The notes beneath the pieces were generated by a model that saw only the letters and a program-made list of their open reading frames with translations, was not told the DNA's origin and did no database searches. Both the position numbers and the translations under genes were made by a program. From the NCBI RefSeq assembly GCF_023213175.1, contig NZ_CP093312.1, forward strand, positions 682,001-746,000: a stretch of 64,000 nucleotides of DNA, given 5' to 3'. Below, one piece after another: positions 1-64,000 of the stretch (the stretch's first letter is position 1; each line of letters opens with the position of its first letter). Source of the DNA: Sulfurovum sp. XGS-02 (lineage in GTDB: Bacteria > Campylobacterota > Campylobacteria > Campylobacterales > Sulfurovaceae).

Positions 1-285
1 TTGGTGCGTCAAAAGATAGGAACCAAGGTCCTGGGACTCTCAACACATGATAAAGAGGAGATACTCGAGGCAAATGCCTTGGACCTTGATTATATTGGTT
101 TAGGGGCTTATAGAGCTACGAACACGAAAAGTGAAGCCCATGTCGGAGGAGAGACACTCCTTGATGCCGCTACATACTCCAAGCACCCGGTGGGTATCAT
201 AGGCGGTGTGCGTATGGATGACAGTTTTGAAGCACCTATTGTCTATAAAGTGATAGGCAGTGGACTCTACAACGGGTTAATGTAG
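1..285 (+). CDS. Thiamine phosphate synthase (ThiE/TenI family), C-terminal part
   Basis: The reading frame is open from the first base of the window, so the true start is probably upstream and only about the last 94 residues are seen. The segment matches the second half of a ThiE/TenI TIM barrel. LGLSTHD is the strand carrying the conserved S-H pair. GLGAYRATNTK corresponds to the phosphate-binding strand that in ThiE reads GxGPxxxTxTK, and GIIGGV is the last glycine-rich phosphate loop. ThiE joins the thiazole and pyrimidine moieties of thiamine; TenI-like relatives have other roles, and the missing N-terminus prevents a firm choice. The gene is followed by a promoter for the next unit, so it ends its own transcript. 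Confidence 0.6.
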   Translation: MVRQKIGTKVLGLSTHDKEEILEANALDLDYIGLGAYRATNTKSEAHVGGETLLDAATYSKHPVGIIGGVRMDDSFEAPIVYKVIGSGLYNGLM

Positions 286-362
286 TGCACGAGGATTTTT
301 TAAAAGAGATACTTTGGAATGCTCTTCAAGTCAAGAAGAGAACCTCCTAACCGATTTAGTGT

Positions 363-368
363 TATAAT
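363..368 (+). promoter_or_regulatory. -10 box (TATAAT) upstream of the 398 gene
   Basis: A perfect TATAAT lies 30 bases before the next start codon, in a gap that otherwise has no gene. No convincing -35 box is seen, which is usual for the Campylobacterota vegetative sigma factor. Confidence 0.5.
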
Positions 369-397
369 GCGCCCAAAAAAGAAGTGAGAAGAAGAGT

Positions 398-1192
398 ATG
401 GTAGAAAAAGATGAGAATTATGCATTTCCATGGGGATTTCATATAGGAGATCTACACAAAGATAATGATAGTATTCCTTTGTATACGCTCAGCAGTGATG
501 GTGGATTCTGTCTCTTGTATGATGATGTCTCTGAAGCAAAGGCTGACAAACTGCTGGAGAGTCTTTGTTTGGAACTGCTCTCTACCATGCCGCATGAGAG
601 TTTAAAAGTGGATCTTTTTGATGTGGGTAGAAAGAAGTTTTATAATCTTTCGCCCCTACAGTATATTCAGCTCTATAGAACAGCCTATGATCCGAAGATG
701 ATGTCAGCGCTTTTTGAAGAGCTTGAAGAGACAGTGATCTCTCGTCATAAAGAGTTGCTGTGCTGCAACAGGCCAACCATCAGTGAACATAATCAAAAAT
801 CCAAACTGAGACAGATGTATCATCTGGTACTGATCAATTTAGAAAACTTCCCTACAGAAGAAGTTGAGTTGAGAAGGATCAAAAATTTTGTGGAGTCAGC
901 TGTCCAGGCGGGTGTCTATATTATTGCATTTGGCAATCAAAAGATAGAAGAGAGTGAAAGTCAAACCATGCAGACCATTTTGGAACATTTTAAAAAGCTA
1001 AGGGTCACCGAAGGTGAGTTTGCGATTACTAAAGAGATCTTTGAATTTGTTGAACTTCTGGAGGATCACCAGTTCAAGTCACTTGACCTTGACAAAGGTT
1101 CCCTCATGCAGAAAACACTTACGAATGCAGACATTGAAAGCCTTATCAACCCTGAGAATATCAAACTCGAAGAGAATACAAAAGTCAAATAA
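398..1192 (+). CDS. Degenerate FtsK/SpoIIIE-like domain protein, function unknown
   Basis: A 264-residue soluble protein with no signal peptide or membrane segment. The first third (FHIGDLHKD, GGFCLLYDD, LCLELLSTMP, LKVDLFDVG) has the beta-alpha-beta spacing of the N-terminal part of FtsK/SpoIIIE-like ATPases that occur outside cell division, where a glycine-rich loop precedes a helix and a strand. However, there is no Walker A lysine or Walker B acid pair, so nucleotide hydrolysis is unlikely. The C-terminal third is rich in acidic residues. It starts with an ATG after a purine-rich AGAAGAAGAG and is 58 bases from the next gene on the same strand, so the two are probably co-transcribed. Family assignment is by fold-like pattern only and could be wrong. 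Confidence 0.4.
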   Translation: MVEKDENYAFPWGFHIGDLHKDNDSIPLYTLSSDGGFCLLYDDVSEAKADKLLESLCLELLSTMPHESLKVDLFDVGRKKFYNLSPLQYIQLYRTAYDPKMMSALFEELEETVISRHKELLCCNRPTISEHNQKSKLRQMYHLVLINLENFPTEEVELRRIKNFVESAVQAGVYIIAFGNQKIEESESQTMQTILEHFKKLRVTEGEFAITKEIFEFVELLEDHQFKSLDLDKGSLMQKTLTNADIESLINPENIKLEENTKVK

Positions 1193-1250
1193 CAGGTTTC
1201 TTGGTGTCGATTGATAGATCAATGAGATTTAAAACAGGAGTAGCGTAACA

Positions 1251-1853
1251 ATGGGTAATGAAGAGATTTTAACTATTGAAGATGATAAGAATCAAAAACT
1301 CTTTTACCGTTTTACCCCCGCAGCTTTAATTTCTAACTTCGTGCCCTTGATCGTTATCTTAGATGAGAAAGCAACACACTTTGAACATAAGATGTGGAAT
1401 GTACTCACGCCTCTGGATCATTTTGGATCTGAAAACAAAGCTCTTTTACAAAAACTGATAGAACAGATCGCCGAAGAGTATGAGTGTGAAGATCATATCT
1501 ATCTCTATGGGAGCGGTATGGGTGGTTATGACGCTCTTTTACAGGGAATTTTGTGCAGGGCAAATGCCGTCTATGCAGATGCACCTCGTATAAGACTGGA
1601 AGAGACAAAGGGTACAAATACACCCGCTAAAGAAAATGATCTGACCAATTTTTTAAATGGTACGGATGCCTTTCCTGTTTTTTACCTGTGTAAGAATGAA
1701 AATGTGTTGGAAGATGAAACGGCATATTTTGCAGATGCCTGTAAAGAATATGATATCAATGTCCATCTGGACTTTTGTCCAAAGTCAGAAGATGAAACCC
1801 AGATCATAAAAGAGGTTTTGGGTTTCTTTGAAAAGATGGCTTCTGAAGGATAA
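1251..1853 (+). CDS. Alpha/beta-hydrolase-fold protein lacking the nucleophile serine
   Basis: A 200-residue cytosolic protein. VPLIVILDE resembles strand 3, and YLYGSGMGGYDAL at about residues 84-96 is laid out like the nucleophile elbow GxSxGG of an alpha/beta hydrolase. In the usual GSSMGG the second serine is the nucleophile; here that slot is Gly89, so the protein is probably not a normal esterase. A late DFCPKSEDE segment could stand where a histidine loop would be, but no catalytic histidine is obvious. AGGAG stands ten bases before the ATG. It follows the degenerate FtsK-like gene and precedes another small unknown, suggesting a non-catalytic or binding role. I cannot name a function. 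Confidence 0.45.
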   Translation: MGNEEILTIEDDKNQKLFYRFTPAALISNFVPLIVILDEKATHFEHKMWNVLTPLDHFGSENKALLQKLIEQIAEEYECEDHIYLYGSGMGGYDALLQGILCRANAVYADAPRIRLEETKGTNTPAKENDLTNFLNGTDAFPVFYLCKNENVLEDETAYFADACKEYDINVHLDFCPKSEDETQIIKEVLGFFEKMASEG

Positions 1854-1902
1854 AGAGGATATGAATGAGTATTAATGTAAACTTTTATAAAAAAGGATAT
1901 TC

Positions 1903-2124
1903 ATGGATATGAGTATGCACATGGAACCGATCAATCTGGTCAAGTCATTGAGTGGCACCTACAAACAAGCAGATAAAGAGATGGTGGTAGAGGTACTTAA
2001 CGCCTATAAGGAAAAGAATAACTGCAGCTACAAACATGCATACGATATGATGGTAGAGGGAAATCCATCCTACTCGGCATATACTGCCTGGAGACATAAG
2101 TTAAAATCCGGCCAAACCCTATAA
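1903..2124 (+). CDS. Small hypothetical protein (73 aa)
   Basis: A 73-residue protein with an AAAGGA ribosome site five bases before the ATG at 1903. The start is methionine-rich (MDMSMHME). The rest reads as a small helical protein, with KEMVVEVLNAYKEKNNCSYK followed by a tyrosine-rich end that recalls the recognition helix of short helix-turn-helix proteins. No family is recognised. Its stop overlaps by six bases the stop of the convergent gene on the other strand. Confidence 0.5.
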   Translation: MDMSMHMEPINLVKSLSGTYKQADKEMVVEVLNAYKEKNNCSYKHAYDMMVEGNPSYSAYTAWRHKLKSGQTL

Positions 2125-2421
2125 GCAGGTCTTGACGATCTTCTCTCCAAGGCTGTTAGCCATTTGGTGCATCTCCCACCAGTAGGCAAGTTCACGTGCC
2201 TCGTCTGACTCTTTGTTATTTACTATCTTCTCAAACGCATCGCTATCTAAGCCTTCGATCTCGGCAGACAACTGTGCAACACAGTCAACAAGAAAGTCAA
2301 AATCATACGAATTTGCACACTCTTGTACCTCTTCTGGAACCTCTTTACCCTGTGATACCAGCAGGTAGACATATAGCTTACAGTTTTTACGCAGTTGCAG
2401 CTCTTTATTTGTAGGGCTCAT
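2119..2421 (-). CDS. Hypothetical acidic protein (100 aa)
   Basis: A 100-residue acidic, probably all-helical cytosolic protein with no recognised domain. The start is well supported: a very strong AAAGGAGGG lies six bases before the ATG. Notable features are three cysteines spread along the chain and the acidic run EIEGLDSDAFEK. It converges with the preceding gene, with stops overlapping by six bases, and its 5' side faces the AT-rich repeat island that begins at about 2490. It therefore marks the last ordinary-looking gene before the island. Confidence 0.55.
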   Translation of the reverse strand: MSPTNKELQLRKNCKLYVYLLVSQGKEVPEEVQECANSYDFDFLVDCVAQLSAEIEGLDSDAFEKIVNNKESDEARELAYWWEMHQMANSLGEKIVKTCL

Positions 2422-2496
2422 GATTTGCCCTCCTTTTTAAATGTTCTATTTGTTGTTACTTTACCCTAGTAATGTTGAATTTCTTCTTCTTGCACT

Positions 2497-2570
2497 AAAA
2501 CCTTATAAAGTTATATATTTTATAAGGTTTTGAGAACAAGACATTTTTGATATACTCTTAATACTAAATA
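2497..2570 (+). repeat. Palindromic island repeat, copy 1
   Basis: The left part is an AT-rich palindrome with arms AAAACCTTATAAA and TTTTATAAGGTTTT. It is followed by a conserved tail (GAGAACAAGACATTTTTGATATAC) ending in CTCTTAATACT. Copies 2 (3280) and 3 (4208) repeat it in the same orientation. The tail contains TATACT, a plausible -10 box, so the copy may also serve as promoter for the gene starting 21 bases further on. Confidence 0.8.
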
Positions 2571-2590
2571 TCAAAAGGTAAATTCAAAAG

Positions 2591-3277
2591 ATGAAACTTG
2601 TTTTACTTCCTGGCCTTGATGGAACGGGAGACTTATTTAAACCACTTACTGACGTATTACCTAGTTCAATAAGAGTGCAAGTCATTGACTATGATTTAAA
2701 AAACAAACAGTCATACAATGATCTTGTTAAATATGTGATATCTAGTCTTCCTAAAGAAGATTTTATCTTATTGGCTGAATCATTTTCAGGGCCAATTGCA
2801 TATCAAATTGCACTTAGAAAACCGAAGCAATTAAAGTCTTTAATTTTAGTTGCAACTTTTTTAGAAAATCCAAGACCTCTTTTATTAAAATTTATCCCAA
2901 ATAGTAGAATATTCTCTTTGCCAATACCTACTCTAATAATTAAATTATTTTTTTTAGGATTCTCAGCAAAAACCGAGATTATTGATTTATTTAAAACAAC
3001 CATTAAAAAAGTGTCTCCAAACGTAATTGTTTATAGGCTAAAAGAAATTGCACAACTGAAAACACTTGATAAAAGTTTTGAGCTCAGAACAACTTATATA
3101 CAAGCTTCCAATGATAAACTTGTTCCAAATAAATCTTTAAGAAGTTGGCAAAAAATTTGTAAAAACATTAATATTTTTCAAGTTAATGGAAACCATTTTA
3201 TATTACAAGCAAGCCCTAGTAGATGTGCAGAAATTATAACCGAAGAAGTGCGTCTTATATCAAGTAGACAAGAATAA
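2591..3277 (+). CDS. Alpha/beta hydrolase in the repeat island
   Basis: A 228-residue alpha/beta hydrolase without signal peptide. LLPGLDGTGDLF at residues 5-16 is the oxyanion loop, AESFSG at 62-67 is the nucleophile elbow with Ser64, NDKLVP near residue 183 supplies the acid, and GNHFIL near 207 the histidine, so the triad looks complete. The substrate cannot be read from sequence. Codon use is markedly AT-rich compared with genes outside the island. The ATG follows an AAAGGT-like site (AAAAGGTAAATTCAAAAG). Copy 1 of the island repeat ends just before it and copy 2 begins three bases after its stop, so gene plus repeat behaves as one unit. Confidence 0.75.
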   Translation: MKLVLLPGLDGTGDLFKPLTDVLPSSIRVQVIDYDLKNKQSYNDLVKYVISSLPKEDFILLAESFSGPIAYQIALRKPKQLKSLILVATFLENPRPLLLKFIPNSRIFSLPIPTLIIKLFFLGFSAKTEIIDLFKTTIKKVSPNVIVYRLKEIAQLKTLDKSFELRTTYIQASNDKLVPNKSLRSWQKICKNINIFQVNGNHFILQASPSRCAEIITEEVRLISSRQE

Positions 3278-3279
3278 TA

Positions 3280-3337
3280 AAAACCTCATAAAGTTATATA
3301 TTTTATAAGGTTTTGAAAACAAGACATTTTCGATATA
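3280..3337 (+). repeat. Palindromic island repeat, copy 2
   Basis: Nearly identical to copy 1 over the palindrome (AAAACCTCATAAA with TTTTATAAGGTTTT) and the tail as far as CGATATA. After that it diverges and lacks the CTCTTAATACT end. The following gene is on the opposite strand, so any promoter activity of this copy would read antisense to it. Confidence 0.8.
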
Positions 3338-3350
3338 AATCGTACACAAT

Positions 3351-4124
3351 TTAATAGTGGCAATTTATATTTCCATTGTCTACTGCTTTGACAAATCGTA
3401 TATCATGAGAAACTTGATATAATTTACCATCTATTCCTTTTCCAACTATAATAATTTTTCCATCTTTTTTCATACTAATACTAATATAATCAGGGATAGT
3501 CTTATTAAAAAAATTCATGGTAGCAATAGTTGCATAAGTATTATTATTCGTAAAAATTGCCAGTGATTCAAGCTGAACATCCGATTTAATTTTCAAAGTA
3601 ACTCCATTACTACTTTCTTCCATTGGATCTGGAATACAAAGCAAGATTTTCCCCAATATTGGTTTATCCAAACCATATAAGAATGTTTTAGCAGTTTCGA
3701 TATCTTTTATTGTCCATACCTTTTGATCTATATTTTCATTTTTGATTAAATTTTGCGAACTGCTATGTAGAACTTTCACATTTTCATTATTAAGATTTTT
3801 AATTCTTTGATAAGTATGTCCGAGACTATCTATATAAGATAACTTTACATTTTTAGAATTTAGCTTTTTATTTACAGAAAGACTGACTCCTAGTATTTCT
3901 ACACTAAATGGATTTGACGAAGCATCATATACTTTAGATCCATCTAGTCCAAGTGCAAAATATTCCACCTTAACAAAGTCTTTTGCTTTCTGCGGGTATT
4001 TAAACTTTACGTTTGTAACTATATCTGGAGTAAAATCGTGAATAACAAACCCGACTTTATACTTATTGTCTTGTCCAAATAACTGTAAAGACATAATTAA
4101 TAAAATTAAAATAATTTTTCTCAT
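3351..4124 (-). CDS. Exported SoxZ-SoxY-like fusion protein
   Basis: 257 residues with a signal peptide (hydrophobic core LILLIMSLQLFG, probable cleavage before QDN). Residues 36-112 resemble SoxZ: VKFKYPQKAKDFVKV, then VEILGVSLSVN, where SoxZ has a SxNPY segment, and YIDSLGHTYQ, where SoxZ has WxDxxG. Residues 142-257 resemble SoxY: NGVTLKIKSDVQLESLAIF, IDGKLYQ and a C-terminal GNINCHY. In SoxY a terminal GGCGG arm carries sulfur intermediates on its cysteine; here Cys255 is third from the end but the flexible glycines are lost. The order Z then Y in one chain is unusual. No other sox gene is nearby. Family assignment is by motif reading only. Strongly AT-rich, within the repeat island. Confidence 0.55.
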   Translation of the reverse strand: MRKIILILLIMSLQLFGQDNKYKVGFVIHDFTPDIVTNVKFKYPQKAKDFVKVEYFALGLDGSKVYDASSNPFSVEILGVSLSVNKKLNSKNVKLSYIDSLGHTYQRIKNLNNENVKVLHSSSQNLIKNENIDQKVWTIKDIETAKTFLYGLDKPILGKILLCIPDPMEESSNGVTLKIKSDVQLESLAIFTNNNTYATIATMNFFNKTIPDYISISMKKDGKIIIVGKGIDGKLYQVSHDIRFVKAVDNGNINCHY

Positions 4125-4166
4125 TTAATGCTTCCACCTCTTGAATAAAAGATTATAACAAAAGTC

Positions 4167-4186
4167 AAAACCTTATAATCTAAAAT
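4167..4186 (+). repeat. Partial island repeat (left arm)
   Basis: AAAACCTTATAATCTAAAAT matches the left arm of the island palindrome and the start of the degenerate copy at 5874. It stands upstream of the minus-strand SoxZY-like gene, 22 bases before full copy 3. Confidence 0.5.
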
Positions 4187-4207
4187 AGAATATGGAAAGG
4201 ATGAAGA

Positions 4208-4277
4208 CGTCATAAAGTTATATATTTTATAAGGTTTTGAGGATAAGACATTTTAGATATACTCTTAATACTGAAAT
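4208..4277 (+). repeat. Palindromic island repeat, copy 3
   Basis: Same orientation and order as copy 1: CATAAAGTTATATATTTTAT, AAGGTTTTGAGGATAAGACA, then GATATACTCTTAATACTGAAAT. The first six bases of the left arm are degraded. The tail again gives TATACT, which could be a -10 box for the gene at 4355. Confidence 0.8.
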
Positions 4278-4354
4278 AACTCAATAAGAGGATACTTTGT
4301 TCCTTTAATAAATAGTTGTGAGTCACTTACAGATAAATTGAAAAAAGGTAATCA

Positions 4355-5755
4355 ATGAATCGTTACATGTATATATTACTTTTAATATCTGTAAACACCT
4401 TTGCTTTAGAATCATTAGATCAGCTATTGCAAAAAGGTATGATACGTACAGCAACAGTCCAAGATTTTGATAGGTGGGAAAGGCAAAAGCAAAAAGAACT
4501 AAAGGTTTTTATGCAAGAGCTTCCTTCTATTATCAAATGGAAAAAACAAGCAGATACACTAAAGGCTATAAATATAGAACCACCTTCTCTTAAGGATGTA
4601 AAAGAATATATTTCATCTAGATTACCTATAGAGAGTAGCGGATATATAATTCTAAAAAAAATTACAATTCCAACAAGTTTTTATCAAAAAGATTCAGCAA
4701 CGTTCTTTTTAGAAAAAGGTGTTCCTTATCCTGATGGTAAACTTGGGCATTCAAAACTTTACGATTTCAATACAATGTCATGTCAGGGCTTTGGATGTAG
4801 AAATACTAAAAGTGACAAAATCAAAAAACTTTATTCGCAATGTGAATTCAATGAATTTGAATTACCAGACGACATTCAGATCTATGCAAGTGATGCTCCC
4901 AAGGGTAAAGTTACAGGTCACACTATTGATGATAGTAACCAAGGCGCATTTCTAGTGAAAGTTGTGGTCAACTCACCGAATAAACCCGTTGCACTGATTC
5001 TTTCATCATATAGCCCGTGTATTTGGGATATCAAGTGGACAGAAGGGACTAAAATTGAAGCTGTTTTTACAACTGGATATTATGGGCAAGAAGTAAGCGG
5101 TTTAGCGAAAGACATACCTATAGGAAGTAGTACGCTTTCCAACGGTGAGCATCCATGTTATTTACTCGGTGTTTCTCATAAAATAAGAGACCTGGTAAGA
5201 ATAAATACATTTTCTAATAAAGTATACGGGAAAAATACTACTGTACTTTATACGGACAATTATAAAAATGACACTTTAATCATTGGAAATGAAATCTCAA
5301 AATCGACCAAGCTATATTCTTCAAATGACAATTCTATTGAATCGTTTTTTACTACAACAGAACCAAATGCTGGAAATGCTGGAATGGAATATTTGCTCAA
5401 GAACAATATGATTCGAAGAGCAACAGAACATGACTTGAATTCGTGGGCACAAGAAAGATATAAACTGTACTTAAAGCAGTTAAAAACATCTAGTATCAAA
5501 GCTACAGCAATGAATATAAATATGAATTCACTCAAACCTATTTGTAGTTATGATAATGGCTATGTTATCTTAAAAAAGATCAGAATACCTGCTGAATTAT
5601 ATGGAGGCAATTTGGCTGTCTTCTTCTTGAAGAAAGGTGTTCCTTATCCAGATGGTGACCTTGCACATTCCACTCTTTTTGATTTCAATTCACTACAATG
5701 TAAAGGTAGTAGTTGCGGTGTATGCAGTGATCAAAGTCAAGTATCAAACAATTAA
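4355..5755 (+). CDS. Exported protein with a duplicated cysteine-containing module
   Basis: 466 residues with a signal peptide (YILLLISVNTFA, cleavage probably before LES). Two copies of one module frame a central domain. Copy one, residues 21-148, starts LDQLLQKGMIRTAT and ends YDFNTMSCQGFGC. Copy two, residues 344-454, starts MEYLLKNNMIRRAT and ends FDFNSLQCKGSSC. Both contain GY(I/V)ILKKI, FFL(E/K)KGVPYPDG and a late C-x4-C pair. The second ends GVCSDQ, adding a cysteine. The middle part (about 150-340) is beta-rich with further cysteines. No known family is recognised; the paired cysteines suggest disulfides or metal or haem binding in the periplasm. Island repeat copy 3 precedes it and an attC-like structure follows its stop by 28 bases. 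Confidence 0.65.
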   Translation: MNRYMYILLLISVNTFALESLDQLLQKGMIRTATVQDFDRWERQKQKELKVFMQELPSIIKWKKQADTLKAINIEPPSLKDVKEYISSRLPIESSGYIILKKITIPTSFYQKDSATFFLEKGVPYPDGKLGHSKLYDFNTMSCQGFGCRNTKSDKIKKLYSQCEFNEFELPDDIQIYASDAPKGKVTGHTIDDSNQGAFLVKVVVNSPNKPVALILSSYSPCIWDIKWTEGTKIEAVFTTGYYGQEVSGLAKDIPIGSSTLSNGEHPCYLLGVSHKIRDLVRINTFSNKVYGKNTTVLYTDNYKNDTLIIGNEISKSTKLYSSNDNSIESFFTTTEPNAGNAGMEYLLKNNMIRRATEHDLNSWAQERYKLYLKQLKTSSIKATAMNINMNSLKPICSYDNGYVILKKIRIPAELYGGNLAVFFLKKGVPYPDGDLAHSTLFDFNSLQCKGSSCGVCSDQSQVSNN

Positions 5756-5783
5756 TGACTAATAGTAATTTTAAGTATGACAC

Positions 5784-5851
5784 CATAACAAATGCGAGGA
5801 GACGCAATAATTTACCCTACGGCGAAACTATTGCTCACGACAAACGTTATG
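5784..5851 (+). other. attC-like recombination site (imperfect palindrome)
   Basis: A 68-base imperfect palindrome with the box layout of an integron attC site. R'' is CATAAC (5784-5789) and R' is GTTATG (5846-5851), exact complements. L'' is GCAATAATTT (5804-5813) and L' is AAACTATTGC (5825-5834), complementary with one mismatch. The central loop is ACCCTACGGCG, and the segments between R and L boxes do not pair. It lies directly 3' of a + strand gene, where a cassette's attC belongs. R' departs from the GTTRRRY consensus and no integrase gene is in the window, so this is tentative. Confidence 0.4.
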
Positions 5852-5873
5852 AACTTTTTATACCCTAAAAACC

Positions 5874-5907
5874 AAAACCTTATAATCTAACATATTTTAT
5901 AAGGTTA
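5874..5907 (+). repeat. Degenerate island repeat, copy 4 (palindrome only)
   Basis: AAAACCTTATAA and TTTTATAAGGTT arms flank TCTAACATA. The conserved tail is absent and is replaced by a small hairpin TCGCTGTAGCGA at 5909-5920. Confidence 0.6.
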
Positions 5908-5954
5908 TTCGCTGTAGCGACGTTTGTGAACCATAAATATGTATCTCTCTATAG

Positions 5955-5990
5955 AAAACCTTATAAAATGTGCCATATAGGAGGTTTTAT
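5955..5990 (+). repeat. Highly degenerate island repeat, copy 5
   Basis: AAAACCTTATAAAATG on the left and AGGAGGTTTTAT on the right keep the outer arms of the palindrome. The right arm now doubles as a strong ribosome binding site (TAGGAGG) for the mini-ORF at 5992. Confidence 0.4.
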
Positions 5991-5991
5991 A

Positions 5992-6027
5992 ATGAAAACT
6001 GTTAAAATAAAAGCATTAACTTTATAG
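5992..6027 (+). pseudogene. 11-codon ORF with strong ribosome site, probable gene-start remnant
   Basis: TAGGAGG stands eight bases before ATG. The frame encodes only MKTVKIKALTL before a TAG. Such a good initiation signal in front of so short a frame suggests the leftover 5' end of a lost cassette gene, or a leader peptide; there is no attenuator-like structure after it. The 5756-6066 gap otherwise holds only the attC-like site and repeat copies 4 and 5. Confidence 0.3.
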
Positions 6028-6072
6028 TGTTGATAAATTAGCAATTTACGTTTACATTGAGGTAAAGTGACG

Positions 6073-6423
6073 ATGAATTTTGAACAATTAGATACCTATT
6101 TACAGTCTAAAAAGGGTGTGACCTTTGATTATCCGTTTGATGAGAAGGTCCGTGTCTATCGTATTGGTGAAAAAATGTTTGCCTTGACCTCTGAAGAGAG
6201 ACCTATATCGGTCAATCTCAAATGTGATCCGATCTACGCTTTGGAGTTGCGTTCGCTTCATGAAGGTATCATCTCAGGGTACCATATGAATAAAAAGCAT
6301 TGGAACACCGTGACGGTAGAAGGTTCCGATGTGGATGAGGAAACAGTGAAAGAGCTGATAGACCATTCCTATGATCTGGTGTATAAGAAATTGACCAAGA
6401 AGCAAAAAGCCTTACTGGGATAA
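6073..6423 (+). CDS. MmcQ/YjbR family protein
   Basis: A 116-residue protein of the YjbR/MmcQ family (CyaY-like fold, often called DNA-binding). The family hallmark is an N-terminal helix followed by GVTFDYPFDEKVRVYRIGEK, then MFAL, NLKCDP, and a late GYHMNKKHWNTV segment; all are present in the right order. A GTG at 6067 would add two residues, but GAGGT at 6059-6063 is better spaced for ATG 6073. It overlaps nothing and ends three bases before the DNA-repair gene ogt, with which it is likely co-transcribed. Molecular function in this family is still poorly defined. Confidence 0.8.
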   Translation: MNFEQLDTYLQSKKGVTFDYPFDEKVRVYRIGEKMFALTSEERPISVNLKCDPIYALELRSLHEGIISGYHMNKKHWNTVTVEGSDVDEETVKELIDHSYDLVYKKLTKKQKALLG

Positions 6424-6425
6424 TA

Positions 6426-6941
6426 ATGAACAGGGTCAGCATTCAATACTTCCAGACACCTCTAGGAGAGATGATCCTAGGGGCATATGACAACAGACTC
6501 TGTATGGCTGACTGGCGATACAGAAAGGGTAGAGAAACCGTAGACAGAAGAGTACAAAAAGGCCTTCATGCCAGTTTTGTCGAAGAGGAGAGCGGAGTGC
6601 TGGATCTGGCCAAAGAGGAGCTGGAAGCCTATTTTAAAGGCTTACGTAAAACATTTGATATACCCTTGTTGATGGTTGGCACAGCGTTTCAAAAGTCTGT
6701 TTGGAAGGGACTTCTCCAGATCCCTTTTGGTACCACTGTTTCTTATAAGGAACTGGCGGCGAATATTGACCAAAAAACAGCAGTCAGGGCTGTAGCCTCC
6801 GCTGTAGGTGCCAATGCTATCTCTATTTTCATTCCCTGTCATCGTATTGTCGGAGCAGACGGTACTTTGACAGGGTATGCCGGTGGTTTGGAAGCAAAGA
6901 AGAAGCTATTGGCACTTGAACAAAATATCTTTACGATATAA
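6426..6941 (+). CDS. ogt: Methylated-DNA-protein cysteine methyltransferase
   Basis: A 171-residue suicide repair enzyme that takes alkyl groups off O6-alkylguanine. The active-site motif IPCHRIVG is present with Cys138 as acceptor. Before it come TAFQKSVWKGLLQIPFGTTV and the helix-turn-helix part with RAVASAVGAN (the arginine finger region), and after it LTGYAGGLEAKKKLL, all in the standard order for Ogt. The N-terminal ribonuclease-like domain is short but present. The gene is three bases downstream of the YjbR gene, and its start codon lies in the sequence just after that stop. No Ada-type zinc domain is fused. Confidence 0.93.
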   Translation: MNRVSIQYFQTPLGEMILGAYDNRLCMADWRYRKGRETVDRRVQKGLHASFVEEESGVLDLAKEELEAYFKGLRKTFDIPLLMVGTAFQKSVWKGLLQIPFGTTVSYKELAANIDQKTAVRAVASAVGANAISIFIPCHRIVGADGTLTGYAGGLEAKKKLLALEQNIFTI

Positions 6942-6968
6942 TCATTGTATATTTTAAAGTAGGTAACA

Positions 6969-7574
6969 ATGGAAAAGAAAAACTTTTTTGAGTCTGTCTA
7001 TGAGAATGCAGACCATGATGATCTCTCATCTATCCCATGGGCAACACTTGCACCCAACATCTATTTGGAAAAACATTTAAGTAAGCAAGGCCCTGTTTCA
7101 GGTAAAAAAGCACTGGTGATCGGATGCGGTTTAGGTGATGATGCACTGATCTTGGAAAAACATGGCTATGAGGTAGAAGCGTTGGATATCTCTCCTTCCG
7201 CGATAGCCCTGGCGAAGAAGAGACATCCTGATAGCAGGGTTGATTTTCATGTAGGTGATATCTATAAGATGCCTGAATCTTCTGTAGGCAGATATGATTT
7301 TGTCTATGAAGGATTGACCATTCAGTCCTTGCCTCCTGCAGACAGGGAAAAACTGGTGGGTATCATTGCTTCTCTTGTTGCCAAAGAGGGGGAACTGTTT
7401 GTCTATGCACATTCACAGGATGATACAGACAGTTACGGCGGGCCGCCATGGCCATTGTATGCAGATGAATTCATGCTTTTTGAAAAAGAGGGGCTGGAGC
7501 AAGTCTATCTTGAGAAAGAGAAAGAGAGTAAACCCGTAGCACCCTATAGGTGTTGTGCACTTTATAGAAAATAG
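6969..7574 (+). CDS. Class I SAM-dependent methyltransferase
   Basis: A 201-residue Rossmann methyltransferase. Motif I is ALVIGCGLGDDA (about residues 48-59), the acidic residue binding the SAM ribose is in VEALDISPSAI, and motif II/III is VDFHVGDIYKMP followed by YDFVYEGLTIQSL. The layout resembles the TPMT/TehB-like group (small-molecule or metalloid methylation), but the substrate is not readable. TAGGTAACAATG gives a plausible start. It belongs to a same-strand run with ogt before and a hydrolase nine bases after. The ending RCCALYRK carries two adjacent cysteines, which may matter for thiol or metal chemistry. Confidence 0.8.
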   Translation: MEKKNFFESVYENADHDDLSSIPWATLAPNIYLEKHLSKQGPVSGKKALVIGCGLGDDALILEKHGYEVEALDISPSAIALAKKRHPDSRVDFHVGDIYKMPESSVGRYDFVYEGLTIQSLPPADREKLVGIIASLVAKEGELFVYAHSQDDTDSYGGPPWPLYADEFMLFEKEGLEQVYLEKEKESKPVAPYRCCALYRK

Positions 7575-7582
7575 GATAGCAA

Positions 7583-8512
7583 ATGTCGATCCAAAAGATC
7601 ATTCTTATTGTGTTAATTGCCGTTTTGAGTTTGATGACGGACAGTTCAACAAAACTCTACAGTATGGTCATGACGTATGAACGTTACACGGCAGGGTTAG
7701 AGAAAAAATCCATCACTTTGGATTTTGGAAAGATCGTCTATCTTGAAAATAGTGTCAAAAGTGATGAAACACTTCTGTTTGTCCACGGTTTTGGCGGGAA
7801 TAAGGATACATGGAATAGACTGATCGAGGCATTGGATGAGAAGTATCATGTCATTGTGATCGACCTGCCGGGACATGGGGAGAGTATTTCAGAAAAGACG
7901 TTGGGATATTCGATGTCCGAGCAGGCAGAAAGAGTGTATGCGTTTGTAGAAGCGAAGCAGCTGAAAGATATTTATCTCTTTGGCCACTCTATGGGAGGGG
8001 CTATCGCTCTACACTATACAGGAAGTCATGAGGAGACGTTAAAAGCGCTTATTCTGATAGATGCTATGGGCCTGGAGAAAACAAAAAGTGATGGCGTGAA
8101 ACTTGTAGAAAGATCCGATAAAAACCCGCTTTATGATGTCTGTACTGAAGAGAGACTGGAAACACTTTTACACTACTCTTTGCATAAGCCTCCCTATATT
8201 CCGGATATCATAAAAGAGGCAATGCTGAAAGAGAAGTGTGAAAGACGTGATCTGGAAAAGATACTCTATGAGGATATGTATAAAGATGTCTGTTGCCTCA
8301 ATGATCTTGCAAAAAAGATTCATATCCCCACACTGATACTGTGGGGAGACAAAGACAGGATGACACACATTGACAATGCCACACTCTTTCATGACACTAT
8401 TCAGGGAAGTACACTGGTCATCTTGAAAGAGATCGGACATGTACCGATACTTGAAGATCCTGAAAGAACGGCTGATGAGGTTGAGAAGTTTATTGGAAAA
8501 GTAGACCCATAG
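7583..8512 (+). CDS. Alpha/beta hydrolase with N-terminal membrane anchor
   Basis: 309 residues. The first 20 form a hydrophobic segment (IILIVLIAVLSLM) that would anchor or export the protein. LFVHGFGGNKDTW is the oxyanion loop, DLPGHGES a conserved loop, GHSMGG (about 132-137) the nucleophile elbow with Ser134, LWGDKDRMTH carries the catalytic aspartate, and EIGHVPILEDP the histidine. The triad is complete, as in lipase/esterase or meta-cleavage-product hydrolase relatives. A GGATAG site stands before the ATG. It lies nine bases after the methyltransferase and converges with the minus-strand transporter. Substrate unknown; a lipid ester is the likeliest guess. Confidence 0.8.
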   Translation: MSIQKIILIVLIAVLSLMTDSSTKLYSMVMTYERYTAGLEKKSITLDFGKIVYLENSVKSDETLLFVHGFGGNKDTWNRLIEALDEKYHVIVIDLPGHGESISEKTLGYSMSEQAERVYAFVEAKQLKDIYLFGHSMGGAIALHYTGSHEETLKALILIDAMGLEKTKSDGVKLVERSDKNPLYDVCTEERLETLLHYSLHKPPYIPDIIKEAMLKEKCERRDLEKILYEDMYKDVCCLNDLAKKIHIPTLILWGDKDRMTHIDNATLFHDTIQGSTLVILKEIGHVPILEDPERTADEVEKFIGKVDP

Positions 8513-8523
8513 TGCTGATATGC

Positions 8524-9393
8524 TCATATTTCCTTTAAAGGCTTGGTCAGAAGATACCCACCTACAAGGACAGGAACGATACCTAAGACTTGACGAAGTT
8601 CCGGTACTTCATGGAGGTAGAGGTAGGCAAAAACAAGTGTCATCATAGGGACCAGCCCCATCATGGCAGAAAGTTTGGTGATGGATGTGCGGTGTAGGGC
8701 TTCTATCCACATGATCTTTGAAACGACATAGATCAAAATACCGATGAAAAGCAATGAAGGCAGGGCCGATATAAAGGCATCGTAAAGTACTGCCGGTTCA
8801 AAAGCCCATGCCATGAGGGCAATAAAAGGCAGACCTATGAATGTCCTAAAGCCTAAAATGGTCTCTGAAGAACAAAATTCGCGTGCCCTTTTTTGGTAGA
8901 GATTGGCCAAAGGTGCAATAGCCGCTGCAACTAATATCAGCAGGTCACCTTTGTTGAATGTCAGTTCATCAGGAATGAGGATGATAAGCGCTCCCATACC
9001 CATAATAAACGCACCCCATACATGCAAGGTATGCATCTTCTCTTTGCCGAAGATGTTAAAGTATAGGTAAGAGAAAAGCAGTTGCAAGAAGATAATGACA
9101 GCCGTATTCCCCGCAGTAGTGTAACGCATTCCTACAAAAACAAGTGCAAAGAGTGAAGTGATCCAAAAGCTCGTGAGCAACAGATCTTTGTACGCTTTTC
9201 TGTTCTTAAGCTCTTTGAATCTATCCCGTTTGAACATGATCATAATAAAAAAGGCTAAAGCGATGAGTAGGGAGTAGGTATAGGTATGCAGTGCCCCTAT
9301 ATATGATATGGAGACGATAGAGAAGATGGGAAACCAAGATTCAAGTATAGCAAGGCCGATCATGAGTATTTCACCTTCCCTTTCTTTTGTCAT
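8524..9393 (-). CDS. EamA-family (DMT) transporter
   Basis: 289 residues with about ten hydrophobic helices and the two-fold EamA repeat typical of drug/metabolite exporters. Recognisable points are RYTTAGNTAVIIFLQLLFSY near the end of repeat one and IEALHRTSITKLSAMMGLVP in repeat two, both standing where the family keeps its conserved proline/glycine helix starts. An ATG 75 bases upstream keeps the frame open, but AAAGG six bases before 9393 and the MTKEREGE start fit better. The substrate cannot be predicted. It converges with the hydrolase gene, with an 11-base gap. Confidence 0.85.
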   Translation of the reverse strand: MTKEREGEILMIGLAILESWFPIFSIVSISYIGALHTYTYSLLIALAFFIMIMFKRDRFKELKNRKAYKDLLLTSFWITSLFALVFVGMRYTTAGNTAVIIFLQLLFSYLYFNIFGKEKMHTLHVWGAFIMGMGALIILIPDELTFNKGDLLILVAAAIAPLANLYQKRAREFCSSETILGFRTFIGLPFIALMAWAFEPAVLYDAFISALPSLLFIGILIYVVSKIMWIEALHRTSITKLSAMMGLVPMMTLVFAYLYLHEVPELRQVLGIVPVLVGGYLLTKPLKEI

Positions 9394-9672
9394 TGTAAAC
9401 CTTTGTTTTTTAGTGTATTGTATCAAAAGTCTAGTAGAGACCAAATAGTGTAAGAAACATCCATACATATGTAAGGCAAGATAGATCTATGATCAAAACG
9501 ATAAAAGATTTTTATCTTTGTACTATTGCTGTTCTCTAGTATCTGAAGACTTTTATGATACATTTAGATCTGATTGCAGAGTAAAAAGGCTTCAAACGCG
9601 TCAAATATACACCTCTCTTTTCAAATATTTTGGAAAGAGAGGTATTGTTGCCAAGCGACTGTGCATTTTAGT

Positions 9673-9678
9673 TATAAT
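9673..9678 (+). promoter_or_regulatory. -10 box for the DUF2237 gene
   Basis: TATAAT 27 bases before the ATG at 9706, preceded by the AT-rich stretch GTGCATTTTAGT. The 9394-9705 gap otherwise holds only divergent upstream sequence, and a frame running from 9518 into it shows no coding pattern. Confidence 0.45.
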
Positions 9679-9705
9679 TTTTCAAATAAGAACAAAGGAG
9701 AGATC

Positions 9706-10077
9706 ATGATGGAAGAATCATTAAATGTTTTGGGTGAACCCTTGGAACCTTGCAGTCTAAAGCCTCTAACGGGTTTTCACAGAGACGGATACTGCAATAC
9801 AGGTGATCATAATCCTGCGGTGCATGCAGTGTGTATCTATGCGACAGAAGAATTTTTGGAATACTCTAAAAAAGTAGGGAATGATCTCTCTACGCCTATA
9901 CCGGAGTACAATTTTGCAGGGGTAAAACCCGGACAGAGCTGGTGTCTAGGTGGTCATAGTTTTGTTAAAGCACATCTCGACGGTATGGCACCGCATATCT
10001 TTATACATGCAACGCATAAAAAAATGCTTGAATTGATCGATCTGGAAACTTTGAAACAATATGCTATAGATCTATAG
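9706..10077 (+). CDS. DUF2237 family protein
   Basis: A 123-residue cytosolic protein. LNVLGEPLEPCSLKPLTGF at the N-terminus, GYCNTGDHNPAVHAVC, and PGQSWCLGGHSFVKAH are the characteristic blocks of the DUF2237 family, with conserved cysteines and histidines that look metal- or substrate-binding. The start at 9706 follows AAAGGAGAG at five bases; a longer frame from 9574 has no ribosome site and is AT-rich non-coding in character. The biochemical role is unknown. It is a single-gene unit with its own -10 box and followed by a 420-base gap. Confidence 0.85.
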   Translation: MMEESLNVLGEPLEPCSLKPLTGFHRDGYCNTGDHNPAVHAVCIYATEEFLEYSKKVGNDLSTPIPEYNFAGVKPGQSWCLGGHSFVKAHLDGMAPHIFIHATHKKMLELIDLETLKQYAIDL

Positions 10078-10241
10078 AAGTCTATCGCATACATATTTTA
10101 TGATAATGGCTTTGAGAGAGATAATAGCTATCACGCACGCTTTTCTCTGAGTAAGAAGAATGACTTTCTGTTTAAAACAAGAGAAGTAAGCGTACGATCT
10201 TTACAGTGACATTTACATAGTGCGAACACAGAGCAGAAAGA

Positions 10242-10430
10242 CTAAATTGCAGCCTTCTTAAAGGAAGTGTTGCCAGAAATGATTTCGTAGCACTCTGTGT
10301 GCAAAACGTGATAAGTACGTTGGTCTATGCGTGTCACCTGGATTTCCAGATTTTCACTTAGTCGTCGCATTTCTGCGATGCCTCTGTAACTCTTACCAAG
10401 TATGAGACATGAAGACCCATTACCTATCTC
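10242..10430 (-). pseudogene. Fragment of a coding region without a proper start
   Basis: On the minus strand a frame of 62 codons runs from just after a TAG at 10431 to a TAG at 10242. It reads like real protein (SSCLILGKSYRGIAEMRRLS, then EIQVTRIDQRTYHVLHTEC, ending SFKKAAI). The only ATG is internal (10370) and without a ribosome site. A TAGGAG eight bases before an ATG in the next frame suggests that the start has been separated from the body by a frameshift. I do not recognise the family. The rest of the 10078-10501 gap shows nothing definite. Confidence 0.35.
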
Positions 10431-10501
10431 CTAAACTCTAGGATTATTGTCACTGTCAAATAATAACAAATTTGTGTGTAATGAGTGTGTAGTTTATAGC
10501 G

Positions 10502-11713
10502 TTAATCGATGAACAGATCCTGCTCACCTTTTTTAGGCATCCGGCAACTCTCCATCTTTCCAAAGATCCTGTAACGGTATGCAGCTATAAAATCATAGAG
10601 GTAGTCTCTTATCACTCTTGGAATGAGGTAGAACAGATTCGTAAATATCCATATGCCTCCTAAAGACCTGAGTATTTTAAGGATAGCAGTTGATTTGTAG
10701 TAGAGTGTGCCGTTTTCATAGAAGACGATACTCTCTATGTCTGGATTCAAGTCCAAGCTTTTTGCAAATTCACCTTGTAGCGAGGTGTAGTGAAATTTGT
10801 TTTGCGTATCTATGCGTATCAGTGTATTTACGGATTTGTTACAGAAACCACAGATACCGTCAAAGATGATGACTCTTTGTGTATCTTCAGTGTTAAACCA
10901 ACTTGCATCAAACGTAAAGAGGTGTATCATTATGACGCCGAGCGTCAAGTCCGGGAAATCAACGATCATCAAGATGCCCAGATGCATTGTCATGATCATA
11001 AACCATGCGATGATCCGTGTTTTTGAAAAAATGACCAAAAGAGCGAAACCTATCTCAAGTGAGAGTGCTGACCAGGTGAGTATCTCTCTAAACAGTTCAG
11101 GTGTTGAAAGCAACAGGTCACGTATAAAATAATCCCTGGCCAAAGGGTTATTGAGCAGGTGGGTGATCGCAGAACCGTCTATCCAGCTGGGTGCCATCGC
11201 TTTATCAATGCCGCTGATGGTGTATGAAACACCGACGATGATCCATGCACCCCAGTAGAGTACGGGCGGCATAGCCCATGATTCCTCTTCTTTCTCCACA
11301 CCCCATCCTTCACCTTTTGGGATAAGTGCAAGTGCCAGGAGCAACCAACCGACCATTGGCAATCCGGGGTTCAGTATGAGGTTGTTCTGATGAAAAAGAC
11401 AGGCCCAACCATACCATAGAAGCAGAGCGGAGGTACGTCTGAAAAAACCTATCATGATAAAAAAAGAGAGCAGAGCCATCATAGAGACAAAAAGAGTCAC
11501 TGCCATCGTACGATCAAAGAGATAGAGTATGTTTGGAAATGCACCATAGGTAAGGTTGAAACTGACATCGGATATAAACCCTGAACTGCTCCATATCTCT
11601 CCGGCAACAGGGATGAGATAGAGAAAATGGATGAGTAGGTAAAGCCCGAAAATGACTCTAAACATAGCAAACTGATACGCAGGATAATACAGGTATGAAG
11701 GTTTATCTTTCAT
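10502..11713 (-). CDS. HTTM domain protein fused to a DCC thiol-disulfide domain
   Basis: 403 residues. Residues 1-270 hold several hydrophobic helices with the HTTM (vitamin K carboxylase-like) pattern: FRVIFGLYLL, FFRRTSALLLWYGW, a conserved H-x-N (FHQNN) at 108-112, and SGIDKAMAPSWIDGSAI. Residues 280-403 form a DUF393/DCC domain with VIIFDGICGFCNKSV, whose CGFC (288-291) is a CxxC redox pair, and the usual end YRYRIFGKMESCRMP. Such fusions are membrane proteins of uncertain enzymology. It is the last gene of the minus-strand operon starting at 17045 and overlaps the upstream gene by 11 bases, so the products probably act together at the membrane. Confidence 0.85.
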   Translation of the reverse strand: MKDKPSYLYYPAYQFAMFRVIFGLYLLIHFLYLIPVAGEIWSSSGFISDVSFNLTYGAFPNILYLFDRTMAVTLFVSMMALLSFFIMIGFFRRTSALLLWYGWACLFHQNNLILNPGLPMVGWLLLALALIPKGEGWGVEKEEESWAMPPVLYWGAWIIVGVSYTISGIDKAMAPSWIDGSAITHLLNNPLARDYFIRDLLLSTPELFREILTWSALSLEIGFALLVIFSKTRIIAWFMIMTMHLGILMIVDFPDLTLGVIMIHLFTFDASWFNTEDTQRVIIFDGICGFCNKSVNTLIRIDTQNKFHYTSLQGEFAKSLDLNPDIESIVFYENGTLYYKSTAILKILRSLGGIWIFTNLFYLIPRVIRDYLYDFIAAYRYRIFGKMESCRMPKKGEQDLFID

Positions 11714-12176
11714 TGTCTTCTCCTATGGGTAAAATATAGGTTTTGTCTTCATTTTTTGTTTTACTGTGAAGCTCCAAAGAGGCATTTCTGATCTCACCCA
11801 AATTAAAGGTTTCTGAGAGCACCCCAGGGGTTATAAATGCATAGTCCAACACTGAAGCTACAAGTTCTTTTGGAAGTATAGGCCCGTAAGAGATGGCTGC
11901 TCCAAGGACATTTCTATAGTTATAGGGTTTATCCAGCTGTGCATAGAGCTCAGGGGTGATCTTGATACGTTCTTCTTTGTTCTTCTTTTCATAAACCAAA
12001 GTGAAATCCAGTGCAAACGTTTCCAAAAAACCTTTTTGCTGGGTAAAGACGATGGGCAGGGGTGAAGCGACTGTGATGAGTCCAAGGTTCTTAATGGTTT
12101 TGTTGCCCGTGATGTGACCCAAGGATTGCAGTAAACCTATACATACAAGTAAGATGGAGAGTAGTTTCAGTTTCAT
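11703..12176 (-). CDS. Exported hypothetical protein linked to the HTTM gene
   Basis: 157 residues with an N-terminal signal or anchor (LSILLVCIGLLQSLGHITG). The mature part is mixed alpha/beta with no cysteine and no recognised motif. GLITVASPLPIVFTQQKGF and LDYAFITPGVLSET are the most structured-looking segments. It overlaps the HTTM-DCC gene by 11 bases and the fatty acid hydroxylase gene by four bases, so translation of the three is probably coupled. Its place between two membrane enzymes suggests a periplasmic partner of the HTTM protein. Function unknown. Confidence 0.6.
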   Translation of the reverse strand: MKLKLLSILLVCIGLLQSLGHITGNKTIKNLGLITVASPLPIVFTQQKGFLETFALDFTLVYEKKNKEERIKITPELYAQLDKPYNYRNVLGAAISYGPILPKELVASVLDYAFITPGVLSETFNLGEIRNASLELHSKTKNEDKTYILPIGEDNER

Positions 12177-12916
12177 TTTTTACTCTTTTTGTAAGGGTTA
12201 TTTACATTCTTAAATCCCAGTATCTTGATAAACTCTCTTTCTTTTGTATCACAAAAACCACAGGCAGCCTCTTCTCTTTCTTTAGGGTTTTCATAGGTAC
12301 CAAATACCATATCCCACAAAGGCAGGTCTGAAAAATTGTTGTAGTGTATCCCCTCTTTATGGTGTATCTTATGCATTTCAGGACGTTGAAAAAAGTATCC
12401 TATCCAGTGGGGTGTTCTAATGTTCATATGGTAGACGTATTCTCCTATGGAGCTGTAGAGTATCGTCCATGCCACTGCTTCCACATTAAGCCCTAAAAGC
12501 AGGTAGGAGATACTTCCCATCAGTAAAGAGTTCAGTATGATCTCAAGGGGATGTTTATAAAAAGAGGTGATCGTCTCCAGCCTGGATGCACTGTGGTGAA
12601 GCTGATGAAAGAGCACCCACAGTAGATAAGAGTCGTGACGCACCCTGTGCCACCAGTAAAACACAAACGTAATGACCAAGTACGCCATAAATCCCAACAT
12701 AAAATCAGGATAACCCTCTATGATATAAGGCTGATGTGTCTTAAACCACACATCCCAAGTAGCCATGCCCAAGATGACGATTCCAAACTGCATAAGGTTG
12801 ATCACGATCACCCTTGACCACCAACCTTTGACTAAAGGCAAGACTCTATCGGGGAAGATACGTTCGAGTATGATCAGTATAAGACCGAGTATGATGATAG
12901 TTGTAAGCATTTGCAT
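12173..12916 (-). CDS. Sterol desaturase / fatty acid hydroxylase family protein
   Basis: A 247-residue membrane di-iron oxygenase. The histidine clusters of the superfamily are all visible: HRVRH at 90-94, HQLHH at 104-108 and HKIHH near residue 190, followed by the usual NNFSDLPLWDMVFGTY. Four to five membrane helices surround them. Members hydroxylate or desaturate fatty acyl chains, sterols or ether lipids using oxygen. Bacteria of this type lack sterols, so an acyl lipid is the likelier substrate. The start overlaps nothing; 11 bases separate it from the acyltransferase fusion upstream, and its end overlaps the next gene by four bases. Confidence 0.88.
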   Translation of the reverse strand: MQMLTTIIILGLILIILERIFPDRVLPLVKGWWSRVIVINLMQFGIVILGMATWDVWFKTHQPYIIEGYPDFMLGFMAYLVITFVFYWWHRVRHDSYLLWVLFHQLHHSASRLETITSFYKHPLEIILNSLLMGSISYLLLGLNVEAVAWTILYSSIGEYVYHMNIRTPHWIGYFFQRPEMHKIHHKEGIHYNNFSDLPLWDMVFGTYENPKEREEAACGFCDTKEREFIKILGFKNVNNPYKKSKK

Positions 12917-12927
12917 TTTCTCTTCCT

Positions 12928-15900
12928 TTATTGTTCATCACTGAGCTTTTGTGCCAATCTCTTAGCACCTTTAAAATCAGCCTTCCCTGTACCAAGTTTT
13001 GGTAACTCTTCCACTTTGAAGTACTCTGATGGCACGAAAAGAGGGTTCATCTCAATCTCTTTGATCTTCTCTTTCAACGTGTCTAACTCCATCTCCCCCT
13101 CAAGCAAAAGTACGAGCTTCTCACCTTTCTTGGCATCAGGCAGGGCGGCAATGGCTATTTGGTCATTTTCTCCGAGTACCTTAGCTATTTCACCCTCGAC
13201 GAGTCCGAGACTTACCATCTCTCCGGCTACTTTTGCAAAACGGCTGTAACGGTCGACTATGGTGAGGAAACCGTCTTCATCCAAACGGCCTTTATCTCCT
13301 GTGACGTACCAGCGTATGCCATCTATCTCTTTGATGACCGAGGCTGTCTTTTTAGGGTCATCGATGTAGCCTTTCATGATCTGTGTACCTCCGATGAGTA
13401 TCATGCCTTCTTCACCGGTTTTCAGTGTGTTAAAACTCTCAGGATCCACGATGCGGAATGCAGAACCAGGCAGTGGCAGACCGACCGTACCTATCTTTTG
13501 ACCGACTTGTGGTTTCCATGAGTCTGTCATGAGTACATCAGGCATATTGACCGAAGCGACCGGTGTGGTCTCTGTAGCACCGTACCCTTCATAGATATCA
13601 AGTCCAAACTTCTTTTTAAACTCATCACGTATCTCATTAGGCAGTTTCTCTGCACCTGCAACTACCATACGTATATCTTTGAACATCAGTGGCGTAAGCT
13701 TACGGTTCCTTGTGTAGAGTCTGAGGAATGTAGCCGTTGCCAACAAGATGGTCGCCTCATATTTTGCTGCCATTTTTCCTATGCCAAAACCATCCGTAGG
13801 GTCTGGATGGGATGCAACAGGGATACCTTCTATAAGAGGTAGGAGTGTAGTGACTGTTAAACCAAAAGAGTGGAAGATAGGCAATGTCCCTAACATCACA
13901 TCTTCATCTGTAGGGTTGAGCAGGGTCGTGGTCTGTTTAATGTTCCCCATCATATTTTGATGGCTTAACTCTATGCCTTTTGGTGTACCTTCGCTACCAC
14001 TGGAGAAGAGTATAGCTGCAGTGTCATCTTTGTGGCTATCTTTAATACATACCATACTTAGTAACGAGGCCGGCAGGGCCTTGACCATCATAAGTGTGAA
14101 GAGCCCTTTTGTTCTACTCATACTCTCTTTTATCTCTTCAAGATAGATCACTTCCACATTTTTCAGTACATTTGTCATATCAAAGCCTTTAGCTTTAAGT
14201 TTGGTAATAAACTGTTTTGAGGCTATGATTTTTGTGATATCTGCGATCTTGAGTGCATGCAGCAGGCTCTCTTCCCCAGCTGAGTAATTGAGGTTTACGA
14301 TCGTTTTCCCCAGTGTAATCAGTGCCATATTTCCCATAGAACCTCCTACAGATGTAGGTAAGAGCAGACCTATGTTTTGACTCTCTTTTAGTTTTGGTTT
14401 GAGTGCAGCAGCCATCATCAATGTTGCAGTGATAAATTTGTTTCCACTCACTTCAGTACCTGTTGAATCTGCCATGCAGAGTTTTGAACTGACATTTTTA
14501 GCAGAGTATATCCATGCTTTTTGCAATGAAGGCAAAGACTCTGCATAGTGCTTCCAGCTTTGAACAGAGAGATCAAATACGGATTTCTTTACTTCTGAAG
14601 CCGTGGAGTGGATATCTAGTGCCTCTGCAAAACTCACAGAGATGTCTCTGCTTTTGTTACGTTTCATCTTTTTGGATGCGTACGAGTAGTTGTCTTCCCA
14701 AAGCCCTCTCAGGTAAAAAGGTATGATCACTGCATCTTCTACCTCTTTGGTTGCCATTTCAAACCCTCTTTGAAAGGTACCCAGGTGTCCGTTCCGAGAG
14801 ATGTGCCCCTCTGGAAAAAGTGCTACTGTCTCCCCACGGTTCAGTGCTTCGGTCACTTTAACAAGCGCACTTTTACTTCCCCTGCTGGAGATGGGTATTA
14901 CCCCAAAGAAGTCTAAAAGGGGTTTGAGGTACCATTTTTCATAGTAAGATCTTTCCATGACAAAACGTATCTGTTTTGGGTATGCCATCTGTAAGACAGC
15001 CCAGTCCAAAAATGATATGTGGTTACCTAAAAGGAGAATGCCTTTATCTGCTTTTATATGGTTAAGACCATCAACATGTAACGTGTATTTAAAACTTATT
15101 AGCATACGAACCATATAACGGATGAGTGACTGTGGAAGCTTGATAAATGTATAGACCATACCTAAGAAAGCGATAGTAGAGATGATGTAAAAGAGTCCTA
15201 TGGCAGAGAATTGAAAGTATCCAAAAACGGCAGTTAAAAGTAAAAAAAGAAACATACTCACATTTTGCATAAAGTTATTTCCTGCAAGGACTTTACCCAG
15301 TATTTTGTGAGGTGATGTAAACTGGATCATCGCATTGAGCGGCACAATGAAAAGGCCGGAAAAGAAACCAAAAGATAAAAGTGCCGTACCCAATGCCCAT
15401 AAAGAAGAAAGAGAGGGAATGCTATAGAGTGCAAGTGCCACGCCCAGGCTACCTAAGGGAATGATGCCCGTCTCTATATAGTTCTTACTGACACGTCCTG
15501 CAAACATGGAACCCAGGATCATACCGATACCCGCAAGTGCCAATAAGCTTTGAGCAATGATCGTATTGGTGATGCCCAGTCTGCTTTTTAGATATTCTCC
15601 GAATATGGCTAAGACCACTTGTGAAACACCCCAAAGAATAGAGAGCCCGATAATACTTAACCAGATCGTTTGTTTTTGTTTTAAAAGAGAAATATTACTT
15701 TTTAAATAAGAGAGATTTTTATACTCCTTGGGTTCAAAGGTCATACTCTCATCGATATCGACAGCTTTGAACTTACGTACCAGTCGTCTGGCCAAGAGAT
15801 ACTCCATGGTACTGGCACCTATAAGCAAGTAGCCTACAGGTGCAATGTATCTGAGTATCTCCGAAGGGACGATAGTAGCATCCTGAAGTAAATTTTCAAA

Positions 15901-16383
15901 GAAGATAGAATAGATCACGGCTCCGGCAAGGATAGAAGATATAGTCACAGCCTGTACGACTGCATTTGCCTCAGCCAACTTTTCATTCCCTGTCATCTCT
16001 TTGATGAGCCCATACTTTGCCGGGGAATAGATGGCACTTTGTGCCGCCAGGATAAAAGTGAATATAAATGCTATCCAGAACCAACCCATATAATAAGAGA
16101 TAAGTATCAGTGTCGTGATACCCATAGCTGCCATTGCTGCATACTCTATGACCATCGTTTTAGGGTATTTGTCAGCGATAAACCCTGCCGGAGAGAATAG
16201 AAAGATAAAAGGCAGAAGTATCAAGGCATTGACTATGGCAGTGAGTATGATGAGTTCGGGACCTTCATAGGCTTTAAAAATGGTGTTTTGCAAGATGATC
16301 TTGTGTCCCAGGTCAGTCATAGCATTGAGCAGTATGATCAGAATATAGGGTGTAAACCCGGCTATTTTAAACAGTGATTTCAT
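12928..16383 (-). CDS. MFS transporter - PlsC acyltransferase - AMP-ligase fusion (LplT-Aas like)
   Basis: 1151 residues in three parts. Residues 1 to about 420 are a twelve-helix MFS carrier resembling the lysophospholipid flippase LplT. About 430-630 is a PlsC acyltransferase with NHISFLDWA (HX4D catalytic pair near 453) and FPEGHIS. About 640-1151 is an acyl-ACP/CoA ligase with the phosphate loop SSGSEGTPKG near 795, YGATETTP, TGDKGRLDEDGFL and the late lysine in KLGTGKADFK. In E. coli, LplT and Aas are separate proteins that import lysophospholipid and re-acylate it; here the whole path is one chain, as in some other bacteria. It overlaps the MerR-type regulator by four bases. Confidence 0.92.
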   Translation of the reverse strand: MKSLFKIAGFTPYILIILLNAMTDLGHKIILQNTIFKAYEGPELIILTAIVNALILLPFIFLFSPAGFIADKYPKTMVIEYAAMAAMGITTLILISYYMGWFWIAFIFTFILAAQSAIYSPAKYGLIKEMTGNEKLAEANAVVQAVTISSILAGAVIYSIFFENLLQDATIVPSEILRYIAPVGYLLIGASTMEYLLARRLVRKFKAVDIDESMTFEPKEYKNLSYLKSNISLLKQKQTIWLSIIGLSILWGVSQVVLAIFGEYLKSRLGITNTIIAQSLLALAGIGMILGSMFAGRVSKNYIETGIIPLGSLGVALALYSIPSLSSLWALGTALLSFGFFSGLFIVPLNAMIQFTSPHKILGKVLAGNNFMQNVSMFLFLLLTAVFGYFQFSAIGLFYIISTIAFLGMVYTFIKLPQSLIRYMVRMLISFKYTLHVDGLNHIKADKGILLLGNHISFLDWAVLQMAYPKQIRFVMERSYYEKWYLKPLLDFFGVIPISSRGSKSALVKVTEALNRGETVALFPEGHISRNGHLGTFQRGFEMATKEVEDAVIIPFYLRGLWEDNYSYASKKMKRNKSRDISVSFAEALDIHSTASEVKKSVFDLSVQSWKHYAESLPSLQKAWIYSAKNVSSKLCMADSTGTEVSGNKFITATLMMAAALKPKLKESQNIGLLLPTSVGGSMGNMALITLGKTIVNLNYSAGEESLLHALKIADITKIIASKQFITKLKAKGFDMTNVLKNVEVIYLEEIKESMSRTKGLFTLMMVKALPASLLSMVCIKDSHKDDTAAILFSSGSEGTPKGIELSHQNMMGNIKQTTTLLNPTDEDVMLGTLPIFHSFGLTVTTLLPLIEGIPVASHPDPTDGFGIGKMAAKYEATILLATATFLRLYTRNRKLTPLMFKDIRMVVAGAEKLPNEIRDEFKKKFGLDIYEGYGATETTPVASVNMPDVLMTDSWKPQVGQKIGTVGLPLPGSAFRIVDPESFNTLKTGEEGMILIGGTQIMKGYIDDPKKTASVIKEIDGIRWYVTGDKGRLDEDGFLTIVDRYSRFAKVAGEMVSLGLVEGEIAKVLGENDQIAIAALPDAKKGEKLVLLLEGEMELDTLKEKIKEIEMNPLFVPSEYFKVEELPKLGTGKADFKGAKRLAQKLSDEQ

Positions 16384-17045
16384 TTGCTTGCCTTTGAGAT
16401 ATTTTTTTTATGTGCCTGAACGGTATGCATGTTAAAAATGTAAGGTTTCAGTGTCAGTATCAGATCAAAAAGAAGTTCATAACGTGCATTGTGTGACTCT
16501 TCATCTTTTTTGAGTAGGGTTGCACCTATCTCATTCTCTTTTTGGGCAAGTATCTTGGCATGATCCACATACGCATCAAGAAGATCAAAGTCAAGACCCA
16601 GATCACTTGCTCTCTCTATGATCTCGGCTATCTCTACCTCTTTGGATGAGAAACCTTTGGCTCGCTCAAATAGGTAACCTCGCTTTTGATACGCTTTGAG
16701 TTTTTTTTCATCTATTGAAACAAGTGTTAAAAAATCTTGCTTAGAATACCACTGATTCTCTTTCCCTCCGGAGATCAGTTCCAAAGAACGCACCATCATC
16801 TCAAAACTTCCGTCAAAATCAAAATGGTTCTCTTTGAATAAGTTCTTTATCTCGGCTATGGAGTATGAGAAGTTGTGTTGCAGGTATTTGATGAATTTGA
16901 TGATCTGTATACAACTTTCGTCATAGAGATGTACATTCGGTTTAGGTTTAGAAGGTTGGGGAAGCAACCCCTCTTTTACGTAATAGAGTATGGTTGATTT
17001 GCTCTCATTTGTTTGGAGAGAAAGGTCTTTCATTTTGAGGGACAT
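16380..17045 (-). CDS. MerR-family transcriptional regulator
   Basis: 221 residues. The N-terminal winged helix has MKDLSLQTNESKSTILYYVK, then EGLLPQPSKPKPNVHLYDES and a second helical pair, the MerR pattern in which the wing reads (R/K)xYxxxx. A long helical C-terminal part follows, without the cysteines of metal-sensing MerR proteins, so an organic or lipid effector is possible. The start at 17045 is preferred over 17093 because AAAGGA stands six bases before it and the extra residues do not match the family. It is the first gene of the lipid operon and overlaps the fusion gene by four bases, so it probably regulates that operon. Confidence 0.8.
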   Translation of the reverse strand: MSLKMKDLSLQTNESKSTILYYVKEGLLPQPSKPKPNVHLYDESCIQIIKFIKYLQHNFSYSIAEIKNLFKENHFDFDGSFEMMVRSLELISGGKENQWYSKQDFLTLVSIDEKKLKAYQKRGYLFERAKGFSSKEVEIAEIIERASDLGLDFDLLDAYVDHAKILAQKENEIGATLLKKDEESHNARYELLFDLILTLKPYIFNMHTVQAHKKNISKASK

Positions 17046-17159
17046 GACTAATCCTTTGGTTTGAATGAGTGTAGTATAGAATAATTTATGCAAAGTGTCA
17101 AGTGTTACTCTACACTCTTAACTTTCGTACACTTATTTAAGAAATATACAGGTCTGTTT

Positions 17160-17873
17160 TCAGTAAAGGTCTTCTGGTATTATCTCTTCAACGCAGGTAA
17201 GTTCATAGACCCATTGCTGCAGGTCAAGCATATCTTCGTAGATCTTGAAATTCCTCTCTATGATGGCTTCAGATTGAAAGGTTTCATCAGGCGGGAAGGT
17301 CGTATAGGCATACATCGCACCATAGAGGTAGAGGTAGAGGTAGGCATAGGTGTCCTCTTTGTCCAGTCCTGCAGGGTAACGTTTAAATTGGGGCTCAGGT
17401 ACACTATATCCTTTTCTTTTAAGCTCTTCCAGGATGTGATGCAAACTTTCTCTCTTTGTATCGTTTTTGATGTACTCTCTGTAGGTTGCAAGTAAAGGTG
17501 GCTTGAAATTCCGTATACCTGCAGCGACAAAGACTTCAAAGGGATCATAATGCATATAAAAGGAACTGCTCTGCATACGATGTGTCGCACCCTGCCAAAA
17601 TATGATGCCTATACGTTCCTTGATCGGGTCCAGCCTATGAAACCTGGCATCACGATAGATACGGAAGAGAGATTTGTTTATTTTGGGTATGGCATGGATA
17701 TGAGGTACAAGTATTTGCAGATGTTCACCCATCTCTTCAACGTAGGCTTTGTTGGGTGCAACGATGTATTTCTCATACTCCTCTTTATGGTCATCAAGCC
17801 ACTCTTTGGAATTGTTGATGATGATGTTGCTGAGGAAGCTAAGTCCCTCTTTTGGGAAACCTGTAAACTGCAT
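17160..17873 (-). CDS. DUF2461 family protein
   Basis: A 237-residue protein of the DUF2461 (TIGR02453-like) family. The N-terminus FPKEGLSFLSNIIINNSKEW matches the family's phenylalanine-x5-FL-x-N-x3-W start. INKSLFRIYRDARFHRLDP is the conserved middle block (normally xxRIYRDxRFSxDKxPY), and FVAAGIRNFKPPLLATYREY follows. The function of the family is unknown. The gene starts on the last base of the ElyC-like gene (one-base overlap), so both are translated from one message. A 114-base divergent-side gap separates its end from the MerR gene. Confidence 0.82.
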   Translation of the reverse strand: MQFTGFPKEGLSFLSNIIINNSKEWLDDHKEEYEKYIVAPNKAYVEEMGEHLQILVPHIHAIPKINKSLFRIYRDARFHRLDPIKERIGIIFWQGATHRMQSSSFYMHYDPFEVFVAAGIRNFKPPLLATYREYIKNDTKRESLHHILEELKRKGYSVPEPQFKRYPAGLDKEDTYAYLYLYLYGAMYAYTTFPPDETFQSEAIIERNFKIYEDMLDLQQWVYELTCVEEIIPEDLY

Positions 17874-18628
17874 TAGATCCCTTTGATTTTCTGCCAGATC
17901 AGGCCTAGAAGTTCATGAAAAGCTACACGCGATCTCATGAGTGCTTCTGAGGAAAAGAATTTGGTATAGTCTAAATATTGTGTGCTTGCCAAATGATTCG
18001 TTGGTGCCGGAATAGGCGCTAATCCCTCATTTTTGAAAAAGTGCATGGCTCTTGTCATATGAGATGCTGAGGTAACCAAGATGAATGGTTTATCACCCAG
18101 CAGTGCTTTTGCAGCTTTTGCTTCCTCTTCGGTATCTCTTGGTTCGGGGCGCAGTATAAGCTTCTCTTCTTTTACACCTAGGGCCAGTGCCAATTTTTTT
18201 TGCATCACAGCATGGGTAGTAGGATCAAATGATCCTCGATACCCTGAAACAATGATAGTGGCTTCTTCATGTAGTTGGTGGTAAAGGCGTATGCCTTCTG
18301 TTAAGCGAACAACAGAGGCTTCAACGACCTGAGAAGTTATGGGCAAATTTTTATCCGTATGATGTCCCCCTCCTAGCACATAGATATATTTGATATTCCC
18401 AGGTGCATTGTGAAGTGTCGGAGTGTTTGACTCAAGACTGTGTAAAAGCGTGTTGGCAACTGGTGGATAGGAAAAGAAAAAGAGCCATACGATGCTCAAT
18501 GCAAGTAGGAATTTTGCCGGCTTTATTTTGTGTCTGTAGAGTAAGACTAAAGCCAAAACGATGAAAAACACTCCAAGAGGAAGGGGCATTAAAAACATAG
18601 AGATCAACTTTTTGAGTAAAAAATCCAT
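17873..18628 (-). CDS. YdcF/ElyC family protein (DUF218)
   Basis: 251 residues. Two N-terminal membrane helices (about 10-30 and 35-55) are followed by a periplasmic DUF218 domain: YIYVLGGGHHTDKNLP, ATIIVSGYRG, LRPEPRDTEEEAKAAKALLG and FILVTSASHMTRAMHFFKNE, the standard order of the conserved GGG, SG and TSxxHMxRA motifs. In E. coli, ElyC influences peptidoglycan and lipid carrier homeostasis. It lies three bases after the carboxyspermidine dehydrogenase stop and overlaps the DUF2461 gene by one base. Confidence 0.87.
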   Translation of the reverse strand: MDFLLKKLISMFLMPLPLGVFFIVLALVLLYRHKIKPAKFLLALSIVWLFFFSYPPVANTLLHSLESNTPTLHNAPGNIKYIYVLGGGHHTDKNLPITSQVVEASVVRLTEGIRLYHQLHEEATIIVSGYRGSFDPTTHAVMQKKLALALGVKEEKLILRPEPRDTEEEAKAAKALLGDKPFILVTSASHMTRAMHFFKNEGLAPIPAPTNHLASTQYLDYTKFFSSEALMRSRVAFHELLGLIWQKIKGI

Positions 18629-18631
18629 TAT

Positions 18632-19849
18632 TTACTCTACGATCCTTGTCTCATCCGCTCCGAGTTCTATGACTTTCCAAGGCAACCCTTGTTTGTTCAA
18701 CTCTTCCATAAAAGGATCAGGGTCAAGCTGTTCGAGGTTAAAGACACCTTTGCCTTCCCATTTGCCTTCAAGCATCAGTTTCGCTCCGATCATCGCAGGT
18801 ACACCTGTGGTGTAACTTACCCCCTGACTCATCACTTCTGCGTAACACTTTTCATGGTCACTCACTTGATAAATGTAGATGGCTCTCTCTTTACCGTCTT
18901 TGATACCTTTGGCAAAGATGCCGATGTTCGTTTTACCTTTGGTACGCGGTCCTAAACTCGCAGGGTCCGGAAGCAGGGTAGAAAGGAATTCCATAGGAAC
19001 GATCTTCATGCCTTTGTGTTCGACCTCTTTGATCCCCAGCATACCCACATTTTCCAGACACTTCATATGTGTAAGATAACTCTGTCCGAAAGTCATGAAG
19101 AATCTGATCCTTTTGAGTCCCTTGATATGTTTGACCAAGGACTCCATCTCTTCATGGTAAAGCAGGTAACTGTCTTTTGGCCCCACTTCCGGGTAATCCC
19201 ACACTTGCATGATCTCCATTGGTTCAGTCTCTATCCACTCTCCGTTCTCCCAGTAGCGACCTTTTGCGGAGACTTCGCGAAGATTGATCTCAGGGTTGAA
19301 ATTGGTTGCAAAAGGGTAGCCATGATCCCCTGCATTACAGTCAAGGATATCTATGGTGTGGATCTCATCGAAATAGTGTTTCTGTGCATAGGCACAAAAG
19401 ACATTGGTCGCGCCAGGGTCAAAACCGGATCCAAGAAGTCCCATGATGTTCGCTTTTCTGAACTCTTCATCTCTCGCCCACTGCTCTTTGTACTCAAATT
19501 TAGCGGTATCAGGGTGTTCGTAGTTTGCCGTATCGAGATAGTCTACCTGCATCTCTTCACAGGCATCCATGATGGTAAGGTCCTGGTATGGAAGGGCCAC
19601 ATTGATGACAATACTCGCTCCAGTCGCAGCAATAAGTTCTTTTAGCTCAGGTATGGAATCTGCATCGACTGCCCGTGTCTGTATCTCTACGCCTGTTTTT
19701 TCTTTGACATTTGCAGCGATGGCATCACATTTACTGAGCGTACGGCTTGCCAAAGTGATATTTCCAAATGTTTCAGCATTCATCGCACACTTGAAAGTAA
19801 CAACATTTCCGACACCGCCGGCACCAATGATAAGGGTATTTTTAGACAT
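18632..19849 (-). CDS. Carboxy(nor)spermidine dehydrogenase (saccharopine dehydrogenase family)
   Basis: A 405-residue NAD(P)H enzyme. TLIIGAGGVGNVVTFKCA at the N-terminus is the Rossmann GxGxxG, followed by ASRTLSKC, NVALPYQDL, DTANYEHPDT and LGSGFDPGATNVFCAYA, the signature region of the saccharopine dehydrogenase-like carboxyspermidine dehydrogenases. The reaction condenses putrescine (or diaminopropane) with aspartate semialdehyde to carboxy(nor)spermidine, which NspC then decarboxylates. This is the spermidine route of Campylobacter and many gut bacteria. The arginine decarboxylase SpeA, which starts putrescine supply, lies 3.6 kb away on the same strand. Start supported by CTAGGAG before the ATG. 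No NspC is in the window. Confidence 0.85.
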   Translation of the reverse strand: MSKNTLIIGAGGVGNVVTFKCAMNAETFGNITLASRTLSKCDAIAANVKEKTGVEIQTRAVDADSIPELKELIAATGASIVINVALPYQDLTIMDACEEMQVDYLDTANYEHPDTAKFEYKEQWARDEEFRKANIMGLLGSGFDPGATNVFCAYAQKHYFDEIHTIDILDCNAGDHGYPFATNFNPEINLREVSAKGRYWENGEWIETEPMEIMQVWDYPEVGPKDSYLLYHEEMESLVKHIKGLKRIRFFMTFGQSYLTHMKCLENVGMLGIKEVEHKGMKIVPMEFLSTLLPDPASLGPRTKGKTNIGIFAKGIKDGKERAIYIYQVSDHEKCYAEVMSQGVSYTTGVPAMIGAKLMLEGKWEGKGVFNLEQLDPDPFMEELNKQGLPWKVIELGADETRIVE

Positions 19850-19882
19850 GAGAACTCCTAGTAAAGTTATATGGTTATTTTA

Positions 19883-20797
19883 TCACAAATAGTAGTGATT
19901 TATGATATAGCTAAGTCCAAATAACAATGGCATAAACAAAAGTGTACTAAGCAGAATGAGTGAAGTGACATCTTTTGGTCTGCAGTTATAGAGGGAAGCC
20001 AGATTGATATTGGCAACAGCCAGAGGTACCATCATCTCCATAAATATCACCCCTTGTACAAAAAGTGGCAGATCTGTCAAAGAGAGTATGAGAGCCGTTG
20101 CCAACGGAACTATGATGAACTTTTGGCCTATGGTCCCTATAAAGAGCTTTGGATGCAGCTCTTTGATACATATGCCCTGCAGGAATGTGCCAAGTAAAAA
20201 AAGCTGCAGCACGATACCGGCATAGGCCCCCATTTTGAAAAATTCAATGATCTCAGAACTGAGAGGCACCTCATAGATATTGATGAGTATCGCTACAATG
20301 GAAGCCGGGATAATAGGGATCCTGATAATGTTCAAGAGTGAATCCCTGATACTGAATGAACCACGCGAGTAGATGTAGACACCGATGATATAGACGACAA
20401 AGACATTGGCGATGTTGATCAGGGTCGTATAGATGACAGAGGCTTCTCCAAAAAGGGCGATACCCAGCGGAATACCTATGTTCCCTGTATTCCCTACAAA
20501 TCCGGCAATGGAAAAGATGGCCCTCTCTTTAGGATCACTGAAAAGTGCTTTCCCCAGCAGGATGGTCGGAAAGAGCAGCAAAAGGATAATGGCAAGATAG
20601 ATCAGAGGGACATACAGGTGCTCGCTCTGCAGCCTTGCTGTACTAAAACCCCAGATGGTGACAAAGGGCTGTAAAAAGTAAACAGACATCAGGGTCAGTG
20701 TTTTTGGATTCATCTCTTCTTTAAAGATGCGTTTAGCCATATAGCCTAAGAGTATGAAGACATAGACAAAGAGTATGCTCATTAGTGTTTCAATCAT
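19883..20797 (-). CDS. AEC-family transporter
   Basis: 304 residues, about ten membrane helices in two inverted halves. Characteristic segments are LLGYMAKRIFKEEMNPKTL near the start, FLQPFVTIWGFS, GNTGNIGIPLG (the conserved asparagine/glycine crossover motif) and FMEMMVPLAVANINLASLY in the second half. AEC carriers export auxin in plants, and malonate, malate or other organic acids in bacteria. The substrate here is not known. It diverges from the DedA gene, whose short upstream region it shares. Confidence 0.87.
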   Translation of the reverse strand: MIETLMSILFVYVFILLGYMAKRIFKEEMNPKTLTLMSVYFLQPFVTIWGFSTARLQSEHLYVPLIYLAIILLLLFPTILLGKALFSDPKERAIFSIAGFVGNTGNIGIPLGIALFGEASVIYTTLINIANVFVVYIIGVYIYSRGSFSIRDSLLNIIRIPIIPASIVAILINIYEVPLSSEIIEFFKMGAYAGIVLQLFLLGTFLQGICIKELHPKLFIGTIGQKFIIVPLATALILSLTDLPLFVQGVIFMEMMVPLAVANINLASLYNCRPKDVTSLILLSTLLFMPLLFGLSYIINHYYL

Positions 20798-20855
20798 GAG
20801 AAGGATTATAACTTATTTTGGGTATGATTCTTTAATAACATATTTAGGATTTTTC

Positions 20856-21413
20856 ATGGATTTTTCTTCTTTAGAGACTTGGGGTTACCTGGCGATTGCA
20901 TTTTTTGCATTTGGTGGTTCACTCTTTATTGTTGCTGCAGCAGGCGTCTTTTCGTTTATGGGCAATATGGACTTGAGTATCGCGTTGGCCGTGGCTACGG
21001 TATCAAACTTTTTGGGAGATATCTTTCTTTTTTATCTGGGGAAATACCAGAAAAAAGAGATACAGCCTTACTTTGCGAAACATAAACGTAAAATAGCCCT
21101 TGCAACACTCATCATGCGAAAGTACGGCGTATGGGCCATTTTCATACAGAAGTTTCTTTACGGTATCAAAACCCTTGTACCGCTCTCTATGGCACTTGCC
21201 AAATATGACTTTAAAAAATTCGCTTTCTATAATGTATTTGCCTCTATTGTATTTGTACTGACGATAGGATTGAGTGCATATTATTCAAGTGAGGCTATCA
21301 TTGCAGTGTTCGAGTTTATCAAGGTATATCCATGGATAGCACCGGTTATCTTGTTCAGTATCATAGGGGCTGTGTGGTTTGCAATGGAGAATATGACGAA
21401 GAAGAAAAAGTAG
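20856..21413 (+). CDS. DedA family membrane protein
   Basis: 185 residues, DedA/SNARE-associated (VTT) fold. A reentrant first hairpin with FFAFGGSLFIVAAAG, then GDIFLFYLGKYQKKE, and the conserved block FIQKFLYGIKTLVPLSMALAKYDFKKFAFYN, where the family normally has RFxPGxRTxxPxxAG. The arginine and proline pattern is partly replaced, but lysine 2 and 3 remain. DedA proteins act as lipid scramblases or undecaprenyl-phosphate translocases. The start at 20856 follows TTAGGAT; the longer frame from 20775 runs through the AEC gene's beginning and lacks a ribosome site. Confidence 0.8.
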   Translation: MDFSSLETWGYLAIAFFAFGGSLFIVAAAGVFSFMGNMDLSIALAVATVSNFLGDIFLFYLGKYQKKEIQPYFAKHKRKIALATLIMRKYGVWAIFIQKFLYGIKTLVPLSMALAKYDFKKFAFYNVFASIVFVLTIGLSAYYSSEAIIAVFEFIKVYPWIAPVILFSIIGAVWFAMENMTKKKK

Positions 21414-21469
21414 TTTAAAGTGAATGCAGACCAAGAGAACATATCTTGGTCTAGAACGTATAAAGAGTT

Positions 21470-22636
21470 TTACTTTTTACTCTGTACAAACTTCTCAATA
21501 CGTCTGATACCCTCACGGATCGTTGTGATATCAGTGGCAAATGAGAACCTGAAGTAACCTTCTGCACCAAAACCTATACCCGGAACGACAGCCACACCTG
21601 TAGACTGAAGCAGTTCTTTACAGAACTCTATAGAGTCATTTGAGATATCTTTGATATTGACGAAGAGGTAAAATGCACCTTGTGGTTTAAGTACAGAAAG
21701 ACCGTCAATTTCGTTAAAGAGTTTCACTGCCTCTTCCGCTCTTCCCTCAAACGCTCTTCTCATTTGTTCTATTTCACTATCGACTTCACCAAGCAGTGCA
21801 GGGATAGCCGCTTTTTGTGTAATAGAGTTGATGTTTGATGTACTTTGGCTCTGAAGCTTGTTCATGGCAGCTACGAGTTCTTTGTTCGGTGTTGCCAAGT
21901 ATCCAAAACGCCATCCTGTCATTGCTACAGATTTGCTGAGACCATTGACGGTGACAGTCCTTTGGAACATATCTTCACTGATACTTGCCGCGGCTACAAA
22001 GTCGATGTCATAGACAAGTTTCTCATACATTTCATCACTGACCACCATGATATCCGTCCCTTTAAGTACAGCTGCCAGTGCTTCAAGCTCTTCTTTAGAA
22101 TAGACCGAACCTGTAGGGTTTGACGGAGAGGTCAAGATAACCATTTTTGTTTTAGGCGTAATCGCAGCACTGAGCTGATCAGCAGTCATTTTGAATCCGC
22201 TGATCTCATCTGTCTCTACGATGACAGGGACAGCACTTGCATATTTGACCAGCTCAGGATAGGTGACCCAATAAGGTGAAGGAATGATAACCTCGTCACC
22301 TTCATTCAGTACTGCTTGAAAAAGATTAAAAAGAGACTGTTTTGCACCATTGCTTACGATGATGTCTGAAGGTACGTAGTCAAGGTTGTTGTCTCTTTTC
22401 AGTTTTGCTGCTACGGCTTCTAAAAGATCTGGTATACCCGGTACTGCAGTATACTGTGTAAATCCGTCATTGATCGCTTTGATAGCCTCATCTTTGATAC
22501 GTTGAGGGGTCCCGAAATCCGGTTCACCCGCAGAGAAAGAAAGAATATCTTTTCCTTGTGCTTTTAAATCACGTGCAAGTGAAGAGATAGCTATAGTAAG
22601 AGACGGAGAGAGTGTTTGGATACGATCTGAAAGCAT
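21470..22636 (-). CDS. aspC: Aspartate aminotransferase (class I PLP aminotransferase)
   Basis: 388 residues, fold type I aminotransferase of the aspartate 1-beta group found in Campylobacterota and Bacillus. SAGEPDFGTP at the N-terminus, NGAKQSLFNLFQAVLNEGDE, SPSNPTGSVYS, VSDEMYEKLVYD (the PLP-phenol aspartate and tyrosine) and VNGLSKSVAMTGWRFGY with the Schiff-base lysine in SLSK-like position are all visible. It makes aspartate from oxaloacetate, thereby feeding the aspartate semialdehyde used by the carboxyspermidine dehydrogenase upstream. It is separated by 68 bases from cysE on the same strand. Confidence 0.92.
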   Translation of the reverse strand: MLSDRIQTLSPSLTIAISSLARDLKAQGKDILSFSAGEPDFGTPQRIKDEAIKAINDGFTQYTAVPGIPDLLEAVAAKLKRDNNLDYVPSDIIVSNGAKQSLFNLFQAVLNEGDEVIIPSPYWVTYPELVKYASAVPVIVETDEISGFKMTADQLSAAITPKTKMVILTSPSNPTGSVYSKEELEALAAVLKGTDIMVVSDEMYEKLVYDIDFVAAASISEDMFQRTVTVNGLSKSVAMTGWRFGYLATPNKELVAAMNKLQSQSTSNINSITQKAAIPALLGEVDSEIEQMRRAFEGRAEEAVKLFNEIDGLSVLKPQGAFYLFVNIKDISNDSIEFCKELLQSTGVAVVPGIGFGAEGYFRFSFATDITTIREGIRRIEKFVQSKK

Positions 22637-22704
22637 ATAAAAACCTTTGATTATAAATTGTATAATTATATCTGAAAATGCGTTAAAAAAAGCCGTTGAT
22701 CTTT

Positions 22705-23406
22705 CTAATCCATAGAGTGGATAAAGTTATCATAAAGCGCATCGAGCTCATGGTCTTTTTCTTTGATATGTGCATTGTCCCCTGTTTCAATCGCTGTCTC
22801 AAGTACTGCAAGACGTTTAAGAAGATATTGAAATATCTCTTTGTTGACATCGGGGATCTTATCGTGACTGAGCGGGGTTTTGTCGAATCCGCGTTTCAGT
22901 ACACGTGCAGGGATACCAACCGCAGTTGAATCGGCCGGTACATTTTTCACCACAACAGAGTTCGCACCGACTTTGGAGTTGGCCCCGATGGTGATGTTTC
23001 CGAGTACTTTAGCGCCTGCTCCGATGACTGCACCATTTTCCACGGTCGGGTGTCTTTTGCCTTTTGTAAGACTGACGCCACCAAGCGTAACCTGCTGATA
23101 GATGATCACATCATCACCGATGACCGCTGTTTCACCGATCACAACGCCAACACCATGGTCAATGAAAACCCTGCGGCCGATGGTCGCAGCGGGATGTATA
23201 TCAATCACTGTTAAAAACTGTCCTATAGCAGAGATAAGCCGTGGAAGGAATCTTAGACCTTTTTTGTAAAGCGGGTGTGCCAAACGATAAAACAAAAGTG
23301 CCCATAATCCGGGATAGTTAAAAAAGAGTTCAAAGGTAGAGTGCAGGGCAGGGTCATTTCTTTTTACATTAAGAAAATCTTCTTTGATAAGACTAAATGA
23401 ATTCAA
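22705..23406 (-). CDS. cysE: Serine O-acetyltransferase
   Basis: 233 residues, a left-handed beta-helix acetyltransferase that makes O-acetylserine for cysteine synthesis. [58 protein letters not shown] and [12 protein letters not shown] form the hexapeptide coils, with the catalytic histidine in FIDHG. The N-terminal helical part and length fit the EpsC/CysE short type. The start lies three bases beyond the speA stop, so the two are co-transcribed. A C-terminal extension ([16 protein letters not shown]) of about 40 residues after the helix carries the inhibitory tail region. Confidence 0.93.
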
Positions 23407-23408
23407 TT

Positions 23409-25274
23409 TTAACGCTCCTCGTCAATGGCTTGTATGGTCTTAAGATAGCTATTTTCACTTAAATAAAGGTAAAGTTTTCCTAAAAGTTCACGTTTTTCTT
23501 CACTGTTGAGATGTACAGATTCTTCTATATGATATTTGAGTTTTTTATCCATCTGATAGGTGTCATAATCCAAATCATCTAAAATATCCATAATGTTCTG
23601 TGCCTCGATCAAATTATCTACTGTATATTTTCCCTCTTCATCAAAATTGATCACTACTTCAGTAGGGTGGGTAAAGAGGTTGTGTTTCATGCCTAAGACT
23701 TCCTGGTAGGCCCCTGTCAGGAAAAAGGCTAGAAAGTACTCTTCCGTATCCACATCTATGTCATGGAGGTAGAGCGGGAATTCACGATTAAAACCTATCT
23801 CCCCATCACTGTCACAAGTGATATCCCAAATGCTTGCCGGGTTGGTTGGTTTGGTATCTAAGCGGTCCAAAGGCATGATAGGGAAGTGCTGTGCCAAACC
23901 CCAGAAGTCAGGCAGTGACTGGAAAGCCGAGAAGTTGACAAGATACTTTTCCTGTATACGGTCTTGTAGTTTTTTGAGTTCATCACTGTCTTCATCTTTG
24001 AGTAAAGCGATCGATTTTTTGATGATAAGGTTTACAAGGATCTCTGTATTTGAACGGTCTTCAAGGTCAATGTACCCTAGATCAAAAAGCGTGAGCAGGC
24101 TCTCCATATGATCGAGTGCATCATGCAGGTATTCTCTGGCACGTTCACGGCTTAAAGAGTTGTACAGGTCATACAGCTCTTGAACAAGCGGAGGATTGAC
24201 CTCTTTAAGACGCAATCCTTTCTCTGTATACTCTTGGGAGAAGAGTTCAAGTACAGGGGCAACAAGCACCGAATGTGAAGCAGCGATATAGCGTCCTGAT
24301 TCGGTAAAGATATCCGGCTCTTCCACACCTTTTCTTTTAGAGATATCCTGCATCAAGAAAACCACGTCATTGGCAAATTCACGTAGAGAGTAGTTTCTCT
24401 CCTGTTTATCTTCATGTTGACTGTATTCAACCGCAAGGCCTCCACCAATGTTGATCGCCCCCAGTGCATCAGCCCCACGGTTTTTGAGGTCTGCATAAAT
24501 GTTACCGGCTTCTCTCAATGCTTTTTTCAGCGGAGCGATGTCACCCATCTGAGAACCTATATGAAAGTGGATCATCCAAAGGTAGTCTAGAAGCGCATGT
24601 TCTTCCAGCATGGAGTAGACTTCAAGAAGTTCAGTAGAGGTAAGACCGAATTTAGAACCGTATCCCCCGCTTTTTGCCCATATGCCTATGCCTGAACTGT
24701 GAAGACGTATACGTACACCTATCTTAGGTGCGATAGGTGTTTCTGCATCCGCATTAAACTCTTTGTTAACCTGGATGATCGTCTCCAACTCCGTCAAACC
24801 CTCTATGGTTACCGTGATATTATGTCCCATTTTGGCTGCGATGAAACAGAGTGATATCATCTCTTTGTCTTTAAAGCCGTTTACTGTGATCGGTGCACCA
24901 AGAGGTGTTTTCGTCATGGCAATGATCAGTTCTGCTTTACTTCCCGCTTCGAGGCCGTAGTTGTAATTTTGGGAAACATCCATAAGGGCATGCACAAAAT
25001 TTGGGAACTGATTGACCTTGAGAGGAAAAACAGCTTGAAAATTTCCTTTGTATTTAAACTCCTGTTTGGCTTTTTCAAACGTGTTAAAGAGTGTAGATAT
25101 CTGCTTCTCAAGGAGATGGGGGAAACGAAGAAGAAGGGGTCCTTTATAGCCTTTTTCACGGATCTCCTGGGTAATAGAGATTAGTGATGGCTTAGACGCA
25201 TGATTGATATTGATAGTATCACCCTGAATGATAAAGTTTTCATCCCCCCACATATCTAAACCAAAATTTTTCAT
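23409..25274 (-). CDS. speA: Biosynthetic arginine decarboxylase
   Basis: 621 residues, the fold-type III PLP decarboxylase that converts arginine to agmatine. The PLP lysine is in [12 protein letters not shown] near residue 84, [10 protein letters not shown] is the second block, and [21 protein letters not shown] (phosphate loop) and [12 protein letters not shown] follow as in SpeA. The insert before the C-terminal beta domain is about the usual size. It is transcribed divergently from the Mla operon, with a 69-base intergenic gap that must contain both promoters. With carboxyspermidine dehydrogenase downstream it supports the Campylobacter-type spermidine route via agmatine and putrescine. 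Confidence 0.93.
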
Positions 25275-25331
25275 AGTTGTGCCTTATTGTTTTATTATGA
25301 TAATTATAGCCAAACTTAATCTAATCTTACC

Positions 25332-25337
25332 TATAAT
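25332..25337 (+). promoter_or_regulatory. -10 box immediately before the STAS-permease start
   Basis: TATAAT followed by only six bases (ATTTCT) and then ATGATG. Transcription from this box would start at or within two bases of the start codon, so the message would be leaderless. There is no Shine-Dalgarno sequence between. Confidence 0.45.
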
Positions 25338-25343
25338 ATTTCT

Positions 25344-26447
25344 ATGATGAAACAGTTCTTAACCTATGAAGCAGACCAGGACCACTTTACGCTTATCTCT
25401 AAGGGAGAATGGATGCTTGCTACGGTACTTCAAATAGAAAAGGAACTGCTCCAAATTCCTTATGATAAAAAGATCGTTTGGGATGTTTCTGGTATCAGTG
25501 ATTTTGACAGTGCAGGCGTACTGCTTTTTATAGAATATTATGAACGATTTCAACAAAAGACGGATGTGGAGATCGTAGGGTATACCCAGAGCCAAAAAGA
25601 CATGTATACACTGCTTCATAGAAACATCCCGGAGATCGAACCTCCCAGAAAAAAAGGTATGCTGGAAAAGCTGGGTAGAAGAAGCTATGAAATATTGGAT
25701 GAAGTGAAGAGTTTCATTACCTTTTTGGGTCATCTTTTTTATGCGATGTTCCATACCTTTGTCAAACCTAAAGATATACGTTTTAAAGAGACCATATACC
25801 ATGTTCACCAGTCAGGCTTCAATGCCCTGATCATCATCGCCTTAACATCATTTTTAGTGGGAATGGTCATCTCCTATCAGGGGTCTGTTCAGTTGGCCAA
25901 GTTCGGCGCAGATATTTTTATCGTAGATACCGTTGCAATATCCATTACCAGGGAGCTGGGACCTATGATCACAGCTATTGTGATCGCAGGGCGCAGCGGA
26001 TCTGCCTATACGGCTGAAATAGGGGCTATGAAAATTACAGAGGAGATAGCTGCCATGCGTACGATGGGGTTTGATCCTTATACTTTCTTGGTACTTCCGC
26101 GTATCTTCGCTTTAATGGTAGCACTGCCGTTGTTGATCTTCTTTGCCGATCTCATAGGTATCTTGGGAGGTATGGTAGCTGCAAGTATGCAGCTGGATAT
26201 TTCAATGGGACTCTTTACCCAAAGGCTTTATGAAGTGTTGGAAGTAAAACACTATCTACTTGGTATGATGAAAGGACCGGTCTTTGCATTTCTCATTGCT
26301 GCGGTAGGATGTTTTAGGGGATTTCAGGTCTCTTATAACACAGAGAGTGTAGGGTTGCATACGACAGCATCTGTGGTGAACTCGATCTTCTTAGTGATCG
26401 CATTTGATGCACTCTTCTCTGTGATCTTTACGGAGCTTGGGCTATGA
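25344..26447 (+). CDS. mlaE: Mla-type ABC permease with N-terminal STAS domain
   Basis: 367 residues. Residues 1-95 form a STAS domain (IVWDVSGISDFDSAGVLLF has the DSAG loop), the role played by the separate protein MlaB in E. coli. Residues 120-367 are the MlaE permease: GSVQLAKFGADIFIVD, ELGPMITAIVIAGRSGSAYT, EIAAMRTMGFDP and a last helix FFSVIFTELG. It is the inner-membrane core of a phospholipid transport machine between inner and outer membrane. It overlaps the ATPase gene by four bases. No ribosome site precedes the ATG, see the -10 box at 25332. Confidence 0.9.
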   Translation: MMKQFLTYEADQDHFTLISKGEWMLATVLQIEKELLQIPYDKKIVWDVSGISDFDSAGVLLFIEYYERFQQKTDVEIVGYTQSQKDMYTLLHRNIPEIEPPRKKGMLEKLGRRSYEILDEVKSFITFLGHLFYAMFHTFVKPKDIRFKETIYHVHQSGFNALIIIALTSFLVGMVISYQGSVQLAKFGADIFIVDTVAISITRELGPMITAIVIAGRSGSAYTAEIGAMKITEEIAAMRTMGFDPYTFLVLPRIFALMVALPLLIFFADLIGILGGMVAASMQLDISMGLFTQRLYEVLEVKHYLLGMMKGPVFAFLIAAVGCFRGFQVSYNTESVGLHTTASVVNSIFLVIAFDALFSVIFTELGL

Positions 26448-27217
26448 ACACAGTCATTCAGGTCAATGATGTCATCACACGGTTTGCTGAAAGAACGGTT
26501 CATGACGGGGTGAGCCTACATATTGATGAAAATGAGATCTATGCGATCTTGGGCGAAAGTGGCTCAGGAAAATCCGTACTGATGAAAGAGATGATCATGC
26601 TACTCGAACCCAGTGCAGGTGAAATAAGTGTTCTGGGCACATCCCTTAACCGTATAGGTTTCAAAGAGGCGCAGGCATTACGCAGTGACTGGGGTGTGCT
26701 TTTCCAGTTTGGCGCACTCTACTCCTCGTTGACCATTGCAGAAAATATAGAGGTACAGCTTAAGGAGTATACAGATATCTCAAAAGGGATGAGAGATAAA
26801 CTGGTACGATCCAAGTTGGCACTGGTAGGATTGGAACCGCATGTAGGTAACCTCTATCCTTCCGAGCTCAGTGGAGGGATGGTGAAGCGTGCTGCCCTTG
26901 CAAGGGCACTGGCGATGGAACCCAAGCTCCTTTTCTTAGATGAACCGACATCGGGACTCGATCCCATAGGGGCACGAAATTTTGATGCACTGATCGTGGA
27001 GCTGCGTGATCTGCTGGGTATCACTGTCGTGATGATCACACATGATCTTGAGAGCATATTCAGTATTGTAGACAGGATGGCAGTTCTGGCAGATAAAAAG
27101 GTCGTTGCACAGGGGTCACTGGAAAATGTGTTACAATCACAACATCCCTTTGTAGAAGAGTTCTTTAAGAATGAGTACACCAAAGAGAGATTTAAAGATA
27201 AGGTTAAAGATGTATAG
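26444..27217 (+). CDS. mlaF: Mla-type ABC transporter ATPase
   Basis: 257 residues. Walker A is GESGSGKSV (about 38-46), the Q loop is in LFQFGALYSSLT, the signature is LSGGMVKR near 142, Walker B LLFLDEPTSGLD near 164, and the H loop is in VVMITHDLES. The GALYSSLTIAENI stretch and LSGGM rather than LSGGQ are hallmarks of the MlaF/Mkl branch. It energises lipid movement through the STAS-permease encoded just upstream. It overlaps that gene by four bases and the MCE gene by eight bases, so the complex is translated as a block. Confidence 0.93.
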   Translation: MNTVIQVNDVITRFAERTVHDGVSLHIDENEIYAILGESGSGKSVLMKEMIMLLEPSAGEISVLGTSLNRIGFKEAQALRSDWGVLFQFGALYSSLTIAENIEVQLKEYTDISKGMRDKLVRSKLALVGLEPHVGNLYPSELSGGMVKRAALARALAMEPKLLFLDEPTSGLDPIGARNFDALIVELRDLLGITVVMITHDLESIFSIVDRMAVLADKKVVAQGSLENVLQSQHPFVEEFFKNEYTKERFKDKVKDV

Positions 27218-28121
27218 CAGAGTCAATTATACCATTGTAGGTGTCTTCGTACTGCTCTTTGGCGCAGGTATGGTATGGTTTGCTTTTTGGCTTGCCAAAT
27301 ATGATCTGCAAGAAGAGTTTGATATCTATAAACTTGAAATGCGTGAATCTGTTGCAGGCCTTTCCATAGATTCCAATGTCAAATTACGCGGTGTGGATAT
27401 CGGGAGTGTTAGTGCTATACAAATTAATCCTCAAGATATAGAAACAGTTGAGATATTCGTCAAGATCAAAAAAGGGATACCTATCAAAGAAGACATGGTA
27501 GCACGTACCGCAATGTTTGGTGTGACGGGACTTTTGTCCATAGAGATCGAGGGTGGTACGAACGCAGCTAAAACCTTACAACCTACCAAAGACCATATTC
27601 CTCTGATCAAGACAAAAACTTCCTTTCTTACGCAGTTAGCAGGTGACATCGGCGGAGCGAGTGTAAAGATCGAAGCGCTTTTAGAACAGAGTCACAAACT
27701 ACTTTCGGATGATAACATTGAAACCTTGGGAAATATTCTTGACAATATAGAACAAATGACAGCCAAAGGGGAAGAGCTGGAAGATAAGCTTATACTCTCT
27801 CTTGAAGAGTTCAGGACTGCTCTGGCAAGTATGAATAGGGATTTCAAATTGATTCAACAAGATTTTGCAGACATTAAGCAAGTCTCTGTACCTACCATCG
27901 ATAAATTGATGGAAACGAGTAAGAATTTCAACCGTGTGACACTCAAAGTCGAAAATACCATAGAGAGAGGGGATTACAATCTCAAACAGATCTTTGAACC
28001 TATGCTCATAGAGATACGCATACTGACCAATCAGCTTAATACCATGTCAAGACAACTCGAACAAAATCCTAGTGATCTACTTTTTAAATCCAGAACATTA
28101 AGAAAGGGGCCGGGGGAATGA
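27210..28121 (+). CDS. mlaD: MCE/MlaD-family lipid-binding protein
   Basis: 303 residues. One N-terminal transmembrane helix (NYTIVGVFVLLFGAGMVWFAF) followed by an MCE domain: MRESVAGLSIDSNVKLRGVDIGSVSAI and GVTGLLSIEIEGG. Then comes a long coiled-coil-forming helical region (about 150-303), longer than in E. coli MlaD and more like Mycobacterium-type or YebT-like needles. The start at 27210 is within the end of mlaF, with AAGATAAGG in place as ribosome site; the longer frame from 27171 adds a basic stretch of the mlaF sequence and is less likely. It probably forms a hexameric ring carrying lipids. Confidence 0.9.
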   Translation: MYSRVNYTIVGVFVLLFGAGMVWFAFWLAKYDLQEEFDIYKLEMRESVAGLSIDSNVKLRGVDIGSVSAIQINPQDIETVEIFVKIKKGIPIKEDMVARTAMFGVTGLLSIEIEGGTNAAKTLQPTKDHIPLIKTKTSFLTQLAGDIGGASVKIEALLEQSHKLLSDDNIETLGNILDNIEQMTAKGEELEDKLILSLEEFRTALASMNRDFKLIQQDFADIKQVSVPTIDKLMETSKNFNRVTLKVENTIERGDYNLKQIFEPMLIEIRILTNQLNTMSRQLEQNPSDLLFKSRTLRKGPGE

Positions 28122-28705
28122 GAAGAAGTATATCTACCCATATCGTAACGATGATGATAGCTGCAGGATGCATAGGATGCAGCAAGGCACCTGTCATTAA
28201 TGTCTATAGCCTCAATGTGCCTCAGGTTCAAACAGAGAGTAGAGGTGCCTATAAAGAGAAAAGTATCAAAGTTACGTTCCCGCAAAGTATCAAAGAACCG
28301 CTGTCTGAAAAAATGCACTTTTCCTATACGATCAACGATAGAGGAACCTACCAAAATTCCCAATGGTCCAACAACATGAGCAGGATTCTACAAGGTACAT
28401 TTATAGAAGTGCTGGATAACAGCAAACGCTTTAAAGTGGTACTCTCAGATATGTCGACCCTTGAAGAGAACTATAGACTGGAAAGTAATATTTTTGATTT
28501 TGAACACCAGGTACGCGGTAAAGACTCCTACGCAGCGGTCTCCATACAGTTTACCCTTATCGATGCAGATAGGGGCAGACTGGTAAAAAGTAAAAGGTTT
28601 TCTTACCGAGAACCTACACCCACCACAGATGCCAAGGGCTATGCGGTTGCAACCAATAACGTGATCGCCAAACTCAGTCAAGATCTCTTAAAGTGGCTTA
28701 AATAA
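28118..28705 (+). CDS. ABC-type transport auxiliary lipoprotein
   Basis: 195 residues with a lipoprotein signal (HIVTMMIAAGCIGC, acylation at the first or second cysteine near residue 18-21). The mature part resembles the PqiC/ABC-type transport auxiliary lipoprotein family: VINVYSLN near the N-terminus, a strand YTINDRGTYQNSQWSNNMSR, and AYAAVSIQFTLID-type strands ending SQDLLKWLK. It overlaps the MCE gene by four bases and ends the operon. In related systems this lipoprotein docks the MCE needle to the outer membrane. The assignment relies on order in the operon as much as on sequence. Confidence 0.78.
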   Translation: MRRSISTHIVTMMIAAGCIGCSKAPVINVYSLNVPQVQTESRGAYKEKSIKVTFPQSIKEPLSEKMHFSYTINDRGTYQNSQWSNNMSRILQGTFIEVLDNSKRFKVVLSDMSTLEENYRLESNIFDFEHQVRGKDSYAAVSIQFTLIDADRGRLVKSKRFSYREPTPTTDAKGYAVATNNVIAKLSQDLLKWLK

Positions 28706-28873
28706 TATTGATACACCTGATTTATTTTATTTAGTCCAAAAATGAAAAAATTCAATAATATCAGGAAATTTGATCAAAAATCACTTTTTGTGCAGTAAAA
28801 ATTGTTTATTTAAGTCAATTGATATTACTATTTATAATATTAATTATTTGATAGTATTCAAACAAAGGAAAAT

Positions 28874-29488
28874 ATGATGAAAAAAACATTAGTGGCAGCT
28901 GCACTTTCAGCACACTTGACAACACAGCTTTTTGCCGGAGGAGATATAGCTCCTGTTGAGGTACATGAGCCGGTTTTAGAAGAAGCAGCGCATGCACACC
29001 ATGAAGAGTCAAAGTTCTATTTGGTAGTTGCCGGTATGACGCTACTGGGTGATGAGATCCACCATGGTGAGGCACTTCTTGATGGTGATGATGAGTATGG
29101 CTACGGTTTTGGTATCGATATAGGGTACAGACTGGGGAATGGGTTTGCAATTGAGTATGACTATACGTATGGGAAGAATACTGTGTATGAGATTACAGCA
29201 CATGAAACAGTAGAAGCTACATCAACATACTACACATCAGCAATTGACATTGTTTACACATATGAAGCAACACATAATCTGGGTATCTTCGGTAAAGTAG
29301 GATATGAGTTTGAGTGGGAAAAGATCACTGAACTTGATATCGATGAGAGAGAAGATGATTTTGTATTTGGTGCAGGTGTTGAATATGCGCTCAATAAAGA
29401 GTATAAACTGCTGGTTGAGTATGAACATTCACTGATAGAAGGACCACATGGTGATGCTATCCTTGCAGGTGTAATGTTGAACTTTTAA
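28874..29488 (+). CDS. Outer-membrane beta-barrel protein
   Basis: 204 residues. A signal peptide (VAAALSAHLTTQLFAGG, cleavage near AGG) precedes a short acidic/histidine-rich stretch (EPVLEEAAHAHHEES) and then alternating beta strands: FYLVVAGMTLLGDE, YGFGIDIGYRLGNGFAIEYDYTYG, IDIVYTYEATHNLGIFGKVGYEFEW, FGAGVEYALNKEYKLLVEYEH, ending in a strand closed by F (VMLNF), the mark for BAM recognition. This is the OmpA-like/porin superfamily small barrel with about eight strands. The histidines could bind metal. A separate gene after the Mla operon, with a 168-base AT-rich upstream region likely holding its promoter. Confidence 0.82.
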   Translation: MMKKTLVAAALSAHLTTQLFAGGDIAPVEVHEPVLEEAAHAHHEESKFYLVVAGMTLLGDEIHHGEALLDGDDEYGYGFGIDIGYRLGNGFAIEYDYTYGKNTVYEITAHETVEATSTYYTSAIDIVYTYEATHNLGIFGKVGYEFEWEKITELDIDEREDDFVFGAGVEYALNKEYKLLVEYEHSLIEGPHGDAILAGVMLNF

Positions 29489-29500
29489 GATGTAAAAATA

Positions 29501-29526
29501 GATACGAAACCAATAGGTTTCGTATC
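29501..29526. terminator. Bidirectional intrinsic terminator
   Basis: An 11-base perfect stem GATACGAAACC/GGTTTCGTATC with loop AATA between the convergent barrel gene and hisS. On the minus strand the hairpin is followed by TATTTTTAC, a good U-tract for hisS. On the plus strand the run is weaker (ATCATTT). Confidence 0.7.
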
Positions 29527-29531
29527 ATCAT

Positions 29532-30743
29532 TTAGAGTTCATTGATAGCAATGACCCTCTCTTCTTTACTTTCAAGATCTTTTATCCATACGGTTCCATT
29601 TTTCAGTTCATCTTCACCGATAAGAATGGCATATTTGGCATTGGATCTGTCTACACCTTTCATATGACTTTTGAAGCCTTTGGAGCTGTATTCAACTGTT
29701 ACTTTATCCGTAAGACGTTTTTTTGTTGCAAGTTTGAGTAGTGATGGGATCGCATCTGGAGTCATCGCACCCATATAGTAACCCTCAGCCTCTTTTGCAG
29801 GCATCTTCACAAGTTCCATAATACGCTCTATACCTAGAGCAAATCCTACTGCAGGAGTCGGTTTCCCATCCAGGAATTCAACAAGTCTGTCATAACGTCC
29901 ACCACCTGCGATAGCACTTTGTGCACCGATCTCACTGCTTACAAATTCAAATGCTGTTTTTGAGTAGTAGTCCAAACCTCTTACAAGATTGTCATTTACT
30001 GTGTATTTAATACCTTCTTCATCCAGCAGCTCTTTAAGCTTTTTAAAGTCCGGGTCACACTCTTCACAAAGATAGTCTTTAAGTTTAGGAGACTCTACAA
30101 GCAATGTCTGACATGTATCATTTTTACAGTCAAGTACACGGATAGGATTTGTTCCTATTCTTCGGTTACAATCTTCACAAAGTTCCTCTTTAATTTCAGT
30201 GAACGAGCTAACCAGTGTCTCTTTATACTTTGGCATACATATTTTACAACCAAGTGAATTGATCTGTAGTTCATAACCGATACCCAGTGCATCGAAGATC
30301 TGAGCGATCATGGTGATGATAGTAAAATCCTCATAGACAGATGCTTCACCAAAGCTCTCACATCCAAACTGGTGAAACTCTCTGAGTCTTCCTTTTTGCG
30401 GTTTCTCATAACGAAACATCGGCCCATAATAGTAGAACTTCTGTTTGACAGGTTGTCGGTCAAGCTTAGCAGAGATAAAGGCACGAACCACACCTGCTGT
30501 TCCCTCAGGACGCATACATACATCATTTTCACCTTTATCGATGAACTGGTACATCTCTTTGCCTACGATATCAGAGCTTTCTCCTACAGAGCGTTTAAAG
30601 AGTGCTGTCTCTTCAAGAATAGGCGTTTCGATATATCCATAGCCGTAACGCTTTGCGATACTTGAAGCAGTGTTGATGATATGTTCAAAACGTTCGCTCT
30701 CTTCAAAAGTGAGGTCTTTCATTCCACGTAGCGGGTTGATCAT
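29532..30743 (-). CDS. hisS: Histidine--tRNA ligase
   Basis: 403 residues. Class II synthetase with motif 1 near the start (RGMKDLTFEESERFEH and GYIETPILEETALFKR), motif 2 (RPEGTAGVVRAFIS, FRYEKPQKGRLREFHQFGCE) and the HisA-specific signature LVRGLDYYSKTAFEF, plus motif 3 GFALGIERI near the end. The anticodon-binding domain follows. The 4-base overlap with tmk indicates translational coupling in the ubiX-coaD-tmk-hisS operon. A terminator lies directly behind it. Confidence 0.95.
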   Translation of the reverse strand: MINPLRGMKDLTFEESERFEHIINTASSIAKRYGYGYIETPILEETALFKRSVGESSDIVGKEMYQFIDKGENDVCMRPEGTAGVVRAFISAKLDRQPVKQKFYYYGPMFRYEKPQKGRLREFHQFGCESFGEASVYEDFTIITMIAQIFDALGIGYELQINSLGCKICMPKYKETLVSSFTEIKEELCEDCNRRIGTNPIRVLDCKNDTCQTLLVESPKLKDYLCEECDPDFKKLKELLDEEGIKYTVNDNLVRGLDYYSKTAFEFVSSEIGAQSAIAGGGRYDRLVEFLDGKPTPAVGFALGIERIMELVKMPAKEAEGYYMGAMTPDAIPSLLKLATKKRLTDKVTVEYSSKGFKSHMKGVDRSNAKYAILIGEDELKNGTVWIKDLESKEERVIAINEL

Positions 30744-31321
30744 AGTGTATTCCTTAAATAGTCTGTTATTTGTGTGTGTATGGTCTCTATCTCTTCTGTT
30801 GCATCTACAAAAAGATGAGGGATACCAAGTTTGAGTATACTCTGTTTCATATGCTCTTGTACCTCTAAAAGGTACTCCAAGCCTCTAAGCTCAATGCCAT
30901 CAAGAGATTTGGCAGAAGTACGTTCCTCCAAAGTTTTCATATCGGTCAAAAACAAAATGACCTTGTCCGGGAAATGGCCTTCAAGCGCAAAGCGGTTCAG
31001 ACTCACAAGTTCATCAAAATCAAAGTCGCCATTTGCCAGAGCATATCCTATGCCGGAGAGAAACCCTCTATCAGAGATGATGACCTTGTGTTGATTCGGA
31101 GAGATCACTTCTTGGTAATGTTCCGCCCTGTCTGCTAAGAAAAGCAAAAGCTCCGCACGTTTGGAAGCCAATGAATCAGAAAGGAGTATCTCTCTAGCCT
31201 TTTTACCGAATGCCGTACCGCCGGGTTCATGCGTGACGATGATCTCAGGGTGTTTCTGTGAGATCAGTTCGATCTGCGTACTCTTCCCGCACGTGTCTAT
31301 GCCTTCAAAAAGTACATACAT
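30740..31321 (-). CDS. tmk: Thymidylate kinase
   Basis: 193 residues. P-loop FEGIDTCGKSTQIELI at the N-terminus (a cysteine replaces the usual glycine or serine between the aspartate and GKS), the DRY-like DRAEHYQ, and the LID region in TSAKSLDGIELRG are present. It phosphorylates dTMP to dTDP. The start at 31321 is an ATG that shares its A with the coaD TAA stop; a longer frame from 31333 only repeats coaD codons. It overlaps hisS by four bases at its end. Confidence 0.92.
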   Translation of the reverse strand: MYVLFEGIDTCGKSTQIELISQKHPEIIVTHEPGGTAFGKKAREILLSDSLASKRAELLLFLADRAEHYQEVISPNQHKVIISDRGFLSGIGYALANGDFDFDELVSLNRFALEGHFPDKVILFLTDMKTLEERTSAKSLDGIELRGLEYLLEVQEHMKQSILKLGIPHLFVDATEEIETIHTQITDYLRNTL

Positions 31322-31803
31322 TAAATGACACACTTTATGAGTTTAAATGCTTCATCAGGCACAAGGTGTGCTATCTTCCCATCGAAGTTCAAAATGGAAC
31401 GCACCACAGATGAACTGACAAAAGCATGCTCCAGGCTCGGCATGAGATAAACGGTCTCCAACTCTTTTTTAAGTGAGGCGTTGGCATAACCCATTTGGAG
31501 TTCATACTCGAAGTCACTGACGGCTCTGAGTCCTCTTACAATGATGTTCGCGTCCAACTCATCTGAAAGATCCACAAGCAGACCTCGAAATCCTATGACT
31601 TTGACTGTAGGAAACGCTTTGGTTGCCGCTTTGACCATATCAATACGCTGTTCGAGTGAGAACATCGGCTTCTTGGCCTCTGAGTCTGCTACGGCAACGA
31701 TGATCTCATCAAACATATGGGACGCCCGGCTGATAATGTCTATATGCCCATTGGTTATAGGGTCAAAAGTTCCAGGGTATATTGCACGTCTATTCTCACT
31801 CAT
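31321..31803 (-). CDS. coaD: Phosphopantetheine adenylyltransferase
   Basis: 160 residues. The nucleotidyltransferase signature [16 protein letters not shown] is near the start and the second signature [15 protein letters not shown] near the end, with [19 protein letters not shown] between, all in the usual order. It makes dephospho-CoA from phosphopantetheine and ATP. GGAGTGAAC before 31803 supports that start over the ATG 33 bases upstream. It overlaps ubiX by eight bases and tmk by one base. Confidence 0.94.
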
Positions 31804-32326
31804 GTTCACTCCATCTTTCATATAGATTATTGTCAATACCTAACACATCATACCACTTTCCGATGATGAACTTCTCCATATCCTCCAGGGAAGATGATTC
31901 AGAGTAGTATCCCATCACAGGCGGTGCGATGATGACCCCCAGTGTTGCCAGTTTTTGCATATTCTCCAACGCTATGGCAGAAAACGGTAACTCCCGGGGT
32001 GCAAGTAGCAACTTTTTCTGCTCCTTGATCGCTACGGCTGCAACGCGTGTGGCAAGGTTGTCACTGATCCCGCATGCGACCTTCGCCAAAGTGTTCATAC
32101 TGCAAGGAATGATCGCTGTTGCATCCACCCTAAACGAACCCGAAGAGACAGAGGCTGCAATATTCTCACTGGCGTGTAGAGTGACATTTTTGTTTTCAAA
32201 AGACTCTACAGTGAGGGCATTATCGGAAACGATCACATGTACATCGATGTGCCCAGGTAAAAAGTCAACAAATTTCTTACCCAGTTGAACACCACTTGCA
32301 CCGGTAATTGCCACAACAAGTTTCAT
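31796..32326 (-). CDS. ubiX: Flavin prenyltransferase UbiX
   Basis: 176 residues. The flavodoxin-like glycine loop [18 protein letters not shown] at the N-terminus, [20 protein letters not shown] in the middle, and [19 protein letters not shown] with the conserved proline-arginine-glutamate are the UbiX signatures. It attaches a dimethylallyl group to FMN, giving the cofactor for UbiD decarboxylases in quinone synthesis; the partner is not in the window. First gene of its operon, its promoter in the short gap before the tRNA-Gly. Confidence 0.94.
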
Positions 32327-32407
32327 AGCTATGCCTTAGTTTTTATAAAAGGGATTATAGCAAAAGAAATTAAGAGTTTGGGATTTAGTCAAAAGATCGG
32401 ATATGTA

Positions 32408-32482
32408 TGGAGCGGGCGAACGGGTTCGAACCGTCGACCCCAACCTTGGCAAGGTTATGCTCTACCACTGAGCTACGCCCGC
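32408..32482 (-). tRNA. tRNA-Gly (anticodon GCC)
   Basis: Minus-strand cloverleaf: acceptor GCGGGCG/CGCCCGC, discriminator T, encoded CCA, D-arm GCTCAGTGGTAGAGC, anticodon loop TTGCCAA and T-arm with GGTTCGAACCC. The first of three adjacent tRNAs on this strand. Confidence 0.96.
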
Positions 32483-32516
32483 ATATCGATCATGTTTGTA
32501 AAATGGTTGGTTAAAG

Positions 32517-32592
32517 TGGAGCGGGCGAAGGGATTCGAACCCTCGACAGCCTGCTTGGAAGGCAGGAACTCTAGCCACTGAGCTACGCCCGC
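32517..32592 (-). tRNA. tRNA-Gly (anticodon TCC)
   Basis: Same acceptor as the preceding tRNA-Gly, encoded CCA, D-arm GCTCAGTGGCTAGAG and anticodon loop CTTCCAA. The two glycine tRNAs are 34 bases apart and likely come from one precursor. Confidence 0.96.
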
Positions 32593-32611
32593 ATATTTTA
32601 TGTATGTTTAG

Positions 32612-32696
32612 TGGTACCGCAGGTCGGATTCGAACCGACACGCCCGAAGGCAGAAGATTTTGAGTCTACCAAGTCTACCAGTTCCATCACTGCGGC
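32612..32696 (-). tRNA. tRNA-Leu (anticodon CAA)
   Basis: An 85-base class II tRNA with a variable arm (CTGCCTTCGGGCGT region), acceptor GCCGCAG/CTGCGGT, encoded CCA and anticodon loop CTCAAAA. The anticodon stem has one T-T mismatch as read (GTAGA with TCTTC), so pairing should be confirmed with a tRNA model. Confidence 0.92.
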
Positions 32697-32865
32697 ATGT
32701 TGCATCATGAAATGCAGAAGGGATTTTACTCCTTGGGAGCTTAAAGAAGGGTTAGTAGATTACAAATATCATCAGATAATATCTCTATAAATCGTCCGAT
32801 CAAGCCGTTAGATTTATATTAAGAGTGTAAAATGGAGTGTAAAGCAACGCGGGGAGACAGATATC

Positions 32866-34062
32866 ATGAAAAAAGTAGTAGTGATCGGTGGAGGGTATGG
32901 TGGACTTAGAGCCATCGAAAAGCTATCGAAATATGAAGATATAGATATCACACTGATCGATAAAAATCCCTATCATTATTTACAAACCGAGGCGTATGGC
33001 TATATCGCGGGTCAATTCGATATGCATGATGTTGCAATCGATCTGCAAAATTGGTGTGAAGGATTTAAAGAGAGAGTAGCCTTCATCCATCAAGAGGTGA
33101 CTTCTATCGATTTCGGGCAGAAGAGCGTACATTTGGATGGGATAGAACTCTTTTATGATTATCTTATCATTGCAACAGGCGCAAAAACAAACTTCTTTTC
33201 ATTTATAGAGGGTTTGAGAGAGAACAGTTTCGGTGTGAAAAACCTGCAAAGGGCACACAATTTCAGGATAAAGTTTGAAAACATTATCTACAAAAAATTG
33301 CAGCATGAAGAGGGCTCTAGAGAAGGGGAACTCAATATCGTGGTTGGGGGAGCGGGACTTAGCGGTGTTGAAGTGGCTGCTGAGATGGCTTATGTGCTGG
33401 ATGATTACAGTAAAACGATCGGAGATACAGCAAAAGAGATACATATTTATCTTATCGATGCAAGCGATACCATACTCCCGGGTATGGGGCAATACAGTAT
33501 CGACAATACCAAGAAGAGATTGGAAGCACTGGGTGTCAAGATCCTTACAGGTGCTTTTATCAACACGGTTGACACGACACATGTACATTTCAAAAACGGT
33601 GAAAAACTACCCTATAGTTTCATGATCTTCACAGGCGGGATCAAAGCATCATCACTCAATGATACGATCGAGAATGAGAAAAACCGTATCAATCAGCTCA
33701 TTGCAAGCCCGGAGCTCAATATTCAAGGCACAAAAGATGTCTTTGCCATAGGTGATTGTGTGGAGATCAGAGACTCAGAAGGTAACATTTTACCTCCCAC
33801 GGCACAAATTGCCGAAAAAAGTGCAGAGTATGTAGCCAAAACCATTAGACAGCGCATAGACGGTGTACCATCTCAACCATTTGATTCGAGTGTTTCGGGT
33901 GTCTTTATCGCATTGGGCGGAAAGTATGCAGTAGGTGAAATGTTCCGGTATATCAAAGTGAAAGGGTACATTGCGTATCTACTTAAAAAAGCGATCACAT
34001 ATGCCTATTATCTGGGGCTGCGCTTGCGTATCAATACAGGGTTTAAAAATCGTATCAGATAG
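32866..34062 (+). CDS. NAD(P)/FAD-dependent oxidoreductase, type II NADH dehydrogenase-like
   Basis: 398 residues. FAD-binding GxGxxG (VVIGGGYGGLRAIEKL) at the start, second Rossmann motif VVGGAGLSGVEVAAEMA for NAD(P)H in the middle, and the FAD-ribose motif DVFAIGDCVEI towards the end, in the order of NDH-2. The C-terminal membrane-associating helix is short here (YIAYLLKKAITYAYYLGL), so it is probably peripheral. It would pass electrons from NADH to quinone without pumping, though sulfide:quinone or other relatives of the family are possible. GGGGAGACA precedes the ATG. A separate unit between the tRNA cluster and ftsK. Confidence 0.75.
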   Translation: MKKVVVIGGGYGGLRAIEKLSKYEDIDITLIDKNPYHYLQTEAYGYIAGQFDMHDVAIDLQNWCEGFKERVAFIHQEVTSIDFGQKSVHLDGIELFYDYLIIATGAKTNFFSFIEGLRENSFGVKNLQRAHNFRIKFENIIYKKLQHEEGSREGELNIVVGGAGLSGVEVAAEMAYVLDDYSKTIGDTAKEIHIYLIDASDTILPGMGQYSIDNTKKRLEALGVKILTGAFINTVDTTHVHFKNGEKLPYSFMIFTGGIKASSLNDTIENEKNRINQLIASPELNIQGTKDVFAIGDCVEIRDSEGNILPPTAQIAEKSAEYVAKTIRQRIDGVPSQPFDSSVSGVFIALGGKYAVGEMFRYIKVKGYIAYLLKKAITYAYYLGLRLRINTGFKNRIR

Positions 34063-34156
34063 AGGTCGTTCATAGAGTAGAATAGACTCTGTTCAGTGCT
34101 AAGAAGAGTAAATATGTCAATTTGACCCTTTTTTATAGGGTTTTATTTTTATTTGT

Positions 34157-34162
34157 TATAAT
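34157..34162 (+). promoter_or_regulatory. -10 box for ftsK
   Basis: TATAAT with preceding AT-rich TTTTATTTTTATTTGT, 34 bases before the TTG start at 34197. Its position inside the longer open frame that begins at 34122 argues that the true start lies downstream. Confidence 0.45.
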
Positions 34163-34196
34163 ATCTTCATTATTTAATATTAATTTAGGAACAACA

Positions 34197-36428
34197 TTGA
34201 AAATCACAATTATTATCACAGCTATACTTTTTATCTATGCTGCATTTTCTACGATCTTCCATGAAACAGCATTGGTAGGCGATATCGGGAAAAAAATGGG
34301 AGATACCAATCTCTATCTGTTCGGCTACCTGGCCTATATCAATTTTTTTGTTCTATTTTATCCTCTCTATAAACTCTATAGTGATCCCCGTGTAAGAAAA
34401 AACATCGATTTTTATTTGGGATGGATACTCTTTTTCATCTCCTTGATACTCTTTAGCGCCTTGGTACTGGAGGCACAAGATAGAGGCTTTATAGGGACAC
34501 AGATCGTGGAGTTCCTCTACCCGCTCATCGGTAAAGCGGGGCTCTGGCTCTTTTGGTTGATGATCATGGCACTCTCTTTGGTCTTCATTATCGATGATGA
34601 CTTTGATTTCTCCAGATTTAAGATGAACAGACCTGGGGCTTCACTCTCTTTTTCATGGGTAGGAAGTAGCTTCTCGATGCTTGGAAGGGGCTTAAAGAAG
34701 ATATTTACGAATCCTTTTGCTTCTCCCTCTCTTGAAGATGAAATGATGCCTGTACTGGATGTTGCAGAAGAGAAGCCAAAGAGAGCACGTGTAAAAAGAA
34801 AGCCTGATGTAAAAAAAGCTGCAACCAAAACAGAACCAGAGACAGTACATGCACTGGATGAATCGGATGATCCTGTACTGAATGAAATACTTGAACTTGA
34901 ACATGAGATGGAAACAAGCATTGCAGCAGAAAAAGCTGCCGCAGGAAAGTCTCATGTAGAGATCATCAATGAGTTGGAAGAAAACTCCAAACTCATGGAG
35001 CAGATAGAGAAAGGAAAGGTCGTCAAACCTAAAAACTTCAAACTGCCTAAACTTGATTTTTTACAAAAAGCACCCAAAACGACAAAAAAGGTCAACGAGG
35101 GAGAAATCGACAGAAAGATAGAAGAGCTACTTTCAAAGCTGCAGCAATTTAACGTAGAAGGTGATGTTGTACGTACCTATAGCGGTCCTTTGGTTACCAC
35201 CTTTGAGTTTAAACCGGCACCCAATGTCAAAGTTTCCAAGATCCTGAACCTTCAGGATGATCTTGCGATGGCACTTTCGGCTGAAACGATCCGTATACAG
35301 GCACCGATACCCGGACGTGATGTGGTGGGGATAGAGATACCAAACGAAACGGTAGATACGATCTACCTACGTGAGATACTTGAGAGTGATCTCTTTAAAA
35401 ACTCCAGTTCCCCTCTAACGGTAGCTTTGGGTAAAGATATCGTAGGTAAACCGTTTATCACAGACATTAAAAAACTTCCACACCTGCTTATAGCGGGGAC
35501 CACGGGGTCGGGTAAATCTGTAGGTATCAATGCGATGATCCTCTCCTTGCTTTACAGGAATGATCCTGACCAGTTGAAACTGATGCTTATCGACCCAAAG
35601 ATGTTGGAGTTTTCGATCTATAACGACATTCCGCATTTGATCACACCGGTCATCACTGAACCTAAAAAGGCCATCGCGGCACTTGCCAACATGGTAGGGG
35701 AGATGGAGCGTCGTTATAAACTGATGGCAGAGAACCGTACCAAAAATATAGACAATTATAATGAAAAAGTAAAAGCTGACGGTTCTGCAGAGCCTTTCCC
35801 TTTTATTGTGATCGTCATAGATGAGTTGGCCGATCTGATGATGAATGGTGGTAAGGAAGTGGAATATTCTATTGCAAGACTTGCACAGATGGCAAGAGCA
35901 AGTGGGATACACCTTATCGTTGCGACACAGAGACCAAGTGTGGATGTTGTGACAGGACTTATCAAAGCCAATCTCCCATCCAGACTCAGTTACCGTGTGG
36001 GACAACGTATAGACTCAAAAGTGATCTTGGATGCATTGGGGGCAGAGAGTCTACTTGGACGTGGTGACGGTCTCTTTACACCTCCTGGTGCAACAGGACT
36101 GGTACGTTTGCATGCCCCATGGAACAAAGAAGAGGAGATAGAAGAGGTCGTTGAGTTCCTTAAAGCCCAGCGTGCACCAGAATATGATGAAAGCTATCTT
36201 GTCGCAGGAGGAGTCAATGCCAGTGAAGGAGGAGAGGGTGATATGGAACTGGACCCTCTCTATGAAGATGCAAAGGCTGTGGTATTGACAGACAAAAAAA
36301 CATCTATATCGTACCTGCAGAGAAAACTGCAGATAGGGTATAATCGTTCTGCAAACATTATAGAACAGCTTGAAGCGATGGGTGTATTGAGTGCACCGAA
36401 TGCAAAAGGTAACAGGGAAATCGTCTAA
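34197..36428 (+). CDS. ftsK: DNA translocase FtsK
   Basis: 743 residues from a TTG start. About four membrane helices at the N-terminus, then an acidic linker (about 200-320). The alpha/beta motor has Walker A AGTTGSGKSVGINAMI and Walker B IVIVIDELADLMM, plus RLAQMARASGIHLIVATQRP, which is the FtsK/SpoIIIE signature. The C-terminal gamma winged helix is AVVLTDKKTSISYLQRKLQI and NRSANIIEQLEAMGVL, which reads KOPS-like sites. It moves DNA at the septum during division. The linker is much shorter than in E. coli, as is common in this phylum. TTAGGA stands before TTG 34197; a start at 34122 would place the -10 box inside the gene. Confidence 0.92.
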   Translation: MKITIIITAILFIYAAFSTIFHETALVGDIGKKMGDTNLYLFGYLAYINFFVLFYPLYKLYSDPRVRKNIDFYLGWILFFISLILFSALVLEAQDRGFIGTQIVEFLYPLIGKAGLWLFWLMIMALSLVFIIDDDFDFSRFKMNRPGASLSFSWVGSSFSMLGRGLKKIFTNPFASPSLEDEMMPVLDVAEEKPKRARVKRKPDVKKAATKTEPETVHALDESDDPVLNEILELEHEMETSIAAEKAAAGKSHVEIINELEENSKLMEQIEKGKVVKPKNFKLPKLDFLQKAPKTTKKVNEGEIDRKIEELLSKLQQFNVEGDVVRTYSGPLVTTFEFKPAPNVKVSKILNLQDDLAMALSAETIRIQAPIPGRDVVGIEIPNETVDTIYLREILESDLFKNSSSPLTVALGKDIVGKPFITDIKKLPHLLIAGTTGSGKSVGINAMILSLLYRNDPDQLKLMLIDPKMLEFSIYNDIPHLITPVITEPKKAIAALANMVGEMERRYKLMAENRTKNIDNYNEKVKADGSAEPFPFIVIVIDELADLMMNGGKEVEYSIARLAQMARASGIHLIVATQRPSVDVVTGLIKANLPSRLSYRVGQRIDSKVILDALGAESLLGRGDGLFTPPGATGLVRLHAPWNKEEEIEEVVEFLKAQRAPEYDESYLVAGGVNASEGGEGDMELDPLYEDAKAVVLTDKKTSISYLQRKLQIGYNRSANIIEQLEAMGVLSAPNAKGNREIV

Positions 36429-36445
36429 TTTCTTCTCTGAACCTA

Positions 36446-36470
36446 AAAAGAGACTTAAATGGTCTCTTTT
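36446..36470 (+). terminator. Intrinsic terminator after ftsK
   Basis: AAAAGAGAC/GTCTCTTTT stem with a seven-base loop, ending in a T run that is part of the stem, followed by CATG. Confidence 0.6.
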
Positions 36471-36583
36471 CATGTAACCATACGATACAAATAAATTATC
36501 TGATTCATATCTTCCCCTTATAGAACACCAAATCAACGATTTTTTTGTTAATATACAGCACAAAAATTACACAGGAGACCAGA

Positions 36584-39151
36584 ATGGCCTTATTAGAAGA
36601 GTATAAAGCACATACGGCTGAGCGTGCTGAGTTAGGTGTACCACCACTCGCACTTACTGCTGATCAAACAGCACAGCTTGTTGAGCTATTAAAAGCAAGC
36701 CCGATCGCTGATGTCGATTACGCAATGGATATGTTCCAAAATAAAGTACCTGCGGGTGTGGATGATGCAGCTTACGTAAAAGCAGCATTCCTAAACGATA
36801 TCGTACAAGGTAATGTAACTTGTGATGCTATCGATGCAGTAAAAGCATGTGAGATCCTTGGATCTATGCTAGGTGGATTCAATGTTACTCCACTTGTTGA
36901 AGCACTTAAGATCGGTGGTGAAGTGACAGATGCAGCTGCTGAGCAACTTAAAAATACTATCCTTGTATATGATGCGTTCAACGATGTGAAAACACTTATG
37001 GATGGTGGTAATGCAAAAGCAAAAGAGATCGTAGAGTCTTGGGCAAATGCAGAGTGGTTCTACAACAAACCAGAGATGGAAAAAGAGATCACACTTACAG
37101 TGTATAAGATCCCTGGTGAAACAAACACAGATGACCTTTCTCCAGCGTCAGAAGCATTTACTAGAGCAGATATCCCACTTCACGCGAACTCTTTCCTTGT
37201 GAACAGAATGGATAACCCACTTGAAACTATGGATGAGCTTAGAAAAAAAGGTAACCCATTAGCATACGTTGGTGATGTTGTAGGTACTGGTTCATCAAGA
37301 AAATCAGGTATCAACTCAGTACAGTGGCACATGGGTAGAGATATTCCAGGTATTCCAGGAAAAAGAACCGGTGGTGTTGTTATCGGTGGTATCATTGCTC
37401 CGATCTTCTTCAACACTGCAGAAGATTCAGGATGTATACCAATTCAAGCACCAGTAGGTGAATTAGAGACTGGTGATGTGATCACATTGAAGCCTTTTGA
37501 TGGTGTGATCGAGAAAAACGGTTCAGTAGTATCTGAATTTAAACTTGAGCCAAATACTATCCCTGATGAGATGAGAGCAGGTGGACGTGTACCACTTATT
37601 ATCGGTAAAGGGCTTACTGCTAAAGCTAGAGAAGCACTTGGTCTTGGTGCATCAGATGCATTTATGGCACCTGAGCAACCAGCTGATAACGGTAAAGGGT
37701 ATACATTAGCACAAAAAATGGTTGGTAAAGCATGTGGACTTGAGGGTGTAAAACCAGGTGTTTACTGTGAGCCGGTTTGTACAACTGTTGGTTCTCAAGA
37801 TACAACTGGAGCAATGACAAGAGATGAAGTAAAAGACCTTGCAGCACTTAGCTTTGGTGCAGACTTCGTACTTCAGTCATTCTGTCACACATCTGCATAT
37901 CCAAAACCAGCAGATATTAAATTGCACCATACACTTCCACAGTTTATGACTGAGAGAAAAGGTTTCACACTTAGACCAGGTGATGGTGTTATCCACTCAT
38001 GGTTGAACAGAATGTGTCTTCCAGATACAGTAGGTACTGGTGCGGATTCACACACTAGATTCCCTATCGGTATCTCATTCCCAGCGGGTTCTGGTCTTGT
38101 TGCGTTTGCAGCAGTTACTGGTATGATGCCACTTACTATGCCTGAGTCTGTACTTGTAAGATTTACAGGTGAAATGCAACCAGGTATCACACTGAGAGAT
38201 ATGGTAAATGCTATCCCTTACCAAGCGATCAAAGATGGTCTTTTGACTGTTGAAAAAGCTGGTAAGAAAAACATCTTCTCAGGACGTGTTCTTGAGATCG
38301 AAGGTCTTGAAGATCTTAAAGCTGAACAAGCGTTCGAACTTTCAGATGCATCTGCAGAGCGTTCAGCTGCAGCTTGTACTGTGAAGCTTAACAAAGAGCC
38401 TATCATTGAGTACCTAGAGTCTAACATCGCATTGATCGAAGAGTTGATCGCTCAAGGGTATGAAGATAAAGCAACACTTGAGAGACGTGCACAGAAAATG
38501 AGAGATTGGATCGCTAATCCAGAGTTAATGGAAGCAGATAAAGATGCAGAGTATGCAGCTGTAATCGAAATTAACATGTCTGAGATCAAAGAGCCGATCG
38601 TAGCATGTCCAAACGATCCAGATGACGTTAAAACACTTTCTGAAGTACATGCAGCAGGTCTAAGAACAGATATTGATGAAGTATTCGTTGGTTCTTGTAT
38701 GACAAACATCGGTCTTTTCAGAGCGAATGCTGAAGTTCTTAGAGGTGAAGGTCAAGTAGATACGAAACTTTGGATCTGTCCTCCAACGAAAATGGATGAA
38801 AAAACATTGACAGAAGAGGGTTACTACTCAGTCTTCGGAATGGCCGGAGCACGTATCGAGCCTCCAGGATGTTCTCTATGTATGGGGAACCAGGCAGCTG
38901 TTAAGCAGAATGCATGGGTATTCTCTACATCAACAAGAAACTTCGACAACAGACTCGGTAAAGGTTCTCAAGTATACCTTGGTTCTGCAGAGCTTGCGGC
39001 AGTGGTTGCACTTAAAGGTAAGATCCCGACAGCTGAAGAGTACTTAGAAGTAGTTTCAGATAAGATCAAGCCAGAAATGACTGATAGTATCTACAAATAC
39101 CTAAACTTCAACAAGGTTTCTAAAGAAGACCTTGAAGCGATGGTTGAGTAG
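36584..39151 (+). CDS. acnB: Aconitate hydratase B
   Basis: 855 residues, bifunctional aconitase B with a HEAT-like N-terminal domain ([19 protein letters not shown]), then domain 4 ([19 protein letters not shown]), then the three cluster-binding domains. The [4Fe-4S] ligands are in GSCMTNIG and [24 protein letters not shown] is near the substrate site. Start 36584 has ACAGGAGA eight bases before it; the longer frame from 36545 lies within the promoter region. It works in both directions between citrate and isocitrate. Codon use is strongly biased, as in highly expressed genes here. Together with the oxidoreductase operon it fits a reductive TCA cycle. Confidence 0.95.
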
Positions 39152-39173
39152 TCAACGTCACTATTTTCTTTAC

Positions 39174-39198
39174 TTTCCTACCTCTTGAAGGTAGGAAA
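39174..39198 (+). terminator. Hairpin terminator after acnB
   Basis: TTTCCTACCT/AGGTAGGAAA stem with loop CTTGA, 22 bases past the stop. No T-tract follows, so it may be a Rho-independent site of limited strength or an RNA-stabilising hairpin. Confidence 0.45.
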
Positions 39199-39359
39199 CC
39201 TTACACACCAATTTAAATTCCCCCTTTATCATTTTTAGCAAACAGCCTATTTTCAGAATATGTACAATATTTTCTTAACTCATAATATAATTAAAATTAA
39301 TGTTATATTATTTTAGTTACAATTAAGTGAGTCAAAAATCATAATATAAAGGATTGAAA

Positions 39360-39785
39360 ATGGGTATGTTAATGATTGCGATCGCGATAGGTTATTTTGG
39401 TAGTATACTGACTTTTATTATCATGGAAGAGATGTCGTTAAAAGACTCTGATTTTTCAGATATTAAAGATGCTTTTACGAAAGAGCTTAGTTTGGATGAG
39501 AGTTTATCAAAATACGGTACCATTAAATATATGGCCATGTATGTTGGTATTGTAACTGTTCTTGGCATAGTGGTCTCAACACAGATTCTTATACCAAATA
39601 ATTTTGGCCTGGGATATGATATGGCCTATGTGTTTTTGCCTTCTCTAATCGGGTCACTGATCATTTTACTGGTCAAATGGAGATTTCAACCTCTGCTTAA
39701 ACTCATTTCTTCATTTATGTTCGGTGCAGGATATATAGGCGCATCAGCATTTGCTGTGGCTGTTTCCTATCTTTTACTGGCTTAA
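39360..39785 (+). CDS. Small integral membrane protein
   Basis: 141 residues with about four hydrophobic helices (MLMIAIAIGYFGSILTFII, MAMYVGIVTVLGIVVS, AYVFLPSLIGSLIILLV, MFGAGYIGASAFAVAVSYLLL) and a cytosolic or periplasmic charged loop after the first (KDSDFSDIKDAFTKELSLDE). No family recognised; the loop and the four-helix layout are not those of a known transporter. An AAAGGA six bases before ATG 39360 sets the start, not the TTG at 39354. It converges with the thioesterase gene with a four-base overlap of the stops. Confidence 0.55.
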   Translation: MGMLMIAIAIGYFGSILTFIIMEEMSLKDSDFSDIKDAFTKELSLDESLSKYGTIKYMAMYVGIVTVLGIVVSTQILIPNNFGLGYDMAYVFLPSLIGSLIILLVKWRFQPLLKLISSFMFGAGYIGASAFAVAVSYLLLA

Positions 39786-40153
39786 AATGCTTTAAAGATA
39801 TCCTCGAACTCTTCGGGGATACGACAAGGTTTTCCTTCCTCTACATAGACCAAAACCACTTCCATACTAAAGAGTTTTACATCCTTTTTCCATACTTCCT
39901 GTAAAAGTACCACGGATGAACGCTTCATCGTCAGGATCTTTGTTGTCACTTCAAGTATATCTCCCAGTACGGCAGTGGCTAAAAAACTTGCTTTGATGTC
40001 GCGTACCACAAACCCACTGTTCTCACCCAGTGTAGGTTTTACCCCTCTTTGAAAAAAGATCTCAGAACGGGCACGTTCACAATATTTGATGTAATTGGTA
40101 TGGTAGACGATGCCACCAGCATCCGTATCTTCGTAGTAGACCCTTATTTTCAT
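39782..40153 (-). CDS. YbgC/FadM-type acyl-CoA thioesterase
   Basis: 123 residues, hot-dog fold. YYEDTDAGGIVYHTNYIKYCERARSE carries the catalytic aspartate and the Tyr-His pair that define YbgC (in ybgC, YxEDTDxGGVVYHxxYxxxxERARTE). The rest, DILEVTTKILTMKRSSVVLLQEVW and VYVEEGKPCRIPEE, follows the usual order. It cleaves short acyl-CoA or acyl-ACP thioesters and in many bacteria is linked to the Tol-Pal cluster, which is not here. It converges with the small membrane protein gene. The upstream 268-base gap (40154-40421) shows nothing beyond AT-rich sequence. Confidence 0.9.
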   Translation of the reverse strand: MKIRVYYEDTDAGGIVYHTNYIKYCERARSEIFFQRGVKPTLGENSGFVVRDIKASFLATAVLGDILEVTTKILTMKRSSVVLLQEVWKKDVKLFSMEVVLVYVEEGKPCRIPEEFEDIFKAF

Positions 40154-40421
40154 GCTTAACTCCCTTATTTACAGTATTTCACAGCTCTTAAGATTAAAAC
40201 AGTTACTAAATGTTTTAAAACTTAAATCTTTTTTGATTTTATCTCTTGGTATTGTACAGAAATATATTAGTTAACTACATCAGAAGTATCGTTTAAACCA
40301 TGATTCATAATAACTTTTTATCTGTTTATTTTAAAGTATAGTTCAATCAAACTTTTATTTTTAATTAATTTTTATAGATGTAGAATAATAAAATAACCGT
40401 AAAAACAATAAGGAGTACTGA

Positions 40422-41672
40422 ATGAAAATGTTTCAATCCAGAAGTAAGATAATTGTCTCAATAGTGGCTACGCTGTTTGTGGTCTTATTTGGTTTTATGG
40501 CTAATGGCTGCGGAGGTGGCGGCGGAGGTGGCACGACGACTACTGTTGAGGCTCCGGGTGTGCCGATAAATTTTGTGGTTGCACCGTCAGCTGTGGGTGG
40601 TGAGCTCTCTGCCACGCTGAGCTGGGCAGCACCGACGACAGGCGGTCCGGTGGCCTCCTACGAACTCTACAAATACACCTCGGAAACACCTACACCGAAC
40701 CATCTCATCTCATTACCGGCTACAACCTATGAGTTCATAGACAACGCCGGACTGGAGAGGGGTGTAACTACCTACTGGATCCTAGCTGCTAAGAATGCCG
40801 GAGGGGAGACTTCTACGTCTCCAGTAAGCTATACCCCTCCTGGAGGTGGTGCAGGTGAAGTTGATAAATACGGTAACAATTTTGCTGCAGCGATGATCTT
40901 TGCCGATGGGATCGGTATCAGTAACGAAGTGATTACAGGGGAGTGGACGGAAAACAATATTTCCCTCGTCGACTACAACACAGGACTGCGCCCAGTTATC
41001 GAAGAAAATGCGTCGGTACTGCCTTATTGGGACCCTACTACGACATATCTGAAAGACGGCGTGACCTACTACAAGCAGCAGACCATAAGCACGTGGCAGG
41101 GTGAATGGCAAGATGGGACTGGCACAGAACAGAATGTTACAGCAAAATGGGGTGATAACCTGATTAGCCAGACCCTGAACACCGGATCAGTCGTCAGGAT
41201 CGAGATGGTACTCAGCAAAGCCTTAGATACGAATATGACGGCTTACAATATGGTTTCTCTTTACGGTGAGAAAGATGTTGAGATATACGGGACAGACAAA
41301 ACGACTTATGATACCAATACCTCATTTGTCTTTACCGCCTTTGCAAGTCTGAAGATCGAGCAAATTGATGAAAACAACAACACGATAACGGTTGTGGAAG
41401 ACCAGGCACTCTTTGACAATGTCCCAGATGGGCCGGGTAAATTTGCAGCTGAGATCAATGTGGCCGGTAACCTAGTATATGGATATGTATGGGACCTCCC
41501 GACAAATAATATCCCAGCGGGAACATATCGTATTACGTTCACTCTGAACGCCCCGAGCAATGTTATTATCGGTGATGTTGCAGTGCCAAGCGAAGGAGAG
41601 CCAGACACATTCCCTGTACTTGATTCCCCTACTCAGGTGCACATCGATATTACTATCCACCCAGCATCTTAA
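40422..41672 (+). CDS. Fibronectin type III domain lipoprotein
   Basis: 416 residues. A lipoprotein signal with FMANGCGGGGGGG, so lipid attachment is at Cys30 with a flexible poly-glycine linker. Residues 45-140 form an Fn3 domain (PGVPINFVVAPS, LSWAAPTTGGPVASYELYKY, AGLERGVTTYWILAAKNAGG, ending TSPVSY). Residues 150-416 make a second, beta-rich region of unknown type (DKYGNNFAAAMIFADGIGIS). GC content is visibly higher than that of neighbours, in line with recent transfer or different selection. Probably a surface or periplasmic binding or adhesion protein. A hairpin lies 13 bases behind the stop. Confidence 0.7.
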   Translation: MKMFQSRSKIIVSIVATLFVVLFGFMANGCGGGGGGGTTTTVEAPGVPINFVVAPSAVGGELSATLSWAAPTTGGPVASYELYKYTSETPTPNHLISLPATTYEFIDNAGLERGVTTYWILAAKNAGGETSTSPVSYTPPGGGAGEVDKYGNNFAAAMIFADGIGISNEVITGEWTENNISLVDYNTGLRPVIEENASVLPYWDPTTTYLKDGVTYYKQQTISTWQGEWQDGTGTEQNVTAKWGDNLISQTLNTGSVVRIEMVLSKALDTNMTAYNMVSLYGEKDVEIYGTDKTTYDTNTSFVFTAFASLKIEQIDENNNTITVVEDQALFDNVPDGPGKFAAEINVAGNLVYGYVWDLPTNNIPAGTYRITFTLNAPSNVIIGDVAVPSEGEPDTFPVLDSPTQVHIDITIHPAS

Positions 41673-41684
41673 CAGTAACAATCA

Positions 41685-41713
41685 GCGGGAGCTTAGGGTA
41701 GTTACGCTCCCGC
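41685..41713 (+). terminator. Stable hairpin after the Fn3 lipoprotein
   Basis: GCGGGAGC/GCTCCCGC stem, loop of 13 bases, further extended by CA/TG pairs. No T-tract, so a weak terminator or mRNA end-protecting structure. Confidence 0.45.
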
Positions 41714-41764
41714 CTGCTGAGAAGACTAGAAAAAGAAGCGTATTAGTAGCATACACTTAGCTCT

Positions 41765-42220
41765 CTAAAATTCAATATCTACTTCTTTAGATTTTTGAAC
41801 ATGGAGTAAGACATTTGCAAAAGCATATTGATCCATTTCGTCTATACCTTCATGTTTATATCCTAGTAAATAGTCATATCCATCTAATGCAATGTTTTTA
41901 ATCTTTTTGAGGTGCACAATGTAGACCAACAGATCAGCCAGATCACTCACCGGGATGATTTCCCTGAAACCTTTATCGAATTCATCGATATACTCATCAC
42001 AGATATCTTCATTTGACATAAAAAGTATCCAAAGTATGATATTGTCTATATTTTGGGGTGCATTGACTTTGTTTAAAAAGCTATTGTATATCTCTTCGTT
42101 TTGAGATATTTCATCAAGCTGTTCATTGGCCTGTGTGATCAAAAAGTTGATTCTTTCTTCAGTGAGTTTATTATTTCTATAGTCGTCCAGTACGGACTCT
42201 GCAATTTGAAGTGTATGCAT
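41765..42220 (-). CDS. Hypothetical acidic helical protein
   Basis: 151 residues, all-helical and acidic, no signal peptide. ERINFLITQANEQLDEISQN and LADLLVYIVHLKKIKNIALD are its best formed helices; it contains no cysteine repeats or known motif. The name of a family cannot be given. AGAGATC before the ATG is a weak ribosome site. It is followed by the PgeF gene only 86 bases away on the same strand but likely has its own promoter in the AT-rich 42221-42306 gap. Confidence 0.5.
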   Translation of the reverse strand: MHTLQIAESVLDDYRNNKLTEERINFLITQANEQLDEISQNEEIYNSFLNKVNAPQNIDNIILWILFMSNEDICDEYIDEFDKGFREIIPVSDLADLLVYIVHLKKIKNIALDGYDYLLGYKHEGIDEMDQYAFANVLLHVQKSKEVDIEF

Positions 42221-42306
42221 GATCTCTCTTTTTATTTGATTTGTAATTATTGCAGGATATTCTGAAAATTTCTCTAAAGATAAGAAAACAAGGAGTCTAA
42301 AACCCT

Positions 42307-43080
42307 TTAATTATCACCGTTTTTCATGCCTATCATGCTCATGAACCTTCCGGTGCACCCTTGCTCTTTCCTGTAGGAGAAAAACCGCTCTACATTACAG
42401 GCGGTACAGACACGGCTCATCTCGATGTTCTCTTCTTGAAGCCTTGCATCCAGGAGCTGTTGTTTGTTGATCAAAGGTAGGTCCAACATATATTTTTCAC
42501 CGACAGGGCTGAACCCTTTGGGAATATCAAAAAAATGCTCTGCAACCTCTTCTCCTACTTCATAGCAGCAACGTCCTATGGAGGGTGCGACACCTGCAAC
42601 GATATCTTTGGGGTCACAGCCATAGATCTCTCTCATTTTCTGCACCGTTTTGTATGCTATACATGCTTTTGTCCCTTTCCATCCTGCATGCACAGCTGCG
42701 ACCACCTCTCTTTTCCTGTCATAGAGGAGTATGGGAACACAGTCTGCAGTCAGTATGGTGAGCACTACTCCTTTCACGTCTGTGATCAGGGCATCACACG
42801 CCTCTATGGCATCAGAAAGACTCTCCCATCCTTTGGTCTCTTTTTGGGTGATGAGCTTGATGTTGTCACTGTGGGTTTGATCGGCAACGATGTAATGTAA
42901 AGCTTCGCTGCTTTGGAGCAGGTCTGAGAGTCTATTCCTGTTGGCTATGATGTTTTCAGCATCTTCACCGGTATGCAAAGCGAGGCTGAAAGCATAAGGA
43001 AGATCATTGGACTTTGTGGTCACTGCATGGAGCAGGGAAGGAGATCTTTTAAAGTGCGTAAATGTAAAAAAATCCGGCAT
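42307..43080 (-). CDS. pgeF: YfiH/PgeF laccase-domain protein (peptidoglycan editing factor)
   Basis: 257 residues. The metal-binding residues of the YfiH family are visible: HTGEDAENI near residue 37, TADCVPILLYD with its Cys, AAVHAGWKGT with the His, and YEVGEEVAEHFFD with CC at 170-171; VCTACNVERFFSYRKEQGCTGRF is the C-terminal signature. In E. coli the enzyme removes misincorporated serine-containing muropeptide precursors; older annotation calls it polyphenol oxidase. The start is well defined (ATG at 43080, divergent from rodA). Confidence 0.9.
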   Translation of the reverse strand: MPDFFTFTHFKRSPSLLHAVTTKSNDLPYAFSLALHTGEDAENIIANRNRLSDLLQSSEALHYIVADQTHSDNIKLITQKETKGWESLSDAIEACDALITDVKGVVLTILTADCVPILLYDRKREVVAAVHAGWKGTKACIAYKTVQKMREIYGCDPKDIVAGVAPSIGRCCYEVGEEVAEHFFDIPKGFSPVGEKYMLDLPLINKQQLLDARLQEENIEMSRVCTACNVERFFSYRKEQGCTGRFMSMIGMKNGDN

Positions 43081-43134
43081 GATGCTACCTTATATCCTTT
43101 TTGATATAATACCCTAAAAATAGAGGGAACCTCT

Positions 43135-43140
43135 TATAAT
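43135..43140 (+). promoter_or_regulatory. -10 box before rodA
   Basis: TATAAT, ten bases before the ATG at 43151; an additional TATAAT lies at 43105-43110. The second box would give a leader with an AGGA ribosome site. Confidence 0.4.
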
Positions 43141-43150
43141 AGGATCTTGC

Positions 43151-44287
43151 ATGGAATCTTGGTTGGACTTTGATAAACGTATCTTTAAACATTTTTCCTA
43201 CCTTCTCATGTTACAGATCATACCACTTCTTGTGATCTCATCGTATCTGGTGAATGAGATCAACCCTTATCTGTTCACAAAGCAGATGGTCTACTACTTC
43301 ATTGCAGGCATCGCTTTTCTTGTCTCTGCTTTTATCCCGTGGAGGCAGATCATTTGGTGGTTTGTTCCTATTTTCTATCTGGGTAACCTGGGGCTTCTGA
43401 TTGCTGTGGAGTTTGTAGGAAAGACGATCCTGGGGGCACAAAGATGGATAGAGATTCCCGGTATAGGCATTACCATCCAGCCTTCAGAGTTCATCAAAGT
43501 CAGTGTGATCATGATGCTTGGATACCTTATAGGAAGAAACCCTCCAAGTGAAAAAGGGTATGGTATATTGAACTTTATCAAACTTTCCATCGTGATCGTC
43601 ATTCCTTTTTTACTCATAGCTAAAGAGCCGGACCTGGGTACGGCGCTTGTTTTGCTTATCACCGGGTATGGTATTTTATTTGTTGTAGGGATCAACTGGA
43701 AGATATGGGTTTCTATAGTCATTATTCTCGGGCTCAGCGCACCGCTGCTTTACAGTCAGCTGAAGCCCTATCAAAAAAAGCGTGTGACGGACTTTATCGG
43801 GAAACCAAGCTACCATGTCAGACAGGCACTGATCGCCATCGGTTCAGGTGGTGTAGAAGGTAAAAGCAAAGAAGAGGCGACACAGACACAACTGAAGTTC
43901 CTTCCGGTCTCTTCGACGGATTTTATCTTTGCGTATCTTGGGGAGAGATTCGGATTTAAAGGGATGATCACTGTCATCGTGCTTTATATGTTGCTCATCT
44001 TTAATCTGCTTTATATTTCGGCCAAGCATGCCAACGATTATCTGATCAAAGCCTTTGCCTCCGGATTGGCATTTTTGTTCTTTGTCTATATGGGTGTCAA
44101 CATCTATATGGTGATTGGCCTGGCCCCTGTCGTAGGGCTTCCTCTGCCTATGTTCAGCCATGGTGGGACCTCGTTTATTATATTTTCTGTAATTTTTGGA
44201 ATTTTACAAAATTTAATTGCATTTAAAGACTACAGTAGATATAATTCTGACGCGAAAATCAGCATGATTTCCAAAGACCAGCTATAG
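43151..44287 (+). CDS. rodA: Rod shape-determining protein RodA
   Basis: 378 residues, SEDS glycosyltransferase with about ten helices. GKTILGAQRWIEIPGIGITIQPSE near the periplasmic loop, KEPDLGTALVLLITG with the catalytic aspartate, and the C-terminal signature GLAPVVGLPLPMFSHGGTSF are typical of RodA/FtsW. Together with a class B PBP it makes lateral-wall peptidoglycan. FtsW-type features (e.g. longer loops) are less evident, so RodA is preferred. No PBP gene is next to it. The tRNA-Met follows ten bases after the stop. Confidence 0.92.
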   Translation: MESWLDFDKRIFKHFSYLLMLQIIPLLVISSYLVNEINPYLFTKQMVYYFIAGIAFLVSAFIPWRQIIWWFVPIFYLGNLGLLIAVEFVGKTILGAQRWIEIPGIGITIQPSEFIKVSVIMMLGYLIGRNPPSEKGYGILNFIKLSIVIVIPFLLIAKEPDLGTALVLLITGYGILFVVGINWKIWVSIVIILGLSAPLLYSQLKPYQKKRVTDFIGKPSYHVRQALIAIGSGGVEGKSKEEATQTQLKFLPVSSTDFIFAYLGERFGFKGMITVIVLYMLLIFNLLYISAKHANDYLIKAFASGLAFLFFVYMGVNIYMVIGLAPVVGLPLPMFSHGGTSFIIFSVIFGILQNLIAFKDYSRYNSDAKISMISKDQL

Positions 44288-44296
44288 CGCTCTTAC

Positions 44297-44373
44297 GGGT
44301 CGGTAGCTCAGTTGGTTAGAGCACTCGGCTCATAACCGAGTGGTCGGGAGTTCGAGTCTCCCCCGACCCACCA
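44297..44373 (+). tRNA. tRNA-Met (anticodon CAT)
   Basis: 77 bases with CCA: acceptor GGGTCGG/CCGACCC, D-arm GCTCAGTTGGTTAGAGC, anticodon loop CTCATAA, T-arm GGGAGTTCGAGTCTCCC. The D-arm and the acceptor 1-72 pair (G-C) fit an elongator tRNA-Met; a lysidine-modified Ile tRNA cannot be fully excluded. It lies directly after rodA. Confidence 0.95.
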
Positions 44374-44549
44374 CTTTATTCCCCCTAAAACACATACTTT
44401 CCTACAAAAATTTAAATTGATACATTTGTTTTAGTTTCATCTGATATAGTGCCGAATAAAGATGTAGATTCATACTATGCAACTTGATGATATGAGATAC
44501 GTTTATTGTAATTTTCAACTATGTGTACGTTTTTAAATAAGGAAAATCT

Positions 44550-46283
44550 ATGAACTCAACAAATCAAACCTCTGCAGAGGTAAAGACGCTCGACGATCTT
44601 GCGGCGTTGGCAGACTATTCGCTCATGGATACGCTGAGTGCTGACCCTAAAGCGAGTGCAGACGGTGTGGATCACGATCCACGACAAGTCTTCAGCGGGC
44701 ATTTTGTCCCTGTGAACCCTACGCCGATCGAAAACCCCGTGTACATAGCGCACAGTAAGAACTTTTTTGCTGAACTTGGTTTTAGCGATGCTCTGGCAAC
44801 ATCAGAAGATTTCATGCGGATGTTCTCCGGTGACACCTCACAGCTTCCAGAGACAATGAGTCGACAGGGTTGGGCGACAGGCTATGCACTTTCTATCTAT
44901 GGAACGGAGTACTACGAGCAGTGTCCATTTCGTACGGGTAACGGGTATGGTGACGGTCGTGCCGTATCTATCCTTGAAGCGGTGATCAACGGGAAACGCT
45001 GGGAGATGCAGCTTAAGGGAGGGGGTAGAACTCCTTACTGCCGTGGTGCTGATGGTCGTGCCGTTTTGCGTTCAAGTATTCGTGAGTTTCTGGCACAGGA
45101 GCATATGCATGCTTTGGGTGTGCCGACATCACGCTCTTTGACTCTCTACACCTCAAAAACAGAGACGGTTAAGCGGCCATGGTTTACCAATGGATCCTAC
45201 TCAAGAGACCCTGAAGTGATGATCGATGAGGCTGTTGCTATTACCACACGGGTTGCCCCTTCATTTCTTCGCGTGGGTCAGCTGGAACTTTTCGGCCGCC
45301 GGGCGCGTAAAAATGAGCATCCAAAAGCGATGGAGGAGCTTGAAACCATGGTGTTGCACCTCATAGACCGTGAGTACAGTGAGATTATCGATGCACAGTT
45401 GCCTCTCGTAGAAAAAGTACTTGTACTGGCACGTGAGTTTCAGAAACGACTCACTTCGCTGGTAGCAAACTGGATCCGTGTTGGATACTGCCAGGGGAAT
45501 TTCAACAGCGACAACTGTGCCGCAGGCGGATTTACGCTTGATTACGGTCCGTTTGGGTTTATCGATATGTTCGACCCGAGGTATCAGCCCTGGACAGGTG
45601 GCGGTGTACACTTCTCATTTCTCAACCAGCCTCAGGCTGCCGAACGTAACTTTCATATGTTCTGTCTTGCATTGAAGCCGCTGCTGGAGTCGAATAAGGA
45701 TGCCCTGGATCAGTTGGACGCGATAAGAGGGGGCTTCCCCCAAGTCATGCAGGGGGAAATGATAAAGATGTGGGCTTCCAAGCTTGGACTGCAAACGTTT
45801 AATGCATCGCTCTTCAATGAACTTGTCACGCTGATGGTAGAAACCTCTGTTGACTACACGATCTTCTTTCGCGAGCTCTCTTCGGTACCGGAGGATATCG
45901 CTCCGCTGACCAAAAGCTTTTACGGGGATGCCGTACTCAATGAAAAGATCTTAAAGAGATGGACAGAGTGGCTGGAGAAGTGGAGATCGCTTGTTCAGAC
46001 GACAAACCCTGACGACATCAATGCCACTTCGGCTGAATCCCGTGAAAAGCTCTCACAGCAGATGAAAGCCACGAACCCGAAATACACTCTGAGAGAGTGG
46101 TTTCTTGTCCCTGCCTATAAACAGGCCGCCAAGGGAGACTATACGCTGATCAAAGAGTTGCAAGAAGTGATGACAAACCCGTATGCTGAGCAGTCCAAAG
46201 AGATAGAGGAGAAATACTATAGAGAAAAGCCCTCTGAGTTCTTTGAAATTGCCGGCATATCCCATGTAAGCTGTTCATCGTGA
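44550..46283 (+). CDS. selO: SelO/YdiU protein adenylyltransferase
   Basis: 577 residues, pseudokinase-fold AMPylator. K156 in [18 protein letters not shown] and the glutamate in [20 protein letters not shown], then the metal-binding [22 protein letters not shown] with its DYGPF signature are all visible. The protein ends SCSS with Cys, where selenoprotein SelO has selenocysteine, so it is a cysteine form. In E. coli SelO modifies redox enzymes by AMP transfer and aids oxidative stress response. GC content is higher than neighbours. AAGGAAAATCT precedes the ATG. A GC-rich palindrome follows the stop. Confidence 0.93.
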
Positions 46284-46292
46284 TCTGCTTCG

Positions 46293-46313
46293 TTCCCACG
46301 TTGCACGTGGGAA
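46293..46313. repeat. GC-rich palindrome TTCCCACGT..ACGTGGGAA
   Basis: Nine-base perfect arms with the loop TGC. Palindromes of the GTTCCCACG..CGTGGGAAC type are known to recur as interspersed repeats in many proteobacterial genomes, which is why I call it a repeat rather than a terminator; no T-run follows and only one copy is in the window. Confidence 0.5.
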
Positions 46314-46438
46314 GACATAAAACATAAACTACCAAAAATGCATACTTTACTTGCGTTTTCATCCTGTCATTGTTCATATTCAGTCCTTATTGGCTAATTT
46401 ATATACAATTATTTTAGACCAAGCATGGCTTTTCTGAT

Positions 46439-46444
46439 TATAAT
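46439..46444 (+). promoter_or_regulatory. -10 box five bases before an ATG
   Basis: TATAAT, then five bases (TGCGC), then the ATG at 46450. Transcription would begin at or next to the start codon, giving a leaderless message, as also seen at 25332. Confidence 0.4.
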
Positions 46445-46449
46445 TGCGC

Positions 46450-48069
46450 ATGGATACTTTATTATTAGCAATTTTTGCAACGATCTTCATTGCAACACTA
46501 CTCAACATCATTTTCAAAAAGCAAAATATTTCGCATATTCTCGGGTACATCTTTACAGGTACCATCATCAGTTATCTTTTTGACTTTAATACGCTAAAGA
46601 TTGATTCTTTGGAACTGGTAGGGGAGTTTGGTATCGTCTTTTTGATGTTTACCATCGGTCTTGAACTCAGTTTTGAAAAGATCAAAAAAATGAAAGAGAC
46701 ACTGCTCATCAACGGAGCCTTACAGCTTTTTTTAAGTGTGATTTTCTTTTTCCCTTTGGCTTTTTATGCGTTTAAACTGGATGTGACAAGTTCTATTATC
46801 ATTGCTTTGGCATTCTCTTTATCTTCAACGGCGATCGTGCTTCCGTACTTGAAAGAGTCTAAAGATATCTATACACCATACGGGAAAAAATCGGTCGGTA
46901 TTTTGATCTTTCAAGACATATCGGTCATTCCTATCTTGCTGCTTATCACATTTTTATCTTACGGAGCATCCGGAACAGATGTCTCGATCATGGAGGTCAT
47001 ACTCAAAACGGTGTTGGCACTTGTGTTTATCGTTCTGTTTATCCGCTATGTCGGTGATAAGATCGTTGATACGATACTAAAGTTTGCAGCAAAAACACAA
47101 CTTGAAGAGATCTTTCTCGGGGCTATTTTTACCATTGTGCTGGGTATGGCGGTTTTGATGCACTCCATAGGGTTTACATACTCTCTTGGAGCATTTATAG
47201 CCGGTGTTCTGATCGCAGATACGAAATACGCCATTAAAGTGGAATCGGATATCTTAAGCTATAAAGATCTGCTCTTAAGTGTCTTCTTTTTCAGTGTGGG
47301 GACAAAGATCGACATTGTCTACCTCTTTTCGAACCTTCATCCGGTTGTCTTCATTTTCGCATTGGTCTCCCTGGTAAAAATGGGGGTCATCTATCTGATC
47401 ATCAAGAGAAAGGCAGATACCAATACCTCTATGAAAACAGCGCTTGCCTTGGCGCAGATAGGAGGCTTCTCTTTTGTCGTATTTGATCTGGCTGCGGCCA
47501 ATCATCTGATCACCCACGATATGGCAAATTTTTTATTTTTGGTCACCTTTGTATCGATGATCATCACCCCGTTCGTACTGAACAATATCTATAAACTCTC
47601 GTCTTATTTTGAAAAAGAGTTTTACGAATCTGACGTGATCACCCCGATCGATAAGAAAAACCACATTATTATTGTGGGGTTTGGTACGCTGGGAAGAGCC
47701 GTTGCTAAAGAGCTGTATGCAAGAAACATCGATTTTATTATCATCTCGGACAATTTGCGACATGTCCTGTTGGCAAGAAGAATCAATTTCCTTGCGTATT
47801 TTGGACACTTGAACAAACGTCCCGTTATGGAGTCACTGAAGGTTGAAGAGAGTTGGGGTATTATTATTACGGTGCAGGATGAACATACCAAAGATGTTAT
47901 CAGCCAAGCCGTAACAGAGTACTACAGTGATGCGAACATCATCATAAAAGTCGATACCGATGAAGAGAGACAGCACTTCCAAGTGATGCGGAACATCGGC
48001 TTTGTTGATTCGAACCATGAGCTCTCTTCACGTCTTGTGGAGCTTTCATTAAAGCACCAGAAATCATAA
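46450..48069 (+). CDS. Kef-type cation/proton antiporter with RCK domain
   Basis: 539 residues. CPA2 antiporter: about 12 hydrophobic helices with LGYIFTGTIISYLFDF at the start, FTIGLELSFEKIKKMKE, ALAFSLSSTAIVLPYLKES (the conserved serine-threonine bend), and TYSLGAFIAGVLIADTKY further on. From about 400 an RCK-N domain with IIIVGFGTLGRAVAKEL (Rossmann GxGxxG) and DEERQHFQVMRNIGF closes the protein. There is no RCK-C domain. It exchanges K+ or Na+ for protons; ligand gating through the RCK domain is likely. A TATAAT lies five bases before the ATG with no ribosome site between. Confidence 0.88.
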   Translation: MDTLLLAIFATIFIATLLNIIFKKQNISHILGYIFTGTIISYLFDFNTLKIDSLELVGEFGIVFLMFTIGLELSFEKIKKMKETLLINGALQLFLSVIFFFPLAFYAFKLDVTSSIIIALAFSLSSTAIVLPYLKESKDIYTPYGKKSVGILIFQDISVIPILLLITFLSYGASGTDVSIMEVILKTVLALVFIVLFIRYVGDKIVDTILKFAAKTQLEEIFLGAIFTIVLGMAVLMHSIGFTYSLGAFIAGVLIADTKYAIKVESDILSYKDLLLSVFFFSVGTKIDIVYLFSNLHPVVFIFALVSLVKMGVIYLIIKRKADTNTSMKTALALAQIGGFSFVVFDLAAANHLITHDMANFLFLVTFVSMIITPFVLNNIYKLSSYFEKEFYESDVITPIDKKNHIIIVGFGTLGRAVAKELYARNIDFIIISDNLRHVLLARRINFLAYFGHLNKRPVMESLKVEESWGIIITVQDEHTKDVISQAVTEYYSDANIIIKVDTDEERQHFQVMRNIGFVDSNHELSSRLVELSLKHQKS

Positions 48070-48186
48070 AAACCAAAAGGTATCATCTCTACTACCTATA
48101 CATTTAGCATATGATTTTATGAGATTACAGATAAATTATGCTAGTATCACACAAAATTTGTATGATTTAGTAAAAAAGGACAACAG

Positions 48187-48636
48187 ATGACAAGTGGAAA
48201 AGTATTATCTTTATATATGACTATGCCCGATATGATGCGTTCGGGGCACCGTATGAAGGTGGAAGACATAGAGTGTGACGCAAATGGTATCATAGGAAGC
48301 AGGGACTATGAAAATGACACCGAACGCCCGATGGTGCTTGTTTCAAAAAAGAGTTATGACATCATAGAAGAAGCAGAACTTTTTTTTGAACGTGGCCTTT
48401 TGATGGAAGATATTTATGTAGATGTCGACCTCTATCATCTGAAAAAAGGATCGATCATCGAAATAGGTGATATGATCTTTGAAGTGACCGGAGCATGTGA
48501 AGATTATAGATATCTTTATGCATTTGCCCCTGAGCTTCCTGAACTCATTAAAGGGAACCGTGGTCTTTTTATCACTCCGATAGAGTACGGAAGAATCGAA
48601 GTTGGAGATGAAGTCAACGTGATAAAAGAGGCCTGA
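48187..48636 (+). CDS. MOSC domain protein
   Basis: 149 residues. The YiiM/MOSC pattern is seen in the N-terminal VLSLYMTMPD, the central RPMVLVSKKSYDIIEEAE (where the family has the conserved QVxL strand), then LLMEDIYVDVDLYHLKKGSIIEIGDMIFEVTGACEDYRY with the ENI-like and conserved cysteine segment. MOSC proteins bind the molybdenum cofactor or transfer sulfur from cysteine. No substrate can be named. AAAAAAGGACAAC precedes the ATG. It is followed after one base by a small unknown gene with which it is probably co-transcribed. Confidence 0.75.
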   Translation: MTSGKVLSLYMTMPDMMRSGHRMKVEDIECDANGIIGSRDYENDTERPMVLVSKKSYDIIEEAELFFERGLLMEDIYVDVDLYHLKKGSIIEIGDMIFEVTGACEDYRYLYAFAPELPELIKGNRGLFITPIEYGRIEVGDEVNVIKEA

Positions 48637-48637
48637 T

Positions 48638-49105
48638 ATGAAGAAAATAGGTATCAGTATAGACTACAGCAATATCTGTAAAGATTATAACACTTCGTAT
48701 TTGGATAGAGACAATAAAGACCCGGCAACATCCAAATGTATGAAACAAGTACTTACTTGGACCCAGGGGTTTTTATCTGAGCTGTTAGATCACTTTGGAT
48801 ATCAAATACACCATTTACACTCTTCGACTCCGGTAAAGGTAGAGGATGTCGCCTCTAAAAGATTTCTTTTTTACTCTTTAGAGAAAGAGATCACACTACA
48901 GAGTTATGTCATACAAAAAGCGTATGTGGAGTATGGATCTTTGGTTGCCTGGGAGTTAGAAAGCGAAAAGAGTATACTGATACAAAATGAAGAGGATGGA
49001 GGAGGTATATTTCTCTACTTCAATGAAAACTCCACTGAACATCAATGGATCATCGATAAGCTCAAAACGTTCTCCTTGGATGAAGTTCCCTTTCATGCAA
49101 AATAA
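48638..49105 (+). CDS. Hypothetical protein in MOSC transcription unit
   Basis: 155 residues, cytosolic, alpha/beta. The N-terminus KKIGISIDYSNICKDYNTSY recalls NYN/PIN-like or Maf-like beginnings but no catalytic set is visible. LTWTQGFLSELLDHFGYQIH is an amphipathic helix, and the chain ends with a strand region WIIDKLKTFSLDEVPFHAK. The start is one base after the MOSC gene's stop, so it is translated together with it and could assist in sulfur or molybdenum metabolism. Family unknown. Confidence 0.5.
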   Translation: MKKIGISIDYSNICKDYNTSYLDRDNKDPATSKCMKQVLTWTQGFLSELLDHFGYQIHHLHSSTPVKVEDVASKRFLFYSLEKEITLQSYVIQKAYVEYGSLVAWELESEKSILIQNEEDGGGIFLYFNENSTEHQWIIDKLKTFSLDEVPFHAK

Positions 49106-49354
49106 AAAAGATGAAATGGTGAGATAAGATATTTGTTTATTCGTCATCATCATGCATCTTGATCCCTTCTGTGAAATAATTTGCAGATAATGCTACTTTT
49201 TTAGAGTACTTTCAATCATTTTGGACATACTTCTGGTTTATTATGATACAATTATCTTATGGGATATGGTAGATATTTCTAAGAAAAAAATACTATCATA
49301 TCTTCATGCTTTTCATTGGAAATGAGAAGCTAACTTATTTTAGGAGAAATTGTA

Positions 49355-49795
49355 ATGAGAAATGAAATTAAAGCTAAACTGGAAGAAATCGTAACGCTTA
49401 TGAACGATCCAGAAGAGACTGTATTGGATAAAGAAATTAAAGAAAAACTGGAAAAAATCGTAGCACTTCTAAGTAATCCAGAAGAAGTTGCAACTGAACA
49501 AGAAACTAAAGAGAAACTCGAAGCAGTTGTAGCACTTGTCAATAATGTGATGGTAGATCCGGATATCGATATTGAATACTGTATTCCTGATGTAGCGACA
49601 ACAGCAGAGACTTGTGATATTTCCGGAGACCCTTATATCTTAGTGACTTATGTTGTGAGTGAATATACAAAACCGACACGTAAAATCCGTTTAACACCTA
49701 CATATCTAAACAATACAGCAAAAGCGATAGCTAATTTAGTTACTTTCTCTATTGAACAATTTAAAACAGAGATAGATTCTGTAGAAATGGGTTAA
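49355..49795 (+). CDS. Hypothetical protein with three 23-residue tandem repeats
   Basis: 146 residues. The first half contains three near-repeats: residues 4-26 (EIKAKLEEIVTLMNDPEET), 27-49 (EIKEKLEKIVALLSNPEEV) and 50-72 (ETKEKLEAVVALVNNVMV), a helical repeat at a period of 69 bases. The C-terminal half (IEYCIPDVATTAETCD to TPTYLNNTAKAIANLVT) is unique, with two cysteines. No family recognised. TTAGGAGAAATTGT precedes the ATG with AGGAG eight bases away. A perfect bidirectional hairpin ends the transcript. The gap before it (49106-49354) holds no gene. Confidence 0.6.
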   Translation: MRNEIKAKLEEIVTLMNDPEETVLDKEIKEKLEKIVALLSNPEEVATEQETKEKLEAVVALVNNVMVDPDIDIEYCIPDVATTAETCDISGDPYILVTYVVSEYTKPTRKIRLTPTYLNNTAKAIANLVTFSIEQFKTEIDSVEMG

Positions 49796-49828
49796 AAGAT
49801 ATCTCTTTAAGATTAAGAGATTTCCTAT

Positions 49829-49853
49829 AGGCTAAAAAATTTATTTTTAGCCT
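49829..49853. terminator. Bidirectional terminator between convergent genes
   Basis: AGGCTAAAAA/TTTTTAGCCT stem with loop ATTTA. T-rich flanks exist on both strands, so it can end both the 49355 and the 49867 genes. A second smaller hairpin (ATCTCTT..AAGAGAT) lies just upstream. Confidence 0.7.
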
Positions 49854-49866
49854 CCTACTTCATAAC

Positions 49867-50457
49867 TTACTTAACAATCCCGTGGAATTGTTCATAGACT
49901 CTCTTCACATATTTTGGTTTAAGACCTGTCGTTTTAATCTCTGCGAGCTCTTGCTTGATATGCTCTTGTGTAATGGCAATAAGATTTTCCCATCTTTTAA
50001 CTAAAAAGTTTCTCACATCTGTTTCAAAATCACCGTTATACTCCGGATATGCAGCATTTAATTTTTCTACAACATCACCAAACTCTGTTGCTTTGATCAG
50101 CTCTAACTGTTCTTTAGGATGCGTTTTTTCGACATCTACAAGGTGTGCCCAGCCAGTCTCCACGATGACCTTTAACTCTTGTGCATAATCTCTCTCTTCA
50201 TTCGGAAACTTTTGGACCAATGCTGCAGCGATATCTTTGAGCGTATTGGCATTGACGATCTCCAACTCTTCTTCAAAACCCTTGAGGTTTGCTTCATACT
50301 CTGCTGCATCTTCATACATTTTTGCGATCTCAGCATTTTTGCTGTTGACCTTATCGTTGTTTTTGGGAGCAGTATTATCTCCAGCTGCATCTGCATGCGC
50401 AGCTTTAAGTTCTTCCATTTGTAATTCTAAATAGAGCTTTTCTTTCTTTTCAGCCAT
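49867..50457 (-). CDS. Hypothetical helical protein
   Basis: 196 residues, highly helical and charged, cytosolic. A coiled coil is likely near residues 1-25 (KEKLYLELQMEELKAAHADA) and again at 40-75 (AEIAKMYEDAAEYEANLKGF). Two tryptophans (TGWAHLVD and KRWENLIAI) anchor the C-terminal part. The end LKPKYVKRVYEQFHGIVK is basic. No known family. The divergent region upstream of it (50458-50718) shows no gene. Confidence 0.5.
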   Translation of the reverse strand: MAEKKEKLYLELQMEELKAAHADAAGDNTAPKNNDKVNSKNAEIAKMYEDAAEYEANLKGFEEELEIVNANTLKDIAAALVQKFPNEERDYAQELKVIVETGWAHLVDVEKTHPKEQLELIKATEFGDVVEKLNAAYPEYNGDFETDVRNFLVKRWENLIAITQEHIKQELAEIKTTGLKPKYVKRVYEQFHGIVK

Positions 50458-50718
50458 AGTATCAATACCCCATAATGATTTTTTTGTATTCTAGCATTTG
50501 TTATTTAATTTGTAATTAAACAATGTAATTCAGGTATGAACTCAACATCACTGAAGATAAACGACCCAAAGGAATGGAGGCTTGAAAGGGCTTCAGAGCG
50601 CACTATGCAGCTGTTCAATGATAGTTGTAAAAGCAGGGTAAAGAGTGACAAATAGATCTCTTTAATAAATTGCAGAGAAAAAAATGATAAAATACGCAAA
50701 AAATAAAAGGAAGATATC

Positions 50719-50994
50719 ATGTCCAACAGACTAATTCACAATGAAGATGAATGTAAATATGAATACCATATAGATGACCATATAGCCTATATTACGTATG
50801 ATGATCAAGATGGGAATATGCATTTGACAGAGACCCAAGTACCGGATGCATTAGCAGGTAAAGGTCTTGCCAAGACACTTTTGGAAGATGTACTAGAAGA
50901 GATCAGAAAAGCAAATAAAAAAGCTGTGGCAAAATGCTCATATATCGTAAAATATCAGGAAAAAAACCCAGAAAAAAGTGATCTGTTCGCATAG
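50719..50994 (+). CDS. GNAT-like small N-acetyltransferase (YjdJ-type)
   Basis: 91 residues of the short GNAT subgroup (pfam14542-like). IAYITYDDQDGNMHLTETQV is the strand pair, VPDALAGKGLAKTLLEDVL carries the acetyl-CoA loop (LxGKGLAxxLL), and KKAVAKCSYIVKYQEKNPE is the C-terminal part with the conserved SYIxxYxxxxPE. The substrate of this subgroup is not known. AAAAGGAAGATATC precedes the ATG. A hairpin terminator follows 16 bases beyond its stop. Confidence 0.85.
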   Translation: MSNRLIHNEDECKYEYHIDDHIAYITYDDQDGNMHLTETQVPDALAGKGLAKTLLEDVLEEIRKANKKAVAKCSYIVKYQEKNPEKSDLFA

Positions 50995-51009
50995 ATCTAT
51001 CTTATGAAG

Positions 51010-51034
51010 AGGTTTAAAGAGATTTAGACCTTTT
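51010..51034 (+). terminator. Intrinsic terminator after the GNAT gene
   Basis: AGGTTTAAA/TTTAGACCT stem (one G-T pair), loop GAGA, followed by TTTCCC. Confidence 0.6.
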
Positions 51035-51145
51035 CCCTGCCATAATTTCATAGATCTGATATGATCAACCACTACCACACTCAAATCTTTCTATAACCTT
51101 TTCTGTTACCTCATACTAAAAGATAAATTGCATACTATAAATATA

Positions 51146-51247
51146 ATGAGAAACGCATCACCATTAAAAGATACAGGTATTTTTATTTGCTTTATTGTAT
51201 TTATGACTTTGATGACTTTTTCCTATGATTTATGCAACATTTGGTAA
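51146..51247 (+). CDS. 33-codon hydrophobic ORF, possibly truncated
   Basis: MRNASPLKDTGIFICFIVFM is followed by TLMTFSYDLCNIW and a TAA. One hydrophobic helix (about residues 11-25). The ATG follows CTATAAATATA, which contains a -10-like box but no ribosome site. The frame's last codons lie inside the first unit of the direct repeat at 51233, which suggests that insertion of a foreign end truncated a longer membrane-protein gene. Could also be a spurious frame. The 50995-51517 gap contains this ORF, the paired repeats and two palindromes. Confidence 0.3.
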   Translation: MRNASPLKDTGIFICFIVFMTLMTFSYDLCNIW

Positions 51248-51286
51248 CGATTTGACCGATATCTGCAACATTTAGTAACGATTTGA
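51233..51286 (+). repeat. Two direct repeats of 23 bases, period 31
   Basis: TGCAACATTTGGTAACGATT at 51233 and TGCAACATTTAGTAACGATT at 51264, both continuing TGA, with one mismatch. The first is followed by CCGATATC. Paired direct repeats of this type occur at the ends of IS21-family elements as transposase sites, or they could be operator sites. No transposase gene is near. Confidence 0.65.
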
Positions 51287-51361
51287 GATAAGTATACCGT
51301 TTAAAAGGGGTCTTGTCTTCTATATTTAAATTATATTCGATACTATTAGACACAAATTCAT

Positions 51362-51408
51362 GTTTCTCAAAGATTGAAGGTGCCTAATGTACTTTCTATT
51401 TGAGAAAC
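51362..51408. promoter_or_regulatory. Widely spaced inverted repeat GTTTCTCAAA/TTTGAGAAAC
   Basis: Exact ten-base arms separated by 27 bases, about 110 bases upstream of the oxidoreductase operon. The arms are long enough to form a cruciform or to bind a dimeric regulator at two half sites. Confidence 0.4.
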
Positions 51409-51467
51409 TTTATATCTACTGATAATGAATTTTAAATGTTTAATACACTGGAATTTAAAAATGTTTT

Positions 51468-51485
51468 AATACACTTTAGTGTATT
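51468..51485. promoter_or_regulatory. Operator-like palindrome AATACACTTTAGTGTATT
   Basis: A perfect 18-base palindrome (eight-base arms, TT centre) 32 bases before the start codon of the first oxidoreductase gene. A related half site (TTTAATACACT) lies 32 bases upstream at 51440. The T run after it (TTTTT) would also allow a weak terminator, but its position directly upstream of the operon fits an operator better. Confidence 0.5.
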
Positions 51486-51517
51486 TTTCGAAACTTCATA
51501 CATATAAGGAGTCAACT

Positions 51518-52231
51518 ATGACGAAAATCGTAACAGAAGGTCCTGCTGGGTATATGCCACAGTCAGCACCGGCAATGGGGGTAGAGCTTCCAAAAGAGGG
51601 TGAAGCTCTACTTTATGGTAATGTTGTCACGCCTGAAGAGGCAATGAGAGATGCTGCTAGAGCATTACTCACAAGAGACAACCCAACAATCTTCCCTGGT
51701 CCACAAGTTTTATGGGACTGGAAAGATGACGTTGCGGAAAAAGCTGCAGCAATTTTAGATCTTGCATCTGAAATTCCAAACTGTAAAATTATTCCAATGC
51801 CAGATTACAGACCAAAATATCCAAAAATTGATGTTAAGGCTGAAATCAATCCAAATCACCCAAATCTAACAATCTTAGATAACAGAATCAAAGCTTGTAT
51901 TTTTGTTGGTGTGCATTGTCACTATGCTAACCTTTCACTTAGAATGATTCGTGCTGGTACTGATTGTTATACTACAGCATTATGTGCTTATATGGGACAT
52001 GAAGAAGCTATGGCATCAATTAGAGATCTCCATGCATCAGACATTCAAAAGTTCAAAGAGATCGTAATTGAAGAGAGAAATAAATTAGGTATTGAGTGGG
52101 AAACTACTTTACCACCTGAAAATCCATCTTTAGAAGAAGAAGAGTTTACTACATTATCACCGGCTGATTATGGCGAGTACAGAAGTCTCATCATGACTAA
52201 AAAAGGTGAGCACGTTACTGACGTCGAATAA
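51518..52231 (+). CDS. 2-oxoacid oxidoreductase fifth subunit (annotated as CO dehydrogenase beta-like)
   Basis: 237 residues, first gene of the oxidoreductase operon. The protein is like the fifth (E) subunit of pyruvate/2-oxoglutarate:ferredoxin oxidoreductases of Hydrogenobacter, a family often named after the CO dehydrogenase beta or epsilon subunit. Visible blocks are LLYGNVVTPEEAMRDAARAL, IFPGPQVLWDWKDDVAEKAA, and IKACIFVGVHCHYANLSLRM with RAGTDCYTTALCAYMGH. It has no cofactor motif of its own and is thought to stabilise the complex. The start (ATG 51518) follows AAGGAGTCAACT; the longer frame from 51479 overlaps the palindrome. Confidence 0.75.
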   Translation: MTKIVTEGPAGYMPQSAPAMGVELPKEGEALLYGNVVTPEEAMRDAARALLTRDNPTIFPGPQVLWDWKDDVAEKAAAILDLASEIPNCKIIPMPDYRPKYPKIDVKAEINPNHPNLTILDNRIKACIFVGVHCHYANLSLRMIRAGTDCYTTALCAYMGHEEAMASIRDLHASDIQKFKEIVIEERNKLGIEWETTLPPENPSLEEEEFTTLSPADYGEYRSLIMTKKGEHVTDVE

Positions 52232-52243
52232 AGGAGAGAATCA

Positions 52244-53428
52244 ATGGATGCAAGTCAAAGACCACAATTAGAAAAACAAAAAGTAGATATAAATTACTTA
52301 CTAAAAGAGGCTCCAAGAGAGCAGCACTTTATTACAGGTGCACAGGCGATGGCGGAAGCTGTTAAGAGAGCAAACGTTGATATGGCGATTGCGTATCCTA
52401 TTACACCGCAATCAGAGGTAATGCACCTTGTTGGTGATATTTATGCACAAGGTCACATCAAAGAGTACTATAGAGCGGAAGAAGAGCTTGGTACTATGTC
52501 AGCGATAGCTGGTGCGGCAAGAGCAGGTGTTCGTCTATTTACAGCAACATCAGGACCAGGACTTCTTAGAGGTCTAGAGGCAATCGTATCATGGTCTGGA
52601 CACAGAGTTCCAGCGGTACTTGGTATCTTGACTCGTGTTGTTAACGCACCGTTGTCAATTCAGCCAGATAACATCGAAATGGCATACATGATGCACTGTG
52701 GTGCTGTAATGCTACATGCTGAAAACCAACAAGATACATTTGACTATACATTGGCAGCATTTGCTATCACTGAAAAAGTTGATGTATATATTCCAGTAGC
52801 TGTTGCAACAGAAGGTTTCTTCGTAACACACGCTAAGGGTTATGTTGATATGACAGCTGATGATATTTGTCTTAATGACTTTGACCCGGTTGCAGCTCCG
52901 GTTCCAGCTATGGATAACGAAACTCCACCGGCTAGAATCCAGCGTGATGCACCAGTTCAAAAGTCAAACTTCATGTCTTACTTGATTCACTCAGTATGGC
53001 AGCAAGAGATCTGGGATTCAAACCAACGTGCGATGAAATATATCTATGAGTACCTTGGTGGACCGATCGAAGTTCAAAACCCTGAAGCTGATGTATTTGT
53101 TCTTGGTTCTGGTTGTGCTGCAGCACAATGTAGAGAAGCACATAGATATGCTCAAGAAGAGGGCTTAAGTGTTGGTTTTGTTAAAGTAAAAGCAATCAGA
53201 CCATTCCCAGTTGATGAAATCAGAGAAGCATTAAAGAATGCTAAAGCGGTAATCGTTCCTGAGCACAACATTATCGGTTGGTTATGTAAAGAAGTTAAAG
53301 CAGCTATTCCAAATGGTGGAATCGTTGTAGAGGGTCCAAGAGTATACGGTGGTATGACACTTCCAGTAGAATTGATCATGAAAGAAATTCACACTGCTCT
53401 TGGTCTAGAGTACGATCTAAAACTATAA
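52244..53428 (+). CDS. porA: 2-oxoacid:ferredoxin oxidoreductase alpha subunit (pyruvate type likely)
   Basis: 394 residues. ITGAQAMAEAVKRANVDMAIAYPITPQSEV is the TPP-pyrimidine domain I start, EEELGTMSAIAGAARAGVRLFTATSGPGL the conserved middle block, and the transketolase C-terminal-like domain begins near VFVLGSGCAAAQCRE. It forms the catalytic core with the beta subunit and holds the 2-oxoacid. The start at 52244 follows AAAGGAGAGAATCA, 12 bases after the E subunit stop. The reverse reaction (acetyl-CoA + CO2 to pyruvate) is a key carbon-fixing step of the reductive TCA cycle. Confidence 0.85.
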   Translation: MDASQRPQLEKQKVDINYLLKEAPREQHFITGAQAMAEAVKRANVDMAIAYPITPQSEVMHLVGDIYAQGHIKEYYRAEEELGTMSAIAGAARAGVRLFTATSGPGLLRGLEAIVSWSGHRVPAVLGILTRVVNAPLSIQPDNIEMAYMMHCGAVMLHAENQQDTFDYTLAAFAITEKVDVYIPVAVATEGFFVTHAKGYVDMTADDICLNDFDPVAAPVPAMDNETPPARIQRDAPVQKSNFMSYLIHSVWQQEIWDSNQRAMKYIYEYLGGPIEVQNPEADVFVLGSGCAAAQCREAHRYAQEEGLSVGFVKVKAIRPFPVDEIREALKNAKAVIVPEHNIIGWLCKEVKAAIPNGGIVVEGPRVYGGMTLPVELIMKEIHTALGLEYDLKL

Positions 53429-53440
53429 AAAGGGGATAAA

Positions 53441-54337
53441 ATGAGCTTAAAATATATAACTCCGGCAGAGAGATTTAAAAAATATTTACCAAAAGATTAT
53501 GTTGAGTTAGTTGACTACGGTCCGTTTGGAAAAACTCAAGATGAAGCTGGTCCAGGAAACATGGGTCAGTTCAAAGAATTGATGGAAGAACACCCAATGT
53601 GTTCTGGTTGTTGGATGGCGTATTTCATTAGATTGATCTTCGCTTCACTTCCAGCACCAGAAGAGACTGTAACACTAGGTACAGCTGGATGTGGTCGTTT
53701 GGCTATTTCTCAAGCAGCTGTTCCATTCATCTATGGTAACTACGGTGACCAAAATGCTATGGCTTCTGGTCTTACACGTGCATTTAGAATTCGTTTCCCT
53801 GAGAAACACAAAGATGTTATCACTATCGCTGGTGACGGTGGTACTATGGATATCGGTTTCTCTATGACTATGCACTCATGGATCCGTGGTGAAAAATTCA
53901 CAACGATCATGCTTGATAACGAAGTTTACGGAAACACTGGTGGACAAGAGTCTGGTATGTCTCCTAAAGGTGCTATCCTTAAAATGGCTCCACTCGGTAA
54001 AAAAGGTGAGAAGATGCCTGCAACTGCATTGGCGCAAGCTGCTGGTTGTGTGTATACAGTAAGACTTTCTCCAACAAACATCAAGAAAGCTGCAAAAGTT
54101 ATCAGAAGAGCGATCTTTGTTGCTAGAGAAGTTGGTCCTACATTTGTTCATGCATATACTTCATGTAACATTGAGTACTCTATCCCTACAGAAGATGTAT
54201 TTGCGGATGCAAAAGAGAAAGAGAAAACAAGATTCCAATTCGAAGAGTACATGACTGATGAAGCAAAAGCTGTAATCGATCGTGTAGAAGCTGAAGAAAA
54301 AGCAGCTAAAAGAGCTAAAAAAGCAGAGGTGGTTTAA
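53441..54337 (+). CDS. porB: 2-oxoacid:ferredoxin oxidoreductase beta subunit
   Basis: 298 residues. TPP-binding beta subunit with the CxxC pair MCSGC and the further cysteine in TAGCG for a [4Fe-4S] cluster, the GDGGTMDIGF and NEVYGNTGGQ motif that coordinates the magnesium and pyrophosphate, and a last cysteine in YTSCNIEY. NTGGQ in this position is typical of pyruvate-type enzymes, while 2-oxoglutarate-type usually differs, so pyruvate is my preferred substrate. The C-terminal tail (AEEKAAKRAKKAEVV) is basic. AAAAGGGGATAAA precedes the ATG. It ends one base before the gamma subunit. Confidence 0.85.
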   Translation: MSLKYITPAERFKKYLPKDYVELVDYGPFGKTQDEAGPGNMGQFKELMEEHPMCSGCWMAYFIRLIFASLPAPEETVTLGTAGCGRLAISQAAVPFIYGNYGDQNAMASGLTRAFRIRFPEKHKDVITIAGDGGTMDIGFSMTMHSWIRGEKFTTIMLDNEVYGNTGGQESGMSPKGAILKMAPLGKKGEKMPATALAQAAGCVYTVRLSPTNIKKAAKVIRRAIFVAREVGPTFVHAYTSCNIEYSIPTEDVFADAKEKEKTRFQFEEYMTDEAKAVIDRVEAEEKAAKRAKKAEVV

Positions 54338-54338
54338 T

Positions 54339-55049
54339 ATGGCTGAGCAAAAGAAAAAAGAACGATATAATATTAGAATTTCAGGACTTGGTGGGCAGGG
54401 TGTTGTAACAACTGCTCACATCCTTGGTTCTACTATGGATAACGCAGGTAAATATGCATCTTTGGTACCATTCTTTGGTTCTGAAAAAAGAATGGCACCT
54501 GTTGAAGCATACGTAAGAGCTTCTTCAGAGCCAATTTACGAAGTGGGTGAAGTTGTTTACCCTGATATTATTATGATCTACCATTCACAAGTTGTTACAC
54601 ATGGTAAATCATATACAATGCCTTTCTATACAGGTCTAAAGCCAAACAGTTTGATCATTATCAACACTGACTTTGACGTTCTTAATGAAGATGATATTAA
54701 AGTTCTTAATGACCTAAATGCAACAGTTGTACAATTTGACGCAACAGCATTGGCACTCAAAATCGCTGGTACTGAACTTGCTACGAACATGGCAATGATG
54801 GGTATGCTTCTTGGTCTTACAAAACTTGTAACAACTGAAAACATTGAAGCAGCGGTAAGAGAAAGATTCTTGGGAACTTCATTCGTTTCTTCTGGTGGTA
54901 CAGCAATGCTGGATTCTGCTATTGAGAAAAAGTTTAAGAAAAAAGAAGAATTGCTTGCTAAAAACATGGAAGTTATCAACAAAACTTTCGAGATGGCAAA
55001 AACTGTAGACTTGACTGGTGATGAGCTAATTACTAGACTAGACGTATAA
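54339..55049 (+). CDS. porG: 2-oxoacid:ferredoxin oxidoreductase gamma subunit
   Basis: 236 residues. ISGLGGQGVVTTAHILGSTM at the N-terminus is the gamma-subunit glycine loop (usually GxGGQGVVxAA), and FFGSEKRMAPVEAYVRASSEPI is the second block with the conserved arginine. The domain holds the CoA site in related structures. It begins one base after the beta subunit stop with GGTGGTTTAAT as upstream sequence (AGGTGG). Strong translation is indicated by codon choice. Confidence 0.88.
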   Translation: MAEQKKKERYNIRISGLGGQGVVTTAHILGSTMDNAGKYASLVPFFGSEKRMAPVEAYVRASSEPIYEVGEVVYPDIIMIYHSQVVTHGKSYTMPFYTGLKPNSLIIINTDFDVLNEDDIKVLNDLNATVVQFDATALALKIAGTELATNMAMMGMLLGLTKLVTTENIEAAVRERFLGTSFVSSGGTAMLDSAIEKKFKKKEELLAKNMEVINKTFEMAKTVDLTGDELITRLDV

Positions 55050-55062
55050 GGAAGGGAAATCA

Positions 55063-55287
55063 ATGTATTATGTAGCAAAAGTAGATGCAGACAAATGTGC
55101 TGAATATAAGTGTAACACGTGTACTCTATATTGTCCAGAAGCGAATACGCTTATGTTCGATAAAGAGAGAAATACATCATGGGTAGATGAAAACAGATGT
55201 AAAGGGTGTGCACTTTGTGTATACGTTTGTTCTGACATGCTAGATAGAAATTGTATTACAATGGAAATGGCTGGTCACGAAGAGTAG
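55063..55287 (+). CDS. porD: 2-oxoacid:ferredoxin oxidoreductase delta subunit (2[4Fe-4S] ferredoxin)
   Basis: 74 residues. Two cluster motifs: CAEYKCNTCTLYCP in the first half and CKGCALCVYVC in the second, so two [4Fe-4S] clusters carry electrons between the TPP site and free ferredoxin. AAGGAAGGGAAATCA before the ATG provides a strong ribosome site. It is the last gene of the operon; in Hydrogenobacter the delta gene precedes alpha, so the order here (E-alpha-beta-gamma-delta) differs. Confidence 0.9.
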   Translation: MYYVAKVDADKCAEYKCNTCTLYCPEANTLMFDKERNTSWVDENRCKGCALCVYVCSDMLDRNCITMEMAGHEE

Positions 55288-55304
55288 TCTCTTCAACCCC
55301 ATTG

Positions 55305-55322
55305 GTCACCCTCCCGGGTGGC
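55305..55322 (+). terminator. Hairpin after the oxidoreductase operon
   Basis: GTCACCC/GGGTGGC (one T-G pair) with loop TCCC, 17 bases after the stop; no T run follows, so termination strength is uncertain. Confidence 0.45.
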
Positions 55323-55488
55323 TTATCTCAATGATCTCTCTGATCATCCAATACTAAAACCTCTCAAAAACTTTCTATTATAAATCTTTAACAGTACAAT
55401 TGAAGCTGTTTCATAGCTTAAAACTATAGATTTGTTAATTTTAGACAATAATGCTAAAATTACGCAATTTAAAACCGAAAGGATTGTA

Positions 55489-56748
55489 TTGAAAGTTACA
55501 GTAGAAAAAATAGATGATGTAAATTACATTATAAGTGGTACTGTCGAAAATAGCGTGATCGAAGAGAAAGTCGCTAAACTTAAAGAAGAAGCAGAAAAAG
55601 CACCTAAAGACGAAGAGACTACCGATGAAAACATCGAGCAAAATGCTGCAAGTCAAGTATTTCAAGATTTCATCAATGCCGGTATTCAAGAAGGTAATTT
55701 GGATGTTGAAAACATATTGGGCCAACCGGGACTCAAAAAATACGAGCAGTTAGACGACAGTATCTACTTTGAAGTAGAAGTAGCTGTCAGCCCTGAGATC
55801 AATGTGGATGACATTGATTTTGACGAGATCGCACCAGATTATACAAAACCTACTGCAAGTCCTGAAGCTGTAGAAGCAAAACTTGCAGAGTTCGCTCAAC
55901 AACAAGCGCCATTTACCAAACTTGAAACACCAAAGCCGATAGAAATCGGTGATGTCGCTGTGATCGATTTTACAGGGTATATCGATGATAAACCATTTGA
56001 AGGCGGGAGTGCTGAGAAGTTTAACATTAAAGTAGGGTCTAACAAGTTTATCCCAGGATTTGAAGAGCAGCTTGTCGGTATGGAGTATGGGGAAGAGAGA
56101 GATGTGATCGTTACTTTCCCAAAAAACTATTCTGCCGATGATCTGGCGGGTAAAGAAGCCAAGTTTGTTGTTAAACTGCATGAGATCCAAGAGCAAAAAC
56201 CGGTGACGATAGATGATGCGTTTGCACAAAAAGTATTAAACAATAATACTGCAACGGTTGAAACACTGAAGAAACAGTTTGGTGAACAGGTCACAGCTGA
56301 AGAACTCTCACAGATCTATATGCGTGATCTTAAACCAAAGATCGTAGAAGCATTGCTTGCAAAATTTGACTTTACTTTACCTAACAACGTTGTAGAGACA
56401 GAGATCGATGCAAAGGTCCGTGAAAAGACCAGAAGTTTCACGGAAGAAGAACATCAATCCTATGTGAATGATAAGGAAAAGTTCAGACAGCTCAGAGAAT
56501 CTGTACGTGAAGAGGCAAGACAAAGTATCAAGTTGGCACTTATCGTTGAAGCTTTGGCTAAAAGAGAAGGCATTGATGTACATGAACAAGAGGTGATCGC
56601 TGCACTAGGTTACCAAGCGACAATGACAGGTCAGGATCCACAGGCATTGTTAAAGTACTACCAAGACAACAACTTGATGACAGCAGCAAAAATGGGACTC
56701 ACTGAAGATAAACTTTTTGGTCATATACTCGGCTTCCATAAAGCATAA
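55489..56748 (+). CDS. Trigger factor-like chaperone without the ribosome-docking signature
   Basis: 419 residues from a TTG with AAAGGA five bases upstream; the frame from 55432 is longer but has no ribosome site. The FKBP-type PPIase domain is clear at about 150-235 (GDVAVIDFTGYIDDKPFEGG, GSNKFIPGFEEQLVGMEYG), and the C-terminal chaperone arms follow to the end (ALGYQATMTGQDPQALLKYY). The N-terminal domain is recognisable (KVTVEKIDDVNYIISGTV), but where trigger factors carry GFRxGKVP this chain reads APKDEETTDENIEQNAA (about 38-54). So ribosome docking by the usual loop is doubtful. The gene neighbours are also unusual (no clpP), supporting a divergent or second copy. Confidence 0.8.
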   Translation: MKVTVEKIDDVNYIISGTVENSVIEEKVAKLKEEAEKAPKDEETTDENIEQNAASQVFQDFINAGIQEGNLDVENILGQPGLKKYEQLDDSIYFEVEVAVSPEINVDDIDFDEIAPDYTKPTASPEAVEAKLAEFAQQQAPFTKLETPKPIEIGDVAVIDFTGYIDDKPFEGGSAEKFNIKVGSNKFIPGFEEQLVGMEYGEERDVIVTFPKNYSADDLAGKEAKFVVKLHEIQEQKPVTIDDAFAQKVLNNNTATVETLKKQFGEQVTAEELSQIYMRDLKPKIVEALLAKFDFTLPNNVVETEIDAKVREKTRSFTEEEHQSYVNDKEKFRQLRESVREEARQSIKLALIVEALAKREGIDVHEQEVIAALGYQATMTGQDPQALLKYYQDNNLMTAAKMGLTEDKLFGHILGFHKA

Positions 56749-56763
56749 GTACCTTCCTTCGTC

Positions 56764-57429
56764 ATGAATAAAACAGATGAACTCTGGGTTCACGCACTTT
56801 GGGAGTGGGCAGATGAAAACGCAGTCCCGGACCTACAGTGGGTAGACCATGATTCATATCTGAAGGGCGGTTATTTCAAAGGGTTGCCAAGAAGCAAAGA
56901 AAAGTTACTGAAGCTAACGGAACTGAACCTTCTTGGTGCCCAACTGACTGAGCTGCCGGCAGAAATAGGCAACCTAACACACTTAAAGAGACTCTATTTG
57001 TTAGGGAACCGGCTTACGCAATTACCCTCTGCGATAGGGAAACTCGTGAATCTGGAAGAGCTGTATCTACCGGGCAACCAATTAAGCAGCTTACCCAAAG
57101 AGATAGGGGCTTTAAAAAACTTAAAGCTTCTTCTTCTCCAAGAGAACCGACTCACAATACTGCCAAGGCAGATCGGTGACCTTATAAGTTTGACAACCTT
57201 GGAACTTGGCGGGAACCAGCTGACATCTCTGCCCGAAGAGATAGGAAAACTTACGACCTTAAGTAAATTAACCCTTTGGAAAAACAAGCTCACAAAACTT
57301 CCTGATGAGATAGTAGGTCTTGTGAATTTGAGAGAGTTGGATTGTATTTACAATAGACTAGCCTTGACAAAAGAGCAGGTTGCATGGCTAGAGGCCCTGC
57401 TAACCAAAGAGTGTTCAGTCAGTGTGTAA
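56764..57429 (+). CDS. Leucine-rich-repeat protein
   Basis: 221 residues. From about 55 to 205 there are seven LRR units of 23 residues with the consensus LxxLxLxxNxLxxLPxxIGxLxx: LTELNLLGAQLTELPAEIG, LKRLYLLGNRLTQLPSAIG, LEELYLPGNQLSSLPKEIG, and so on. No signal peptide or kinase is fused, so it is an intracellular, protein-binding LRR of the kind known from some Proteobacteria and plants. The short N-terminal part contains ELWVHALWEWADENAVPDL, which has several tryptophans. There is no good ribosome site; the start is the first ATG (56764). Partner unknown. Confidence 0.8.
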   Translation: MNKTDELWVHALWEWADENAVPDLQWVDHDSYLKGGYFKGLPRSKEKLLKLTELNLLGAQLTELPAEIGNLTHLKRLYLLGNRLTQLPSAIGKLVNLEELYLPGNQLSSLPKEIGALKNLKLLLLQENRLTILPRQIGDLISLTTLELGGNQLTSLPEEIGKLTTLSKLTLWKNKLTKLPDEIVGLVNLRELDCIYNRLALTKEQVAWLEALLTKECSVSV

Positions 57430-57506
57430 TGCTGCAAAGCATGTACACGTAAATACACTTGTAGTATAGTTTAGCTATACTCTCAGCATTAATATTAGGA
57501 GAGACA

Positions 57507-57914
57507 ATGCCTTATGATTCAGTTGACAGACCTTCCATAGAGAGAATGGTACGTGAGTTTTATACTGATGTACTTCAAGATGATATCCTGGGTCCTATCT
57601 TCATCAAAGCTCTGGGGAATGATCTAAAAAACGGTAAATGGCATGAACATCTTAACACACTCTATAATTTTTGGATGCAAATGATGACAGGTGAGTCACC
57701 ATATCAGGGACACCCTTTCCCTCCGCACGCATTTCTGGGACCGCTTTCTCGAGAAACGTTTGAACGCTGGTTGGAACTCTTTCATCAGACGGTCTATCGG
57801 CTCTTTGTTCCAGAGATCGCGGAGAAGTTTTATAAAAAAGCGGATATCCTGGCAGAGCAGTTCATGGATAACCTTGGTATCAATGATGATGAAGATGATG
57901 ATGACGATTACTAA
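57507..57914 (+). CDS. Group III truncated haemoglobin
   Basis: 135 residues. The layout of group III (Ctb-like) haemoglobins is seen: SIERMVREFYTDVLQDDILGPIF for helices A/B, WHEHLNTLYNFWMQMMTGES for E, and PPHAFLGPLSRETFERWLELFHQ with the proximal histidine of helix F (PPHAF). The C-terminus has an acidic tail (NDDEDDDDD) not needed for haem binding. Campylobacter Ctb binds oxygen tightly and modulates NO and O2 response; here the partner is not known. TTAGGAGAGACA is a strong ribosome site. A second family member starts at 63736. Confidence 0.9.
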   Translation: MPYDSVDRPSIERMVREFYTDVLQDDILGPIFIKALGNDLKNGKWHEHLNTLYNFWMQMMTGESPYQGHPFPPHAFLGPLSRETFERWLELFHQTVYRLFVPEIAEKFYKKADILAEQFMDNLGINDDEDDDDDY

Positions 57915-57926
57915 AAAGGAGATGAA

Positions 57927-58289
57927 ATGAGTGAACAGGCAAAAATATTGGCAGAACTGCAGGCGATCATTATGACCATTTTAAAAAATGGATCTGCCTC
58001 AGAAGCTGAAGGTAAGAGGATAGATGAGCTTGAAGCCTTGCTGCTTGAGCAAAAGTGTTATACAGAGATCGATCATGAAACATACGAGTATCTAGGAGAA
58101 GAGATCGCAGGTCTCTTTGCCAGTGACCACACTATGGAAGCCATAGAGAAAATGTGTGAGAGTGAGATCACACCTGAGGATTTCTTTGGGTTTATAGCCT
58201 ATCATGATGAAGATGAAGAGTATATAGATCTCTTTACCGATGCATTTATCGCAGAGGTAAAGAAGGTCTATGAGTCAAAGTGTTCCTAG
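57927..58289 (+). CDS. Hypothetical acidic protein downstream of truncated haemoglobin
   Basis: 120 residues, acidic and helical, cytosolic. EQAKILAELQAIIMTILKNG starts a helix, IDELEALLLEQKCYTEIDHE follows, and PEDFFGFIAYHDEDEEYIDL is the most distinct portion. No family recognised. AAAAGGAGATGAA before the ATG and a 12-base gap to the haemoglobin gene argue for co-transcription, so an accessory role in oxygen or NO handling is possible. A convergent rhodanese gene follows. Confidence 0.55.
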   Translation: MSEQAKILAELQAIIMTILKNGSASEAEGKRIDELEALLLEQKCYTEIDHETYEYLGEEIAGLFASDHTMEAIEKMCESEITPEDFFGFIAYHDEDEEYIDLFTDAFIAEVKKVYESKCS

Positions 58290-58328
58290 CAGCACTAGGC
58301 TCATAATTTAGGATAACTGCCGTTATAT

Positions 58329-58811
58329 CTATTTTTCCTTTTTCAATACAACATCACCTAATCCTGTTTTTACAGGATACCCCGCGTTTGCCCAGCCTTT
58401 TAATCCGCCCTGAAGCGTTGTGGCATTCTTATAGCCCATTTTTCTTAAAACTTGTGCCGCCAAAGCTCCACGTCCACCTCTGCGACAGTAGGTGACAATG
58501 TCCATATCTTTATCCGGAATAAGTGTATGAATCTCCCACTCCAGATTTCCACGCGTTACAGCAAGAAAACTCTCTTTATTAAAATCATCAAAGGGTATGC
58601 TTCCCTCTGCATGCTGTTCGGTTTCACGTACGTCTAAAACAATAATATCTTCACCTTCATCAAGCAATATTTTTAATTTTTTTGGTGTGATTTCACCTAC
58701 TTCTTTTTTTGCCTGATTGATTAAATCCATTTTGCTCAATGGCGCTGCCACCAAACTGGTTGATGTAATAACTACTCCTATGAATAAGAGTTTAACTAAG
58801 GTGTTTTTCAT
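58329..58811 (-). CDS. Exported rhodanese-like protein
   Basis: 160 residues. A signal peptide (LLFIGVVITSTSLVAAP) leads to a single rhodanese domain: DIIVLDVRETEQHAEGSIPF, then the active loop YCRRGGRGALAAQVLRKMGY with the catalytic cysteine followed by RRGGRG, and the final LQGGLKGWANAGYPV. Periplasmic rhodaneses move sulfane sulfur and are frequent in sulfur-oxidising relatives. The loop CRRGGR is of the class with RR after cysteine, which is typical of thiosulfate-type enzymes. ATATAATGAA-like sequence precedes the ATG. It converges with the previous gene. Confidence 0.88.
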   Translation of the reverse strand: MKNTLVKLLFIGVVITSTSLVAAPLSKMDLINQAKKEVGEITPKKLKILLDEGEDIIVLDVRETEQHAEGSIPFDDFNKESFLAVTRGNLEWEIHTLIPDKDMDIVTYCRRGGRGALAAQVLRKMGYKNATTLQGGLKGWANAGYPVKTGLGDVVLKKEK

Positions 58812-58873
58812 TATATATCCCTTTTTTCGGTTTTATATAATGTTACCGATACTCTATAAAAAATATGTAAAAG

Positions 58874-59320
58874 TTATTTTGCGTTCTTAGCCTGTATCAC
58901 GGGATTTTTCATCACAGCAGCACGTACATCTTCATTTTCATCTATCATTAATAGATCCAATATCTCAGCCGGGGTACTTGGATTGACCGCAAGAGATGAT
59001 CGTACATTCTCATCTTCATGTTTACTGAGCTCTTTGAGTATCTCTACAGGGGTATTCGGGTTTCCTGCGATCCAGTAGGAGAGGTCACTGTCCTGGCTTA
59101 GTTCAACCAAAGTATCTACGGGTGTATTTAAATGTTCTGCAACAAACTGTTTGACCAGAGGGATCTCATCTTTACTCAGTTTCACTAACGTCTCTGCTGA
59201 TGTATTGATATGTGCAGCGACACGTACGCGTACAAATGGATTCTCTTCTGTACTTAATTGATCTAAGATCTCAGCGGATGTGTTTTCATCTTGTAATAGT
59301 GTTAATGCATCTGTATTCAT
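58874..59320 (-). CDS. LRV-type (leucine-rich variant) repeat protein
   Basis: 148 residues, cytosolic. Five units of about 24 residues: NTSAEILDQLSTEENPFVRV, NTSAETLVKLSKDEIPLVKQ, NTPVDTLVELSQDSDLSYWI, NTPVEILKELSKHEDENVRS and STPAEILDLLMIDENEDVRA, the LRV consensus (VRxxVAxNPxTPxxxLxxLxxD). In Azotobacter an LRV protein is attached to a [4Fe-4S] cluster; the cysteine motif is absent here. Binding partner unknown. The first gene after the rhodanese, but with its own start. Confidence 0.78.
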   Translation of the reverse strand: MNTDALTLLQDENTSAEILDQLSTEENPFVRVRVAAHINTSAETLVKLSKDEIPLVKQFVAEHLNTPVDTLVELSQDSDLSYWIAGNPNTPVEILKELSKHEDENVRSSLAVNPSTPAEILDLLMIDENEDVRAAVMKNPVIQAKNAK

Positions 59321-59497
59321 TTTCGTTGTTACCTTTATCGTTTTTCATCTTTTTTAGCAATGAATTAGTTGGATGCATTGTAGCTTTTATATCTTAAATA
59401 TTAAAGCTTCGCAGCACGCCTCTGATGTATGAAATAGGGTTTTAAGTGAATTTACAATATGATGGCCTAGAAAAGTCCAAAAGGAATAGACAGAGCA

Positions 59498-59872
59498 ATG
59501 GATACAACGATCGATATACACTTTTATGTAACAGAAGAACAACAAGAGACGATAGCATTGAGAGCATCGGAAAACGGCTTTGATGACATCACCGCATACC
59601 TAAAAGTAGTGGCACTCAAAACGCAGGCATTTACGCTTACACCTGCAGGTTCATCAAGCGGGGAAGCATCTGTAGAACTTGGATTTAAAGTCACAGAGGC
59701 ACAGAAAACAAAAATAGAAGAGAATATGAAAGAGAGCGGTTGTGAAGACCTTGAAAGCTATCTCAAATATGTTGCATTGCATGCAGTGGTCACGGCAGTC
59801 GTAGAAGTACGTTCAACAGGAAGCCTGGATGCCATGTTGGCACGTATTGCCAAAGCAAAAAGTAACGGCTAG
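59498..59872 (+). CDS. Tandem RHH-like small protein
   Basis: 124 residues made of two related halves. Residues 10-50 (YVTEEQQETIALRASENGFD, then DITAYLKVVALKTQAF) and 63-103 (FKVTEAQKTKIEENMKESGC, then EDLESYLKYVALHAVV) resemble the ribbon-helix-helix domain of plasmid mobilisation and antitoxin proteins (VTEEQKxxIxxxAxxxGxxxxxxYLKxxAL). The tandem would bind DNA as one chain. It lies 102 bases before the AAA pseudoprotease gene on the same strand. AAAAGGAATAGACAGAGCA precedes the ATG. Confidence 0.5.
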   Translation: MDTTIDIHFYVTEEQQETIALRASENGFDDITAYLKVVALKTQAFTLTPAGSSSGEASVELGFKVTEAQKTKIEENMKESGCEDLESYLKYVALHAVVTAVVEVRSTGSLDAMLARIAKAKSNG

Positions 59873-59974
59873 TTTTTACACTAGTCAGTCATATCCATAA
59901 TTAAGATAGAAAAGCTACAATTCACTTAATTAATTATAGAGATCAAACAGATCCAAACCAATAAGAGTAAACAC

Positions 59975-62599
59975 ATGACAGAAACAGAAGCATTAGTCAA
60001 AGCAAATATTGAAAAATACAAGAAACTTGATAAAGGTGAGTGGGATGAAGAAGCCCTCATAGAGGCGCAGAACAATATAGAATTCGTTAAGCAGTTCAAA
60101 GCAGAACTCTCTAAAGAACTTTTTGGACAGGATCAGGCGATCAATGTGGTTGCCAACAGTATGAAAACCACTGTCAAGGATCAAAAAGGACCGAAGGCCA
60201 CCTATCTTTTTTTAGGACCTCCGGCTACGGGTAAGACCTTCCTCGCAGAGTTGATGGCAGAACATATACCGAAGTATAAGATCATGAAGTTCGACATGAC
60301 ACAGTACCATCAGCAAAACGGTGGAGAGTTGTACGGATATCCTGCCGGATGGAAAGGGTATGGTGTCGGTCAGCTCACCGGCTTTGTACATAGAAATCCC
60401 AAGGCTGTCATCGTACTTGATTCTTTTGAGAAGTGTGACAATGTCATCCAAAACAACCTTTTTTCCATCTTTGAAGGCGGTAAGATGCGTGATGCATGTG
60501 GTTGGGATAAGATCACAGATGAGCCGTGTAATGAAGACCCTGATATTATCTACAACGATGAAAATGCAAACTACATGGTGGATTTTACAGAAGCAATTTT
60601 TATCATTACGACGAGTGTAGGTAAAGAGCTCTACCAAGACTACAGATTTCAAGATCTGGTCGAGAAAGATTATGTACAAGCCGAATCTATGATCCTTGAA
60701 GCGATCAAGAGAGAGAAGAAGCGTGAGAGCAGAAGCGGTGGTGTCCAGGAAGCCATCGTACCCGAACTTGTTTCCAGGTTCTCTAAAGCACACATTGTCC
60801 TCTTCAATAAGCTGGAGTATGACGCCTTTGAAAAAATATCCAAAAGGGTCTTTCTGGGCTATAAAGATGAGTTTTATGACCAGTATAATATCGAGTTTGT
60901 TGTAGGGAAGAATTTTGATAACTTCTTGACGATACAGATGCTTAACTTCGCTCCGGAACTGGATGCAAGACGTCTTAAAGAGAAGGTGAGTACTTTCTTC
61001 TTTAACAGGATCACACAATTCATGCAGGATTCGGATAAGCCGATCATGTATTTCAAGCAGATAAAGGTATCTCTCTCCAAAGAGTCTGTAGCATTTATCA
61101 AAGAGCGTGTCATGCCGCTTATTGAAAATGAAACACTGGTAAGAGAGTTGTTCAGAAAAAATACGACACTGGATATCAGCGATACCATTTCTGAGAAGAA
61201 CGGTGTGATTACCTATAAGGTCAACTCGTGCAAGTTTTCACAAGTCGTGAGGATCAAAGACTTTAGCGAAGATGGTCTTGTTTTTGATATCCCTAATGTC
61301 TCTTTTAATGATATTGCGGGGCACCATAAGGCAAAACAGAGACTAGGCGAGGTCATCAATTTCTTTAAAGAGCCGAAGCTCCTGGAAAGTTTTAATATAG
61401 CGCCGCCGAAAGGTATGCTGTTGTATGGACCTCCGGGTACAGGAAAGACGATGCTCGCAAAAGCGTTTGCCAAAGAGGCGGAACTCCCTTTTATCTCGAC
61501 TACGGGACTTGAGCTGCTACAACCTGAGAAGACCAAATCGATCTTTACACGGGCAAAAGCGTATGCACCTGCTATCATCTTCATTGACGAGATCGATACC
61601 ATAGGAAGACGTGACGGCGAAAACGGCAGGGAAGTACCTATCAACAAACTCCTATCGGAGATGGACGGTTTTGCAGGGCGAAAAGGCGAAGATATCTTTG
61701 TGATCGCTGCAACCAATTATAAAGAAAATATCGATCCTGCCATTATCAGACCGGGAAGGGTAGAGATTCATATAGAGGTCAACAATCTTGATAAAGATGC
61801 AAGACAGTACTTCTTAGATAAAGTGATCAATGAAAAACCTACCAGTGGTACATTTGATATGAAGAAACTGCTGATGTATACCACAGGGTTTACAGGTTCC
61901 CAACTTGAAATGCTAGGAAAAGAAGCTTCTTTCTACTGTCTGCGTCATGGCTTGCCTGCAATCACCCAGGACATTCTCATTGATCAGATCAATACGATCA
62001 AATATGGTGAGAGACAATCTTACCTCTCTCTTGAACAGATGTTTGAAGAGACTGCAGTCTATGAAGCGGGACGTGCAGTCATCTCCAAGGTGTTAATGCC
62101 TCATATTCATATAGAGCATGTAAGCATTACGCCTAAAGACAATAATGAGCATTTCATTTCGCACAACTACAGTGATGTGCAAGAGAACATGACGGTCAAA
62201 GATTTTAAAGACAAGATATCTGTATCACTGGCGGGAAGAGCAGCCCAGATCAAACAGTTCGGTGATATAGAAGGCATGGACTCCGGTGCTTCAAATGACC
62301 TGCAACAGGCCACACGTGATGCCTACGTAGCTATCGCACATTACGGAATGGATAAAGAGGTCGGATATATCAATATCAATGGTGTGATGGATGCACAACA
62401 AAAATCTGTTGCCAATAAAGATACAGAACACTATCATGAGAAAATAGACTCGGCACTTGAACGCTGGATGACTGAAGGTCAACGCACAGTGGTTGATTTG
62501 GTTAATGAGAATTGGAGTACGATAGAAAAACTCTCTAAAATTCTTCTTCAAAAAGAGATCATCTATGCAGATGAATTGGATGAGATCCTGGCAAGTTAA
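59975..62599 (+). CDS. Fused ClpB-like AAA / FtsH-like AAA with inactive M41 peptidase domain
   Basis: 874 residues, no membrane helix. Residues 45-330 form a ClpB/ClpA D2-like AAA+ module: GPPATGKT at 81-88 (Walker A), VIVLDSFEK at 145-153 (Walker B with the usual glutamate replaced by serine), then FIITTSVG and VPELVSRFSKAHIV. Residues 440-660 are an FtsH-type AAA: GPPGTGKT at 485-492, IIFIDE at 534-539, RPGR at 592-595. Residues 670-874 match the M41 peptidase, but the HEAGH zinc site is YEAGR at 696-700, so both histidine ligands are lost, while the later SGASNDLQQA (Asp775) remains. It should therefore be an ATP-driven unfoldase without protease activity. FtsH's two N-terminal helices are absent. 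Confidence 0.85.
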   Translation: MTETEALVKANIEKYKKLDKGEWDEEALIEAQNNIEFVKQFKAELSKELFGQDQAINVVANSMKTTVKDQKGPKATYLFLGPPATGKTFLAELMAEHIPKYKIMKFDMTQYHQQNGGELYGYPAGWKGYGVGQLTGFVHRNPKAVIVLDSFEKCDNVIQNNLFSIFEGGKMRDACGWDKITDEPCNEDPDIIYNDENANYMVDFTEAIFIITTSVGKELYQDYRFQDLVEKDYVQAESMILEAIKREKKRESRSGGVQEAIVPELVSRFSKAHIVLFNKLEYDAFEKISKRVFLGYKDEFYDQYNIEFVVGKNFDNFLTIQMLNFAPELDARRLKEKVSTFFFNRITQFMQDSDKPIMYFKQIKVSLSKESVAFIKERVMPLIENETLVRELFRKNTTLDISDTISEKNGVITYKVNSCKFSQVVRIKDFSEDGLVFDIPNVSFNDIAGHHKAKQRLGEVINFFKEPKLLESFNIAPPKGMLLYGPPGTGKTMLAKAFAKEAELPFISTTGLELLQPEKTKSIFTRAKAYAPAIIFIDEIDTIGRRDGENGREVPINKLLSEMDGFAGRKGEDIFVIAATNYKENIDPAIIRPGRVEIHIEVNNLDKDARQYFLDKVINEKPTSGTFDMKKLLMYTTGFTGSQLEMLGKEASFYCLRHGLPAITQDILIDQINTIKYGERQSYLSLEQMFEETAVYEAGRAVISKVLMPHIHIEHVSITPKDNNEHFISHNYSDVQENMTVKDFKDKISVSLAGRAAQIKQFGDIEGMDSGASNDLQQATRDAYVAIAHYGMDKEVGYININGVMDAQQKSVANKDTEHYHEKIDSALERWMTEGQRTVVDLVNENWSTIEKLSKILLQKEIIYADELDEILAS

Positions 62600-62614
62600 T
62601 ATGCTATGGGAGTA

Positions 62615-62635
62615 GGGACTTTAAAATAAAGTCTC
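62615..62635 (+). terminator. Hairpin terminator after the AAA fusion gene
   Basis: GGGACTTTA/TAAAGTCTC stem (one G-T pair) with loop AAA, 16 bases after the stop; followed by TCCAAAG, no T run. Confidence 0.5.
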
Positions 62636-62685
62636 TCCAAAGAACAGATTCATGTTAAAATGGAACTGTGCTTTAAGCGTACACC

Positions 62686-63078
62686 TTAGCCGATGTTCGG
62701 CGCAGTTTGTGCATCCCATTTTGAGATGTGTTGTGTGTACCACTTTTTAAAGTCTTTTTCCAAAAAGCCCTGCAGCTCTTTTGGACCTTTGAGTACTTCC
62801 CAACGTTTATGAAATTTTTCCAATTTCTTTCTTATGACATCATGATCGCTTTTATGCATCTGCATGTCGGAGTAAGCACTCTGCTCCATCATGTCTTCTT
62901 CAGTTTTAAAGTGGTTCTCTATTTCAGTGAGGAATCCCGGGAAGAGTTCATCCACTTTTTCTACATCTTTGGCTTTCACAGCATCGTAAAAATTGTTGAT
63001 CACTTCCATCTCATCTTCATGCAGCATATTCATCATGGCATTTGCCACTTGTTGCACATCTTGTGGTTGAATTAGCAT
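62686..63078 (-). CDS. Hemerythrin-like protein
   Basis: 130 residues. Di-iron ligands of hemerythrin are visible: LHEDEMEVINNFYDAV (H-x3-E type), HFKTEEDMMEQSAY (HFxxEExxM) and MHKSDHDVI (HxxxH), and the late WYTQHISKWD (H-x4-D). This is a bacteriohemerythrin domain without a fused chemotaxis part, so it binds or senses oxygen. The start at 63078 has GGAGGT five bases before the ATG; the frame from 63093 is only five residues longer. It lies among haemoglobin and other redox genes. Confidence 0.9.
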   Translation of the reverse strand: MLIQPQDVQQVANAMMNMLHEDEMEVINNFYDAVKAKDVEKVDELFPGFLTEIENHFKTEEDMMEQSAYSDMQMHKSDHDVIRKKLEKFHKRWEVLKGPKELQGFLEKDFKKWYTQHISKWDAQTAPNIG

Positions 63079-63210
63079 TTTACCTCCATACAATTGGTTT
63101 ACAAAAAAGATTATAGCTACAAAAGTTTATAGTTACTGAAAGATAGCAATATGTTTCAATATTTAAAGTCTAAATGAGTAGATGGAAACGTGAGATACGA
63201 TAGACTAAGA

Positions 63211-63522
63211 TTACACTTCTTCAATCAAGCACACTAGATCAAAACCTTCTTTTTTTGCTTTTTCTTCGATCATCTCTGCTTTGGTTTGCGCTATTTCAAA
63301 CATATATCCACCACAAAACCCTTCACCATTGGTGACGATCTCATGGGCAATAGCTTCTGCCTCTTCCTGATCTTTATGAAACACTTCTTTGAGCATTGTC
63401 ATACAAAATTCCCATGAAACATGCTTATCATTGATGATTGAAAGAAGACACATTTTAGGTGTATCGAACTCTGTTTTCAAGTAAGCTTTGAGTGTTTTGG
63501 GCTTTTTAATCGTTACTGGCAT
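63211..63522 (-). CDS. clpS: ATP-dependent Clp protease adaptor ClpS
   Basis: 103 residues. The ClpS core reads CLLSIINDKHVSWEFCMTML, EVFHKDQEEAEAIAHEIVTNGEGFCGGY and FEIAQTKAEMIEEKAKKEGF. These hold the ND pair at the ligand-binding site, the conserved histidine (here HEIVTNG instead of HxxG) and the CGxY-x3-A segment. It gives N-degron substrates to ClpA-type AAA proteins. The start at 63522 follows AGGAACACT; the frame from 63570 is longer but lacks support. No clpA is in the window, but the ClpB-like/FtsH fusion lies 0.6 kb away. Confidence 0.82.
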   Translation of the reverse strand: MPVTIKKPKTLKAYLKTEFDTPKMCLLSIINDKHVSWEFCMTMLKEVFHKDQEEAEAIAHEIVTNGEGFCGGYMFEIAQTKAEMIEEKAKKEGFDLVCLIEEV

Positions 63523-63664
63523 AGTGTTCCTAACTGCTCTAGATAATTTATCGTTTACTATTATACCCAAAAAACCTATAGGTTACTTCGAGGGGGTGTG
63601 ATGCTATCTATTGGATACAGCAGATAGAGAGGAAAGAAGTGTTCCGGTTTTTGATAAATCCTGC

Positions 63665-63670
63665 TATAAT
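63665..63670 (+). promoter_or_regulatory. Extended -10 box (TGCTATAAT)
   Basis: TGCTATAAT is an extended -10 element 66 bases before the ATA at 63736 and over 110 bases before the first ATG of the last gene. Confidence 0.45.
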
Positions 63671-63735
63671 TCCATTTCAAAAAAACATCTTATTAGCGTG
63701 AGTGTTTACAGACGGTTTGTATAAAAGGATCAAGC

Positions 63736-64000
63736 ATAGAACTTCAAAGCAGTATTAACAGAGAAAACCTTCGGATCTTAATGACTTTGTTTTATGAGAA
63801 AGCGTTAGAAGATGAAGTCTTGGCTCCTTTTTTTATAGATGAGATCGGTGATGATCTAAGCAGTGAGGATTGGTTTGAACACATAGATCTTTTAGCAGAT
63901 TTCTGGTTGGCTAAAATGCTGGGAGAAGACACGTACTACGGAAATTTCGTAGGTGCACATGTCAAGATGCCTCATTTAAAACGAGAAACGTTTACGAGAT
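63736..64000 (+). CDS. Second group III truncated haemoglobin, 3' end cut by the window
   Basis: The visible 88 codons carry INRENLRILMTLFYEKALED, then EVLAPFFIDEIGDDLSSEDW, FEHIDLLADFWLAKMLGE and GAHVKMPHLKRETFTR, matching group III haemoglobins with the helix F histidine in GAHVKMP. The family's first helix (SINRENLRILM) lies before the first ATG at 63781, and no ATG, GTG or TTG is found upstream before an in-frame stop at about 63694. AAAAGGA stands six bases before an ATA at 63736, which I take as the likely initiation codon. A sequencing change from ATG is the alternative. The end is outside the window. Confidence 0.7.
   Translation, partial: MELQSSINRENLRILMTLFYEKALEDEVLAPFFIDEIGDDLSSEDWFEHIDLLADFWLAKMLGEDTYYGNFVGAHVKMPHLKRETFTR

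Follow-up and report, generated by a model that had tools for sequence, protein, structure and literature searches.

The window, by which we mean the whole 64-kb stretch of DNA analysed here (from a single-contig Sulfurovum genome of 2.19 Mb, G000), contains a gene that joins a diverged SoxZ-like domain to a SoxY domain, in that order. We consider it probable (roughly 0.6) that its product is a Sec-exported, single-chain thiol carrier of the SoxZY type, with a re-tailored arm, that spread as a gene cassette; the homology and the mobility of the fusion are well supported, and the carrier chemistry is what we infer. Orthologs were found in L093 (genome G105; 218 of 257 residues identical, 85%) and L094 (G116; 209 of 257, 81%), and the gene is under purifying selection (dN/dS of 0.36 and 0.37 against these two, respectively). 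The features of the gene are:

3351-4124, minus strand: SoxZ-SoxY fusion gene, 257 aa, C-terminal end GNINCHY
4071-4124, minus strand: putative Sec-type signal peptide, residues 1-18 (by eye)
3732-4070, minus strand: diverged SoxZ-like half, residues 19-131 (hhalign, and shuffle test with the fusion profile)
3375-3731, minus strand: SoxY-like half, residues 132-250 (Pfam, NCBIfam, hhalign, Foldseek, fold Z score)
3354-3374, minus strand: GNINCHY tail, residues 251-257, with the Cys255 codon at 3360-3362 (identical in 3 of 3 orthologs)

A SoxY domain preceded by a diverged SoxZ-like domain

The C-terminal half is SoxY by profile, by profile-profile comparison and by predicted fold. The Pfam SoxY family (PF13501) matched residues 170-243 with E=2.8e-4, below its gathering score (21.5 bits, threshold 28.4), and TIGR04488 matched residues 131-243 with E=2.3e-5, far below its cut-off (24.9 bits, cut-off 125). 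The hhalign comparisons, made with a profile of the window fusion and its two orthologs, gave E=4.7e-17 against Sulfurovum SoxY and E=1.2e-20 against the SoxY half of the other fusions; the controls gave 0.59 (SoxZ), 0.016 (fused SoxZ domains) and 0.2 to 0.54 (reversed). The AlphaFold model of the fusion is of low confidence (mean pLDDT 43.9), and the SoxY fold was still recovered from it: the 15 Foldseek matches at E<=0.001 were all SoxY or SoxYZ entries, and the SoxY structure 2oxh_D was matched with a Z score of 11.1 over 103 residues (model positions 140-246; best unrelated entry, 8.7). The SoxZ chain 1v8h_A was also aligned onto the SoxY half (Z 8.5), which we read as the common Ig-like fold. 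The fold search with a single-sequence model (mean pLDDT 42.0) listed no SoxY or SoxZ, its best Z score being 4.0, to unrelated proteins.

The N-terminal half holds as a SoxZ-like domain by sequence comparison, as a much-diverged relative that is weakly SoxZ by itself. Alone it had no Pfam or NCBIfam SoxZ match (PF08770, TIGR04490), and against a model of stand-alone SoxZ it came ninth in a ranking with 2000 of its shuffles, and first once fused SoxZ domains had joined the model. With hhalign it gave E=0.0024 against stand-alone SoxZ (score 22.9, with 18.1 as the highest among 60 column shuffles) and E=0.0037 against the fused SoxZ domains (score 21.4; best of 60 column shuffles higher, 22.2), the controls being 0.63 (SoxY) and 0.57 (reversed). 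We regard this half as SoxZ-like because of its homology via intermediate fusions: the paralogs L037, L039 and L041 are recognised by profile as SoxZ then SoxY; a 13-fusion profile matches the solved SoxZ 2ox5_Z (positions 33-118, E=2e-4) and then the SoxY 2nnc (151-265, E=2.8e-8); and a profile of 11 other fusions, the window lineage excluded, aligns with residues 17-250 end to end, as one domain. When the C-terminal half was kept and the N-terminal half shuffled, 2 of 2000 shuffles reached the real score against this 11-fusion profile (4 and 6 of 2000 for the orthologs).

The reversed-order fusion proposed in the initial annotation therefore stands, with two of the suggested checks, profile search and structure prediction, supporting the SoxY half; no Pfam or NCBIfam SoxZ profile matched the N-terminal half alone, and this half is predicted with a pLDDT under 50, the structure searches bearing mainly on the C-terminal half.

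C-terminal tail and export

The window tail keeps a cysteine near the terminus and has lost the glycines, as had been noticed from the sequence: Cys255 is the third residue from the end, as in GGCGG, no C-terminal GGCGG arm is present, and the arm is longer in sequence than that of SoxY. GNINCHY and the two cysteines of the protein (Cys163, Cys255) are unchanged in the three orthologs. The tails of the fusions differ from lineage to lineage: NINCHY (window lineage), ADGCGGGG, DSCL, LPCSMDEKI, SHGCGRDGE and LSCHGNQLINDM in the short proteins, and DNCS or GEAT in large ones described below. Of the 7 short fusion lineages, 6 have a cysteine among their last 12 residues, versus 22 of 149 background ORFs (from loci that include the fusion genes themselves); therefore, the terminal thiol is kept and its surroundings are not. 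The 317-aa lineage has no cysteine in the last 12 residues and the GEAT-tailed large fusions (L040-L042, L099) have lost theirs, so carrying would not be universal in the family.

The signal peptide of the initial annotation agrees with what is seen by eye in residues 1-18, a basic and hydrophobic stretch with neither a lipobox cysteine nor a twin arginine, identical in both orthologs and predicted to be helical (residues 2-15 or 4-13 in two models with mean pLDDT 42 and 44). Such a plain hydrophobic start is common to the fusions, and a twin-arginine motif was found in 24 of 32 stand-alone SoxY rows, a count in which some loci appear twice. Canonical SoxYZ is exported folded by the Tat route, SoxZ being carried along by SoxY; a fusion that uses Sec, as is putatively the case here, would make such co-transport unnecessary.

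Z-then-Y fusions in the genus Sulfurovum

A search with the fusion profile found Z-then-Y fusions, among the matches listed, in at least 11 of 78 genus genomes, the copy of G103 being cut by a contig end. Short exported fusions numbered 11 among those listed (255-317 aa: one each in G000, G027 and G101, two each in G003 and G105, four in G116), and proteins of about 1000 aa with LVIVD, ankyrin, SoxZ and SoxY domains were found in G002, G003, G009, G056, G101 and G112, with a fragment in G103 (L039:5790-8807, L095:6878-9928, L040-L042, L099). Across 398 genomes of the order, both halves were matched only in G000, G009 and G112, all of them Sulfurovum, at a cut-off (E<=1e-36) that would miss weaker fusions; the remaining matches, among them one with four internal stop codons, were essentially confined to the SoxY half. 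In a SoxY-domain tree, which did not contain the 317-aa lineage, 12 of 13 fusion rows fell on one starred branch (96/86) and L097 stood apart on a long branch; the Z-Y fusions may have a single origin.

A different SoxY fusion was also observed: an exported SoxY with a GGCGG-like arm, internal in these proteins, fused ahead of a von Willebrand A protein (L043:7537-9435, L044:5869-7824, L045:7445-9424; the YfbK-type assignment comes from L044).

Proposed carrier function and alternatives

SoxYZ is the central carrier in the oxidation of thiosulfate and sulfur, and the substrate range is believed to depend on its arm. Intermediates are held on the arm cysteine, sulfane conjugates being the likely active carriers (PMC5336275, in the part of the article available), and divergent SoxYZ arms have been linked to other substrates in the available text of PMC11237559. 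In the window fusion, the diverged SoxZ-like domain placed ahead of the SoxY domain would leave the C-terminal SoxY arm free, and the halves, packed much like the heterodimer, would not need to find each other after export. A sulfane, polysulfide or sulfonate group would be bound to Cys255 and presented to periplasmic Sox enzymes from the host's own sox loci; an arm altered in sequence and length probably suits another donor or acceptor, and the tail variants would tune the partners. If this is true, the natural variation of the arm among these mobile single-chain carriers would allow the role of the arm sequence to be tested by tail swaps.

The isolation of the gene from other sox genes, claimed in the initial annotation, was confirmed. 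There is no second SoxY or SoxZ gene in the 64-kb window, the cassette of the fusion carries no sox enzyme gene, and the other sox loci of the genome (soxXYZAB and soxC-Y2-Z2) are more than 250 kb away, their SoxY and SoxZ genes being at 55-60 kb and 428-430 kb and the fusion at 685 kb. The protein may work in another pathway, as that annotation suggested, but SoxX, A, B and C are encoded close to the host's own SoxY and SoxZ genes (SoxB partial in the stretch read), so the fusion might just as well act in the Sox pathway of the host. A third stand-alone SoxY paralog of this genome, with the tail HLSCMGSGE, lies upstream of soxC (L003:1345-1812, about 55.8 kb on contig C1 of G000).

The alternative that survives best, which we rate as having a real though minority chance, is an extra SoxY2Z2-like paralog acting as an alternative carrier in the host's own Sox pathway, in a polysulfide or S0 branch with SoxCD. 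The stand-alone matches reported in the first search were SoxY proteins, many ending GGCEG, and a GGCEG-type SoxY adjoins SoxC and Z2 in the window genome (L002, L003); SoxY2 of Sulfurovum indicum has been proposed to hold polysulfide for SoxCD (PMC10045233, in the part available). Against such a paralog speak the altered arm and the separate branch formed by the fusions (12 of 13 rows, 96/86). It is unlikely, in our view, that a former SoxZY carrier has been re-used outside sulfur transfer in a structural, binding or regulatory role, with Cys255 incidental or in a disulfide with Cys163. The loss of the arm glycines, the long branches, the lost cysteine of the GEAT fusions, the joining of SoxZY to LVIVD and ankyrin repeats and the retention of two cysteines in all three orthologs would all suit such re-use, but a cysteine near the end of 6 of 7 short lineages (22 of 149 in the background) despite unlike tails, and the constancy of GNINCHY in the three orthologs, argue against it. 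That the resemblance arose by chance or that the gene is a pseudogene in decay, for which a Pfam score under the gathering threshold could be cited, has a negligible probability and is ruled out by the profile-profile match (E=1e-17 to 1e-20), the dN/dS values (0.36 and 0.37) and the SoxY fold (Z 11.1).

Comparison with known SoxY and SoxZ proteins

The window fusion resembles the SoxY and SoxZ of thiosulfate oxidation (TIGR04488, TIGR04490) in having both domains, a cysteine near the SoxY C terminus and export, and differs from them in being one chain, with Z before Y, no GGCGG, a longer arm, no twin-arginine signal and a diverged SoxZ. Fused SoxYZ proteins are already in print (PMC11237559 and PMC8190135, in the parts available). 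The quinoprotein dehydrogenase-associated fuse_rel_SoxYZ (TIGR04557) and the SoxYZ-S2 and SoxYZ-S4 of PMC11237559 are fusions of the same domains with divergent arms, which the available text of that article connects with soxH and with genes for alcohol, methanol or formate dehydrogenase. In TIGR04557 the order is Y then Z (SoxY on profile positions 9-123, SoxZ on 128-224) and the SoxY arm is internal; by sequence, the Z-Y order of the Sulfurovum fusions is thus the opposite of that known from this family. Membership of TIGR04557 was rejected on this opposite order; the window fusion gave no match to that profile, and the genes next to it encode an alpha/beta hydrolase and an orphan protein of 466 aa, and no quinoprotein dehydrogenase. 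The phage-encoded fused soxYZ of PMC8190135 shares with it a fused SoxYZ on mobile DNA, and differs, as far as the available text goes, in being a phage auxiliary metabolic gene; relatives of the window fusion were not found in the viral contig collection or the phage collection, and PHROGs gave only a weak tail-fibre match. The "SoxZY" of PMC6397845 is the ordinary complex in the part available. Also close are the Sulfurovum LVIVD-ankyrin-SoxZ-SoxY proteins, which share the Z-Y order and the SoxY branch and differ by a large N-terminal extension and by DNCS or GEAT tails.

The fusion gene lies in a repeat-bounded cassette

The mobile-looking island described in the initial annotation is borne out by composition (27-34% GC, against 37-48% in the flanks) and by boundary repeats. 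A repeat of about 72 nt, in three same-strand copies, bounds units at 2497, 3280 and 4204:

2497-2531, plus strand: cassette boundary repeat, copy 1 (repeat comparison)
2591-3277, plus strand: alpha/beta hydrolase, 228 aa, neighbouring cassette (PF00561, E=7.9e-10)
3280-3314, plus strand: cassette boundary repeat, copy 2, on the 3' side of the fusion gene (repeat comparison)
4169-4238, plus strand: cassette boundary repeat, copy 3, on the 5' side of the fusion gene (left half 4169-4187, core 4204-4238)
4355-5755, plus strand: 466-aa protein, neighbouring cassette (internal duplication, N-terminal hydrophobic stretch, no family)
5873-5998, plus strand: array-end module of about 125 nt (repeat 5876-5908, hairpin, second palindrome, ribosome-binding site and ATG)

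The palindromic core of the repeat (31-35 nt, AAAACCTYATAAAGTTATATATTTTATAAGGTTTT) occurs, with up to 3 mismatches, in 18 copies in the window genome and in 32 of the 78 genus genomes, the reversed control giving 0 in all. An exact search in named genomes found 16 stretches, including Sulfurovum sp. AR and the MAGs GLR145 and E29_bin29, two of the 16 being unclassified proteobacterial or epsilonproteobacterial MAGs. In G000, the segments that separate neighbouring cores by less than 3.2 kb total about 9.5 kb, about 0.4% of the genome.

Of the 11 short fusion genes listed, 10 have a core on either side (one unit of L094 contains two of these genes), and the exception (L096) is at a contig end; none of the ~1000-aa LVIVD-ankyrin fusions was found in such a position. 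The DNA of the window resembles that of L093 from 3280 to 5904, repeat to repeat, and that of L094 from 3314 to 4277. At the same chromosomal place the array is missing in G116, where the flanks are about 115 bp apart (L140), and a different insert is present in G003 and G105 (about 2.8 and 1.9 kb). The gene would thus belong to a group of such fusions that have moved from one Sulfurovum genome to another in cassettes bounded by repeats, which suggests that variants of a putative sulfur carrier are swapped within the genus by gene exchange; if so, cassette exchange extends to a core component of lithotrophy. Searches of the plasmid collection, of genome contigs by protein and with PADLOC were uninformative for the fusion and its island.

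The search for partners with the same gene order that had been suggested found no conserved partner among the neighbourhoods in the 78 genus genomes. The fusion and the 466-aa gene adjoin in G000 and G105, the only 2 of 78 genomes with the latter, and another fusion gene stands beside the ortholog in G116 (L094); the 466-aa protein was accordingly rejected as a demonstrated partner. The duplicated block of this orphan is FFLxKGVPYPDG.

An array-end module and a candidate recombinase

The array-end module was found in 30 of the 78 genomes, 26 of which are among the 32 with the core (overlap counted by hand). This module also serves as the leader of a gene for a 196-aa, catalytic-domain-only tyrosine recombinase (PF00589, E=1.1e-14), of which G027 has one copy and G116 two:

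L100:5507-6097, minus strand: 196-aa recombinase gene, array-end module as leader
L097:11498-12088, minus strand: 196-aa recombinase gene, array-end module as leader
L148: 196-aa recombinase gene, array-end module as leader

The protein keeps by eye the R, K, HxxR, H and Y residues that we take to be the catalytic set. Of 24 array ends that were inspected, L184, L186, L190, L192 and L195 seem by eye to have a decayed recombinase start after the ATG, and tblastn supports such a start in L193 over the first 16 residues. The recombinase is a candidate mobiliser of the cassettes; an intact copy is absent from G000, G003 and G105 in the search of the 78 genomes and a distant relative is present in G055, which has no repeat core, and we therefore treat the assignment as a lead and reject the enzyme as a proven mobiliser.

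The arrays resemble integron cassettes in being low-GC gene arrays with palindromic sites and a recombinase leader at one end, and differ in carrying genes on both strands, in the 196-aa recombinase and in that the repeat-rich genomes mostly lack IntI. The boundary repeat is by eye without the RYYYAAC...GTTRRRY boxes that we assume to mark attC. The integron integrase profile (TIGR02249) scored over its cut-off in 20 of the 78 genomes, and in G101 alone of the seven repeat-richest; its best score in the window genome was 60.8 bits (cut-off, 265). A classical integron was rejected as the explanation of the island, IntI being under the cut-off in G000, G003, G105, G027, G116 and G029. Among the papers listed by a literature search on Sulfurovum with cassettes or recombinases, none described such a system. 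A wider proposal, which we advance tentatively and regard as doubtful, is that Sulfurovum has an integron-like system (the palindromic site, the ~125-nt end module and the 196-aa recombinase) in which SoxZ-SoxY fusions with ever-different cysteine tails would be interchangeable carrier cargo, changing which sulfur compound or enzyme is served.

Other cassettes contain immunity-like genes, with a Tdi1 C-terminal domain or a SUKH domain (L097:10341-10775, L100:10774-11163), as if immunity genes of polymorphic toxins were also cassette cargo.
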